This document shows, piece by piece, positions 1 to 64,000 of a DNA stretch of 64,000 nt; the stretch's first letter is position 1, and every line of letters begins with the position of its first letter. The stretch is from Poseidonocella pacifica (GTDB taxonomy: Bacteria; Pseudomonadota; Alphaproteobacteria; Rhodobacterales; Rhodobacteraceae): contig NZ_FOJU01000002.1 in NCBI RefSeq assembly GCF_900111875.1, forward strand, positions 496,001-560,000. The letters run 5' to 3'. Under the pieces are notes generated by a model. The model saw only the letters and a program-made list of their open reading frames with translations, was not told the DNA's origin and made no database searches. Made by a program: the position numbers and the translations under genes.

Positions 1-1253
1 GTCTTTTCCTTTTGATCAGGCGTAAGCACCATTGAACGGCGCTCTGCCCCCATCATCACCTTGTCTTTGGCGTTTTCGAAATCTTCCATCGTGACGAACC
101 GGCGGCCAACGCGGGCGGCCATCAGGGCGGCTTCGTTCACGAGGTTCGACAGATCCGCGCCGGAGAACCCGGGCGAGCCGCGCGCGATGATGCGCAGATC
201 CACGTCCGGGCCGAGCGGTGTCTTGCGCGCATGAACGGCGAGGATTTTCTCACGGCCCTTGATGTCGGGATTTGGCACCGTAACCTGACGGTCAAAGCGG
301 CCGGGCCGGAGAAGCGCCGGATCAAGAACGTCACGACGGTTGGTGGCCGCGAGAATGATGACACCCTCATTGGCTTCGAACCCATCCATCTCCACCAGAA
401 GCTGGTTCAACGTCTGTTCGCGCTCATCGTTGCCGCCGCCATAGCCTGCGCCACGATGCCGGCCAACGGCGTCGATCTCGTCGATGAAGACGATACAGGG
501 CGCATTCTTCTTGGCTTGCTCGAACATATCGCGCACCCGGCTTGCGCCGACGCCTACGAACATCTCAACGAAATCGGAACCGGAGATCGTGAAGAACGGA
601 ACGCCAGCCTCGCCCGCGATGGCCCGTGCGAGCAATGTCTTACCCGTACCCGGAGGACCGACCAGAAGCGCGCCCTTGGGAATTTTCCCGCCGAGTCGGC
701 TGAATTTCTGGGGATTGCGGAGGAATTCAACGATTTCCTCAAGCTCTTCCTTGGCTTCGTCGATACCGGCCACATCGTCAAAGGTCACGCGGCCCTGCTT
801 TTCGGTCAGCATCTTGGCCTTCGACTTGCCAAAGCCCATCGCCCCGCCGCCGCCGCGGCCCTGCATGCGGTTCATGAAGTAGATCCACACGCCGATCAGC
901 AGCAGGAAGGGAAGCAGCGATACAAGGAACGTCTGGAGCCCGGATTGCTCCTGACTCTCTGCGGTCACCGGAACATCGTTTCCGATCAACAGATTGGTGA
1001 TCTCCGCATCTTCGGGTTTGATCGTCACATAGTCGCGACCATCGGTTCCCCGGAAGCGAACCCGCTCCCCGTCCAATGTGGCCGAACTGACTTCGTTGTT
1101 CTCCACCGACCGGACAAAATCCGAATAGCTGATGGACTGGCTCTGCATCGTCGTGCCGCCGCCGCTGAACAGATTGAAAAGCGCCAGGATCAACAAGAAC
1201 AGAACGACCCAGAATGCGATATTTCGCGCGTTGCCCAAGGGGGTGTCTCCCAT
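1..1253 (-). CDS. ftsH: FtsH, ATP-dependent zinc metalloprotease (5' part, runs off the window)
   Basis: Membrane-anchored AAA+ protease that degrades misassembled membrane proteins and short-lived regulators. About 417 N-terminal residues are visible. In order they show an N-terminal membrane segment, a short periplasmic domain, a second membrane segment before a glycine-rich linker, and the AAA module with Walker A GPPGTGKT, Walker B IVFIDEID and the second-region-of-homology string [11 protein letters not shown]. The zinc-binding HEXXH site would lie just past the window edge and is not seen. GGAGG lies 4 nt before the ATG. It follows tilS after a 65-nt gap, the usual alphaproteobacterial tol-pal-tilS-ftsH order, so it is probably in the same transcript. 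Confidence 0.97.
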
Positions 1254-1318
1254 AACCTCCGGCCGGTGACGCATCGTGTCCCGGCAATGCATCCAACATA
1301 GAGATTATATGGGCAGCT

Positions 1319-2551
1319 TCAATGCGGCATTAGAAACGATTGGACGGGTTTGCCCCGGTATTCCAGCGCAACGTCACCTGAAAGGCCCGCGAAAGGAGCC
1401 GCATGCAGGGTCTCGCCTTTGAAAAGCGCCGGGCTGACGAGCAAGACCCGCCGCGGCAGGCCCACGCTGCGCCAATCGCCGCACTGCGCAAGCCCGTCCT
1501 CGCCCAGTTCTCTCGTCCGCGCCCCCTCTACTTGGGCGAACCGCCAACGATTGTCCCAGATATCTCCCGCCGAAACGGATGGTCCGAGGTATGCCGGCTC
1601 TCGTTGCAACCAGCACCAGTCGCGATGACGATAGGACAGGCACCCGGCCAAGGTTCGCGTTTCGCCGCGCACGAGCGCCGCAATAAACTCAGCTAGTGCA
1701 TCCCCCCGGGGCGGATACTCCTCCGCCCCAAGCGAACGCACCATGGCCAATACGGCGCGACGGCGCAGTTCCGGTTCAAGATCCGCGAGCGCTGTGAGAG
1801 CGATCCGGAATGCACCGCACACCTGTTCGACAGTATTGGTGAGCACGGTAAAAGCCTCTCGCCGCAGAGCGGCATTTTCCGCTGCAAGATGGTGAGCGGA
1901 GATCGCGATCCCATCGGCGCCGAAGCCCAATTCCGTCATCGCGGCGAGCGCCTTTCGTGCACGCACGCGTTCAAACCGGGGATCGTCGTTGCTCGGATCA
2001 TCGATCCAGTCGATGCCACGGGTGCGCAACAACTGGCGCAAGCTCTCACGCGATACACTCAGGAGCGGACGCAGAAAACGGGTGCCGTCCCGCTCAAAAC
2101 TCGCCCTCATGGCCCGAAGTCCATCGCTGCCGGCGCCTCTCGCCAAGCGCATGAGAAACGTCTCTGCCAGATCGTCCTTTGTATGGCCGAGCAGGATCGC
2201 GTCACACCCCTGCGCGGCCCCGCTCAGAAGCGTGTATCGTGCGCGGCGAGCCTGATCCTGAAGGTTTCCCCGATGATCCCACCCGGTCCAGACAAGTGTC
2301 CGATGCGGGATCTGAGCCGCTTGGCAGAACCTCTCCACCAAGGCGATTTCCAGCGCTGCCCCCGTGCGAAGACGATGGTCAACCGTGAGGACCTCTAGTT
2401 GAGTGCCTGACTGCTTCGCCCAATCCTGCGCCAGCGCCATCAGGGCCATGGAATCCCCGCCGCCAGAGACGGCCAGCGCCAAGCGCTGCGGCGCAACGGG
2501 GAATTCGGCCTCCATTGCGCGCGTGAAAGCGCGCTCCGGCGCTTCCGTCAT
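1319..2551 (-). CDS. tilS: tRNA(Ile)-lysidine synthase
   Basis: Attaches lysine to C34 of the CAU-anticodon tRNA-Ile so that it reads AUA. This 410-residue protein carries the PP-loop ATP-pyrophosphatase signature SGGGDS at residues 29-34, followed by the adenylation-domain motifs LGHTKDDLAET and RPLL. The C-terminal part is less conserved, as is normal for the long TilS form. Its start overlaps the cpoB stop by 4 nt, so the two are translationally coupled. Length and position before ftsH are typical. Confidence 0.95.
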   Translation of the reverse strand: MTEAPERAFTRAMEAEFPVAPQRLALAVSGGGDSMALMALAQDWAKQSGTQLEVLTVDHRLRTGAALEIALVERFCQAAQIPHRTLVWTGWDHRGNLQDQARRARYTLLSGAAQGCDAILLGHTKDDLAETFLMRLARGAGSDGLRAMRASFERDGTRFLRPLLSVSRESLRQLLRTRGIDWIDDPSNDDPRFERVRARKALAAMTELGFGADGIAISAHHLAAENAALRREAFTVLTNTVEQVCGAFRIALTALADLEPELRRRAVLAMVRSLGAEEYPPRGDALAEFIAALVRGETRTLAGCLSYRHRDWCWLQREPAYLGPSVSAGDIWDNRWRFAQVEGARTRELGEDGLAQCGDWRSVGLPRRVLLVSPALFKGETLHAAPFAGLSGDVALEYRGKPVQSFLMPH

Positions 2552-3378
2552 GAACAGCCGAGCCGTACCATCTCCTGACGGGCCGTGGTTGCCGGTTCGG
2601 CGCCCGGAAACCGGGTTTCGACCTCGCCCAATGTCATGCAGGCTTCGGTCCGCTGCCCCAGCGCATCAAGCGCGACGCCAAGACGCAAGAGCGCGCGCGG
2701 GGCCTGCGCCCCATCCGGAGAGGTGGAGAATGCGTCTAGGTAGGATCGGGCGGCCGCCTGCATGTCGCCCTGCTGTTCGAGAGCGGAGCCTCGGCCAAAC
2801 ATGGCTTGGGCGGCAAGCGGGCTGCCGGGGTAGGTCTCGTTGAAGGCGGCAAACCCCGCGGCGGCTGCGGCAAAGTCCCCCGCATCAAGCGACGCCTGCG
2901 CGCGCTCGAAATCTGCGCGTTCGGCCAGAGCAAGCTCTCCACCGTCGCCGACTTGCGGCTCCGGAGGGGCAGTCGGCGCAGGGCTTGCGACATCGACGCC
3001 GCCCAGCGACGGCGTATCCCCGAGGCTCCCGACATCGCAGCCGAATTCCAACTCACAGAGGCGGAACTCCAGATCCCCGATACGGGTCGTCCCGTCGCGC
3101 ACCACCGAATCCACCCGGTGCTGCACCGCTTCGGTGCGGGAGGTCAGATCCTGTAGCGCGGCCTCGATCGTATCGACCCGGGTCAACAAATCCCCACTCG
3201 CACCGCCGCCAATTGGCGCGCCCGTCGTGCTCAACTCTCGTTTGAGGCGCTGAATGTCGTGATAGAGAACAGACAGCTCTTGCCGGATATCGGCAAGCGT
3301 CTGATCCTGATCTTGCGCCGTTGCCGCCATCGGCAGCAACAGCAGAGCGATCAACGCGATGAACCGTCTCATCCCCAA
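2548..3378 (-). CDS. cpoB: Tol-Pal system protein CpoB (YbgF)
   Basis: Periplasmic protein that in other proteobacteria links the Tol-Pal machine to peptidoglycan synthesis during constriction. The 276 residues begin with a signal peptide (hydrophobic run ending ATAQ). A coiled-coil oligomerisation segment follows (about residues 25-100). The C-terminal half has TPR-like repeats with the pattern of tetratricopeptide/YbgF modules (AQAMFGRGSALEQQGD, APRALLRLGVALDALGQ). It sits 8 nt downstream of pal and overlaps tilS by 4 nt, the canonical end of the tol-pal operon. Confidence 0.92.
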   Translation of the reverse strand: MGMRRFIALIALLLLPMAATAQDQDQTLADIRQELSVLYHDIQRLKRELSTTGAPIGGGASGDLLTRVDTIEAALQDLTSRTEAVQHRVDSVVRDGTTRIGDLEFRLCELEFGCDVGSLGDTPSLGGVDVASPAPTAPPEPQVGDGGELALAERADFERAQASLDAGDFAAAAAGFAAFNETYPGSPLAAQAMFGRGSALEQQGDMQAAARSYLDAFSTSPDGAQAPRALLRLGVALDALGQRTEACMTLGEVETRFPGAEPATTARQEMVRLGCS

Positions 3379-3386
3379 TCCCCCGT

Positions 3387-3917
3387 TCAGCTTGTCAGAC
3401 CGCCCGCGGCGATCACCGTGACGGCGCGGCGGTTACGGTTGTAACAGCTTTCCTCGCTGCAGATCGCGATAGGCCGTTCCTTACCATACGTCACCGTTTC
3501 AAGGCGGTAACCCGGAATGCCAAGCGCCGTGAGATACTCACGCACGGAATTTGCCCGGCGGGCGCCAAGCGCGAGGTTGTATTCGCGCGTCCCCTGCTCA
3601 TCCGCGTGACCTTCGACCACTGCGGAATAGTCGGGATTCGCCAAAAGCCATTTCGCCTGACCATCCAGAACAGCCCGCGCTTCGGGGCTTAGGGTCGATT
3701 GATCCACTGCGAAGAGGACCCTGTCGCCGATCGTCTGCTGGAAGTAGGCTGGCGAAGAGGGATCCGATGCCCCCCCCGCACCATAAGCACCGCCGGCCCC
3801 CGCACCTGCCCCAGCTCCCACTCCCGCACCGGCCCCAGCGCCGAAACGGTCGGGATTTGTACAGGCGGCAAGGCCCATCGCCGCGAAAAGGAGGGTGACT
3901 TTGGTCAATTGCTTCAT
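3387..3917 (-). CDS. pal: Peptidoglycan-associated lipoprotein Pal
   Basis: Outer-membrane lipoprotein that binds peptidoglycan through an OmpA-like domain and is mobilised by TolB. The start at 3917 was chosen because it begins directly with a lipoprotein signal peptide whose lipobox is LAAC at residues 16-19; the open frame continues upstream without signal-like sequence. A glycine/alanine-rich linker follows, then the OmpA_C domain with YSAVVEGHADEQGTREYNLA and LGARRANSVREYL, including the conserved diaminopimelate-contacting Asp and Arg. It encodes 176 residues, normal for the family. Confidence 0.96.
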   Translation of the reverse strand: MKQLTKVTLLFAAMGLAACTNPDRFGAGAGAGVGAGAGAGAGGAYGAGGASDPSSPAYFQQTIGDRVLFAVDQSTLSPEARAVLDGQAKWLLANPDYSAVVEGHADEQGTREYNLALGARRANSVREYLTALGIPGYRLETVTYGKERPIAICSEESCYNRNRRAVTVIAAGGLTS

Positions 3918-4020
3918 AGATCCGGTCCTGCTCTCTGCCCAAGGGGGCGGGTATGACATCTCCCGCCGATTGGGCGAGACTTTAACATGACAGGCCGCAC
4001 GATACAGCGGCCAATTTCGA

Positions 4021-5346
4021 TCAACGCAGCAACGGAGACCACGCCGGATCGGACGCGCCGCCGGGTGTGGGCACACGGCGCAAATTGCGGCCCGACACAT
4101 CCACCGAATAGAGGCTCGCCTGCCCGGCTTCGCCGCGTGTTTCGCGCGTGAACATGATGACGCGCCCATTTGGTGCCCATGTCGGCCCTTCGTCGAGGAA
4201 AGACGCCGTCAATAGCCGTTCCTCGCTGCCATCGGTGCGCATGACACCGATGTGGAACCGGCCCTTGTTCTGCTTGGTAAAGGCAATCAGATCCCCACGA
4301 GGAGACCAAACCGGCGTTCCATAGCGCCCTTCACCAAAGCTGATCCGCGTCGGCTCGCCGCCACTTGCTGACATGACGTAGAGCTGCTGAGTTCCGCTGC
4401 GATCACTCTCAAAAACGATCCGCGACCCGTTGGGTGAGTAGCTCGGCGCCGTCTCGATGGAGGGCGAACTGGTGAGTTGTCGGCGCGCACCGGTCGAAAG
4501 GTTCAGCGAGTAGATATCCGTATTGGAGCCTTCGGAGATGGAAAAGATCACGGTCTGACCATCGGGTGCGAACCGGGGCGCAAAGCTCATCGTGCCGGGC
4601 TGTTCCTCCAGCACACGTCGCTGCACGGATCCTACATCGAGCAAATAGATCCGGGGGCGGCCGCTTTCATAGCTCGTATAAAGAACCCGATCGCCCGCCG
4701 GAGAGAACCGGGGCGCGAGCACGATCGAGGACGCATCCGTGAGGAACTTCTGGTTCGCCCCGTCATAGTCCATGATTGCAAGCCGCTTGGCGCGGTTGTC
4801 CTTGGGACCGGTTTCCGAGACAAAGACCACCCGGCTGTCGAAATAGCCGCCCTCGCCCGTGATCCGAGAATAGACCGCGTCGGCCACCTTGTGCGCCATA
4901 CGGCGCCATCCCTCGGCCGTGCCCTCGAACTGCAAACCTTGGCCCAATTCCTGCCCGGCAAAAACGTCATAGAGACGAAACTTCACGGAAACTCCGCCAG
5001 ATCCGTTCGTGCTGACCGCCCCGGTGATGAGTGCCTGCGCATTGATCGCGCGCCAGTCGGCAAATTGGACAGGTGCGGCGAAATTTGTGATCTGGCTGAT
5101 GAACGCCTCCGGGCCAATCTGACGGAACAGCCCGGTACCGATGAGATCCTCACCGACGAGGCGGGTGATATCCGCCGCGAGGCTTTCCGCCCCCGACCCT
5201 TCGGCAACGAAACCCGGAAGGGCAAACGGCATGGGCTCAATCACCCCTTCGGTGATCTCAATCCGCAGCGGACCGCTCTGTGCCGGGGCCATCGCGGGCA
5301 CCCCGAGTATCAATACCGCGAGCATACTCAGAAGTCTGATCATCAT
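4021..5346 (-). CDS. tolB: TolB, periplasmic beta-propeller of the Tol-Pal system
   Basis: Soluble periplasmic protein that shuttles between Pal and the TolA/OmpA partners. The 441 residues start with a Sec signal peptide, then the TolB N-terminal domain. A six-bladed propeller follows, with repeated PD40/WD40-like strings such as [30 protein letters not shown] and [14 protein letters not shown]. The start overlaps the tolA stop by 4 nt. A gap of about 100 nt separates it from pal, with no convincing terminator in it. Confidence 0.97.
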
Positions 5347-6482
5347 AGTCTCCGCATCTTCTCCGGGTCGAATGTCATTTCGATATCGCGCCAGCTATCA
5401 TACTTTTCAGCCGGCAAGTTAAATCCGTTTGCCCCGCACCGCAGGATGGCGCGCCTTGCGGCCTCATAGGCTTGCCGCGCCGCCTCTTCGTTGCCGCCCG
5501 AACTGCTCAACAGGCGGAGCGAGCCGGAAACCGGTCGTCCATCCCGTGTCATCTCCACTCCCACGACGACAGTCGTTCTGAGCGCTTCGGTCGAAAGCGA
5601 CCCGACGTTCCAGCATGACGAGACTGCCACGCGAAGGGCGTCGCGCTCTCCGGCGGTCAGTGGCGGACCGGCTGGAGCCGGGGCGCTGCTTTCGCCAGCA
5701 AGTGCCTGAGCCAATGCATCGGCGACCGCGTCTTCCTCTGGTGCTGGGGAAGGTACGGGTTCCGGCGCAGGGTCTGGCTCTGGCGCAGGTTCGGGTTCCG
5801 GCACCTCAGCAGGTGGCGGGGTGGGTTCCGGGTCAGGCTCAGGTTCGGACGGGGTTGGCGCAGGGGTCGCTTCGGCAACCTGAGGCGCGGGCTCCGGGCG
5901 ATCAGGCCTCGCGATGGGAACCCGCGACGAGATCGGGGCCCGGCTTGGTGGTTGTTCTTCCGCCTCGGTGACGATTTGCGGTGCCGCTTCTTCTGGCGCA
6001 GTGGCTTCCTGCGGGGGCTCGGGTGCGGTGTCTGACGGCGCCTCATCAAGAGTCACGGCTTCACGCGCGATATCATCTTCGGCGGCTTCAGGCGAAGGGC
6101 GCTCAACAGGGTCGGGGGCCACGCGGCTTGCCTGCTCCGGCGCGGCTTCGGGGACGGGCGGCGCAGGGGGCGCAAGGGTCGCCGTATCGGGCGGCGGAGG
6201 CGGCGCGGGCGCGGGTTCCGGGGCCGAAGGGGCTGGCTCCGGTTCGGGAGTTGGTTCCGGGGCCGGGGGATCGGGGCGGAGGGGCGGCGCCACGGGAGCC
6301 GGGGCTGGCGCGGTGCCCTGCGCACTCGACGCCTCCACCAACGCCGCGTACTCAGCGCCTGAAATGATGGTCACATCCTGCGTCTCGAACGGCAGAGGCT
6401 CGGACTCGAAACCGATCCCCACGATCAACCAGAGGATCAGCCCGGCATGTGCCGCGCCGGAGATATACTGGCCCGTGTTCAT
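5343..6482 (-). CDS. tolA: TolA-like inner-membrane/periplasmic spanning protein
   Basis: Energised by TolQR, TolA spans the periplasm to reach TolB/Pal. It has a single N-terminal membrane helix (about residues 7-26). A long extension dominated by Pro, Ala and Glu (roughly residues 60-255) follows. The C-terminal globular domain starts near [17 protein letters not shown] and carries the conserved paired-cysteine context and the motif [15 protein letters not shown]. In E. coli the linker is an Ala/Lys helix; here it is proline-rich like TonB linkers. The sequence diverges strongly but position between tolR and tolB fixes identity. Confidence 0.9.
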
Positions 6483-6488
6483 CTGGGA

Positions 6489-6968
6489 TCAGCCGTCCCG
6501 GCCGTCCAGCGTCGGCCCGCCGGTATCCGTCACAAGCCCCACGTCCGAAAATCCGCCCGCGTTGAGTGCGCCCATGATCTCCATGACCTCAGCATAAGGC
6601 ACGGCGCCATCCGCGCGTAGAAAGACCCTGCGCCCTTCGCGCTCTGCGGCGATTGCCTGAAGCTTTGGGATCAACTCGTTGCGCGCGGTTTCTGTCGTCT
6701 GAATCTGGAGGATGCCCTCGGCGGTGAGCGTGACGGTCAGCGGCTCCTCCGCTTCGGTCGGCAATGCGCTCGCAGCAGTTTTAGGCAGTTCGACCGGGAC
6801 ACCCACGGTCAACAGCGGCGCGGAAACCATGAAAATGATCAGCAGAACCAGCATCACGTCGACCATGGGGGTCACGTTGATCTCACCCATGGGCTGATGC
6901 CCCCGGCGGCGGCGGCGCGCGCCCCGGCGGTGCTGACCGCTTACGCCTTTGATGACGCCTGCACCCAT
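6489..6968 (-). CDS. tolR: TolR, proton-channel subunit of the Tol-Pal motor
   Basis: ExbD/TolR family. The start at 6968 gives 159 residues and lies 1 nt after the tolQ stop; an upstream in-frame ATG would overlap tolQ. After an arginine-rich cytoplasmic tail comes the single transmembrane helix. The motif INVTPMVDVMLVLLIIFMV includes the proton-conducting Asp (the D of MVDVML). The periplasmic domain ends in a typical ExbD fold (VFLRADGAVPYAEVMEIMGAL). It is transcribed with tolQ and tolA. Confidence 0.95.
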   Translation of the reverse strand: MGAGVIKGVSGQHRRGARRRRRGHQPMGEINVTPMVDVMLVLLIIFMVSAPLLTVGVPVELPKTAASALPTEAEEPLTVTLTAEGILQIQTTETARNELIPKLQAIAAEREGRRVFLRADGAVPYAEVMEIMGALNAGGFSDVGLVTDTGGPTLDGRDG

Positions 6969-6969
6969 C

Positions 6970-7665
6970 TCAGCTGTCCAACTGACGGCTGAGAAGTGTG
7001 GCGAATTCGTCGGCGAAGCTTTCATAACTGCCGATGATGCGATCCGCGTCGGCAGAGAGCTTGTTATAGAAGATTACCGCGGGAATCGCCGCGAGCAGGC
7101 CCAGACCGGTAGCCAAAAGTGCCTCGGCGATGCCCGGCGCAACGACGGCCAGGTTGGTATTTTGCTGCTCTGCGATCTCGATAAAGGCGTTCATGATGCC
7201 CCACACAGTACCGAACAAGCCGACAAACGGCGCAGTCGAGCCGATGGTGGCAAGTATGGGCAGCCCGCGGGTGAGGTCCTCGCTTTCCTTGGCGATTGCG
7301 ACGTCCATGTTCCGGTCGATCCGAACGGTAGCCCCGGGAATCAAACCGCCATCTCGGCGGTGCGAACGGCGCCATTCGATCATGCCGGAGGCAAAGACCC
7401 GCTGCGAAGCCCCTTTGGGCTCCGGTCCGAGCTTGTCGAACAACTCATCCAAGGGATCGCCGGACCAGAATTCCGCGTCAAATCGCTTGGTCTCTGCCCG
7501 GGCCTTCCGAAAGTCGATCAGCTTTTGGACGATGACCCCCCATGACCAGAAGGATGCCAACAGCAGCCCGATCATGACGAGCTTCACCGTAATCGTGGCG
7601 CGCGCGAACAACGCCCACATGGAGAAGTCGATCCCTTGTGCGAGACCCAATGCTTCGGATTCCAT
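6970..7665 (-). CDS. tolQ: TolQ, motor subunit of the Tol-Pal system
   Basis: ExbB/TolQ/MotA family inner-membrane protein of 231 residues with three membrane helices. The first is near residues 15-45 (TVKLVMIGLLLASFWSWGVI). The second and third are in the C-terminal half (LPILATIGSTAPFVGLFGTVWGIM and EALLATGLGLLAAIPAVIFYNKL). The conserved Thr/Pro-rich helices that surround TolR are clear. It follows ybgC after 120 nt that contain a 7-bp inverted repeat and possibly a promoter. Confidence 0.96.
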   Translation of the reverse strand: MESEALGLAQGIDFSMWALFARATITVKLVMIGLLLASFWSWGVIVQKLIDFRKARAETKRFDAEFWSGDPLDELFDKLGPEPKGASQRVFASGMIEWRRSHRRDGGLIPGATVRIDRNMDVAIAKESEDLTRGLPILATIGSTAPFVGLFGTVWGIMNAFIEIAEQQNTNLAVVAPGIAEALLATGLGLLAAIPAVIFYNKLSADADRIIGSYESFADEFATLLSRQLDS

Positions 7666-7738
7666 TTACCTGCTCACCTTGGTTGGGCCCTCTTTCCGGG
7701 GCACTGAAATTCGCCGCCTGCTTACAGGAAAACAGGCC

Positions 7739-7762
7739 CTCGCGCCAATACAACTGCGCGAG
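7739..7762 (-). repeat. Inverted repeat between ybgC and tolQ
   Basis: Perfect 7-bp arms ctcgcgc / gcgcgag flank a 10-nt loop. Read on the minus strand the second arm is followed by ggcctgttttcc, a weak T tract. It could be a partial terminator after ybgC or an operator for tolQ; the sequence does not decide. Confidence 0.35.
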
Positions 7763-7785
7763 AGGCCGATCCGTTCCCAAGCTCT

Positions 7786-8172
7786 TCAGTGTAGTGAACG
7801 GCGGATCTCCGCCGGAAGACGCACCGGCTGACCCTCAGGCCCAAGGCAGACAACCGTCACTTCGGCCTGAAACAATGCCTCGCCGTCGCGGAGCACCTCT
7901 TGGTGCATGACCAAGCGGGCCGGGGTTACCGCCTTGAGCGTGGTTCGCACCGTCAACTCGTCGTCAAACCGCGCGGGCCGAAGATAATCCGCCTCGACCC
8001 TGCGCACCGCAAAGACAAAGCCATCTTCGCGCAATGCATTCTGGTCGATCCCCAGATGCCGCACCCAGTCGCTGCGGGCGCGCTCAATGAAGCGCAGGTA
8101 ATTCGCGTAGTAGACGATGCCTGCCATGTCCGTGTCCTCGTAATAGACACGAACCGAAAACTCATGCGCCAT
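7786..8172 (-). CDS. ybgC: YbgC, acyl-CoA thioesterase of the tol-pal operon
   Basis: Hot-dog-fold thioesterase, 128 residues. The active-site string VYYEDTDMAGIVYYANYLRFIERAR contains the catalytic Asp (YEDTDMAG) typical of the 4-hydroxybenzoyl-CoA thioesterase-like family. The start at 8172 overlaps the rnr stop by 11 nt; the frame stays open further upstream but that part is the antisense of the rnr basic tail. It is the first gene of the tol-pal operon in many proteobacteria and is thought to act on phospholipid or acyl intermediates. Confidence 0.93.
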   Translation of the reverse strand: MAHEFSVRVYYEDTDMAGIVYYANYLRFIERARSDWVRHLGIDQNALREDGFVFAVRRVEADYLRPARFDDELTVRTTLKAVTPARLVMHQEVLRDGEALFQAEVTVVCLGPEGQPVRLPAEIRRSLH

Positions 8173-10465
8173 CGTCGCGCCTCTTCCGCGCCACCTTGCG
8201 CTTGATCTTTGCGTCTTTCTTTTTGGCGCGTGCAAGGCGCCGCTTGGGAGTGCCTGCGCGCTTGGCGGGCGGGCCGCTGCGCCGCCCGCGTCCCCGCGCG
8301 GAGGCCCCGCCCGAAGGCATGTCATCCCCCTCCACCGTCAGAAGCTCAAAGGCGAGACCGCCCGTCACCGGAGCCGCTTCCATGAGCCGGACGGTCACGC
8401 GTTGTCCCAGCTTGAGCAACGTTCCCGTCTGCGACCCCATCAAGGTTCCCGCATCGGCGTCGAAGACAAAAAACTCCCGGCCAAGCGTGCTGATTGGCAC
8501 CAGACCATCCGCGCCGGTTTCATCAAGCTTCACGAACAGGCCAAACCGGGCGATCCCGCTGACGCGGCCGGTGAACTCCCCACCCACCCGGTCGGACAGA
8601 AACGCCGCGAGGTAGCGATCGGTGGTGTCGCGCTCCGCCATCATGGACCGGCGCTCGGTGTCCGAAATGTGCTGCGCCGTTTGTTCCAGCCGTTCAATGT
8701 CCTCCGGGGTCAGGCCATCGTCGCCCCAGTTATGGGCCGTGATCAGCGCGCGATGCACGATCAGGTCGGAATACCGCCGGATCGGGGATGTGAAATGCGC
8801 GTAATGCGCAAGCGCCAGCCCGAAATGGTGGAAGTTGGCCGGAGAATAGTAGGCTTGGGTCATCGACCGCAGGGTGGCGAGATTGATGAGCTCCGCCTCA
8901 TCGGTTCCCGCGGCCGCGTTCAGCAACTGGTTCAGATGCGCCGTCTTTAGCACTTGCCCCTTGGCAAGGGTCAAACCCGCCGATTCCGCCGTCTCTCGCA
9001 GGCTATCGAGCTTTTCGGGGGCGGGTTCTTCGTGCACGCGGAAAAGAAGTGGTGTCTTTTTCCTGGTCAGTGTCAGCGCGGCACAGACGTTGGCCGTGAT
9101 CATGAATTCTTCGATCAACCGGTGCGCCGTGAGCCGGTCGCGAAACTGAACGCTCTCGACCTTGCCATCCTCAGACAGCGCGATCCGCCGCTCAGGCAGG
9201 TCGAGGTCCAGCGGTTGCCGCCGGGAGCGCGAACGGGCAAGCGCCTCGTAGCACGCGTAGAGCGGGCCGATGACCTCCTCCATCAGGGGCGCGAGACGCT
9301 CGTTCGGGTTGCCGTCCCGGCCCTCCTGCACCTCCTGATAGCTGAGCGACGCCGGGGATCGCATCAGGCCCCGGACGAACCTGTGCGAGAGGATTTCCCC
9401 TTCGGCGTCGATCTGGATACGGGCGGCGATACAGGCGCGGGGCACGCCTTCGTGAAGCGAGCAGAGATCCCCCGAAAGCCTGTCCGGCAACATGGGAACG
9501 ACACGGTCAGGGAAATAGCTGGAGTTGCCACGCTTGCGCGCCTCACGGTCGAGCGCCGTGCCGGGCCGAACGTAATGCGAGACATCGGCAATCGCCACCC
9601 ACAGGACGTGCCCGCCGGCATTCTTGGGGTCGTCATCCGGCTCTGCGAAACAGGCATCATCGTGGTCGCGTGCATCGGCGGGATCGATTGTCACCAGAGG
9701 CAAATCCCGAAGATCCTCACGCCCCTTGAGCCCCGCAGGTTTCAAGCGATCCGCTTCGGCCACGACATCATCGGGAAACTCGTCCGGTATGCCGTGCTGG
9801 TGTATCGCGATGAGCGACACGGCCCGCGGCGCGGTCGGATCGCCCAACCTCTCCACAACCCGCGCCCGCGGAAGCCCCATGCGCCCGCGCGGTCCGGCAA
9901 GTTCGCCCTCGACCAACTCGCCATCCAGCGCGCCGCCGGTGGCCCCCGGCGGGACATCCCATTCCTTGTCGCTGCCCTTGTCCACGGGTTTGATCCGGCC
10001 GCCTTCGGCGGTCTTGCGAAAGACCCCAAGAACTCTGCGCGGATTGGTTCCGATCCGGCGAATTAGCCGGGCTTCGTAGTTGTGATCCTCATCGCTGACC
10101 TGCGTCAGCCTTGCGAGAATACGGTGCCCTGCCCCGAGCGCGGGATCAGAGGCACGCTGAACCATGAGAACCACCGGCTCGATGCCATCCCCGTGCCATT
10201 CAAGCGGCTTGGCATAGAGATCACCGTCGGGCCCCGCCTCGGTGACTTGCAGCACGGACACCGGCGGCAAGCGGTCGGGATCCCGGTACGTCTTCTTGCG
10301 TTTTTCGAGATGCCCCTCCTCTTCGAGTTCGCGCAAGATACGCTTGAGATCGATCCGTGCAGCACCCTTGACCCCAAAGGCCTTGGCTATGTCGCGTTTG
10401 GAGGTTTGGGCGGGATTGGCGGCGATCCAGTCAAGAATCTGCGGCTTTGTGGGCATCTGGCTCAT
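8162..10465 (-). CDS. rnr: Ribonuclease R
   Basis: Processive 3'-5' exoribonuclease of the RNB family, 767 residues. An N-terminal winged-helix segment and cold-shock domain are followed by the RNB catalytic core with TIDPADARDHDDACF, whose aspartates bind the metal ions. A C-terminal S1 domain (GEFTGRVSGIARFGLFVKL) comes next. The last 50 or so residues are a strongly basic Lys/Arg tail (GRGRRSGPPAKR and KRKVARKRRD), as in many RNase R proteins, probably for RNA or ribosome binding. The tail overlaps ybgC by 11 nt. Confidence 0.96.
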   Translation of the reverse strand: MSQMPTKPQILDWIAANPAQTSKRDIAKAFGVKGAARIDLKRILRELEEEGHLEKRKKTYRDPDRLPPVSVLQVTEAGPDGDLYAKPLEWHGDGIEPVVLMVQRASDPALGAGHRILARLTQVSDEDHNYEARLIRRIGTNPRRVLGVFRKTAEGGRIKPVDKGSDKEWDVPPGATGGALDGELVEGELAGPRGRMGLPRARVVERLGDPTAPRAVSLIAIHQHGIPDEFPDDVVAEADRLKPAGLKGREDLRDLPLVTIDPADARDHDDACFAEPDDDPKNAGGHVLWVAIADVSHYVRPGTALDREARKRGNSSYFPDRVVPMLPDRLSGDLCSLHEGVPRACIAARIQIDAEGEILSHRFVRGLMRSPASLSYQEVQEGRDGNPNERLAPLMEEVIGPLYACYEALARSRSRRQPLDLDLPERRIALSEDGKVESVQFRDRLTAHRLIEEFMITANVCAALTLTRKKTPLLFRVHEEPAPEKLDSLRETAESAGLTLAKGQVLKTAHLNQLLNAAAGTDEAELINLATLRSMTQAYYSPANFHHFGLALAHYAHFTSPIRRYSDLIVHRALITAHNWGDDGLTPEDIERLEQTAQHISDTERRSMMAERDTTDRYLAAFLSDRVGGEFTGRVSGIARFGLFVKLDETGADGLVPISTLGREFFVFDADAGTLMGSQTGTLLKLGQRVTVRLMEAAPVTGGLAFELLTVEGDDMPSGGASARGRGRRSGPPAKRAGTPKRRLARAKKKDAKIKRKVARKRRDDGA

Positions 10466-10519
10466 GCCGACTCGGTACCACGGGCCGCGAGAGACGTCAT
10501 GCCGAAATCGCGCCGCCGC

Positions 10520-11128
10520 CTATAGCGCCCGAAGGTCCTCGGCCGTGTCCACGTCGCGCAGGGAGGTGACATGGGCAATACGCGCTGTTCCCAGGCTGGC
10601 TTCGGTATCCGTTCGCGCCCACGCGCTGCTCCAGCGGACACCCTCGAAGAGGCCCCGAGAGGGTGCGGAACTGCGCTTCATACCGATGAGCCAATAGCCC
10701 CCATCCGGGGCGGGTCCGATCACCGCATCATGCGATCCCAAAGATCGGAACGCGCCGGAGATATGATGCCGGTTTACCCCCGGGATGTCAGAGCCGATGA
10801 TACAGGCCGGACCGGGCGGCAAACTGCGAAAGATGCGCGCCATGCGCGCGCCCAGATCCCCCGTCCCCTGCCCCACGCGCGGCAGGTTCGCAGGCCAGAC
10901 CCGGCTTTGCATCGCGCTGTCCGGCCCGACCGCGAGAAGCAATTCCCACCTTGGGTCACGCACGCTCCGAAGCAGTCGCGCCACCTGATGCCGATACCAC
11001 CAAGCCGCGCCAACGGCGCCCATTTCAGCCCCAAGACGCGTCTTGACCCGCCCCGGCCGGGGCTCCTTGAGCATGACGACGAGGCGGGCGCGCCGATCAG
11101 GCGAAATAGTCGGCGAGGATACGCGCAT
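10520..11128 (-). CDS. DUF2064-type glycosyltransferase-like protein (TIGR04282 family)
   Basis: About 202 residues of the GT-A-like DUF2064 family. The signature [17 protein letters not shown] lies near the N-terminus, [15 protein letters not shown] in the middle, and [12 protein letters not shown] and [12 protein letters not shown] after it. Family members are linked to radical-SAM/selenium or glycolipid contexts, but the substrate is not established. The chosen start overlaps dapE by 32 nt. An ATG at 11074 would remove the first beta strand, so the longer start is preferred. It is downstream of dapE and probably cotranscribed with it. Confidence 0.85.
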
Positions 11129-12248
11129 AGATGGCCTTCAGTTCTCGGATCTGACGGGTATCCACGTGCTCATCGACCTGATGCATCGTGCGACCGACAA
11201 GACCAAACTCCACCACGGGGCAGTGATCCTTGACGAAGCGCGCATCAGATGTGCCGCCGGAGGTGGAGAGGGTCGGTTGTCGACCGGTTTCCGCTTCGAC
11301 AGCGCGGCCCACGAGGTCGGAAAGCTCCCCCGGAGGGGTAAGAAAGCTCTCGCCCGAGATGCGTACATCCACCGTGATCGAAACGCCAGTTTCCGTGGCG
11401 ACGACCGCCGCTTCGGCTCGCAGCCAATCAGTCAGGCTTGCGCCGCTGTGAGCATCGTTGAACCGGATGTTGACCCCCGCGCGTGCCTCTGCCGGTATGA
11501 CATTGGTTGCACTGTTGCCAGTATCCATTGTCACGACCGCGAGGGTCGACGCGTCGAAATGTTCGGTCCCCTGATCGAGTTCCGATGAGGCGAGCCGGTC
11601 CACCAGCCGCGCCATGGCATGGCACGGATTCTTGGCACGGTGCGGATATGCCGAATGGCCTTGCACGCCGCGAAAGGTCAGCCGGGCATTCAACGACCCG
11701 CGCCGACCGATCTTCATCATCTCGCCCATCTCCTCGGGGCAGGTCGGCTCCCCAACGAGACAGACCGACATCGCCTCGCCCTGTGCCTGCATCCAGTCGA
11801 GCAGCGCGACAGTGCCGTCAGTGGCGTCGCCTTCTTCGTCCCCGGTGATGGCAAGGATCAGCGCCCCGTCAGGCGCGCTGTTCCGCACATGATCCACCGC
11901 CGCCGCGACAAAGGCCGCGACCCCGCTTTTCATGTCGGTTGCCCCGCGCCCGTAGAGCAGGCCATTTTCCTCAACAGCGCCGAAGGGCGGTTTGGTCCAT
12001 GCGTCGGCGTCCCCGACGGGGACGACATCGGTATGCCCGTTGAAGCCAAAGCTGCGGGCGTGCCCCTTTTCTCCCCACCTCGCGAAAAGGTTTGAAGTCT
12101 CCCCCCGATCCACGCGCCAGCATTCGAAACCGGCGCTTTCGAGAAGCCATTGCAGGAGTTGCAAAGCGCCGCCTTCGTCTGGGGTGACGGTAGGGCAGCG
12201 GATGAGATCGGCGGTCAGCGCCACGGGATCAAGCGGTGAATGTGTCAT
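11097..12248 (-). CDS. dapE: Succinyl-diaminopimelate desuccinylase
   Basis: M20 family metallohydrolase of lysine and diaminopimelate (peptidoglycan) synthesis. It hydrolyses N-succinyl-L,L-DAP. The 383 residues carry the zinc-site motifs [41 protein letters not shown] (catalytic Glu of the EE pair) and, near the C-terminus, the [12 protein letters not shown] histidine. The length is normal. It starts 3 nt after the stop of the upstream small gene, so the two are almost certainly in one operon. Confidence 0.95.
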
Positions 12249-12251
12249 GGG

Positions 12252-12590
12252 TCAGTCCGGATAAAGCGGGTCCATCTGGGCGACGATCACCGCGTTCTCA
12301 TCACGGGCGCGATCCATGAGGGAGGCTTCCTCACGACCAATCTCCTGCCCTTGCTCTTCGCGTTCGGTGCGCGTGCCATAGCCCGTGACATCAAGCGGGG
12401 CGAGGTCCGCCTGCTTGAGCACAGCCACGGTTTCACGCACAGCCTCGGCCTCGTCGATGCCGCTGGCATAACAAACCAGCGCCGCCCCAGTCGCGCCGTC
12501 GGGAAGCCCATCGCCATCCTTGCGTCCGACCTGCACGAGAAGCGTGTAGATCTCTTGCTGCCGCGCCGTCTTGTCCTTGCCGTTCGCCAT
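12252..12590 (-). CDS. Conserved small protein of unknown function, first gene of the dapE operon
   Basis: A 112-residue soluble, acidic protein without signal peptide or membrane segment. A region around VCYASGIDEAEAVRETVAVLKQA looks like a small alpha/beta fold. I do not recognise a named family. It ends 3 nt before dapE on the same strand, with a start codon preceded by a purine-rich stretch. Codon use fits its neighbours, which supports a real gene. Function unknown. Confidence 0.75.
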   Translation of the reverse strand: MANGKDKTARQQEIYTLLVQVGRKDGDGLPDGATGAALVCYASGIDEAEAVRETVAVLKQADLAPLDVTGYGTRTEREEQGQEIGREEASLMDRARDENAVIVAQMDPLYPD

Positions 12591-12658
12591 CGTCTACCCT
12601 CGCCAAACGGGAGGAGACCTGCGCGCTTCGTCCCGTGAAGTCAAGATAGGGGAACGCC

Positions 12659-13045
12659 GTGAAACGAGTGAGTGATATGGTGGCGGCCGCCAATGAGCGC
12701 GTCGATCATGCCCCGGCGGCTGATCTGCTGACGCTACACGGTCAACCGGGCGTGACCTTCGTCGACCTGCGTGATCCGCGAGAAATCGACCGCGAGGGCA
12801 TGATCCCCGGCGCGTTTCACTGTCCGCGCGGAATGCTGGAATTCTGGATCGATCCCGAAAGCCCCTACGCGAAACCACAGTTTCAAAGCGGTGAGCGTTT
12901 CGTTTTCTATTGCGCCTCGGGCTGGCGCTCGGCCCTCTCCGCCCTCACGGCTCAAGAAATGGGATTGGACGGCGTCAGCCATATCTCTGACGGGTTCAAG
13001 GGTTGGCGGGACGCGGGCGGCCCGACTGGCCCCAAGACCCGTTGA
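12659..13045 (+). CDS. Rhodanese-like domain protein
   Basis: Single-domain rhodanese of 128 residues, starting at GTG. It shows the CH2A motif (VTFVDLRDPREIDREGMIPGA) and the active-site loop YCASGWRS with the persulfide-forming cysteine at residue 85. These enzymes transfer sulfane sulfur; the acceptor here is unknown. It has no signal peptide, so it is cytoplasmic. It is divergent from the dapE operon with only 68 nt between starts, and its own downstream neighbour lies 68 nt away on the same strand. Confidence 0.9.
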   Translation: MKRVSDMVAAANERVDHAPAADLLTLHGQPGVTFVDLRDPREIDREGMIPGAFHCPRGMLEFWIDPESPYAKPQFQSGERFVFYCASGWRSALSALTAQEMGLDGVSHISDGFKGWRDAGGPTGPKTR

Positions 13046-13113
13046 ACACCGCTGTCTTTCCCTGCGTCTCGGCCTAGGTTGGACACGATGGGCAAGAGCA
13101 GCAGGAGCGTGGA

Positions 13114-14727
13114 ATGCATATCGCGGTAATCGGCTTCGGCCCCCGAGGGCTCGGCGCGCTCGAAGCGCTTGCGGACACGCTGCACGGACAGTCCGCGACG
13201 GTCGATATCTTCGACCCCTTCGCCCACCCCGGCGCCGGTCCGAACTTCAGCCCTGAGGATTCCCCCTTATGCCTCGTCAACATCCCCTTGCGGGACATCG
13301 ACCTTGGCGGCGAGCATCGGGCCGGTGTTTCGCAATGGCTTGGCCAAGACGCGAACCCCGATGAGTTCCTGCCCCGCGCGACGCTTGGCCGTTATCTTGG
13401 CGACAGGTTCGCCGCTCTGCTCGAAGCCGATGGCTTGGAAATCACGCACCACCGCCGGGGTGTTTCCCGGATCGACGAGGAAGGCGGCAAGTGGGTGCTG
13501 CGCTCCGAGGACGACCGATTTGGCCCCTATGACGAGGTTCTGCTGACCTTGGGCCAACCGGCGACCGCCCCGGATGACCAACTCGCCCGCTGGCAAGACC
13601 ACGCAAGCAAGACAGGCGCGGACTTGGTTCCCGCCTACCCCGCTGCGAATTTGCTGCGCGCTGCGGAAAGTTGGGCGGGACAGCGCGTTGCAATCCGTGG
13701 TCTTGGGCTTTCGACTTTCGATGTGCTGCGCCTGCTGACCGAAGGGATGGGTGGCAGCTTCGAGGACGGCCAATATATCCCTTCGGGGCGCGAACCGGCT
13801 TGTATCCTGCCCTTCTCCCTCAACGGGCATCCGCCCGCGCCGAAGCCTGCAACCGGGGCTGTGGATGACGCTTACGAGCCAACCCAGGCGGAGACCGAAG
13901 CTTTCGCCGACGCGCTTGCTCGTGCCCTCGCCGGTCCGACGGAAACTGCGCTTGTCATGCTGACAGATGCGCTGTTTCCGGTGCTGCTCCGGATCCTGCA
14001 TGACACGGGAAGCCCCGACGGCGCGACGGAAGTGCGGCAATGGCTGGAGGTCGAACGCGACGATTCCGGAACACAGGAGGCGCGGGATCCGGTAAGCGCT
14101 TTGCGTCATGTGACCGAGATGGCCGCGGGCACCACACCACCGGATGCGGGATTTGCCGCGGGTCAGGTCTGGCGCAAATGGCAGAATACCCTTCGGCGGG
14201 GGTTCAACCCCACCCTGACAAGCGCGGAAACCGCGCGGGCATTCCTGCGATTTGACGACGGGATGAAGCGCTATTCCTACGGTCCGCCGATCAGTGCCGC
14301 CCGTGATCTCCTTACGCTGATCGAGGCGGGTCGGGTCGATCTGCGGATTGCGGACGATCCGGGTATCGGCCTGCGCAAAGACGGCTGGCAACTGATTGAG
14401 GACGACGAAACTGCGCATGTGGTGGCTATGGTCGATGCGGTGCTACCGCCGCCAGACCCGGAGCGGATCACAGATACGCTATTGCGGGACCTGATGACGC
14501 GCGGTCGCCTCACGGCTCCGGGCGACGGGCTTGCCGCTCGGACCGAGCCCGATGGGCAGCTTCTTTCGCAAGATGGGACGCCGCAACCGGGGCTTACGCT
14601 GCTCGGGCGGCTTGCTTTGGGCAGCGTGATTGCCAGCGACTCCTTGCATGATTGCTTCGGCGCCGCATCTTCGCGTTGGACGGACGGGGTCATCCAGCGG
14701 CAGTCACGAAACCGTGAACCCGGATGA
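13114..14727 (+). CDS. FAD/NAD(P)-binding protein (PF13454-like)
   Basis: A 537-residue protein opening with a Rossmann nucleotide-binding motif, IAVIGFGPRGLGALEAL. A region typical of the FAD-NAD(P)-binding domain follows (DPFAHPGAGPNFSPED and LVNIPLRDIDLG). A second nucleotide-binding stretch lies near AIRGLGLSTFDVLRLLTEG. Proteins of this type are found next to siderophore or lipid genes, but the substrate is unknown. AGGAG lies about 7 nt before the ATG. It is followed after 58 nt by the coiled-coil membrane protein. Confidence 0.85.
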   Translation: MHIAVIGFGPRGLGALEALADTLHGQSATVDIFDPFAHPGAGPNFSPEDSPLCLVNIPLRDIDLGGEHRAGVSQWLGQDANPDEFLPRATLGRYLGDRFAALLEADGLEITHHRRGVSRIDEEGGKWVLRSEDDRFGPYDEVLLTLGQPATAPDDQLARWQDHASKTGADLVPAYPAANLLRAAESWAGQRVAIRGLGLSTFDVLRLLTEGMGGSFEDGQYIPSGREPACILPFSLNGHPPAPKPATGAVDDAYEPTQAETEAFADALARALAGPTETALVMLTDALFPVLLRILHDTGSPDGATEVRQWLEVERDDSGTQEARDPVSALRHVTEMAAGTTPPDAGFAAGQVWRKWQNTLRRGFNPTLTSAETARAFLRFDDGMKRYSYGPPISAARDLLTLIEAGRVDLRIADDPGIGLRKDGWQLIEDDETAHVVAMVDAVLPPPDPERITDTLLRDLMTRGRLTAPGDGLAARTEPDGQLLSQDGTPQPGLTLLGRLALGSVIASDSLHDCFGAASSRWTDGVIQRQSRNREPG

Positions 14728-14785
14728 TGCGGCGGCGTCACCCCATATATTGGACCGGATTTTCGCATATTCCCGAGGGGGTCGC

Positions 14786-16042
14786 GTGACAGATAGACAA
14801 GTTTCAGGCGACCACGACGATCATGAGGGCGCGCGCTACGCCCGAGAGCTCAACACCCACCTGCGATGGTTGGACAGTTTCACCGGCGCCGCGCTTGGCG
14901 TGCTGGCCTCCGCCTCGGGTATCTACACCTATCTGGGCGTACGCTCCCTTCTTGACGACACCGGGGCTTGGACCACCTTCGCGGCGCTCTCATATTCCCT
15001 CGCCGTTTCGGTTGGCATCTTCGTGTTCTGGTCCTACCTCATGCGGCTTTTGCCTGCGGTACGGTCGGCGGCGTCCAAGATCGGGCTGTTTCTATGCATG
15101 GCGCTCGGGTCGCTCGCGATCATCGCCATGTCCTCCTGGCTCAACGCCGCTGCGCTCGCCGGTGCCGCCGCAGTGGAGCAACACCTTGCCCATACCGTCC
15201 AGACCTATCAAGGCGCGCTGGAGCGGACACATTCCAACGCGATCGCGGGTCAAGCGCTCGGGCGGGACGTCGCCCGCGTCCGGGAGACCCTGAGCGACCT
15301 GTCCGAGCAGGAAGCGGTCGGCGATCTCTCTGGACTTGCCGGTCGCGGGGCAGTTTTCCGGGTCCTGACCCAGAAGTCCGCCGAACTTGACGGACTTGAG
15401 GCACAGATCACTTCGCAGGAACGGGCGGTCGAAGAGGCCTTTGCCCAAGGCAACGCAATACTCAGCCGCATGCGAAGCCTCACGGTGGAGCCGGGCGCTG
15501 TTGACGGACGATCCGTACGCTTCGCAGAAGAGGCCGTACGCCTTTCCGGCCTCATCGCCGAGTTGCGGCAGTTGAACGTCGCGCCGCTGGTCAGCCGAGC
15601 GGCAGCCGACCTGCGCGATTCCGTCATTCTTCCCGACCTTGATGCGGACTCCGCAGAAGGCCGCGTGAGCCAGCAAAGCACCATAAATTCCGTCCTCACC
15701 CTACTCGGTGACCGCGCCACCACGCTCGAACAAGCGGCGGAAGAGGTTCAGGCGCTGCCCGAAGCGACCGAGATCGAATATACCCCGCTCTCTGCCGCTG
15801 ATGCCGTGATCCGGTACGCGGGCAACTTCGTCCCATCCTGGGCGGGCGCCATCGCCATCGACCTGCTGCCCGCCGTGCTGGTTTTCATTCTGATGGTCAC
15901 GCATTCGGCCATTCGCACGGGGCAAGGTGCCTACTCGATCGAAGATACAATGACCGTGGCCGAAATGCGCGCGGCGCTCGAAGCATCCAAATCCCTTGAT
16001 GTGGCCCGCAGGCCCCCACACACGGGCGCCGCGCCGGAATGA
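14786..16042 (+). CDS. Membrane protein with large periplasmic coiled-coil-like domain, unknown function
   Basis: The GTG at 14786 is chosen because GAGGGGG precedes it and the earlier in-frame ATG would overlap the upstream gene by about 100 nt. It gives 418 residues. Predicted membrane helices lie near residues 32-54, 65-90, 99-122 and 353-376. Residues 130-345 form a large helical region rich in Glu, Ala, Leu and Gln with heptad-like spacing. A short soluble tail follows. I do not recognise a named family. Its stop overlaps the start of the ClpP-like gene by 4 nt (ATGA), so the two are translationally coupled and probably work together at the membrane. Confidence 0.8.
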   Translation: MTDRQVSGDHDDHEGARYARELNTHLRWLDSFTGAALGVLASASGIYTYLGVRSLLDDTGAWTTFAALSYSLAVSVGIFVFWSYLMRLLPAVRSAASKIGLFLCMALGSLAIIAMSSWLNAAALAGAAAVEQHLAHTVQTYQGALERTHSNAIAGQALGRDVARVRETLSDLSEQEAVGDLSGLAGRGAVFRVLTQKSAELDGLEAQITSQERAVEEAFAQGNAILSRMRSLTVEPGAVDGRSVRFAEEAVRLSGLIAELRQLNVAPLVSRAAADLRDSVILPDLDADSAEGRVSQQSTINSVLTLLGDRATTLEQAAEEVQALPEATEIEYTPLSAADAVIRYAGNFVPSWAGAIAIDLLPAVLVFILMVTHSAIRTGQGAYSIEDTMTVAEMRAALEASKSLDVARRPPHTGAAPE

Positions 16043-16770
16043 GCGGCGGCTCAACAGGCCCCGGAACCATTCGGCGCGCAATCACTGCTCTTGTCGCCGT
16101 ACAGATCGCCATTGGGGCGGCGCTTATGCTGATGGATCTGAACCAGAGCTTTCCCGGCGGCGATCCGTTGACTGCGCCGCGCCCGACCGGCCCTGCCACA
16201 CGCCCCTTCCGACCGGACCGAGCCCCCGGTCCAAGTGAGCCCCCCGGGGGCGGACGAATGGCCGATCGGTTGGAAATCGGCGGAGAGGGCACGGAAATGA
16301 CCCTCAGTGGGCAAATTGCGCCGGGGGATGGCGCTCGCGTCGCAGAAGCGCTCGCATCGCGCAGCCCCGCGGCAAGCTCGGTGCAGTTGCACAGCACGGG
16401 CGGATCAGTCTCCGACGCGCTGGAGATCGGCGAAGCCTTGCGCGCAGGGGGCATCGATACGGTGATCGGTGAAAATAGCGTCTGCTATTCCGCCTGCCCT
16501 TACGTCTTTGCCGGCGGGGCTACTCGGGAGGTGGCGAGCACGGGGCGCCTTGGCGTTCATCAGCATTATTTCGGACAGAACGCCTACCTGCCGGCCTTCA
16601 CCGCCGTGGAGGATGTCCAGAGGGGACAGGCGGAGGTCATGGCCTACCTCGGGCGAATGGGCATCGAGATCGCGGTCATGGAACACGCCCTGCGAACGCC
16701 ACCGGAGCAGATCTACATCCTGTCGCGCGAGGAATTGGAACGCTACCGCTTCGTTCCCGCCAAGGACTGA
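16039..16770 (+). CDS. Periplasmic ClpP/crotonase-fold protein (COG3904-like)
   Basis: A 243-residue protein with one N-terminal membrane or signal segment (about residues 11-32) and a proline-rich linker (about 42-72). A ClpP-like domain follows. Three blocks match serine peptidases of this fold: HSTGGSV (118-124, like the NSPGG strand), CYSACPYVFAGG with a candidate nucleophile Ser151, and LGVHQHYF with a candidate His174. This suggests an active envelope protease or a degenerate one; the sequence alone cannot tell. It is coupled to the upstream membrane protein. Confidence 0.82.
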   Translation: MSGGSTGPGTIRRAITALVAVQIAIGAALMLMDLNQSFPGGDPLTAPRPTGPATRPFRPDRAPGPSEPPGGGRMADRLEIGGEGTEMTLSGQIAPGDGARVAEALASRSPAASSVQLHSTGGSVSDALEIGEALRAGGIDTVIGENSVCYSACPYVFAGGATREVASTGRLGVHQHYFGQNAYLPAFTAVEDVQRGQAEVMAYLGRMGIEIAVMEHALRTPPEQIYILSREELERYRFVPAKD

Positions 16771-16794
16771 AACGTAGGAAGGGGCGGAATGGGA

Positions 16795-16810
16795 GACATC
16801 GCAAGATGTC
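16795..16810. repeat. Short hairpin after the ClpP-like gene
   Basis: Perfect 6-bp arms gacatc / gatgtc with a GCAA loop lie 25 nt after the stop of the plus-strand pair. There is no T tract, so terminator function is doubtful. The rest of 16811-16975 holds no gene or recognisable signal. Confidence 0.3.
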
Positions 16811-16975
16811 GATCTAAGGTTCGCAGTCCAACCGACGGCTCATCCGAACATGCGTCATAGTCCATTTAAGTGGCGCACAAGAGCCTCTCCGGCTGCACCG
16901 AGCCTGACGATCAAGCCGACGGAGACGGCCCGCGAACGGCGCACACCCTCAGACAGCGCGGAGACGCAAAATGCA

Positions 16976-17009
16976 AAAACGTCCCGGCCATTTCTGACCG
17001 GGACGTTTT
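16976..17009 (-). terminator. Intrinsic terminator closing the spc unit after rpmD
   Basis: A 12-bp stem, aaaacgtcccgg / ccgggacgtttt, with a 10-nt loop starts 26 nt downstream of the rpmD stop. Read leftward it ends in a T5 tract. Because the stem is symmetric it could also stop rightward transcription from the ClpP-like gene. It marks the end of the ribosomal cluster: rplO and secY do not follow. Confidence 0.85.
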
Positions 17010-17035
17010 CAATTTCTCACATCTAAGCGGTGGGC

Positions 17036-17221
17036 TTAGGCGCGCTCTTCCACAATCTCTACAAGGTGCGAAATCTTGTTGACCATGCCGCGAACCGCAG
17101 GCGTGTCTTCAAGCTCACGTGTCTTGTGCATCTTGTTGAGGCCGAGGCCGATCAGCGTCTGGCGCTGAATGGCGGGACGGCGGATCGGGGAGCCGATCTG
17201 TTTGACGACGATAGTTGCCAT
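17036..17221 (-). CDS. rpmD: 50S ribosomal protein L30
   Basis: A 61-residue protein with the L30 pattern: [26 protein letters not shown] near the N-terminus and [13 protein letters not shown] at the C-terminus. It follows rpsE after 12 nt as in the spc operon. Normally rplO comes next; here a terminator follows instead. Confidence 0.97.
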
Positions 17222-17233
17222 ATCAGTGTCTCC

Positions 17234-17797
17234 TTACGCTTCAGCCGTTTCGGGCTGCGGTTCATCCTTACGAAGGATGTCCGCGACCTTCTTGCCACGA
17301 CGCTGTGCAACCATACGCGGGCTGGTCTCTTTGGTGAGACCGTTCAGCGTGGCACGGATCATGTTGTAGGGGTTCTGGGAGCCGATCGACTTGGCAACCA
17401 CGTCCTGAATGCCAAGCATTTCGAACACGGCGCGCATCGGTCCACCCGCGATGATCCCGGTACCCGTTGGGGCGGTCCGCATCACGACGCGTCCGGCGCC
17501 ATGACGGCCTTCCATGTCGTGGTGCAGGGTCCGACCCTCACGCAGCGGAACGCGCATCATCTGGCGCTTCGCTTGTTCGGTCGCCTTGCGGATGGCCTCG
17601 GGGACCTCCTTGGCCTTACCCTTACCAAAGCCAACACGGCCCTTCTGATCGCCTACGACAACCAGTGCCGCGAAGCCAAAGCGCTTACCGCCCTTGACCG
17701 TCTTCGACACCCGGTTGATCGCAACCAGACGATCGGCGAATTCCGGCGTTTCGTCGCGATCGCGACGGTTGCCCCGGTTTTGTCCATCTCTTGCCAT
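17234..17797 (-). CDS. rpsE: 30S ribosomal protein S5
   Basis: A 187-residue protein near the mRNA entry site of the 30S subunit. The double-stranded RNA-binding part reads [27 protein letters not shown] and the C-terminal fold contains [20 protein letters not shown]. An Arg/Asp-rich N-terminal tail precedes the core, as is usual in alphaproteobacteria. It follows rplR after 11 nt. Confidence 0.98.
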
Positions 17798-17808
17798 ATC
17801 GTCTCTCC

Positions 17809-18168
17809 TCAGATCTTCAGGCCGCCATCACGGGCTGCATCGGCGAGTGCCTTGATGCTGCCGTGATAGAGGAAGCCACCGCGGTCGAAATATGCTTCTT
17901 CCACACCGGCTTTCTTGGCGCGCTCGGCAATCGCGGTGCCGACCTTGGCAGCCGCATCCACGTTGTTCTTGCCAATAACCCCGAGATCCTTCTCCAAAGT
18001 GGAGGCGGATGCCAGCGTTACGCCGTTCACATCGTCGATCAGCTGCACGCTGATGTTCTTGTTGGAGCGGTGAACGGAGAGGCGCACGCGCCCTGCATTC
18101 ACCTTGCGAAGTTTGTTCCGAACGCGCAGGCGGCGTTTCTGGAACAGTACTCTCTTGCTGTTTGCCAT
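17809..18168 (-). CDS. rplR: 50S ribosomal protein L18
   Basis: A 5S rRNA-binding protein of 119 residues. The ATG at 18168 is preferred over the GTG one codon upstream. Typical blocks are [18 protein letters not shown] and the C-terminal [24 protein letters not shown]. It follows rplF after 11 nt. Confidence 0.98.
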
Positions 18169-18179
18169 CACTCGCGTCC

Positions 18180-18713
18180 TTACTTCTTCTTGCCTTCCTT
18201 ACGGAAGATGTACTCGCCCTTGTAGCGGATCCCCTTGCCCTTGTAGGGCTCCGGGCGGCGCCAATCGCGGATATTCGCCGCGACCTGCCCCACGAGTTGC
18301 TCATCGTTGCCCTCGACAACGATTTCCGTCTGCTTCGGGCAGGTCACGGTGACCCCCTCCGGCACAGTGAAATCGACATCGTGGCTGAGGCCGAGGTTGA
18401 GTTTCAGCACATTGCCCTGAAGCTGTGCGCGGTAACCCACACCCTGGATCTCAAGCTCTTTCTTGAAACCGTTCGTGACGCCCTGAACGAGGTTCGCCAC
18501 GGTGGTGCGGGACATGCCCCACTGCTGACGGGCGCGCTTGGATTTGCCGCGCGGCGTCACAGTGATGGCGTTGTCCGCGACCTCGAGGGTCACATCGTCG
18601 GTGAAGGTGAAGCTACGAGCGCCTTTCGGGCCCTTTACCTCAACGGTCTGGCCAGAGACATTCGCCTCGACCCCGGAGGGCAGCTCGACCGGTCGTTTCC
18701 CAATACGAGACAT
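18180..18713 (-). CDS. rplF: 50S ribosomal protein L6
   Basis: A 177-residue protein. The start at 18713 is chosen because it gives the standard N-terminus [12 protein letters not shown]; the upstream extension would run into rpsH. The C-terminal signature [14 protein letters not shown] is intact. It follows rpsH after 10 nt. Confidence 0.98.
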
Positions 18714-18723
18714 TCCTACCTCC

Positions 18724-19116
18724 TTAGAAGACCGTGCAGAGCACTTCACCACCAACATTGGCGGAACGTGCTGCTGCATCAGACATCACACCCTTGGGGG
18801 TGGAGACAATCGACACACCGAGGCCCTGACGGACGGACGGCAAGTCCTTCACACCCATGTAAACGCGGCGGCCGGGGGTCGAAACCCGCTTCAGCTCACG
18901 AATGACAGGGGTACCCTCATAGTACTTGAGGCTGATTTCGAGTGCGGGGTGACCGTCTGCGCCGGTCACTTGCTCGTAGCCGCGGATGTAGCCTTCGTCG
19001 GCCAGCACGTCGAGAACCCAAGCGCGAAGCTTGGACGCCGGCGTGATAACAGTCGACTTGTGGCGCATCTGCGAGTTGCGGATACGGGTGAGCATATCGC
19101 CGATAGGATCGTTCAT
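18724..19116 (-). CDS. rpsH: 30S ribosomal protein S8
   Basis: A 130-residue protein starting [15 protein letters not shown] and ending with the S8 signature [17 protein letters not shown]8 binds 16S rRNA helix 21, and in E. coli it represses the spc operon. A comparable target site was not identified here. Confidence 0.98.
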
Positions 19117-19128
19117 ATCATGCCCTCC

Positions 19129-19434
19129 TTACCAGCTCGACTTGACCATGCCGGGCGCCTGCCCGCTGGAAGCCAATTCGCGCAGCATGATCCGGGAAAC
19201 CTTCAGCTTGCGATAGTATGCATGCGGACGGCCGGTCAGCTGGCAGCGGTTGTGAAGCCGGGTCGGCGACGAGTTGCGGGGAAGTTTCGCAAGCTTCAGG
19301 CGCGCCTTGAAACGCTCTTCCATCGGCTTGGATTCGTCTTTCGCGATTTCCTTGAGCTCGGCGCGCTTGGCAGCATACTGCTCCACAAGGCGCTGACGCT
19401 TCTTTTCGCGTTCGATCATTGCTTTTTTTGCCAT
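19129..19434 (-). CDS. rpsN: 30S ribosomal protein S14 (zinc-free type)
   Basis: A 101-residue, long-form S14. It has no CXXC zinc pairs, which marks the C-minus paralog. The signature [21 protein letters not shown] is followed by [15 protein letters not shown]. It lies between rplE and rpsH as in other proteobacteria. Confidence 0.98.
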
Positions 19435-19453
19435 GTCTTCTCTCTCCCGCGGA

Positions 19454-20017
19454 TCAGCTGTTGAACGGCATGTTGAAATGCTTCAACAGCGCCTTCGCTT
19501 CCGCGTCGGTTTCCGCGGTGGTGGCGATTACGATGTCCAGGCCCCAAACTTCGTCGACCTTGTCGTAGTCGATTTCAGGGAAGACGATGTGCTCCTTGAT
19601 GCCCATGGCATAGTTGCCACGGCCGTCGAAGCTCTTGCCGGGAATGCCGCGGAAGTCGCGGATGCGCGGCATGGCCACGGTCACCAGACGGTCGAGGAAG
19701 TCGTACATCCGGTCACCGCGAAGGGTCACCTTGGCACCGAGCGGCATGTCTTCACGAACGCGGAAGCCAGCGATGGACTTCTTTGCCTTGGTGACGACGG
19801 CCTTCTGACCGGCAAGTGCGGTCAGGTCTTCCTGAGCCGATTTCGCCTTCTTGGAGTCCTTCACGGCCTCAGCGCCGCACCCGATGTTGAGCACGATCTT
19901 GTCGAGGCGCGGGATCTGCATGTCGTTCTTGTAGCCGAACTCTTCTTTGAGAGCGGCCTTGATCGTCTCGTTGAACTGGCTGCGCAGACGCGGGGTATAG
20001 GTTGCAGTATCAAGCAT
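19454..20017 (-). CDS. rplE: 50S ribosomal protein L5
   Basis: A 187-residue 5S rRNA-binding protein. Conserved strings are [38 protein letters not shown] and [19 protein letters not shown]. Its start overlaps the rplX stop by 8 nt, a sign of translational coupling. Confidence 0.98.
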
Positions 20018-20321
20018 CGATCACGTCCCCCGTGGTCTTGGCGAAACGAACCTTCTTGTCGCCTTCCATGCGGAAGCCGACGCGGGTTGCCTTGCCGTCT
20101 TTGTCGATCAGCGCCAGGTTCGACAACTGGATCGGCATCGCCTTGGGAACGCGCCCACCTTGCGTGGTCTGGCTCTGGCGTGTGTGGCGAACGGCCATGT
20201 TCACACCCTCGACCACGGCCTTGCCAGCCTTGGGATCGACGGAGATGATCGTGCCTTGCGCGCCCTTGTCCTTGCCAGCAAGAACGAGGACCGTGTCACC
20301 TTTGCGGAGTTTAGCGGCCAT
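20010..20321 (-). CDS. rplX: 50S ribosomal protein L24
   Basis: A 103-residue assembly-initiator protein with an N-terminal KOW motif ([24 protein letters not shown]). It overlaps the rplN stop by 1 nt (TAATG) and the rplE start by 8 nt. Confidence 0.98.
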
Positions 20322-20689
20322 TACAGCACCTCCGGAGCAAGCGAGATGATCTTCATGAAGTTCTTCGCACGCAGCTCACGAACCACCGGCCCGAAGATAC
20401 GGGTGCCGACAGGCTCGCCCGCATTGTTCAGGATGACGGCCGCGTTGCGATCGAAGCGGATTGAGGTGCCGTCTTCACGACGGACTTCCTTGGCGGTGCG
20501 AACGACGACGGCCTTGCGGACGTCACCTTTCTTTACGCGGCCGCGCGGGATGGCTTCCTTTACGGAGACGACAATGATGTCGCCCACGCTTGCGTATCTA
20601 CGCTTGGAACCACCCAGGACCTTGATGCACTGCACCCGGCGTGCGCCGGAGTTGTCAGCGACATCCAGATTGGTCTGCATCTGGATCAT
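20321..20689 (-). CDS. rplN: 50S ribosomal protein L14
   Basis: A 122-residue protein with [19 protein letters not shown] at the start and [20 protein letters not shown] at the end, complete and highly conserved. A 77-nt gap separates it from rpsQ and contains an imperfect GC-rich hairpin (around 20706-20740) without a T tract. Confidence 0.98.
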
Positions 20690-20766
20690 ATGGTTTCTCC
20701 CGACCTGTGGGGGGCACTCATGGCCTTGTCCCCAGGGTTTCGCTCAAACCGAAAGGTTCGGCAGGC

Positions 20767-20997
20767 TTACGCCTCCAGAACCTCCCAGCGTTTCGTCTTC
20801 GACTTCGGTGCGCATTCGATGATGCGAACCAAATCGCCAACCTTGAATGCATTCTTCTCATCGTGAGCCCGGTATTTCTTGGACTTACGGATGGTTTTCT
20901 TCAGAACCGGATGCGTGAAGCGGCGCTCGACAGAGACCGTGACGGTCTGGGCATTCGCGTCGCTGGTGACGGTTCCTTGCAGGATACGTTTGGGCAT
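20767..20997 (-). CDS. rpsQ: 30S ribosomal protein S17
   Basis: A 76-residue OB-fold protein. Conserved blocks are [41 protein letters not shown] and [18 protein letters not shown]. It follows rpmC after 12 nt. Confidence 0.98.
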
Positions 20998-21009
20998 ATC
21001 AGTCTCTCC

Positions 21010-21210
21010 TTACTCGGCTGCCGCTTGGGCTTTTTCGTTGAGGATCGTCTTGACCCGTGCAACGTCACGGCGAACAGACCGCATCCGAGCGGTGCTTTCC
21101 ATTTGGCCAGTGGCCTGCTGGAAGCGGAGGTTGAAAGCCTCTTTCTTAAGAGTGGCCAACTGCTCTCGCAGTTGATCCGGCGTCTTGTCGCGCAGTTCCT
21201 GAGCATTCAT
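21010..21210 (-). CDS. rpmC: 50S ribosomal protein L29
   Basis: A 66-residue helical protein near the tunnel exit, starting [18 protein letters not shown] with the signature [21 protein letters not shown] precedes the ATG. Unlike the usual order it does not directly follow rplP. A 1.1-kb insert with a foreign gene lies upstream, and rpmC appears to have its own promoter. Confidence 0.97.
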
Positions 21211-21290
21211 GGCTCATGTCCTTTCCAACATCACCAGGCGGCCCCGAAAAGGGGTCACCGCGAATCTGGTGGAGTTCGTGATGAAGGGGC

Positions 21291-21319
21291 CGTATAGGGT
21301 TCAAACGCATCCGGCGCAA
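21291..21319 (-). promoter_or_regulatory. Candidate sigma-70 promoter for the rpmC-rpmD unit
   Basis: On the minus strand, TTGCGC (21314-21319) and TATACG (21291-21296) are spaced by 17 nt. The site lies just after the terminator of the exosortase-substrate gene and about 80 nt before the rpmC start. It would restart transcription of L29-L30 after the insertion. Confidence 0.6.
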
Positions 21320-21350
21320 CCCCTACCAAGTCCAGCGCAGAACTTGGTAC

Positions 21351-21392
21351 AAAAAAGCGGGCCGGACTGCCTGCGAAGGCCCCCGTACCCGC
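21351..21392 (-). terminator. Terminator after the VPLPA-CTERM gene
   Basis: A GC-rich imperfect hairpin (outer arms gcggg / cccgc, inner gcc / ggc) ends, read leftward, in a T6 tract (plus-strand A run 21351-21356). A second perfect 8-bp inverted repeat (gccgaccg / cggtcggc, 21400-21420) lies between it and the gene's stop and may assist. Confidence 0.6.
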
Positions 21393-21435
21393 CATATGCG
21401 CCGACCGCAAAACGGTCGGCACTGCTAACTTCAGA

Positions 21436-21981
21436 TCAGTTGGCTTTCGCTTTGCGGCGACGGAGCGACGCCAAAGCGAGAATACCCGTAAGCCCCAACG
21501 CGCCGGCCGGAACGATCGGCACAGGCGCCGGCGCTGTTTCCACAGCGAAGGTTACCTGGTTGCCCGAAGGGCCAGCTTTGCCGTTGAGGAAGAAGCTGAG
21601 CGTTTGTCCCGCACCCAAAAAGATGTTCAACCCCGTTGCCCCAACCGAACCCGGACCGATGAGAACTGTGGTAACTGCCAGAGGAATCGCCGGATCAGCA
21701 TCGATCGCATAGGAGAGCGAAATCGTGTTGGACGGAACGCCACCCGGGGAGAGGAAAAACGGGTTTATCGTCGCCGTAATCTTGGCGAGCAAGTCCGTGG
21801 CGGCCGCAAAAGAAAGCGTTTCCCCTGCGAAGGATTCCCCAGCCATGGCCACAGCGTTGCCATATGTCGCGTCGCCTGCGGAAAGGGGGGTGTCGAACGG
21901 TTTCACCGTGACGGCAGAAGCCATGCTCGCCGCAACACAGAACAAGGCTGCAACCCCCAGAGATTTGAAACTAGAAATCAT
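21436..21981 (-). CDS. Secreted protein with VPLPA-CTERM-like exosortase sorting tail
   Basis: A 181-residue protein with a Sec signal peptide (cleavage near ASMASA). The middle is Ala/Gly/Thr-rich and beta-like, without recognisable enzymatic motifs. The C-terminus matches the exosortase-substrate plan: a Pro-containing motif VPIVPAGA (residues 154-161), a hydrophobic stretch LGLTGILALASL, then a basic cluster RRRK. The motif is a variant of VPLPA. Such proteins are exported and probably processed at the inner membrane by an exosortase (XrtD type in related bacteria), which is not in this window. GGAGGGA precedes the ATG. It stands alone between rplP and rpmC, with terminators on both sides. 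Confidence 0.85.
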   Translation of the reverse strand: MISSFKSLGVAALFCVAASMASAVTVKPFDTPLSAGDATYGNAVAMAGESFAGETLSFAAATDLLAKITATINPFFLSPGGVPSNTISLSYAIDADPAIPLAVTTVLIGPGSVGATGLNIFLGAGQTLSFFLNGKAGPSGNQVTFAVETAPAPVPIVPAGALGLTGILALASLRRRKAKAN

Positions 21982-22111
21982 AAAAGTGTCCCTCCAGGAC
22001 GCGCGAGTTCACGCTCAAACGAAGACACAATCCTCCGCTGTCGTAACGCTCCTCGCATTTTCGACGAGCGAGACTCATCTTGGCCCCACAACTAAGAGTT
22101 TTAGGACGACT

Positions 22112-22134
22112 CTAGGAAATCTCAATTATCCTAG
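22112..22134. repeat. Small palindrome in the leader of the VPLPA-CTERM gene
   Basis: Perfect 6-bp arms ctagga / tcctag with an 11-nt spacer lie in the AT-richer 270-nt stretch between the rplP terminator and the VPLPA-CTERM start. TTGAGA with TAAAAC 16 nt further on (minus strand) overlaps it and could be a promoter. The palindrome is then a possible operator. Weak evidence only. Nothing else is recognisable in 21982-22251. Confidence 0.3.
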
Positions 22135-22252
22135 TTTACTTTCGGTTAGCATTTTGAGGAAACAGACTGTTTTTCGGCGCGAAGATTTGATCTGGCGAAA
22201 GCCAGTATCGATCCTGAAAACCCCGGTATAAGCCACTCTTGGTAAAACGAAG

Positions 22253-22283
22253 AAGCCCTCCCCGGCATGACCGGGAAGGGCTT
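22253..22283 (-). terminator. Terminator after rplP
   Basis: A 13-nt stem with one mismatch (aagccct-cccgg / ccggg-aagggctt), loop catga, lies 23 nt after the rplP stop. The leftward strand continues with a T-rich stretch (cttcgtttta). It separates the S10-type unit from the rpmC unit. Confidence 0.72.
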
Positions 22284-22305
22284 TGTCTCTCACGCTAGGA
22301 CGGGT

Positions 22306-22719
22306 TTACCAGTCTTCGCGAACCACAAGGCGGGTCTTGATCGGAAGTTTCATCGCAGCCAGGCGCAAAGCCTCGCGTGCGACGTCTTCGGATACACCAT
22401 CGATCTCGAACATCACGCGACCGGGTTTCACCTTGGCCGCCCAGAAATCAACTGAGCCCTTACCCTTACCCATCCGAACTTCGGTGGGCTTGGAGGTTAC
22501 TGGAGTATCCGGGAAAATCCGGATCCAGACACGACCCTGACGCTTCATATGACGCGTCATGGCACGACGAGCAGCTTCGATCTGACGCGCTGTAATGCGC
22601 TCTGGCTGAGTAGCCTTCAGACCGTAAGTCCCGAAGTTGAGGTCGGAGCCGCCTTTAGCCAGACCGTGAATACGGCCCTTATGCTGTTTGCGGAACTTTG
22701 TGCGCTTTGGTTGCAGCAT
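22306..22719 (-). CDS. rplP: 50S ribosomal protein L16
   Basis: A 137-residue protein starting [16 protein letters not shown], with the L16 signature [23 protein letters not shown]. It follows rpsC after 13 nt. In the standard order rpmC would come directly after it; here a terminator and an unrelated gene intervene. Confidence 0.98.
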
Positions 22720-22732
22720 CTGTCACGTCTCC

Positions 22733-23440
22733 TCAGCGGCGGCCGCCGGCGCCACGCGGGGCCGGGCCATCCTGGATTTCCTGGGTCTTACGATCACGAG
22801 CCGACGGATCATGCTCGAGGATCTCGCCCTTGAAGATCCAGACCTTCACCCCGATGATTCCGTATGGCGTCGTGGCTTCGGCAGTAGCGTAGTCGATGTC
22901 AGCACGAAGGGTATGGAGCGGCACGCGGCCTTCACGATACCATTCGGTCCGCGCGATCTCGGCGCCACCAAGGCGGCCCGCGACGTTGACCCGGATCCCC
23001 AGTGCGCCCATGCGCATGGAGTTCTGGACGGACCGCTTCATGGCGCGGCGGAACGACACACGGCGCTCGAGTTGCTGTGCGATCGACTCGGCAACCAACT
23101 GCGCGTCAAGTTCGGGCTTGCGAACCTCAACGATGTTGAGGTGAAGCTCGCTGTCGGTCATCGAGGAGAGCTTCTTGCGAAGTGTCTCGATGTCAGCGCC
23201 CTTCTTGCCGATGATAACACCTGGACGTGCTGTGTGGATCGTCACGCGGCACTTTTTGTGCGGCCGCTCGATGATCACGCGGGCAACACCGGCCTGCTTG
23301 CACTCGTCCTTGATGAACTCACGGATTCTGATGTCTTCCAGAAGAAGATCGCCGTAGTCCTTCGTGTCAGCGTACCAGCGGCTGTCCCAAGTGCGGTTGA
23401 CCTGAAGGCGCATGCCGATCGGATTGACTTTGTTACCCAT
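22733..23440 (-). CDS. rpsC: 30S ribosomal protein S3
   Basis: A 235-residue protein with the N-terminal KH domain ([31 protein letters not shown]) and the C-terminal S3 domain ([28 protein letters not shown]). The start overlaps the rplV stop by 1 nt. Confidence 0.98.
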
Positions 23441-23820
23441 TAGGCTTGCTCCTCAATCTGGCGCACCTTGATGGTGAGCTCCGAGAACGGCTTGATGATG
23501 CGACCGAACCGGCCACGTGCCCGCGGACGACCGCGTTTCATCGTAAGGTTCTTACCCACGTAAGCCTCTGCGACGACAAGCTCGTCCACGTCGAGGTTGT
23601 GGTTGTTCTCGGCATTGGCGATGGCCGACTGAAGGCACTTCTTCACGTCGTCCGCGATCCGCTTGTTCGAGAAGGTCAAGTCGCTAAGCGCCTTTTCGAC
23701 CTTCTTGCCACGGATCATCGCGGCTACCAGGTTGAGCTTCTGCGGGGACGTACGAAGCATGCGCAGTTTTGCCATTGCTTCATTGTCGGCCACGCGGCGG
23801 GGGTTCTTTTCCTTGCCCAT
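23440..23820 (-). CDS. rplV: 50S ribosomal protein L22
   Basis: A 126-residue protein of the exit tunnel. Signature strings are [23 protein letters not shown] and [20 protein letters not shown]. It has a short N-terminal extension before the core. It lies 3 nt after rpsS. Confidence 0.98.
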
Positions 23821-23823
23821 GAC

Positions 23824-24102
23824 TTACTTCCGCTTCGCTTTCTTGTCCGCGGCGTGACCATAATAGGTCCGCGTCGGCGAATACTCACCGAACTTCTGAC
23901 CGATCATGTCTTCCGAGACGTTGACTGGGATATGCTTCTGGCCGTTGTATACGCCAAACGTCAGGCCCACGAATTGGGGCAGGATCGTTGAGCGACGCGA
24001 CCAGATCTTGATGACTTCATTGCGGCCCGACTCACGCGACGCTTCGGCTTTTTTCAGCACGTAGGCATCGACGAAGGGGCCTTTCCATACGGAACGAGAC
24101 AT
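23824..24102 (-). CDS. rpsS: 30S ribosomal protein S19
   Basis: A 92-residue protein, [20 protein letters not shown] at the N-terminus and [21 protein letters not shown] at the C-terminus. It follows rplB after 3 nt. Confidence 0.98.
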
Positions 24103-24105
24103 TGA

Positions 24106-24948
24106 TTAGCGCCCTTTCTTCTTGGCGTGCCGCGAGCGGATGATGAGCTTCTGCGACGCCTTGTTCTTGTCGCGGGTCCGCTTGCCCTTGGTGTCCTTAC
24201 CCCATGGGGTAACCGGTGTACGACCACCGGAGGTCCGGCCTTCACCACCGCCGTGGGGGTGATCGATCGGGTTCATTGCCACACCACGGACCGACGGGCG
24301 CTTGCCCATGTGCCGGACACGACCGGCCTTGCCGAAGTTCTGGTTGCTGTTGTCGGGGTTCGACACGGCACCAACGGTGGCCATGCATTCCTGACGCACC
24401 ATCCGCAATTCGCCGGAGGAGAGGCGAATCTGTGCATAGCCGCCATCACGACCGACAAACTGAGCATATGTACCGGCGGCGCGTGCGATCTGACCGCCCT
24501 TGCCTGGCTTGAGCTCAATGTTGTGAACGATCGTCCCGATCGGCATGCCAGCGAAGGGCATTGCGTTACCGGGCTTGATGTCGGCTTTGGCGGAGGCAAC
24601 GACAGTATCGCCTACGGCGAGTCGCTGTGGTGCCAGGATATAGGCCTGCTCACCATCTTCATATTTCACCAGAGCGATGAAGGCCGTCCGGTTCGGGTCA
24701 TATTCGATCCGCTCGACGGTGGCCGCCACATCGAATTTAGTACGTTTGAAATCGACGATCCGATAGAGGCGCTTTGCCCCACCGCCGCGACGACGCGATG
24801 TGATCCGTCCGGTGTTGTTCCGGCCGCCCGATTTCGTCAAACCCTCAGTAAGGGATTTGACGGGACGTCCTTTCCACAGCTCCGAACGGTCGATCAGCAC
24901 CAGCGCGCGCTGGCCCGGCGTCGTCGGCTTATACGACTTGAGTGCCAT
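24106..24948 (-). CDS. rplB: 50S ribosomal protein L2
   Basis: A 280-residue protein near the peptidyl transferase centre. The C-terminal block [20 protein letters not shown] contains the functionally important histidine. It is the first gene of its unit, separated from rplW by a terminator and a 540-nt non-coding stretch. Confidence 0.98.
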
Positions 24949-25071
24949 GCTTTCTGTCTTCCGTTTAGCAGTGCGGGAGTTGTTTCCCGCTATGTGTGGG
25001 GCCTCGGAGGGCCCTCTTGGTATAGGGCCCCGAAGGTCCCCGGCGAAAATCTTGCAGCGCTAATAACGAAA

Positions 25072-25089
25072 CCCCGGACGAATCCGGGG
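25072..25089. repeat. Hairpin upstream of rplB
   Basis: Perfect 7-bp arms ccccgga / tccgggg with loop cgaa. Read leftward it is followed by tttcgttatta, so it may be a weak terminator left from the disrupted gene upstream. Between it and rplB a TATACC element with TTCGCC 17 nt before it could be the rplB promoter, but the match is poor. No gene is visible in 24949-25266. Confidence 0.4.
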
Positions 25090-25266
25090 CCGCAGCGCAT
25101 GGGGTCGTTTAGGGGATAGCGGATCAGTCGTCAAGGCACCCTCACCCTTATAACGGGAACATGGGGCAGCTCCTCAAAACAGCGCCCCTGACTGCCTCAA
25201 CCGATCATATGCGCAAGGGGCCTCTAGCCGGGTGATCGACGCGGTTAGGGGTACAAACACAAGACC

Positions 25267-25414
25267 TCAGCCGCCGGCGCGGCGGTGCAAAAAGGCAAGC
25301 AACCCAAGATCGACCAACAGCATCGACCAACAGCATCGGCGCGCCCGCAGGCAGCGGTACCGCCGCGTATGGTGTGACGGTCACCTCCGCGATAGCAGCG
25401 GCTGTCCGCAGCAT
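25267..25414 (-). pseudogene. C-terminal remnant of a VPLPA-CTERM protein gene, frameshifted by a 13-bp duplication
   Basis: Read leftward, a frame gives AEVTVTPYAAVPLPAGAPML, a classical VPLPA sorting motif with its upstream linker. It then becomes non-hydrophobic. The break coincides with the 13-bp direct duplication at 25312-25337. With one copy removed, the frame continues LLVDLGLLAFLHRRAGG and meets a TGA at 25267-25269, which is a complete exosortase tail (motif, hydrophobic helix, RR). Only about 30 codons upstream remain before the rplW terminator, so the body of the gene is gone. It probably represents a lost gene at this junction. Confidence 0.72.
25312..25337. repeat. 13-bp perfect tandem duplication
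   Basis: gaccaacagcatc occurs twice in direct succession (25312-25324 and 25325-25337). The 13-bp length shifts the frame by one. Slippage is the likely cause. It interrupts the VPLPA-CTERM remnant described here. Confidence 0.95.
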
Positions 25415-25429
25415 ACTTGTGTCTTGCCG

Positions 25430-25470
25430 AAAAAATAAAAAAGGCCCCAGCCGCTTTCGCAGCTGGGGCC
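25430..25470 (-). terminator. Strong intrinsic terminator after rplW
   Basis: A 9-bp stem ggccccagc / gctggggcc with a 10-nt loop lies 23 nt after the rplW stop. Read leftward it is followed by a long T-rich tract (plus-strand aaaaaataaaaaa). This is the clearest terminator in the cluster and splits the S10 operon between L23 and L2. Confidence 0.9.
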
Positions 25471-25492
25471 ATATTCTCAACCTTCGATCAGA

Positions 25493-25789
25493 TCAGAGAC
25501 CAGTGGTCACGTCGATGGTGTTTCCCTCTTCGAGGGTCACGTAGGCCTTCTTGACGTCCTTGCGGCGACCAAGGATGCCCTTGAACCGCTTGGCCTTGCC
25601 TTTGGTGATCGTCGTATTGACCGCTTTCACCTTTACACCAAAGAGCGCCTCGACGGCCTCCTTGATCTGAGGCTTGTTGCTGTCGATTGCCACTTCGAAC
25701 ACAACTGCGCCGTTTTCGGACGCCATGGTGGTCTTCTCGGTGATAATCGGCTTGCGGATTACGTCGTAATGTTCAGCTTTCGCGCTCAT
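25493..25789 (-). CDS. rplW: 50S ribosomal protein L23
   Basis: A 98-residue protein at the tunnel exit, a docking site for SRP and trigger factor. Typical sequence is [20 protein letters not shown], then [14 protein letters not shown] and [15 protein letters not shown]. It overlaps the rplD stop by 4 nt. Confidence 0.98.
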
Positions 25790-26403
25790 TTCAAACGAGC
25801 CTCCAGAGCTTCGACACCCGCCTTCGTGATCACGAGGATATCACGCTTGAGAATGTCATACACGTTTGCGCCCATCGTCGGCAGGACGTCGAGCCCTTCG
25901 ATGTTGCGTGCAGCCTTGGCGAACCCTTCGTTGACCGACGCGCCATCAATGATGAGCGCGCGCTTCCAACCGAGGTTCTTCACCTGCTTCGCAAGGGCAC
26001 CGGTCTTGCCTTCGGATTCCGCGGACTCGATCACGACGAGTTCGCCGGCTTTCGCCTTGGCGGACAGGGCGTGGCACAGGCCAAGCTTGCGGAACTTCTT
26101 GGGCAGGTCATGGCCGTGGCTACGCGGGGTTGGCCCCTTGTAGATACCACCCTTGCGGAAGATCGGCGCATTCCGGTCACCGTGGCGTGCGCCGCCGGTG
26201 CCCTTCTGGCGATAGATCTTCTTGGTCGAGTAGCTGGTTTCGGTCCGGGTCTTGACCTTGTGGGTGCCTTGCTGGGCGTTGTTACGCTGCCAGCGGACAA
26301 CGCGGTGCAGGATGTCGGCGCGCGGCTCCAGCCCAAAGAGGGCCTCGTCCAGCTCGACCGACCCGGCAGTGCCGCCGTCCAGATTGATCACGTCGAGTTT
26401 CAT
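25786..26403 (-). CDS. rplD: 50S ribosomal protein L4
   Basis: A 205-residue protein with the extended tunnel loop [25 protein letters not shown] and the globular L4 domain. In E. coli L4 also represses the S10 operon. It overlaps rplC by 4 nt. Confidence 0.98.
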
Positions 26404-27242
26404 TCGTCGCCTTCCTTCTTCTCGGCCTGAATTTCGGCCTCAGCCTCCTTCAGAGCGGCTTCTTCCGCGGCGGCGGCTTCGGCTGCTGCTGCGGCCTCTG
26501 CTGCTTTTGCCTCTGCTTCGGCTGCGGCTGCGGCCTCTTCAGCGGCTTTCGCGGCTTCTTCAGCGGCGGACTTCAGCGCGGCGGGAAGAATCGCGTTCTC
26601 GGGGAACGGCTTTTTTACCGCATCCTTGATCGTGACCCAGCCACCCTTGGAACCCGGAACCGCGCCCTTGACCATGATCAGGCCGCGGCCCGCATCGGTG
26701 CGCACAACCTGAAGGTTCTGGGTAGTCACACGGGCCGCGCCCATATGACCGGCCATTTTCTTGCCCTTGAAGACCTTGCCCGGATCCTGACACTGCCCGG
26801 TGGAGCCGTGCGAACGGTGAGAGATCGACACGCCGTGCGACGCACGAAGGCCGCCGAAGTTGTGCCGCTTCATGGCACCGGCAAAACCCTTACCGATCGA
26901 GGTCCCGGAGACGTCGACGAACTGACCTTCGAAGTAGTGGTCAGCCGTGATCTCTTCGCCAACGGCAATCAGGTTGTCCGCATCAACACGGAACTCAGCA
27001 ACCTTCCGCTTCGGCTCAACCTTGGCAACGGCAAAGTGGCCGCGCATGGCCTTGGAAGTCCGCTTGGCCTTGGCCGTACCGGCACCGAGTTGAACAGCGG
27101 AATAGCCGTGCTCATCTGCGGTCCGCTGTGCGACGACCTGAAGTTTGTCGAGTTGGAGAACGGTCACAGGAATCTGCTTTCCGTCGTCCATGAAAAGCCG
27201 GGTCATGCCGACTTTCTTTGCGATTACGCCAGAGCGCAACAT
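26400..27242 (-). CDS. rplC: 50S ribosomal protein L3 with Ala/Glu-rich C-terminal extension
   Basis: A 280-residue protein. Residues 1-220 are a normal L3 ([24 protein letters not shown]-type loop and [17 protein letters not shown]). About 60 further residues follow, almost only Ala, Glu and Lys, predicted as a single charged helix. Bacterial L3 is usually near 210 residues, so this tail is an addition, though similar tails occur in Rhodobacterales. Codon use in the tail is repetitive (GCx/GAx). Confidence 0.96.
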
Positions 27243-27255
27243 GGTGGTGCCCTCC

Positions 27256-27564
27256 TTAAACCGAAATCTGAACGTCGACGCCAGCAGCCAGGTCGAGCTT
27301 CATGAGCGCGTCCACGGTTTGCGGGGTCGGATCGACGATGTCGAGCAGCCGCTTGTGTGTGCGGATCTCGAACTGGTCACGGGATTTCTTGTCGACGTGG
27401 GGACCACGCAGAACGGTGAACTTTTCGATCTTGTTCGGCAGCGGAATGGGCCCGCGCACCTGTGCGCCGGTCCGCTTGGCCGTATTCACGATTTCCTGCG
27501 TGCTGGCATCCAGCACCCGGTAATCGAAGGCCTTCAGCCGAATGCGAATGTTCTGGCTTTGCAT
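27256..27564 (-). CDS. rpsJ: 30S ribosomal protein S10 / NusE
   Basis: A 102-residue protein, [21 protein letters not shown] at the start and [21 protein letters not shown] later. It also acts as NusE in antitermination. It is the first gene of the S10 unit and follows tuf by 84 nt that contain a large hairpin. Confidence 0.98.
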
Positions 27565-27596
27565 TTCTTAGCCTTTCGCGGCTTTGGAGTTGATAG

Positions 27597-27625
27597 GAGG
27601 GCCGGCGGCTCATCCGCCGGCCCTC
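27597..27625 (-). promoter_or_regulatory. 12-bp perfect hairpin between tuf and rpsJ
   Basis: Arms gagggccggcgg / ccgccggccctc with a 5-nt loop ctcat form a very stable stem. No T tract follows on the minus strand, so it is not a standard terminator. It may be a pause or attenuation site, an RNA-processing site, or a block to 3' exonucleases at the end of the str mRNA. Confidence 0.6.
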
Positions 27626-27645
27626 GTCGAACCCGAAGGTTTTCT

Positions 27646-28825
<1,180 letters not shown>

Positions 28826-28851
28826 AGCTTGGCTCCTCTTGTCTTTCGGAT

Positions 28852-28903
28852 GGTGGGGCATTCCCCACCCTACGGTGATGGGTAGGGCGGGGTACCCCCC
28901 GCC
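28852..28903. repeat. Two consecutive palindromes in the fusA-tuf gap
   Basis: ggtgggg / ccccacc (28852-28869) and ggcgggg / ccccgcc (28886-28903) each form a 7-bp stem with a 4-nt loop, joined by 16 nt. The look resembles REP-type palindromic units common between Rhodobacterales genes. They may modulate the ratio of EF-G to EF-Tu mRNA. No terminator T tract. Confidence 0.5.
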
Positions 28904-28909
28904 ACCCGG

Positions 28910-31051
<2,142 letters not shown>

Positions 31052-31069
31052 TGGGGATGCCCTTGCGTG

Positions 31070-31540
31070 TTACCAGCGGTAGTGGCTGAACGCCTTGTTG
31101 GCGTCGGCCATCTTGTGGGTGTCTTCGCGCTTCTTCACGGCGGAACCGCGCGATTGAACAGCGTCGACAAGCTCGCCTGCAAGGCGCTCTTCCATCGTGT
31201 TCTCGTTGCGGCCGCGCGAGGCGGTGATCAACCAGCGGATTGCCAGCGCTTCGCGGCGCTCGGGACGAACCTCGACGGGCACCTGGTATGTGGCACCACC
31301 AACGCGGCGGGAGCGAACTTCAACCGCCGGCTTGATGTTGTCGAGCGCTTCGTGGAACACCTCGACAGGCGCGCGCTTGATCTTCGCTTCGACGCGCTCA
31401 AGTGCGTTGTAAACGATGGTTTCCGCGACCGACTTCTTGCCGTCGATCATCAGGTTGTTCATGAACTTTGTCAGAACCCGGTCACCATACTTGGCGTCGG
31501 GCAGAATCTCGCGTTTTTCAGCGGCGTGACGGCGGGACAT
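31070..31540 (-). CDS. rpsG: 30S ribosomal protein S7
   Basis: A 156-residue 16S rRNA assembly initiator protein. It has the signature [20 protein letters not shown] and [19 protein letters not shown]. In E. coli it represses the str operon. It follows rpsL after 13 nt. Confidence 0.98.
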
Positions 31541-31553
31541 TCTCTAAATCCTC

Positions 31554-31925
31554 TTACTTCGGACGCTTGGCGCCATACTTGGAACGGCGCTGCTTACGAT
31601 CCTTGACGCCCTGGGTATCCAGAACACCGCGCAGGATGTGGTAACGCACGCCGGGAAGGTCTTTCACACGGCCGCCACGGATCAGGACAACAGAGTGCTC
31701 CTGAAGGTTATGGCTTTCGCCGGGGATGTAGGAAATCACCTCGAAACCATTGGTCAGGCGCACCTTGGCAACCTTCCGCATGGCCGAGTTCGGCTTCTTC
31801 GGCGTCGTCGTATAGACCCGCGTGCAGACACCGCGCTTCTGCGGGCACTGCTCGAGGTGCATTGACTTAGAGCGTTTGACTTTCGGCTGCCGCGGCTTGC
31901 GGATCAGCTGTTGGATCGTTGGCAT
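31554..31925 (-). CDS. rpsL: 30S ribosomal protein S12
   Basis: A 123-residue decoding-centre protein. [19 protein letters not shown] and [21 protein letters not shown] are the wild-type sequences at the positions where streptomycin-resistance changes are known. It is the first gene of the str operon. Confidence 0.99.
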
Positions 31926-31962
31926 TCCGGTCTATCCCCGTGTTGCTCACACATGTGTTCGT

Positions 31963-31978
31963 GCACGTCAGGACGTGC
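31963..31978 (-). promoter_or_regulatory. Hairpin in the str operon leader
   Basis: Perfect 7-bp arms gcacgtc / gacgtgc with only 2 nt between lie about 38 nt before the rpsL start in the roughly 225-nt leader. It could influence rpsL translation or be a site for autoregulation. The remainder of 31979-32157 shows no gene. Confidence 0.4.
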
Positions 31979-32157
31979 GGTTTCTCGTCGATTGCGCCTT
32001 GCGCGTCCGCAAAACACAAAAACCGCATTCGTCCCCTGTTTTGACAGGAACGACGCGGTGGGTTTCCAGAGGATCGGGGAAATCTAGTCCCGGATCTTGT
32101 CCACTTCGGTTCTGATTTTCAGCGCTGGAGGCAATGCCCCCTTGCCGAGGTGTGGCG

Positions 32158-32186
32158 TCTATAGGGGGAGTCGCGCGCCTTGTCAA
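32158..32186 (-). promoter_or_regulatory. Consensus sigma-70 promoter of the str operon
   Basis: Minus strand TTGACA (32181-32186), a 17-nt spacer and TATAGA (32158-32163), almost perfect consensus. It predicts a start near 32151 and a leader of about 225 nt before rpsL. The -35 box contains the TGA stop codon of the preceding rhamnosyltransferase-like gene. Confidence 0.85.
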
Positions 32187-33049
32187 CTGAATGGTAAGAC
32201 ACTATCCCTTCCCCTGCAGAAGCTCCGCCATGATGACAGTAACCCCTCGTGGTTGATACCGAAATCGTCACGCAGAAGGTCTGGCAAGCCAGCGCGGTCA
32301 AAGGCGTATCCACTGAGGTTTTGGCTTCGCTCCGACAAGGCGCTGTCGTTGCCCCCATGGGCGCCACGAATGAACATTGGCTGGTGCTCCATGCTCAGCG
32401 TTGGCATCTGTTTCCAGACCCGCATATGGGGATAATCGAGCAAGCTTCCCGGATCATCCGGGCGCAGCACAAGCGCGAGCGCCGGCGTCCAGAGCCGCGC
32501 CAACGCCGGTGAAAACGAAAGCTCCGGCCGATCAGCGCGCATGACCAGCCCCTTACAGAAATCGACCGCGAGGCGCCCGTTCCGGGCATGAACTGGGCCA
32601 AGAAGGGCAGCGATGCTACGAACCTGTGCGACGAAGCTGCCGGCGATGGCATCGTCGTCATCCAGCCGGAATTCCGCCACCGCCGCTACGGATGGATCAC
32701 GGGCCGACACCATCAGCCGCCGTACCATGCGCCGATGATTCCGGCCCTCGGCCACGAACACCGGACGTATCTGCGGGACTTGCGCCGCCAACTCCAACAG
32801 CCGGGTCCGCGCTGGATCCGGCAATTGATCGCCGAGCATCAGTAGAAGCGTAAAACGATCATCTGTCTGGGCACGTAGGCAGGGCATGATGAGGTGCTCG
32901 AAAAAGAAGAGGCGCAGCGCCAGCCGCGCCGGATCGTAAAGGTAGGCCCGAAGTGCATCGAGTGTCGGGAAGTCGTGATTGAATGCCCGCAGTTCCGACG
33001 GATAAGACCACCGGCACAGGCCGAGTACCTGCAGATCGTCAGGTATCAT
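32183..33049 (-). CDS. Putative rhamnosyltransferase (PF11316-like)
   Basis: The ATG at 33049 is chosen, giving 288 residues. The frame is open further up to 33220, but that start would lie within the rpoC terminator, and family members begin just before the motif LQVLGLCRWSYPSELRAF. Other family-like blocks are LFFFEHLIMPCLRAQTDDRFTLLLM and FRLDDDDAIAGSFV, whose acidic run resembles the DXD metal site of GT-A enzymes. It is probably cytoplasmic and acts on a surface polysaccharide. It lies between rpoC and rpsL, where such a gene is not classical. Confidence 0.75.
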   Translation of the reverse strand: MIPDDLQVLGLCRWSYPSELRAFNHDFPTLDALRAYLYDPARLALRLFFFEHLIMPCLRAQTDDRFTLLLMLGDQLPDPARTRLLELAAQVPQIRPVFVAEGRNHRRMVRRLMVSARDPSVAAVAEFRLDDDDAIAGSFVAQVRSIAALLGPVHARNGRLAVDFCKGLVMRADRPELSFSPALARLWTPALALVLRPDDPGSLLDYPHMRVWKQMPTLSMEHQPMFIRGAHGGNDSALSERSQNLSGYAFDRAGLPDLLRDDFGINHEGLLSSWRSFCRGRDSVLPFS

Positions 33050-33211
33050 GCGCAGAGCCGCCACAGGCGCGCGTCCGTGCCACTCTGAGTACGTCTCATG
33101 TCCTCTCCGTCGCCACCACGGGGGGTAAGCCACATGCCGCAGTGAAAGCCCCCTACCCGCCTCTGTTACAGAACCTGCTCCGCAAAGTGAAAGCTGTATT
33201 GTCCGCGTGAT

Positions 33212-33245
33212 CAAACTCAAAAGGCCCCGGCGTTGCGCCGGGGCC
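33212..33245 (-). terminator. Intrinsic terminator after rpoC
   Basis: A 10-bp stem ggccccggcg / cgccggggcc with loop ttg lies 25 nt past the rpoC stop. Leftward it is followed by CCTTTTGAGTTT. It ends the rpoBC transcript and separates it from the rhamnosyltransferase-like gene. Confidence 0.85.
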
Positions 33246-33270
33246 TCTTACTACTCGATTTATGACGGCT

Positions 33271-37503
<4,233 letters not shown>

Positions 37504-37678
37504 AGCTTTCCCTTTCGGAGGGGATTCAGAAAAAGATGACATCGGTTGATGCAGCGAGGAGGAGAACTCCCCAAGGAAACCGCTTTGGCCGAAGGTATTT
37601 GAAGAAGGTTGGGTCGCTTCCGGGGGGCTTTTGAAACGCGCCGACCGAAGTCGGAAGCTTCCCAACCATGTTCAAAGA

Positions 37679-41815
<4,137 letters not shown>

Positions 41816-41994
41816 ATTAGGTGTCACCTTTCAGTTTCTCAACGGTTGCACCCGCCGTCGGGGCTACGACGGTGCGACCATACGAGAGGGGTCTTGTCGC
41901 GGATCAATGCCTGGCACCCGTCCCACCGGAGCCTCCCGATCCTCTTGACCTACCCAGGGAAAGCCCGACATCCGGACCTTTCCAAGACAGGTGA

Positions 41995-42024
41995 GGCTGG
42001 ACCCAGGTTACCCCGGGCCCAGCC
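41995..42024 (-). promoter_or_regulatory. Hairpin between rplL and rpoB, possible attenuator
   Basis: A 10-bp stem with one mismatch (ggctggaccc / gggcccagcc) and a 10-nt loop lies 34 nt after the rplL stop. There is no T tract in the direction of transcription. In E. coli a partial terminator in this gap sets the ratio of L7/L12 to RNA polymerase; this hairpin occupies the same position. The rest of the 242-nt gap shows nothing else. Confidence 0.4.
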
Positions 42025-42057
42025 ATTTTCATGCGTCCCGCATCACGCGGGCGCAGA

Positions 42058-42438
42058 TCACTTGAGTTCGACTTCGGCGCCAGCTGCTTCGAGCTTGCCC
42101 TTGATCTCGTCAGCTTCGTCCTTGGAGACTTGCTCCTTGACGGCCTTGCCACCGGCTTCAACCAGTTCCTTGGCTTCTTTGAGGCCAAGACCGGTGATTG
42201 CGCGGACTTCCTTGATCACGTTGATCTTGGAGGCGCCGGCCGACTTCAGGATGACGTCGAATTCGGTCTGCTCTTCAGCGGAATCGCCGCCGGCGTCGCC
42301 AGCAGGGCCAGCCATCATGACGGCGCCGCCTGCTGCGGGCTCGATGCCATACTCGTCCTTGAGGATGGTTTTCAGTTCTTGTGCTTCGAGCAGGGTCAGA
42401 CCCACGATTTGCTCTGCAAGTGCTTTCAGATCAGCCAT
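42058..42438 (-). CDS. rplL: 50S ribosomal protein L7/L12
   Basis: A 126-residue stalk protein. The start at 42438 gives [19 protein letters not shown]. The Ala/Gly-rich hinge (residues about 35-52) precedes the C-terminal factor-binding domain with [20 protein letters not shown]. It follows rplJ after 72 nt. Confidence 0.98.
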
Positions 42439-42510
42439 TGTGACTCTCTTTTCTCTAGATATGTGTTCCAACGCGGGTGGCAATGCCTCCACGCAGATCT
42501 TCCATGTGCC

Positions 42511-43029
42511 TTATGCAGCCTCGGCCTTCTCTTCGATGGTCGAGAGAATGCTTGCGATGTTCGAAGCAGGCGCGCCAATCGCACCGGCGATATTCGAAGC
42601 AGGTGCACCGATCATGCCAACGATGGTCGCGATGAGTTCATCACGCGACGGCATTTTCGATACAGCTTCGACGCCGGCCCGGTCGAGGGCCGTATCACCC
42701 ATTGCCCCGCCCAGGATTTCAAATTTCTTGTTATCCTTGGCGAAGTCCTCGGCCACCTTGGCTGCTGCCACGGGGTCCTCGGAAAAGGTGAGTACAGTCA
42801 TACCCGTGAGGTAGTCAGCAATGCTTGAGCAGGGCTTTCCCTCGAGGGCGATTTTGGCGAGCTTGTTCTTGGCAACGCGTACGGATCCACCTGCTTCGCG
42901 AGCGCGGGCACGAAGATCCTGCATTTCGGCAACTGTCAGACCGGCGTAGTGGGAGACCACGACGACGCCAGAGCTTTCAAAGATCTGGCCGAGTTCCTCG
43001 ACCACTTTCTCTTTCTGGGCTCTATCCAC
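42511..43029 (-). CDS. rplJ: 50S ribosomal protein L10
   Basis: A 172-residue stalk base. Typical sequence: [30 protein letters not shown] near the N-terminus and the C-terminal L12-binding helix, which here contains two near-identical repeats of IGAPASNIA. It has a 400-nt leader of its own because an EamA gene separates it from rplA. Confidence 0.98.
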
Positions 43030-43434
43030 AGTTTCACTCCAATTGTTGGAGGGGGTAACCCCTCCGGCTCTTGTCTTGCCGAGGCCAGAGCCCCGACAAA
43101 CGGGTCCGAACGGGTCGTAACCAAAATCGCTTTCCCGAGGGCACGAAGCCCCAAAGAAATTCGGTCTCTTCCCATCTCAGGCAGGATTTATGGCATGCAC
43201 CACCCACCGTCTCGGACGAATCATCGGGCCACTCAACGAAAAGTGGGCGACCCAACGGAGGGCCTCATAGCCAAACCTTGAGGAGAAGTGAAGGCCCCGC
43301 GCGCAAAAAGTTCCACAATTGGACCGGGGCGCCATCACAAAGACGCGACCAGCCGCAGGACGGAACAGCGCTCCGAGGGCGTTGGAGGGATCATATCACC
43401 TCAGAATGCTGCCGCCAAATCGAATTTTGGCGCA
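43030..43434 (-). other. Intergenic leader upstream of rplJ (405 nt)
   Basis: No gene is apparent. It must hold the promoter for rplJ-rplL-rpoBC if the rplA terminator and the EamA gene break the operon. TTCACT with TATGAG 17 nt on (minus strand, around 43268-43296) is the best but weak candidate. In other bacteria the L10-L7/L12 complex binds this leader to repress translation. A long-range inverted repeat gccccg / cggggc (43294-43330) is visible. Confidence 0.4.
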
Positions 43435-44424
43435 TTACGTCAAGCTTTTCGCGCGCTCTCCACGCCAAAGGATAAAAAGACCCGCGAGCACAATCAGGCC
43501 CGATCCGATCATCATCGACATGCTCAGGCTTTCGCCAAAGAGCACCACCCCGAGGGCAATTCCAAAGAGCAATCTGGTGTACCTGAACGGGGTGACGACG
43601 GAGACCTCGCCACTGCGCATGGCTTTCATGAGACAGGAATAGGCGGCTACGCCCGTCAGCACTGCCGCAATCAGGGCAAGTGACGCGCTCACCCCCGGCA
43701 CCACGAACGGCACTACCTGCCACAGCGCGAAGACGCCGCCCGCGACAACAATCGCGAGAAATCCGTAGAAGCCGAGGATTGATGTGCTGAGTGATGCCGG
43801 GGCGGCCCGGCTTGCAAGATCACGACCAGCAAACCCGATCATGCCGATGATTGCCAGTACGGATAGCACCGAAAAACTGTCCGTGCCGGGCTGGACGATT
43901 ACCACCACCCCAGCCAAGCCGATTACGATGGCCGCCCACCTGCGCCAGCCGACCTTTTCGCCAAAGGCCAAGGCAGCGCCAGCAACAACAACTAGCGGCG
44001 TTGCCTGCAGGATCACCGTGGCGGCCGATAGGGGGATCAGGGAAATCGCGAGGACGTAGAACAGCCGGCCAATCACTTCGAACAGAACGCGAATGCGCAT
44101 CGGACGAGACACGACATCGGGAGAAAATAGTCGATCTCCGGTCAGGACTGCGATGCAAGCAAACCCGAATGCGCCCCCGGCGCCGAACAGGATCAGGATT
44201 TCGGCCACAGGCAACGTCGCCGCCGCTGCCTTCAGCAAAGCATCCTCCACCGAGAACGCCCCCATCGCAGCCACCATCCATAGGCTCCCGAGGAGATTCG
44301 CCCGGCGGTCCGTTGCGATACCGGTGATCACGAAAGGCCCATTGCTGCTTGGAAAGCTTTCATTCCGCTGGATTCCCTTCAGGCGTTCACGTTCATTGCT
44401 TTTAGCGGACTTTGGCTCCCTCAT
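43435..44424 (-). CDS. EamA/DMT-family transporter
   Basis: A 329-residue inner-membrane protein with about ten hydrophobic helices after a polar N-terminal segment of some 40 residues, arranged as two EamA repeats (AVTLP-type repeat 1 around residues 45-175, repeat 2 to the end). Motifs such as LQATPLVVVAGAALAFGEKVGWRRW are typical of RhaT/EamA exporters. The translation start could be an internal ATG near residue 50. The substrate is unknown. It lies between rplA and rplJ, an unexpected position, on the same strand and after the rplA terminator. Confidence 0.9.
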   Translation of the reverse strand: MREPKSAKSNERERLKGIQRNESFPSSNGPFVITGIATDRRANLLGSLWMVAAMGAFSVEDALLKAAAATLPVAEILILFGAGGAFGFACIAVLTGDRLFSPDVVSRPMRIRVLFEVIGRLFYVLAISLIPLSAATVILQATPLVVVAGAALAFGEKVGWRRWAAIVIGLAGVVVIVQPGTDSFSVLSVLAIIGMIGFAGRDLASRAAPASLSTSILGFYGFLAIVVAGGVFALWQVVPFVVPGVSASLALIAAVLTGVAAYSCLMKAMRSGEVSVVTPFRYTRLLFGIALGVVLFGESLSMSMMIGSGLIVLAGLFILWRGERAKSLT

Positions 44425-44443
44425 CCAAACGATGAGGTGCCAC

Positions 44444-44473
44444 GAAAAAAGGCGGACCCGAAGATCCGCCTTT
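44444..44473 (-). terminator. Terminator after rplA
   Basis: A 6-bp stem ggcgga / tccgcc with an 8-nt loop lies 25 nt after the rplA stop. Leftward it continues as a T6 tract. It ends the rplK-rplA message before the EamA gene. Confidence 0.8.
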
Positions 44474-44494
44474 CAATTCGATTACACCGTCTGA

Positions 44495-45196
44495 TTACTC
44501 AGCGGAAGCAGCATCCGCCACATCAACCGTCACGCCGGGGCCCATGGTCGAGGACAGCGCGATTTTCTTGAGGTAGGTGCCTTTGGCGCCAGCTGGCTTG
44601 GCACGTGCAACCGCGTCGATAAAGGCACGGATGTTCTCTTCGAGCTTGGCTTCGTCAAAGGATGCCTTGCCGACACCTGCATGGACGACACCGGCTTTCT
44701 CTGCCTTGAACTGGACCTGGCCGCCTTTGGCGTCCTGCACAGCTTGTGCCACATCCATGGTCACCGTCCCGACCTTGGGGTTCGGCATCAGGTTGCGGGG
44801 GCCAAGTACCTTACCCAGACGACCAACGATGGGCATCATGTCTGGTGTGGCGATGCAGCGATCAAACTCGATCTTGCCGCCTTGGATCGTTTCCATCAGG
44901 TCCTCTGCGCCAACGATATCGGCACCGGCCGCGGTGGCCTCATCGGCCTTCGCGCCACGGGCGAAAACAGCAACGCGCACGGTCTTGCCTGTGCCGTTGG
45001 GCAGGCCGACAACGCCGCGCACCATCTGGTCAGCGTGGCGGGGGTCGACGCCGAGGTTCATCGCGATCTCGACGGTTTCGTCGAACTTCGCGTTGGCGTT
45101 CGCCTTGATGAGCGAAACAGCTTCCTTGACGGTCAGGTTGTCCTTGCCCGCGAAGGCATCACGTGCGGAGCGGGTACGTTTTCCGAGCTTTGCCAT
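44495..45196 (-). CDS. rplA: 50S ribosomal protein L1
   Basis: A 233-residue protein. Conserved blocks are [46 protein letters not shown] and the C-terminal [13 protein letters not shown]. It lies 1 nt after rplK. L1 represses the rplKA mRNA in E. coli. Confidence 0.98.
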
Positions 45197-45197
45197 C

Positions 45198-45623
45198 TTA
45201 CTTTACCTCGATGCCCATGGAGCGGGCGGAGCCCAGGATGATCTGCATCGCCTGTTCGATCGTGTTGGCGTTGAGATCTTTCATTTTCGCTTCGGCGATT
45301 TCCTTGACCTGTGCGGCAGTCACGGAACCCACGGTCTCACGGCCGGGAACCTTGGCGCCGGACTTCAGCTTGGCCGCCTTCTTGAGGTAATAAGACGCAG
45401 GCGGCGTCTTGATTTCCATCGTGAAGGACTTGTCCTGATAATAGGTAATCACGGTCGGGCACGGCGCACCGGGCTCCAGGTCCTGCGTCTTGGCGTTGAA
45501 CGCCTTGCAGAATTCCATGATGTTGATGCCGCGCTGACCGAGCGCCGGACCCACTGGGGGGGACGGATTTGCCTGGCCCGCGGGGACCTGCAGCTTCATC
45601 GAGCCTACGAGTTTCTTGGCCAT
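45198..45623 (-). CDS. rplK: 50S ribosomal protein L11
   Basis: A 141-residue protein of the GTPase centre: [35 protein letters not shown] near the N-terminus and [10 protein letters not shown]-like C-terminus (here [11 protein letters not shown]). AAAGGAGAG lies before the start. It follows nusG after 104 nt. Confidence 0.98.
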
Positions 45624-45727
45624 CTGGCCTCTCCTTTTTCCAACACCGCCCCAGACGCGTCCGGGCGGCCTGATGTTGTGTGGTCAGGTCCGCGCATCGC
45701 GATGCGCTCGCCTCCCACAATACGCAC

Positions 45728-46261
45728 TCAGCCCTGCTTGGAGACCTGAGTGAATTCCAGTTCGACCGGGGTTTCCCGGCCAAAGATCGACACCGTCACC
45801 TTCAGGCGCTGGTTGTCTTCGTCGACCTCTTCGACCATTCCGTCGAAATCCTCGAACGGACCGTCGTTGACCTTGACGCGCTCACCGATCTCGAAGTGGA
45901 TCAAGGTGCGCGGCGCATCCTCGCCTTCCTGAACGCGGTTAAGGATCTGGTTCACCTCGGCGTCGCGCATCGGCATCGGACGGCCCTGCGGCCCCAGAAA
46001 GCCAGTCACCCGGTTGATCGAGTTGATCAAGTGATAGCCGCCGTCGGACATTTCCATATGCACCAGAACATAGCCGGGCATGAAGCGACGTTCCGTCGAG
46101 ACCTTCTTGCCGCGTCGGATCTCGATGACCTCTTCGGTTGGGACAAGCACCTCGTCGATCTGATCTTCGAGACCTTTTTCCGCCACCGATGTCCGGATCT
46201 GTTCAGCGATCTTCTTCTCGAAATTCGAGAGGACGCTGACCGAATACCACCGTTTTGCCAT
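45728..46261 (-). CDS. nusG: Transcription termination/antitermination factor NusG
   Basis: 177 residues with the start at 46261 ([17 protein letters not shown]). NGN domain ([23 protein letters not shown]) and C-terminal KOW domain ([21 protein letters not shown]). It is separated from secE by 194 nt that contain a terminator-like hairpin, so it may have its own promoter. Confidence 0.98.
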
Positions 46262-46346
46262 TGCTGTCTCCGACCTCGCGTTCCGCGCCTCGATTTCATT
46301 GTCTGACGGGGACTTCGCTGTTCCCCGAAATATCGCATCCGTGAAC

Positions 46347-46381
46347 AAAAACGGGCGTGCAACCGAATCGCCACACGCCGT
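46347..46381 (-). terminator. Terminator-like hairpin between secE and nusG
   Basis: Arms acgggcgtg / cacgccgt (one bulged base) with a 14-nt loop. Leftward it ends in T5. It lies about 75 nt after the secE stop and 86 nt before nusG. Confidence 0.6.
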
Positions 46382-46455
46382 TGTTACGGAAACAGGGTGC
46401 GATTACCCTTCGCTGCCCGGGAATTCAAGACCTGCCCCGGGGCTTTTCACCCTTA

Positions 46456-46653
46456 TCACCCGACCGCAGCGAGCAAGGCTTGCAAGCCTGTCCGGATCAT
46501 GAGGTCCACCCCGAAGAAGAAGACCGCAGTGATCGCGGCGAGAACAAAGACCATGATCGTGGTCAACAGGACCTCGCGGCGGGTAGGCCAAACGATCTTG
46601 GCCACCTCGGCGCGGGTCTGCTGGATGAACTGGAGCGGGTTGGTCATGGCCAT
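46456..46653 (-). CDS. secE: Protein translocase subunit SecE
   Basis: A 65-residue protein (63 if the ATG two codons downstream is used). Single-helix SecE form: amphipathic segment FIQQTRAEVAKIVWPTRREVL, then one membrane helix (TIMVFVLAAITAVFFFGVD). It normally follows tRNA-Trp directly; here a sulfotransferase-like gene lies between. Confidence 0.95.
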   Translation of the reverse strand: MAMTNPLQFIQQTRAEVAKIVWPTRREVLLTTIMVFVLAAITAVFFFGVDLMIRTGLQALLAAVG

Positions 46654-46709
46654 GGGACGAAAGCTTCCTGCAGTGATGACGGCCCACATACGCGCCGACC
46701 CCTCGAAGA

Positions 46710-47618
46710 TCAAGAGCGCAAGCTGCCCCGCAGCGCAGGCCGCAACAGATCGCACCCGTCGTTTTCCGCCAGCAGCGCCAGATCCGTCTCATACGCGGCG
46801 AGGCTTCGTGCACGCGCATCAGTATCCCACGGATCGAAATCGGGGGCGGACGGATTGGAGGACATCGCTGCGCGCGCCGCCCCTATCGGATCCGCACAGG
46901 GCCCCTGCCGAAGGAGCTCGGCCACCGCCGCCGCGGAGAGCCCGGCATTGATCCTCTGCGGGAGCGGCACAATTCGGGGGCCGAGCCGCCAGCTTGTCAT
47001 CCGGCGAAACGCCGGAACGGCGACGGCTGGATAATCCTCATAGGTCCAAAGACAGAGCGATTCGACCCCGGCGATCCCCGACAACCTCGCAACCAGATCC
47101 GACCATCGCATCGCCTCGGGCTGCCGTTTGCCACAGAACGCCTCGAACGTGCCACGATATCCGTTGAAGAGGGCATGGCGATACACCGAGGCTAGCCAAT
47201 CCGCGGGATCCCGCATTGCCAGAAAGAGACGCACCGGAGAGGGCGCGATCGCCTCGATCAGGCGCCGAACCCGCGCCTCCGCCTCGGGATATAGCCCCCC
47301 GTCGCTCAATGCTTTATTGGCATCACCAAGAAGGTTTTCTTCGCTGATAATCAACCGCCTGCCACCCCGCCCCACGAGCCAGCGCAGTTGGTCCTGCGGG
47401 GGACGCCCCGCAAATGGCGCACGCCCCCCCAAGCCGAAAAGATCGCTCAGAGATGCCGCACCCCGCAGGGTTTGAGGGCCGAGAAATTCCATGCCGGAAT
47501 CGCGGAGCGTGTCGCGGTGAGCCGCAAGCGTTTTTTGAAGATGCGTGGAGGCTGTTTTGTGTGCGCCCACATGGAGCGATACGGGAACCGGGCGGGCCAA
47601 ATTTCGCTCCTCGGTCAT
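46710..47618 (-). CDS. Sulfotransferase-like P-loop protein
   Basis: Up to 302 residues. A 5'-phosphosulfate-binding loop VGAHKTASTHLQKTL lies at residues 17-31, and a 3'-phosphate-binding strand LFLAMRDPADWLASVYRH around residue 131, with the conserved Arg136 and Ser144. These are hallmarks of PAPS-dependent sulfotransferases. The ATG at 47618 lies only 7 nt from the 3' end of tRNA-Trp and has no ribosome-binding site. GAGGAG followed after 6 nt by TTG at 47600 is a better start. The acceptor is unknown, possibly a surface glycan. Confidence 0.8.
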   Translation of the reverse strand: MTEERNLARPVPVSLHVGAHKTASTHLQKTLAAHRDTLRDSGMEFLGPQTLRGAASLSDLFGLGGRAPFAGRPPQDQLRWLVGRGGRRLIISEENLLGDANKALSDGGLYPEAEARVRRLIEAIAPSPVRLFLAMRDPADWLASVYRHALFNGYRGTFEAFCGKRQPEAMRWSDLVARLSGIAGVESLCLWTYEDYPAVAVPAFRRMTSWRLGPRIVPLPQRINAGLSAAAVAELLRQGPCADPIGAARAAMSSNPSAPDFDPWDTDARARSLAAYETDLALLAENDGCDLLRPALRGSLRS

Positions 47619-47624
47619 TCGGCC

Positions 47625-47700
47625 TGGCAGGGGCAGCAGGGCTTGAACCCGCGACCTACGGTTTTGGAGACCGTCGCTCTACCAACTGAGCTATACCCCT
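47625..47700 (-). tRNA. trnW: tRNA-Trp (anticodon CCA)
   Basis: 76 nt with encoded CCA. The acceptor stem AGGGGTA pairs with TGCCCCT (one G-T pair); D-arm TAGCTCAGTTGGTAGAGC; anticodon loop CTCCAAA with anticodon CCA; T-arm GCGGGTTCAAGCCCTGC. It precedes secE-nusG-rplK, the common bacterial arrangement. Confidence 0.97.
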
Positions 47701-47714
47701 TCAGGCCGGGGCTT

Positions 47715-47743
47715 TGGGTAGGCCAGACGCGACAAAACTTCAA
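47715..47743 (-). promoter_or_regulatory. Candidate promoter for tRNA-Trp
   Basis: Minus strand TTGAAG (47738-47743), a 17-nt spacer and TACCCA (47715-47720), ending about 14 nt before the first tRNA base. The -10 box is weak. Confidence 0.4.
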
Positions 47744-47810
47744 GGGCCATTTCGCGCACCGGTGAGGAAAAAGCGCACCTTTCCGCGCGCTCCTTCCCGA
47801 TGACCTTCCC

Positions 47811-49766
47811 CTACAACTGGATCCGGTACCGCGCAAAGCCATCCGGACCATCGCCCGCCGGTTCGAGAGTGACGCCCGGCACCGATCCGGCATAGGTTTC
47901 TGCGGCAGGCCCCGTATCGAACAGCACCGTGGCACCCTCTATCGGGGCGAAACGCCAGTTGCCGTCTGCACTCGGGTTGATGGTGCCCTGCTCCACGATA
48001 TAGCGCACGATCACGTCGCGATTGGTGTCGGGAGCCTCGAAAATGATCGTTTGTCCGTCCGCACCGGGGAAATTGCCTCCGCCGCCGGCGCGATAGTTGT
48101 TCGTCGCGATCACAAACTCCTGCGCGGGGTCGATCGGCGCGCCCTCGTAAGTGAGGTTCACGATGCGGTTAGCGTTCGGCTCCACCACGTTACCGTCCCG
48201 GTCGAACTTCGCAGGCTGTGAAAGGTCGATCTGGTACTCCACCCCGTCGATCACGTCGAAGTTGTAGGAGGGGAATTCCGGGTTCAGCAACACTTGGTCC
48301 GCAGCGCCCGGCTTCACCTGATTGAACATTCCCGCAGACCGCTCCAGCCAGTCCTTCACTTGCGCGCCGGTGACCTTCACCGCCCGCGCCGTGTTGGGGT
48401 ACAAATAGAGATCAGCCACGTTCTTGATAGCCACATCCCCCGCAGGCACGTCGGTGTAGTAATCCGGCCCGCCCCGGCCACCCGCCTTGAACGGCGCAGC
48501 GGCGGACAGGATTGGCAGACCCTCATACTCACTTCCGGCCAGCATCTGCTCAATGTACCACTTCTGCGCCTGAGAGACGATCTGCACCGAGGGGTCATCC
48601 GCGACCAGTGCAAAGTAGGAGTGTAGCGGAGCCGAAGTCTTGCCCACTGCACGGCGCACATAGGCCAGCGTTGCCTCGTGTTCCTCCCGCGCGGCCTCAA
48701 GTACACCCTCCTCGCTTTCGACCAGCGCGGTGACGGAACGATCCTCCTCCCGCTGGGAGATGGGCCGAATTTCAGAGCCGTTGCCCACGACGCGCCATTC
48801 ACCAGCCTCGCGGGTCAGCATCAGGTCGATCACCCCGAGGTGTGAGCCCCAGAACCCGGCCATGACCGCCGGCTTGCCGTGCAGCGTCCCTTTTTCTGCG
48901 TCCACACCGGGAACCCCGGCATAATCTGGGCCCGGAAAATTGCGGTGATGGTGCCCGGTCATGATCGCGTCGATTCCCTCCACGGCGGCCAATGGCACGG
49001 AGGCGTTTTCCATCATCTCTTCGTGCTCCGCGCCGCCGATCCCGGAATGGCTGAGCGCGATGATGATGTCCGCACCCTCTTCCTTCATCTGCGGCACATA
49101 GGCCTTGGCCGTCTCGACGATGTCGCGCGCGATGACGTTGCCCTCAAGGTGCTGACGATCCCAGCGCATGATCTGCGGCGGCACAAACCCGATAAGGCCG
49201 ATCCGCAGCGGATGCGTCTCCCCTGCCCCGTCTGTCACGTCACGGTCGAGGATCACGTATGGTTTCACCAGCGTCGTATCCTTGATCGCTGTAGCGCCCT
49301 CTTCCTTGACCACATTCGCGCTCAGAACCGGGAATGCTGCCCCGGCCAGTGATTTCACAAGGAAGTCGAGCCCATAGTTGAATTCGTGGTTTCCCAAGGT
49401 GCTGGCATCGAAGCCGACAGCGTTCATCGCGGCGATCACCGGATGCATGTCGCCCTCTTTCATTCCCCGCTCATAGGCCATGTAGTCGCCCATCGGGTTG
49501 CCCTGAAGGAAATCACCGTTGTCCACGAGGATCGAGTTGGTCGCCTCGCGCCGGATCTCCTCCACGTGGGCCGCCGTGCGGGCCAAGCCGACGGTGTCTA
49601 TGGGTTTGTCCGCGTAATAATCATAGGGATAGACATGCACATGCAGGTCCGTCGTCTCCATCAGGCGCAGATGCACCTGTCCCGCCTGCGCGCTGGCGGA
49701 GAACGGATGAAGCGCGATGTACCCGGCAGTGCTGCCGAGAAAGCCGCGGCGCGAGAGTGAAAGCAT
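47811..49766 (-). CDS. cpdB: 2',3'-cyclic-nucleotide 2'-phosphodiesterase / 3'-nucleotidase (CpdB-like)
   Basis: 651 residues. The start at 49766 gives a twin-arginine signal SRRGFLGS near the N-terminus, predicting Tat export in folded form. The calcineurin-like phosphatase domain shows the metal motifs TTDLHVHVYPYD, DNGDFLQGNP, GNHEFNYGLDF and TGHHHRNFPG. The 5'-nucleotidase C-terminal domain follows (residues about 370-600). Periplasmic scavenging of nucleotides is the family role. Monocistronic by appearance. Confidence 0.93.
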   Translation of the reverse strand: MLSLSRRGFLGSTAGYIALHPFSASAQAGQVHLRLMETTDLHVHVYPYDYYADKPIDTVGLARTAAHVEEIRREATNSILVDNGDFLQGNPMGDYMAYERGMKEGDMHPVIAAMNAVGFDASTLGNHEFNYGLDFLVKSLAGAAFPVLSANVVKEEGATAIKDTTLVKPYVILDRDVTDGAGETHPLRIGLIGFVPPQIMRWDRQHLEGNVIARDIVETAKAYVPQMKEEGADIIIALSHSGIGGAEHEEMMENASVPLAAVEGIDAIMTGHHHRNFPGPDYAGVPGVDAEKGTLHGKPAVMAGFWGSHLGVIDLMLTREAGEWRVVGNGSEIRPISQREEDRSVTALVESEEGVLEAAREEHEATLAYVRRAVGKTSAPLHSYFALVADDPSVQIVSQAQKWYIEQMLAGSEYEGLPILSAAAPFKAGGRGGPDYYTDVPAGDVAIKNVADLYLYPNTARAVKVTGAQVKDWLERSAGMFNQVKPGAADQVLLNPEFPSYNFDVIDGVEYQIDLSQPAKFDRDGNVVEPNANRIVNLTYEGAPIDPAQEFVIATNNYRAGGGGNFPGADGQTIIFEAPDTNRDVIVRYIVEQGTINPSADGNWRFAPIEGATVLFDTGPAAETYAGSVPGVTLEPAGDGPDGFARYRIQL

Positions 49767-49818
49767 GGGGACCTCCTGAGGGATTTTCTGATTTTCCCCT
49801 ACTCTGGCACCACGACAC

Positions 49819-50484
49819 TCATGCGACAATGGTTTCCGCAGCGGCCTCCAGCGCCCGAAGATCGCCACCGCAAATGGCCGCCTCCGCCTTGAGCACGTCC
49901 GCGATGGGCCAATCCCACCACGCAATGTCCAGCAGTCGCGCAATTACCCCCGCGGGAAAACGCCGCCGCACAACCCGCGCGGGATTGCCAACGACAACTG
50001 TGTAATCCGGCACCTCGCCGCCCACCACCGCGCCCGCCCCCACAATCACGCCAGAGCCGATCCGCGCGCCGGGCAAGATGCGCGCGCCCTGCCCGACCCA
50101 GACATCATGCCCCAGTACGGTATCCCGTCCCGGTCCCGGCATGGAAGGCCGCCCAGCGACCTCCCCGCCCCCAAAGACCGCGAATGGAAAGGTTGAAAAT
50201 CCATCGTGCCGGTGGTTCGCGCTCGCCGTGATGAACAGCGCACCATCGGCAATTTGACAGAACTTTCCGATCACCAACCGCTCTGGGGAGAAATCGAAGA
50301 GATAGGGCGCCAGATGCGCGGCCCAATCCGAAGGCGGGATATGAGCACTGGCGTAGGAGTAGTCGCCTACCTCGATGCGGGGATGGTCGATCACGGGCTT
50401 GAGAAAGACAGTACCCTCATGTCGCCTGCCATCGGGCAGCGGCACGGGTTGGCGCTCATCTGGCGCAGGGAAAGGACGGTGCAT
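49819..50484 (-). CDS. CatB-like hexapeptide-repeat acetyltransferase
   Basis: A 221-residue protein with a left-handed beta-helix: IGKFCQIADGALFITASANHRHDGFSTFPF and GHDVWVGQGARILPGARIGSGVIVGAGAVV, with the catalytic-type His in NHRHDG. This is the xenobiotic/streptogramin acetyltransferase (CatB, Vat) fold. In this lineage such genes are mostly chromosomal and of unknown substrate. Whether it acetylates chloramphenicol or a cell-surface sugar cannot be told. It precedes cpdB on the same strand with a 52-nt gap. Confidence 0.85.
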   Translation of the reverse strand: MHRPFPAPDERQPVPLPDGRRHEGTVFLKPVIDHPRIEVGDYSYASAHIPPSDWAAHLAPYLFDFSPERLVIGKFCQIADGALFITASANHRHDGFSTFPFAVFGGGEVAGRPSMPGPGRDTVLGHDVWVGQGARILPGARIGSGVIVGAGAVVGGEVPDYTVVVGNPARVVRRRFPAGVIARLLDIAWWDWPIADVLKAEAAICGGDLRALEAAAETIVA

Positions 50485-50797
50485 GGGGAACCTCAGTCTG
50501 ATGTACGAAAAACGGCTCAGATCGCGGTTTTGTCCATCACACCCTCCCTCGCTAACGCCGGGGCCTCATGCCACCTTCGGGAATTGCCCCTGCGTGAACG
50601 CAACCTACCATAGAACGGGGCGCGGTGGAATATCGCTGCTCACGTCGAGGGGTGGGGCTTAGGGATCGCCTCCGGCCCTCGGTCAAACAAGATTCGCGTC
50701 GATCAGGTTTCTCGAGGGCAATACCGAAGGGCCAAGGTCGCGTGCCTTCCGCGATCCTTCCTTTTTATGACGCGCTGTAAAATCAGGAGACCCATGA
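50485..50797. other. Divergent intergenic region (313 nt)
   Basis: Lies between the acetyltransferase (minus) and YihY-1 (plus) and must hold both promoters. AGGAG (50785-50789) 8 nt before the ATG at 50798 decides the YihY-1 start; the ATG at 50794 opens only a 10-codon frame. No convincing -35/-10 pair, gene or RNA was seen. Confidence 0.5.
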
Positions 50798-51754
50798 ATG
50801 CCCAAAACCACCAGACGCGGCCATGAGGCTGAGCGCCCTTCGGAGATCCCGCCAGCGGGTTGGCGGGCGATACTGGGGCGTGTCTGGAAGGAAATTGCTG
50901 CGGATCATGTCACCGTGGTCGCGGCCGGCGTGGCGTTCTTCGGACTGCTCGCGGTATTTCCTACAATCGGCGTGTTCGTCTCCGTCGGCGGGGTGATCCT
51001 CGACCCTGCCGACATAGTCTCCGAACTGGAGACCGTCGTGACGCTTCTGCCTGAAAACGCCGCCACGATCATTACCGATCAAATCGTCAGCGTCGCGGGA
51101 AGCGACGGGAGCACGACAGGCATCGCCGCCGCACTCGGGATCGGGGTGGCGCTTTATGGCGCGATGCGCGGGGTCCTGACCCTGATCGAGGGTATGAATA
51201 TCGCCTATGACGAGGAAGAGACCCGCGGCGTGTTCGTACTTTACCTTACCGCCTTGCTGCTGACTGTTGTCTTGCTTCTGGCGGTCGTCTTGACGTTCGC
51301 GATCCTTGTTGTCCTCCCGGGGCTCGCCGTACTTCTTGGGCTGCCGGATTGGGTGGAAAGGGTCATAGGCTGGTCGAAATGGCCCATACTCGGGGCGCTC
51401 ACGATCACCGGTCTGTCGGTGCTCTACCGGTTTGGTCCCTCCCGCCGGAATCCCCGGTGGCGCTGGATTAGCCCCGGAAGCATTCTGGCCACCATGTTGT
51501 GGCTGGGCGGGACCCTTGGCTTCTCTCTCTATGTTCAGAACTTCGGGCGCTATAATGAGACCTATGGCGCGCTCGGCGGCGTCGTGGTCCTGCTGACGTG
51601 GTTCTGGCTGTCGGCGTTCATCGTCCTGTGTGGGGCCGAACTTAACGCCGAGATGGAGCACCAGACACGCCGTGACAGCACGGTGGGGCCAGATAGGCCG
51701 ATGGGAATGCGCGGGGCGGTAAAGGCCGATACCCGGCCCAAGGGAGAGGCCTGA
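50798..51754 (+). CDS. YihY/BrkB-family inner-membrane protein (paralog 1)
   Basis: A 318-residue, six-helix UPF0761-type protein. Motifs: VAAGVAFFGLLAVFPTIGVF (residues about 41-60), GWSKWPILGALTITGLSVLYRFGP and a C-terminal half with YNETYGALGGVVVLLTWFWLS and LCGAELNAEMEHQTRRDS. Proteins of this family were once called RNase BN or BrkB; the function is unclear, possibly transport. It shares a clear paralog at 52853-53869. Its stop lies 3 nt from the convergent CorA-like gene. Confidence 0.92.
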   Translation: MPKTTRRGHEAERPSEIPPAGWRAILGRVWKEIAADHVTVVAAGVAFFGLLAVFPTIGVFVSVGGVILDPADIVSELETVVTLLPENAATIITDQIVSVAGSDGSTTGIAAALGIGVALYGAMRGVLTLIEGMNIAYDEEETRGVFVLYLTALLLTVVLLLAVVLTFAILVVLPGLAVLLGLPDWVERVIGWSKWPILGALTITGLSVLYRFGPSRRNPRWRWISPGSILATMLWLGGTLGFSLYVQNFGRYNETYGALGGVVVLLTWFWLSAFIVLCGAELNAEMEHQTRRDSTVGPDRPMGMRGAVKADTRPKGEA

Positions 51755-51757
51755 GAC

Positions 51758-52729
51758 TCAGATCCAATTCATCCTTCGAATGATAAGCAGCTGCACGCCG
51801 ACCACCACAACCAACGCGGCGGAAAATATCCAGAACGCGCCGGAATGCTGCGCCCCCGGCATGCCCGCGAGGTTGATGCCAAAGAGACCTGTCAGGAACC
51901 CCAGCGGCAGGAAAACTGCCGACAGGATCGACAACATATACATGTTGCGATTGAGGCGCTCCGACAATTCCCCGGAGAGTTCTTCGCGCAGGAGGGTCAT
52001 GCGCTCTCGCATCGCCTCCATATCTTCCACCAACCGCACCATGGCATCATGTTCCTCGGACAGACGTCTGCGATCAGGCGGGGACAACCATTCGAACTCG
52101 GCCAGGGCGAGTGCCGCGAGTGCATCCCGCTGCGGAATACCATAGCGGCGCAGACGCACCGCCTGCATCCGCAAGTCGGTCAGACGCTCCCGCATATCGC
52201 GGCTGGGCCGATCAATCACCATTTCCTCCAGCGCGTCCGCCTCATCGTCCGCGGCCTGCGCGAACAGGTCGATCCGGTCGGCCAACATCTCAGCGATGGT
52301 CGCGATGAAGGCGCCCGCATCGCGCGGCCCCTCGCCACGATCAAACGCTTCCGCCATTTCGTGCAAGGCGGGAACAGGTCGACGAGAGACGGTGATGACC
52401 CGGTTCGCATCGATCCATAGCCGAACCGACACCATATCGTCCGGCTCCGCGCCTAGGTTCGTGTTGATGCCTCGCAAGATGACAAGAGCGCCCACACCGA
52501 TCGGCGTGAAGCGGGGCCGGGTTTCCTCTGCTATGAGAGCATCCGTTATCGTCTCATCAAGGTAATCGAGTTGCCCTTCTATCCAGCCTTCGGTCTCCGG
52601 ATGAAGCGCTGAGAGATGAACCCACCCAAAGGTCTCCGATTCCAGCACGGCGGCAATATCCGCCCCCGGAACGCGCCTCGCGGGCGCATCCTTGTCGAAG
52701 GCAAAGGCATATTCGATGGCATCCGTCAT
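51758..52729 (-). CDS. CorA/ZntB-like divalent-cation transporter with GIN motif
   Basis: 323 residues from the ATG at 52729; the frame is open far upstream but that is antisense to YihY-2. A long soluble N-terminal domain and an extended coiled helix (residues about 150-260) precede two C-terminal membrane helices. The signature at the end of helix 1 reads GLFGINLAGMPG, so it carries GIN instead of the canonical GMN of CorA; ZntB-type exporters have GVN. Zn2+ or other metal transport is likely. It lies between the two YihY paralogs. Confidence 0.9.
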   Translation of the reverse strand: MTDAIEYAFAFDKDAPARRVPGADIAAVLESETFGWVHLSALHPETEGWIEGQLDYLDETITDALIAEETRPRFTPIGVGALVILRGINTNLGAEPDDMVSVRLWIDANRVITVSRRPVPALHEMAEAFDRGEGPRDAGAFIATIAEMLADRIDLFAQAADDEADALEEMVIDRPSRDMRERLTDLRMQAVRLRRYGIPQRDALAALALAEFEWLSPPDRRRLSEEHDAMVRLVEDMEAMRERMTLLREELSGELSERLNRNMYMLSILSAVFLPLGFLTGLFGINLAGMPGAQHSGAFWIFSAALVVVVGVQLLIIRRMNWI

Positions 52730-52852
52730 GGCCGGACGATGCCACCGGTCCCTGCCGTGCGCAAGACGGGGCCAACGCCGCTTTCCAATTCCCGGCATAC
52801 TGCGCGCCCTGCAGCCCGATGAACTTTTTGCCGCATCGCGCGTTCCAAAGAC

Positions 52853-53869
52853 ATGGACACACCCTCCCCCCAAGACCGCGGCCAAGCCGCCGAGCGTCCC
52901 GCCGAGATCCCAAGCCCCGGCTGGTGGGACATTCTCAAACGCACCAAGGACGAAATCGGGCGCGATCACGTCTCGGTCGTGTCCGCGGGCGTCGCCTTCT
53001 TCGGGCTTCTTGCCATCTTTCCCGCGATCGGGGCGATCATCTCCATTGCGGGACTTTTCCTTGACCCCGCCGACGTTGCGCAACAGCTTGATCAACTCGC
53101 CGCGCTTCTGCCGGACAACGCGGCCACCATCATTCAGGATCAGATCGTAAAGGTCACAGGCGGGGATGAAACAGCCACGGGCCTTGCCGTCGCTTTCGGG
53201 ATACTGCTCGCGCTCTACGGGGCAATGAAGGGGATGAAGACCCTGATGGAAGGCATGAACATCGCCTATGATGAGACCGAAACGCGCGGCTTTGTCATGC
53301 AGAACGTTACCGCCTTCGGGCTGACCCTTGCCCTGATCCTTGGCCTCACCCTGAGCTTTGCGGTGATCCTGGTCCTGCCGGCCGTTATCGCTTGGTTTGG
53401 TCTGCCTGAAGGCGTGGAGACCGTGATCACTTGGGCAAAGTGGCCCGTGCTCGCGGGCCTGACCATGCTGGGCCTGTCGCTTCTCTATCGGTTTGGCCCT
53501 GCGCGGGATAACCCAAAGTGGCGGTGGGTCAGCGTTGGCAGCGTGGCGTCGACCATCCTGTGGGTAGCGGGAACAATCGGTTTTTCGATCTATGCCAAGA
53601 ACTTCGGTAGCTACAATGAGACTTACGGCACCCTCGGCGGTGTGATCATCCTGCTCACCTGGCTATGGCTGTCATCGTTCATCGTACTGAGCGGTGCGGA
53701 ATTGAACTCCGAGATGGAGCACCAAACCCGGCGAGACAGTACGACAGGGCCGCCTCAGCCACGCGGACAACGCGGCGCCGTCAAGGCCGACAGCAGGCCA
53801 GAGGAATTTGGAGGCGATCCCTCTTCCAAGGACGATTTCACCGAAGGTCCCCGCGCAGGACCGGCATAG
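52853..53869 (+). CDS. YihY/BrkB-family inner-membrane protein (paralog 2)
   Basis: A 338-residue paralog of the protein at 50798-51754: the same opening (ERPAEIPSPGWWDILKRT), AGVAFFGLLAIFPAIG and the C-terminal ELNSEMEHQTRRDSTTG with RGAVKADSRP. It carries a longer hydrophilic tail. The pair probably arose by local duplication. Its start is preceded by a weak ribosome-binding site. Its stop lies 2 nt from that of the convergent histidine kinase. Confidence 0.92.
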   Translation: MDTPSPQDRGQAAERPAEIPSPGWWDILKRTKDEIGRDHVSVVSAGVAFFGLLAIFPAIGAIISIAGLFLDPADVAQQLDQLAALLPDNAATIIQDQIVKVTGGDETATGLAVAFGILLALYGAMKGMKTLMEGMNIAYDETETRGFVMQNVTAFGLTLALILGLTLSFAVILVLPAVIAWFGLPEGVETVITWAKWPVLAGLTMLGLSLLYRFGPARDNPKWRWVSVGSVASTILWVAGTIGFSIYAKNFGSYNETYGTLGGVIILLTWLWLSSFIVLSGAELNSEMEHQTRRDSTTGPPQPRGQRGAVKADSRPEEFGGDPSSKDDFTEGPRAGPA

Positions 53870-53871
53870 GT

Positions 53872-55101
53872 TCAGGCGGTCAGCGGCATTCGGAAAGTGA
53901 AGCTCGTGCGATCTTCGTCTGATTGCACATCGATCCGGCCGCCGTGCCCCTGCGCGATTTGCGACGCGATATAGAGCCCCAAGCCCAGACCGTTCGTTGA
54001 GGACATCGCGTCGCCCCGGGCAAACGGCTCGAACAGGCGGGACCGAGCGGAGGCCGTTATCGGGGCCCCGCCGTTTTCCACCTGTAGAACGAATTCCTCG
54101 CCCACGGTTTCCGCCCTGACGTGGATCGGCTGTTCCGGATCGCCATGGCTTACCGCGTTGGACAGAAGATTCGAAAGCAGCTGCCCTAGTCTGGGAGGAT
54201 CGCAGAGCACAGCGCCGCTGATCCGAAGGTCCGCGTTTACCTGTCGTTCCGGGGTGATCGCCCGCACTTCGGCCACCACGTGCTGGAGCGTCTCGTCAAG
54301 ATTGTCGACGGGTTCGCGCCGGGTAGTCATCCCATCGCCCAGACGGGAGCGAGCGTGATCAAGGATATTCTCGATCAGATCGCTCATGCGATGCGCCGAT
54401 AACCGCATGAGACGGACCAATTCGGTTGACCGCTCATCCAAGGGACGTTTTGCGAGCATCCGAAGCCCCGCCCGCATAGCGCCGACAGGATTGCGCAGAT
54501 CGTGACCTAGCACTGCGACGAATTCTTCCCTCAACCGGCCAATATCGATTTCTCTGTCCAGTTGGGCCTGCACGTCCTTGAGCCTCTGCGTGACGTCGAG
54601 CACATCGCCGATCATACGCGCGAAATGCCGGAACATCCGCAAGACCCTCGGATCGTCCAACGCGCGGGGATGCGGGTCAATCGCACAAAGCGTGCCAAAG
54701 AATTGACCGGCAGCATCGTGAATCGGAATGGAGACATAGCTGCGAAATCCATATTGCTTCGGCGTATGGTGATCGCAATAGAGCGGATCGTTCGGAACAT
54801 CTGAAATGATGATTTCGCGCTCCGCCGCGCGAACCTCATGGCAAAGCGTGCTCTCGACCGCGAGTTCATCGCCCGGGCCAAGTCCAAAGCCGATGCTGTC
54901 TACCGCCCTACAGGTGATCCAACGGGTTTCCGTGACGCGTGCAACCGCGGCAAAGCCCATACCGGTGGCCAGACAGACCGTTTCAAGAAGTGTTGCAACC
55001 GTCTCGCTCTCATAGATTTGCTTGATGTCGCGCTCGAAACCCAACGGCAGAACCAATTCTGCCCGGCCGTTCTCTTCGCCCAAGTCGGTCGAGCTGCTCA
55101 T
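53872..55101 (-). CDS. GAF-domain sensor histidine kinase
   Basis: A 409-residue cytoplasmic kinase. A GAF domain covers residues about 30-170 (VESTLCHEVRAAEREIIISD, GFRSYVSIPIHD). The dimerisation domain has the H-box VLGHDLRNP with phospho-acceptor His200. The catalytic domain has the N-box QLLSNLLSNAVSHG (about 308-320) and the G-box NGLGLGLYIAS (370-380). No membrane segment. No response regulator gene adjoins, so it is an orphan. The ligand of the GAF domain is unknown. Confidence 0.92.
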   Translation of the reverse strand: MSSSTDLGEENGRAELVLPLGFERDIKQIYESETVATLLETVCLATGMGFAAVARVTETRWITCRAVDSIGFGLGPGDELAVESTLCHEVRAAEREIIISDVPNDPLYCDHHTPKQYGFRSYVSIPIHDAAGQFFGTLCAIDPHPRALDDPRVLRMFRHFARMIGDVLDVTQRLKDVQAQLDREIDIGRLREEFVAVLGHDLRNPVGAMRAGLRMLAKRPLDERSTELVRLMRLSAHRMSDLIENILDHARSRLGDGMTTRREPVDNLDETLQHVVAEVRAITPERQVNADLRISGAVLCDPPRLGQLLSNLLSNAVSHGDPEQPIHVRAETVGEEFVLQVENGGAPITASARSRLFEPFARGDAMSSTNGLGLGLYIASQIAQGHGGRIDVQSDEDRTSFTFRMPLTA

Positions 55102-55220
55102 GAAGAATCCGTTCCTGTCTCGTTATCTCAGCCGAACCGTAAGGGCTGAGAGAGAGCGTGTCACCGCCCTGTGAAAAATGCGACATGTCTCAGTCCAGAT
55201 TTCGAAGAATAGCCTATCTG

Positions 55221-55251
55221 AAAAGATTAAGGGCCGCGCAGAGCGCGGCCC
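55221..55251 (-). terminator. Terminator after the second tuf gene
   Basis: A 9-bp stem gggccgcgc / gcgcggccc with loop aga lies 47 nt after the stop. Leftward it continues with TTAATCTTTTC. It separates tuf from the histidine kinase gene. Confidence 0.7.
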
Positions 55252-55295
55252 TAGGTAGATCTGCTGCCGTGCCCCTCAAGGTAGGACACATCGGA

Positions 55296-56475
<1,180 letters not shown>

Positions 56476-56531
56476 GATTGAGGCGCCTCTGATTTTATGA
56501 GCCGAATGGCCCGGGGTTGGTCTCCGCGGCG

Positions 56532-56560
56532 GACTTATTGGCTCGGAAACGGAAAATCAA
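56532..56560 (-). promoter_or_regulatory. Candidate promoter of the second tuf gene
   Basis: Minus strand TTGATT (56555-56560), a 17-nt spacer and TAAGTC (56532-56537). It predicts a leader of about 50 nt before the EF-Tu start and lies directly after the stop of the upstream lipoprotein gene. Confidence 0.45.
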
Positions 56561-56582
56561 GCACGGTTTGATCCGAAGGGGA

Positions 56583-57131
56583 TCAACCTGCTTCGTCGGG
56601 GACGAACCATCCGGCTTCGGCATTCTGAGAGACGAGCCAGCGTTCGATCTGTTTGGCAGCCGACGCGGCGAGGTTTGCCAGTTGCGCATCCGCCTTCTGG
56701 GTATTGCCCGACCCGACGATCGTCCGTGGAGAGATGGGCTCCGTGACGGTGATCTGATGCGGCTCATCGTTGAGCTTCACTTGCCGCGCATCATCCCAAA
56801 CCGTGACTTTCACGATCAGAACCGATTTGGGGGTGAAGACGATGGGAATGCCGGGATGCGCCAAGACATAGCCGTCGACGCTGATCCCGAGATGATAGAG
56901 CCGGTCCCCTTCGTATCGGCCGAACCGCGCGTCTACCGCGCTCTTGACCGCAGCGGCCAACACGTCGGGCGAAGCCTCACGGGATGCGGGGCCCTTGACC
57001 GGATTGGGTGCGACAACGACGTTGTAGCCAAGCGCGAAATCGCCCAGTGGCACCGGCGGCTTGTCAAGATCGTTGGCCGCACAGGCCGCAAGGCCCAGAA
57101 CCGCCGCAAGAATGATAAATATGCGCGTCAT
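56583..57131 (-). CDS. Putative lipoprotein, unknown function
   Basis: A 182-residue protein with a lipoprotein signal peptide and lipobox LAAC at residues 14-17, so it is likely anchored in the outer membrane. The rest contains a region with PNPVKGPASREASPDVLAAAVKS and a beta-rich stretch. It resembles conserved Rhodobacterales proteins without known role. It is divergent from the P450 gene with 85 nt between starts. Confidence 0.8.
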   Translation of the reverse strand: MTRIFIILAAVLGLAACAANDLDKPPVPLGDFALGYNVVVAPNPVKGPASREASPDVLAAAVKSAVDARFGRYEGDRLYHLGISVDGYVLAHPGIPIVFTPKSVLIVKVTVWDDARQVKLNDEPHQITVTEPISPRTIVGSGNTQKADAQLANLAASAAKQIERWLVSQNAEAGWFVPDEAG

Positions 57132-57216
57132 AGTCTCTCCCTCATCGCGGGCCTCTCTATCGCAAGGGCCCAGACTTGCAAAGGAGGGGCTTTGTCCTCC
57201 TCCGCGCCTCGCCTAT

Positions 57217-58590
57217 ATGAAACCTATGGACATGCCAGCCCCACCACTGCCCGTTCGCGTCCCGCTGGTGACAAAGCCGATGGGTGTCTGGGCCTCGTTA
57301 CAGGCCTCACGGCGCAATCTGCTGTCCATCATTCCCGAACTTGCCACGCGGCAGCCGATGGTCTCTGGCCGTACCGGCAAGCGTTGGCACATGGTGATGG
57401 ATCCCGGCGCGATCCGGCATATCCTGAAAGACCACCTGAACGATTACCCCAAATCTCTGGTCACCAAGAACCTGCTCAAGCCTGCCATTGGAGAGTCGCT
57501 CTTTATCGCAGAGGGTGCGGAATGGCGCTGGCAGCGGCGGGCAAGCGCGCCAGTGTTTTCCTTCCGTAACGTGCGCAACCTTGCGCCCATCATGACCGCC
57601 GCCGCCTCCCGCTCCGCGGATCGCATCGCCTCGGCCGGCCCCCGTGCCATCAACCTCTTTGATGAGATGGTGACCGCCACCTTCGACATCATCTCGGATG
57701 TCACGTTCTCGGGGGGTGATGGTTTTGATCGCGACGGCGTGCATCGCGCGATAGATGCCTATATCTCCGACGCTGGAAAGATATCGCTGTTCGACATTCT
57801 TGGCCTTCCGGACTGGCTGCCCCGGCCGGGCCGCCTCATGTCCGGCTCTGGCCTTCGCGATATGAAACGGGTTGCGGATGAAGCAATAGATCGACGCAGA
57901 CAGGCAGGCACGGAAGGTATTCCCGACCTGCTCGACCTTCTGCTCAGCGGCGAGGACCCGGAAACCAAACGCCACATGTCCACCGCGGAATTGCGTGACA
58001 ATCTGCTGACTTTCATCGTCGCGGGGCATGAAACCACCGCGCTGTCACTGTCTTGGGCGCTCTATCTTTGCGCGTTTGATCAAGGCATCCAAGACCGCGC
58101 GCGGGACGAAGCGAGGGCCGTTCTCGGTGACCGCCCCGCCACGGGAGAAGATGTCGACAAATTGCCGCTTGTCCGCGCAATCCTTGATGAGGCCCTGCGG
58201 CTCTATCCCCCTGCGGCAATGGTTTCTCGGACGGCACAGGCCCCGGATGAGCTTTGCGGGCGGGAAATACGCCCCGGCGATACCGTGATCCTACCGATTT
58301 ATGCGCTGCATCGTCACAAACTTCTTTGGGAAGATCCCGACGCGTTTCGCCCCGAACGTTTCACGCATCCCGACAAAGCCGACCGCTACGCTTATCTGCC
58401 CTTCGGTGATGGCCCGCGCATCTGCATCGGGGCGAGCTTTGCGCTTCAAGAAGCAGTTATCATTCTGGCGACACTGCTTGCCCGGTTTCGGTTCACCCCC
58501 GTCGCGGGCCGTGAGCCGGAGCCGGTGATGATCCTGACCCTGCGCCCCGAAGGCGGAGTGTGGCTCATGGCCGAGGACCTTGCCGGTTAA
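57217..58590 (+). CDS. Cytochrome P450
   Basis: 457 residues from the ATG at 57217. The I-helix motif AGHETT is at 269-274, the ExxR pair is Glu325-Arg328, FRPERF at 377-382, and the haem-binding loop FGDGPRICIG has the proximal Cys403. It has no signal peptide or membrane anchor, so it is a soluble class I-type enzyme that needs separate ferredoxin and reductase. None is adjacent. The overall sequence is closer to CYP102/CYP4-like fatty-acid or terpene hydroxylases, but the substrate is not readable. Convergent with parC. Confidence 0.93.
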   Translation: MKPMDMPAPPLPVRVPLVTKPMGVWASLQASRRNLLSIIPELATRQPMVSGRTGKRWHMVMDPGAIRHILKDHLNDYPKSLVTKNLLKPAIGESLFIAEGAEWRWQRRASAPVFSFRNVRNLAPIMTAAASRSADRIASAGPRAINLFDEMVTATFDIISDVTFSGGDGFDRDGVHRAIDAYISDAGKISLFDILGLPDWLPRPGRLMSGSGLRDMKRVADEAIDRRRQAGTEGIPDLLDLLLSGEDPETKRHMSTAELRDNLLTFIVAGHETTALSLSWALYLCAFDQGIQDRARDEARAVLGDRPATGEDVDKLPLVRAILDEALRLYPPAAMVSRTAQAPDELCGREIRPGDTVILPIYALHRHKLLWEDPDAFRPERFTHPDKADRYAYLPFGDGPRICIGASFALQEAVIILATLLARFRFTPVAGREPEPVMILTLRPEGGVWLMAEDLAG

Positions 58591-58618
58591 GCCGGCAGGT
58601 CGCCGCGTTTCATCAAGA

Positions 58619-60964
58619 TCAGCTGAACCTCAGAGATTTGGGAAATCCGTGCGGCGGGCGTTTCCCGATACCGCCGCGCTTGCCTTTCCATTCGGACAGG
58701 TCGGGCTCATGACGGATTTTTCCGCCACCCATTTCCCAGCGCAATCCCTCTTCCCATTTGAACGTCACGAGGTCGGACAGCCCGCCATCCAGTTCGAGCG
58801 AACCCTGACGCCCTCGGGCCATATTGTATTTCTGAATACGCACGCCCTTGCCGCGGCCCATCTCGGGAAGTTCCTCACGGTCGAACACGAGGAACTTGCC
58901 GTTCTGGGACACCACCGCCACGTGATCGCCTTCGACCCGCCGGACCAGCGCGGCCCGGTCATCGGCTCCGACATTCAGCACCTGTTTGCCCGCGCGCTTC
59001 TGGGCGACGACATCGTCCTCGGGGACGATGAAACCGTTGCCGCCGGTCGTGGCCACGATCAGCCGCCCGCCGGGACGATAGATCATGATGTCGATGATTT
59101 CCGCCTCGTTGGGCAGATCCACCATCAGGCGCAAAGGCTCCCCCGTTCCGCGCCCTCCGGGCAGATTCGCGGCAGAAACGGTGTAGAACCGGCCATTTGA
59201 GGCGAAGACCAGCAAACGGTCCGTCGTCTCGGCATGGAATAGAAAACGCGGCCCGTCGCCATCCTTGAACTTCAACTCACGGCCCAGATCGATATGCCCG
59301 GTCATCGCGCGGATCCAACCCATCTGCGAACAGACGACGGTGATCGGCTCCCGCTCGATCATCGCCTCCAGCGGCACATCCTCGATTTCGGTGGCTTCGG
59401 AGAACTGTGTGCGGCGCGCCCCGCCTTCGTAGTCCTTGCCGAACTTTTTCTTCACCTCGCGAAGCTGTTCGGAGATCGCACGCCATTGCAGATCTTCGCC
59501 GGCCAGAAGATCTTCGAGCCCCGCGCGCTCCTCCATCAGAGCATCCCGTTCCCGCACAAGCTCCATCTCTTCGAGACGGCGCAAACTGCGAAGCCGCATG
59601 TTGAGGATTGCCTCGGCCTGCACATCGGACAGCCCCTCGGCCGGGCCAGCGGCGGGAGAGACGTAATCCTTCTCCGAAGTGGCCCGAACAAAATCACGGC
59701 CCCAGTCCTCGCGCATGAGCGCGGCCTTCGGCTCATCGTCATAGCGGATGATGTCGATGACCCGGTCGAGATTGAGGAAGGCGATAATAAACCCTTCGAG
59801 CACCTCAAGCCGGTGGTCGATCTTCTCCATCCGGTGCTGGCTTCGGCGGATGAGCACTTCGCGGCGGAAGTCGAGGAAGGCGCGCAGAACCTCCTTCATC
59901 GAACAGACCTTCGGCGTCACCCCGTCGATCAGCACGTTCATGTTGAGCGAGAAGCGCACTTCAAGCTCGGTGTTGCGAAAGAGCATTCCCATCAGCATGT
60001 CGGGATCAACGTTCTTGGAACGCGGCTCCAGCACGACACGGATGTCGTCGGCGCTCTCATCCCGCACATCGGCCAGAAGCGGGACCTTCTTGGTCTGAAT
60101 CACCTCGGCCAGCTTTTCGATAAGCTTGGATTTCTGAACCTGATAGGGGATCTCGGTTACGATGACCTGCCATGTGCCCCGGCCCAGATCTTCAACCTCC
60201 CACTTGCTGCGCAGCCGGAACGACCCTCGGCCCGTCGCATAGGCCTTGATGATGTTTTCCCGCGGCTCAACGATGATACCGCCCGTGGGAAAGTCAGGCC
60301 CGGGAACGAAATTCAGGAGCGTTTCGTCACGCGCATCCGGCGACTTGATGAGATGCAGACACGCGTCGCAAAGCTCGGCAATGTTATGCGGCGGAATGTT
60401 CGTCGCCATCCCCACGGCAATCCCGGAAGAGCCGTTGGCCAGAAGGTTGGGGAACGTCGCAGGCAGAACAATCGGCTCGGTCAGCGTGCCGTCGTAGTTG
60501 TCCCGGAAATCGACGGCGTTTTCATTCAACCCCTCGAGCAGCGCTTCGGCGACGGCCGTCATCCGCGCCTCGGTATATCGCGAGGCAGCCGGGTTATCGC
60601 CGTCGATATTGCCGAAGTTCCCCTGCCCGTCGACAAGCGGGTAGCGGACGTTGAAATCCTGCGCAAGGCGCGCCATCGCGTCATAAATCGCAGCATCGCC
60701 ATGCGGGTGATAGTTCCCCATCACATCGCCGCTGATCTTGGCCGATTTGCGGAAACCGCCGTTGGAAGCAAGTTTCAGCTCGCGCATCGCGTAGAGGATA
60801 CGCCGGTGCACGGGCTTGAGACCGTCGCGCGCATCCGGCAGCGCCCGATTCATGATCGTACTGAGCGCATAGGTCAGGTAACGGTCCCCGATCGCGCGCC
60901 GCAAAGGCTCTGCTATCGGAGGGGTGGCTTCGGGGGCGTCAGGATCGCGGATGTCGTCGCTCAT
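58619..60964 (-). CDS. parC: DNA topoisomerase IV subunit A
   Basis: 781 residues, a type IIA DNA cleavage subunit that decatenates daughter chromosomes with ParE. The quinolone-determining region reads NYHPHGDAAIYDAMARLAQDF with Ala where E. coli ParC has Ser80. The catalytic Tyr lies in ASRYTEARM. The C-terminal part is shorter and less regular than the GyrA beta-pinwheel and lacks an obvious GyrA box, which favours ParC over GyrA. Confidence 0.92.
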   Translation of the reverse strand: MSDDIRDPDAPEATPPIAEPLRRAIGDRYLTYALSTIMNRALPDARDGLKPVHRRILYAMRELKLASNGGFRKSAKISGDVMGNYHPHGDAAIYDAMARLAQDFNVRYPLVDGQGNFGNIDGDNPAASRYTEARMTAVAEALLEGLNENAVDFRDNYDGTLTEPIVLPATFPNLLANGSSGIAVGMATNIPPHNIAELCDACLHLIKSPDARDETLLNFVPGPDFPTGGIIVEPRENIIKAYATGRGSFRLRSKWEVEDLGRGTWQVIVTEIPYQVQKSKLIEKLAEVIQTKKVPLLADVRDESADDIRVVLEPRSKNVDPDMLMGMLFRNTELEVRFSLNMNVLIDGVTPKVCSMKEVLRAFLDFRREVLIRRSQHRMEKIDHRLEVLEGFIIAFLNLDRVIDIIRYDDEPKAALMREDWGRDFVRATSEKDYVSPAAGPAEGLSDVQAEAILNMRLRSLRRLEEMELVRERDALMEERAGLEDLLAGEDLQWRAISEQLREVKKKFGKDYEGGARRTQFSEATEIEDVPLEAMIEREPITVVCSQMGWIRAMTGHIDLGRELKFKDGDGPRFLFHAETTDRLLVFASNGRFYTVSAANLPGGRGTGEPLRLMVDLPNEAEIIDIMIYRPGGRLIVATTGGNGFIVPEDDVVAQKRAGKQVLNVGADDRAALVRRVEGDHVAVVSQNGKFLVFDREELPEMGRGKGVRIQKYNMARGRQGSLELDGGLSDLVTFKWEEGLRWEMGGGKIRHEPDLSEWKGKRGGIGKRPPHGFPKSLRFS

Positions 60965-61064
60965 GAGGGCCTGATACTGTGCGCGTTCGCCCTCGTCCAG
61001 CGATGACGTTGCAACCGGAGGCTGCGGGCTTGCACTCTGGCCCGTTGCCCTGCATCAGCAGCAC

Positions 61065-61907
61065 ATGACAGAAGGCGCGCGCGAAGTGACCAAGAGTATC
61101 CTCATCACGGGCTGTTCCTCCGGGATCGGGCTGGATTCGGCCCGCACCTTGCGTGACCGGGGTTGGCAAGTATTCGCGTCCTGCCGCGCCGAAGATGACT
61201 GTATCCGGCTACGGGCCGAAGGATTCCACAGCCCGAGAATCGATTACGAAGACCCTGAGAGCATCGAAACGGGACTGGCGGAGGTTCTTCGCGTCACGGG
61301 CGGCCCTCTTGATGCGCTTTTCAACAATGGGGCCTATGCAATCCCAGGTCCTATGGAAGATGTTCCGTCCGACGCGTTGCGCAGGATTTTCGAGGCCAAC
61401 CTCATCGGCTGGCATGACCTGACCCGCCGCGTCATTCCCGTCATGCGATCACAGGGTCACGGGCGCATCCTGCAATGCTCCTCGGTGCTTGGTCTTGCCG
61501 GGGCGAAATGGCGTGGGGCCTATGTGGCAACCAAGTTCGCGCTCGAAGGGATGAGCGACGTGCTCCGCATGGAGATGAAAGACACCGGGATCGATGTCGT
61601 ATTGATCGAACCGGGTCCGATTGAGACCCCGTTTCGCGACAATGCCATCAAGCAGTTTGAACGCTGGATCGATTGGGAATCCTCCGCCCGCGCCGGGCAA
61701 TATCGCGACTCGCTGCTCAACCAGCTTTACCGCGGCTCCTCCGGCCCAAGCTGGCCTACATCTGCCGTGACAACCGCCGTGATCCGCGCGCTGGAAGCGC
61801 GCCGCCCCAAACCGCGCTACCGCGTCACTACACCGACCACCGTTGTAGCGATCTTCCGGCGTCTCCTGCCGACCCGCCTGCTCGACCGGGTGCTGGACAG
61901 GGCGTGA
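61065..61907 (+). CDS. Short-chain dehydrogenase/reductase
   Basis: A 280-residue classical SDR: cofactor motif TGCSSGIG (15-22), NNGAY near residue 87, catalytic Ser140, Tyr153 and Lys157 (YVATK). The C-terminal basic region (FRRLLPTRLLDRVLDRA) is typical of SDRs that act on lipids or retinol-like substrates. An alternative GTG start at 61086 would shorten it by 7 residues. Divergent from parC. Confidence 0.9.
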   Translation: MTEGAREVTKSILITGCSSGIGLDSARTLRDRGWQVFASCRAEDDCIRLRAEGFHSPRIDYEDPESIETGLAEVLRVTGGPLDALFNNGAYAIPGPMEDVPSDALRRIFEANLIGWHDLTRRVIPVMRSQGHGRILQCSSVLGLAGAKWRGAYVATKFALEGMSDVLRMEMKDTGIDVVLIEPGPIETPFRDNAIKQFERWIDWESSARAGQYRDSLLNQLYRGSSGPSWPTSAVTTAVIRALEARRPKPRYRVTTPTTVVAIFRRLLPTRLLDRVLDRA

Positions 61908-61977
61908 CGGTTTTACCCGTTCGCTTTTCGCCCGCGCTCCGCTACATCTGCGATCCACACCGCAAGGAAGCCGACAG

Positions 61978-62181
61978 ATGACCAGTGACCCCCTTTTCCT
62001 TCTGCTTGCCGCCGTGATGCTTGGCGTGGTCGTGATCCTCGGGTTGGGGATCATGAATTTCGGCAAGGGCACCGAAGACGCCGCCAAGCGGTCCAACAAG
62101 TTCATGCAGTGGCGCATCGCGGCCCAATTCGTTGCCGTGCTGCTCATCCTGCTGTTTCTCTACATGCGCTCGGGAGGCTGA
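61978..62181 (+). CDS. HIG1-like twin-transmembrane protein
   Basis: A 67-residue inner-membrane protein with two hydrophobic helices (residues 5-26 and 46-63) joined by NFGKGTEDAAKRSNKFMQWRIAAQ. That loop fits the HIG1 pattern (Arg and Gln spacing in QWRIAAQ) of proteins that modulate respiratory supercomplexes. Its stop TGA is 1 nt from the start of the adenosyltransferase gene, so the two are cotranscribed. Confidence 0.8.
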   Translation: MTSDPLFLLLAAVMLGVVVILGLGIMNFGKGTEDAAKRSNKFMQWRIAAQFVAVLLILLFLYMRSGG

Positions 62182-62182
62182 A

Positions 62183-62755
62183 ATGGTCGTACTCAACAAG
62201 ATCTACACGCGAACCGGCGACCGAGGGGATACCGCCCTTGGCGATGGCGCACGCGTGGCGAAGCATTCCGCGCGGGTTGCGGCGTATGGCACCACGGATG
62301 AGCTCAATTCCTTCGTGGGTATTGCCCGGCTTGCCTCCGAGGATGAGACGGACCTCGCCCTGTCGCGCATTCAGAACGACCTCTTCGATCTGGGGGCTGA
62401 TCTTTGCCGTCCGGGCATGGAGAAGGATGCCGAGGCAGAGTACCCCCCGCTGCGCGTGGTACAATCGCAGGTCGACCGACTTGAGGCAGAGATTGACCTG
62501 ATGAACAAAGCGCTGGAACCACTGCGCAGTTTCATCCTTCCCGGTGGGACGAAACTCGCGGCCCATTTGCATGTCTGCCGCACCGTTGCCCGCCGCGCCG
62601 AGCGGAATGTAACGGAACTGAGCGAAAGCGAGCCGGTGAACCCGGTGGTCATCACCTACCTCAACCGTCTGAGCGATTGGTTTTTCGTCGCGGCCCGCAG
62701 CGCCAACAACGGCGGCAAGGATGACGTACTCTGGGTGCCCGGCGCCAACCGCTGA
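62183..62755 (+). CDS. Cob(I)alamin adenosyltransferase, PduO type
   Basis: A 190-residue trimeric ATP:cob(I)alamin adenosyltransferase. N-terminal KIYTRTGDRGDTALGDG (ATP loop), then AYGTTDELNSFVG and C-terminal CRTVARRAERNV with SDWFFVAARSAN. It starts 1 nt after the HIG1-like stop. Adenosylcobalamin would serve e.g. methylmalonyl-CoA or ethylmalonyl-CoA mutases. Confidence 0.95.
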   Translation: MVVLNKIYTRTGDRGDTALGDGARVAKHSARVAAYGTTDELNSFVGIARLASEDETDLALSRIQNDLFDLGADLCRPGMEKDAEAEYPPLRVVQSQVDRLEAEIDLMNKALEPLRSFILPGGTKLAAHLHVCRTVARRAERNVTELSESEPVNPVVITYLNRLSDWFFVAARSANNGGKDDVLWVPGANR

Positions 62756-62903
62756 AGTTTTGATCGCCTTCGCCGGAAACCTCACGTCGCCAGCCCTTTC
62801 GGAGCCTATTTTCCCCTGTTTCCCCCCGGCCCCCTCCGTTATCAACATGGACGTGTGATGGAGGGCCCGCCGGGGCCGCCGCAATTGAGGGAGATGACTG
62901 CCG

Positions 62904-63662
62904 ATGAAGGTTCTTGTGCCTGTCAAACGCGTGATCGACTACAACGTGAAGGTTCGCGTCAAGGCGGACGGGAGCGGGGTCGATCTGGCGAATGTGAAGA
63001 TGTCGATGAATCCGTTCGACGAAATCGCCGTCGAGGAGGCCATCCGGCTCAGGGAAAAGGGCGCGGCCACCGAAATCGTCGCCGTCTCCATCGGTGTGAA
63101 GCAGTCGCAGGAAACGCTGCGGACCGCGCTGGCGATGGGCGCTGACCGGGCGATCCTCATTGTCGCCACCGAGGATGTGCATCAGGACATCGAGCCGCTC
63201 GCCGTCGCCAAGCTTCTCAAGGCGGTGATCGACGAAGAGCAGCCAGAGCTCGTCCTGTGCGGCAAGCAGGCCATCGACAACGACATGAACGCCACCGGGC
63301 AGATGCTTTCGGCGCTGCTGGGCTGGAGCCAGGCCACCTTCGCCTCCGAAGTGCGGATCGAAGATGGAAACGCCGTGGTGACCCGTGAGGTTGATGGCGG
63401 CCTCCAGACGATCAAGGCAAAGCTTCCGGCCATTGTCAGCGTCGATCTGCGCCTGAATGAACCGCGCTACGCGTCACTTCCCAACATCATGAAGGCGAAG
63501 AAAAAGCCGCTCGAGGAAAAGACACCCGCCGATTATGGCGTGGACGTCGCGCCGCGGCTCGAAGTCGTCTCCACGACCGAACCGGCGGAGCGCGCTGCGG
63601 GGATCATGGTGGGCTCTGTTGACGAGCTGATCGGGAAACTCAAAGAAGCGGGGGCACTCTGA
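62904..63662 (+). CDS. etfB: Electron transfer flavoprotein beta subunit
   Basis: A 252-residue protein: [19 protein letters not shown] at the N-terminus, [18 protein letters not shown], and [10 protein letters not shown] with [17 protein letters not shown] in the middle. It accepts electrons from acyl-CoA and other dehydrogenases together with EtfA. The stop overlaps the etfA start by 1 nt. Confidence 0.97.
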
Positions 63663-64000
63663 TGGCAGTTCTACTTCTGGCCGATGTGGCCAATGGCCAA
63701 CTAGCAACCGATGCCGTGTCCAAGACGGTGAACGCACTTGCCGCACTGGGCGATGTGCACGTGCTCGTCGCGGGACAGGGCGGTGAAGCCGCAGCCAACG
63801 AAGCGGCGACCCTTCAGGGCGTCGCGAAAGTTCTGCTTGCGGGGGACGATGGATTCTCCCATGCGCTCGCGGAGCCGGTTGCCGATCTTATCGTGTCTCT
63901 GGCGGGCGACTATAGCCATATCGCGGCCGCTGCGACGACAGATGGCAAGAACGTCATGCCGCGGGTCGCCGCGCTTCTCGACGTTATGATCATCTCCGAG
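63662..64000 (+). CDS. etfA: Electron transfer flavoprotein alpha subunit (5' part, runs off the window)
   Basis: The ATG at 63662 overlaps the etfB stop (TGATG). 113 codons are visible: [19 protein letters not shown], then VHVLVAGQGGEAAANEAA and further EtfA-like N-terminal domain sequence. The FAD-binding C-terminal domain is outside the window. Confidence 0.97.
   Translation, partial: MAVLLLADVANGQLATDAVSKTVNALAALGDVHVLVAGQGGEAAANEAATLQGVAKVLLAGDDGFSHALAEPVADLIVSLAGDYSHIAAAATTDGKNVMPRVAALLDVMIISE

Follow-up and report, generated by a model that had tools for sequence, protein, structure and literature searches.

Between the ribosomal protein genes rplW and rplB of Poseidonocella pacifica lies, on the minus strand, a short piece of DNA that reads like the end of a sorted surface protein but changes frame partway through, and the question raised by this locus is what this piece is and how it came to lie among ribosomal protein genes. 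A preliminary description of the window (the whole stretch of 64,000 nucleotides analysed here) had taken it for a VPLPA-CTERM tail disrupted by a 13-bp duplication, left behind by a gene that was lost through deletion plus slippage inside the S10 cluster. The features on which the following account depends are listed in Table 1. Read along the minus strand, their order is rplW, a hairpin, the tail, a spacer of ~130 nt with no assigned feature, a promoter-like site, a leader and rplB.

Table 1. Features of the rplW-rplB junction of P. pacifica and of the exosortase gene of the same genome.
Feature	Position	Strand	Remark
rplW (L23), upstream border of slot	25493-25789	minus	found in 53/61 genomes
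Terminator-like hairpin after rplW, 12 pairs, then T-rich run	25443-25470	minus	
VPLPA-CTERM (exosortase-type) tail, broken	25414-25267	minus	between rplW and rplB
First tail half: ATG, ~18 pre-motif residues, VPLPAGAPMLLVD	25322-25414	minus	TIGR03370 positions 1-11; self match 521319-521414
Exact 13-bp tandem duplication, frame-breaking	25312-25337	minus	copies 25312-25324 and 25325-25337
Second tail half, other frame, ...LGLLAFLHRRAGG	25267-25326	minus	stop 25267-25269; self match 521270-521326
Promoter-like site of rplB, TTGACG-N17-TAAACG	25106-25134	minus	read from sequence; same layout in G001
L2-Alphaproteobacteria ribosomal leader, RF03142	24951-25041	minus	55 bits, gathering 37.8
rplB (L2), downstream border of slot	24106-24948	minus	downstream of rplW in relatives
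XrtE (L184)	source genome C9:237752-238228		

The frame that starts with the ATG of the first half (ORF 25205-25480) reads MLRTAAAIAEVTVTPYAAVPLPAGAPMLLVD, then AVGRSWVACLFAPPRRR..., and it was found that MLRTAAAIAEVTVTPYAAVPLPAGAPMLLVD leaves the frame of the tail at the perfect duplication, the remainder being continued in another frame. When one copy of the duplication is skipped, the tail becomes VPLPAGAPMLLVDLGLLAFLHRRAGG, followed directly by the stop codon. The VPLPA motif, the hydrophobic stretch and the terminal basic residues of TIGR03370 are therefore all there but divided over two frames, whereas in that family they follow one another in a single frame. Tandem Repeats Finder gave the duplication as 25309-25338, with a period of 13, 2.3 copies, 100% match and a score of 60; three others of its 29 rows for the window were 100% matches, each shorter (15-19 nt), and the single row above score 60, with 102, fell in the coding sequence 26400-27242. 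This minus-strand ORF of 280 aa, which we take from its position to stand in the place of L3, ends in a long stretch that is rich in Ala and Glu and imperfectly repeated.

A VPLPA-CTERM domain is the end of a longer secreted protein. Here, as had been described, the body of the gene is absent: about 18 residues precede the motif, then comes the rplW terminator, which leaves room for at most ~25 codons, and neither a gene body nor a signal peptide lies ahead of the tail. No mobile element was found around it, and the inverted repeats are short and lie inside the tail or the rplW hairpin.

We consider it highly probable that the locus holds what is left of a gene for a VPLPA-CTERM surface protein, namely its last ~45 codons, no longer functional and lodged between two ribosomal transcription units in a slot whose passengers vary. 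A whole VPLPA-CTERM gene, or its 3′ part, would have entered the slot, and the rest of the gene would now be gone. The repeat unit starts with GAT and the three bases after it are again GAT, and replication slippage between these short matches, 13 nt from each other, could have produced the duplication. The remnant probably does nothing, and the sequence analyses found no sign of function in it.

That the junction is such a slot was seen by comparison with relatives. The gap was collected from 33 of the 53 rplW-bearing genomes and from the best 80 of 570 confirmed ones; rplB was within reach in 30/33 and 64/80 of these, respectively, and removal of one duplicate left 93 gaps, among them two from other families of the class (L048 and L049) and one, L096, from a record titled Nocardioides that is probably mislabelled. 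The gap ranged from 7 to 5,520 nt, with a median of 1,235 nt, and was at least 785 nt long in 65 of the 93. In contrast, the rplD-rplW distance was -1 nt in 97 of 103 loci and reached 48 nt at most, and the rplB-rpsS distance was 2-12 nt in 92 loci, these controls being counted only where both genes fall within the stretch. Therefore, as the gap is hypervariable and the neighbouring junctions are near-constant, the scrap is best regarded as a passenger that has decayed in a slot of changing content. As a side observation, the rplW of L096, titled Nocardioides marinus, is 93% identical to the rplW studied here, a sign that the record may be mislabelled or contaminated. In ten loci (L067, L068, L070, L092, L102, L108, L125, L129, L136 and L140) rplB was not found within 8,000 nt downstream of rplW, and either a longer slot or a split cluster would account for them.

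The contents of the gaps differ from relative to relative. Mechanically chosen ORFs of at least 90 aa, some of which will be spurious, had no homologue in another gap in 102 of 147 cases, and two families recurred, in 9 and in 6 gaps. Ten gap ORFs that were tested matched Pfam families unrelated to one another: nine gave FMN oxidoreductase, Hint, DUF1254/DUF1214, TIR, DUF1097 with GFA, AAA, HalD, MatE and fatty-acid desaturase, and the tenth, which is transposase-like, combined HTH_38 with a below-cut-off integrase core. In G001, the one further species of the genus that was compared, the gap measures 2,274 nt and holds a DUF1097/GFA-domain gene.

The borders of the gap recur. Of the 74 gaps of at least 250 nt, 73 have a terminator-like site within their first 120 nt (one shuffled set gave 6), and 39 have a promoter-like motif ahead of the leader (8.1 on average after shuffling); among the 19 gaps shorter than 250 nt, 8 have a terminator-like site. 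Twenty loci were tested for RF03142, and the gathering score was reached in the 13 with gaps of at least 160 nt, without exception, and in none of the 7 with gaps of at most 119 nt. An entry in PMC7247131 gives the L2-Alphaproteobacteria leader as a candidate with the rating '?' and with rplB, rpsS, rplV and rpsC as regulated genes in Alphaproteobacteria. The leader here, directly upstream of rplB and above the gathering cut-off, is a member of this class; it borders the slot, whereas the remnant is something else. The alternative that the tail is a conserved leader does not hold, as the conserved leader lies nearer rplB and a DNA search did not find the tail stretch, over most of its length, in relatives.

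The rplW-rplB junction is thus a hypervariable insertion slot between a terminator-like site and the promoter-like site and leader of rplB. The earlier placing of the scrap inside the S10 cluster should be amended, since the cluster of this genome appears to consist of two transcription units with the slot between them. The remnant thus lies between transcription units, where an insert would not have to interrupt either. Searches covering part of the literature found neither a CTERM remnant nor an rplW-rplB slot described.

It had been expected that in some relatives an intact VPLPA-CTERM gene would separate L23 from L2, and this was not borne out: a motif search with inspection by eye found an intact terminus in none of the 92 other closed gaps, the G001 gap included, and a motif search found none in the 16 stretches that end before rplB among the best 80 of 570. 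Loose motif matches in L050, L053, L054, L058, L061, L062, L077, L114, L123 and L130 were rejected by eye for want of the hydrophobic-then-basic pattern. Other decayed inserts were not clearly seen in the mid-sized gaps of relatives, where the matches mostly look like spurious ORFs spanning the shared promoter/leader stretch. No relative examined shows an intact gene at this site, so that the history proposed here for the scrap is conjectural.

It may be, therefore, that no whole gene was ever lost here and that only a 3′ fragment arrived, by illegitimate recombination. This is a sub-reading of the preferred explanation, so that the odds of the two overlap, and we give it a sizeable chance that falls short of even. 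It agrees with the lack of intact CTERM genes in the other gaps and with the small number of codons for which the rplW terminator leaves room ahead of the motif, but full-length genes of other kinds are housed in the slot in relatives, so that a whole gene could have been there too, and none of 11 inspected loci that match the joined tail proved to be a donor with the same flanks. The proposed loss by deletion plus slippage accordingly stands as far as the remnant and the duplication are concerned, whereas decay by deletion at the site and arrival of the 3′ fragment alone fit equally well.

The preferred reading also requires that the VPLPA-CTERM tail be genuine and not GC-rich spacer DNA that resembles one by chance, and the raw scores, taken alone, would allow the latter. 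The curated cut-off of TIGR03370 (VPLPA-CTERM) is 25.35 bits. The raw peptide had this family as its sole NCBIfam match, over positions 1-11 of 25 and with 13.2 bits (E 0.067), the values for the raw tail being 13.2-14.2 bits overall. When the source genome was scanned, 19 matches had E <= 10, and the raw locus ranked 15th among them. Skipping one copy raised the score to 18.4 bits over positions 1-24 (E 0.0016), and other PEP-CTERM families then matched more weakly. The proposed HMM check of the repaired tail thus does give a match, but one below the curated cut-off; the remnant resembles TIGR03370 in its motif, hydrophobic stretch and basic end and differs from it in its broken frame, its missing protein body and its score, even when repaired.

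A tail model was also built for the purpose. From 47 loci examined, 38 tails were recovered (9 loci had none); 33 genuine tails trained the model and 5, found via DNA similarity, were held out. The repaired reading scored 30.4 bits versus 13.3 for the raw one, and it was the best of 2,728 distinct readings in which 0-40 nt downstream of the motif were deleted. The 38 genuine tails scored 32.8-52.0 bits, a range flattered by the 33 that trained the model, and the five held-out tails 36.9-43.4 bits. With the HMMER composition correction off, the unedited halves ranked 1st and 4th among the 1,790 six-frame peptides of the window; with it on, the first half (the raw frame) scored 3.0 bits, its best stretch 11.9, and the raw open frame fell outside the best eight peptides.

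Matches elsewhere bear on the same point. Some DNA match at E <= 0.1 was obtained in 176 of 295 family genomes (source included), mostly weak and in most weak cases at chance level. The best non-self match of the unedited DNA, 88% over 48 nt with E 5.2e-9 for one genome, was to an intact VPLPA-CTERM gene, and 5 of the 9 non-self DNA loci inspected were intact VPLPA-CTERM termini (L147, L148, L152, L153 and L154), the other 4 not. The joined tail had matches in 58 other genomes of the 295 at E <= 0.01; a CTERM terminus was present in 10 of the 11 loci inspected, and a script found none in L196. The protein of one intact gene (L186) matches both sides of the break: VPLPAGAPLILTGLGLMAFLRRRKS. Although the low raw scores and the many weak DNA matches would agree with chance, the halves join only at the exact duplication, and the DNA matches an intact gene with E 5.2e-9; we therefore regard chance likeness as very improbable and descent from a VPLPA-CTERM gene as supported. 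A donor paralogue was not found in the source genome, where the DNA search returned the locus itself only, sensitive blastn against 18 other loci gave a best E of 0.19 (a 19-nt match at the motif), and no match extended beyond the motif.

An assembly error might have added the second 13-bp copy to a tail that is otherwise whole; this has a slimmer chance still, and the body would be missing regardless. Least probable of all is a live short gene, or a switch that would be restored on going from two copies to one: an ATG precedes the tail and exact copies could revert by slippage, but the tail is preceded by neither a body nor a signal peptide, the G001 gap has no CTERM motif, and a stricter promoter scan of 24500-26200, which also missed the promoter-like site of rplB, returned no site.

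The sorting system of the genome was examined as well. In the source genome, which is 99.78% complete and in 11 contigs, 11 VPLPA-CTERM matches exceed the cut-off and 12 have E <= 0.001; the signal is thus in use there, in keeping with the preferred reading of the scrap. Its sole exosortase/archaeosortase match is XrtE, of the VPEID-CTERM system, with 359.3 bits (cut-off 150); the cognate exosortase XrtD (TIGR04152) did not reach its cut-off there, at 20.3 versus 400 bits. In contrast, G001 has 26 VPLPA-CTERM matches together with XrtD (631.4 bits). A comparison of the 14-kb XrtD stretch of G001 with the source genome gave no DNA match, a result of little weight, 40 of 157 candidates being scored and no positive control included.

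Among 37 family genomes, VPLPA-CTERM matches were present in 12, and XrtD exceeded its cut-off in 7 of these 12 versus 0 of the other 25 (Fisher P 7.7e-5, which is indicative only, the genomes being related); all seven XrtD-bearing genomes thus have VPLPA-CTERM matches. The source genome and another (G033, 93% complete and with no exosortase match) each have 12 VPLPA-CTERM matches without XrtD over the cut-off, and three further genomes have 1-3 matches, likewise without it. Therefore, the source genome possibly holds an orphaned set of VPLPA-CTERM substrates. A longer chain of events, which we think unlikely, would have XrtD lost first, leaving about a dozen orphan VPLPA-CTERM genes, and the scrap as a substrate gene that decayed afterwards in the family-wide rplW-rplB insertion slot of the S10 cluster. 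Only one decayed tail was seen, and to place its decay after a loss of XrtD is speculation.

Taken alone, the remnant is one modest gene fossil, real but minor, and the rplW-rplB slot is the more general observation. A split S10 cluster whose gap takes in unrelated genes is a natural test of insertion tolerance in an essential gene cluster, and a genome with VPLPA-CTERM proteins and no detected XrtD would let the fate of enzyme-less sorting substrates be asked.
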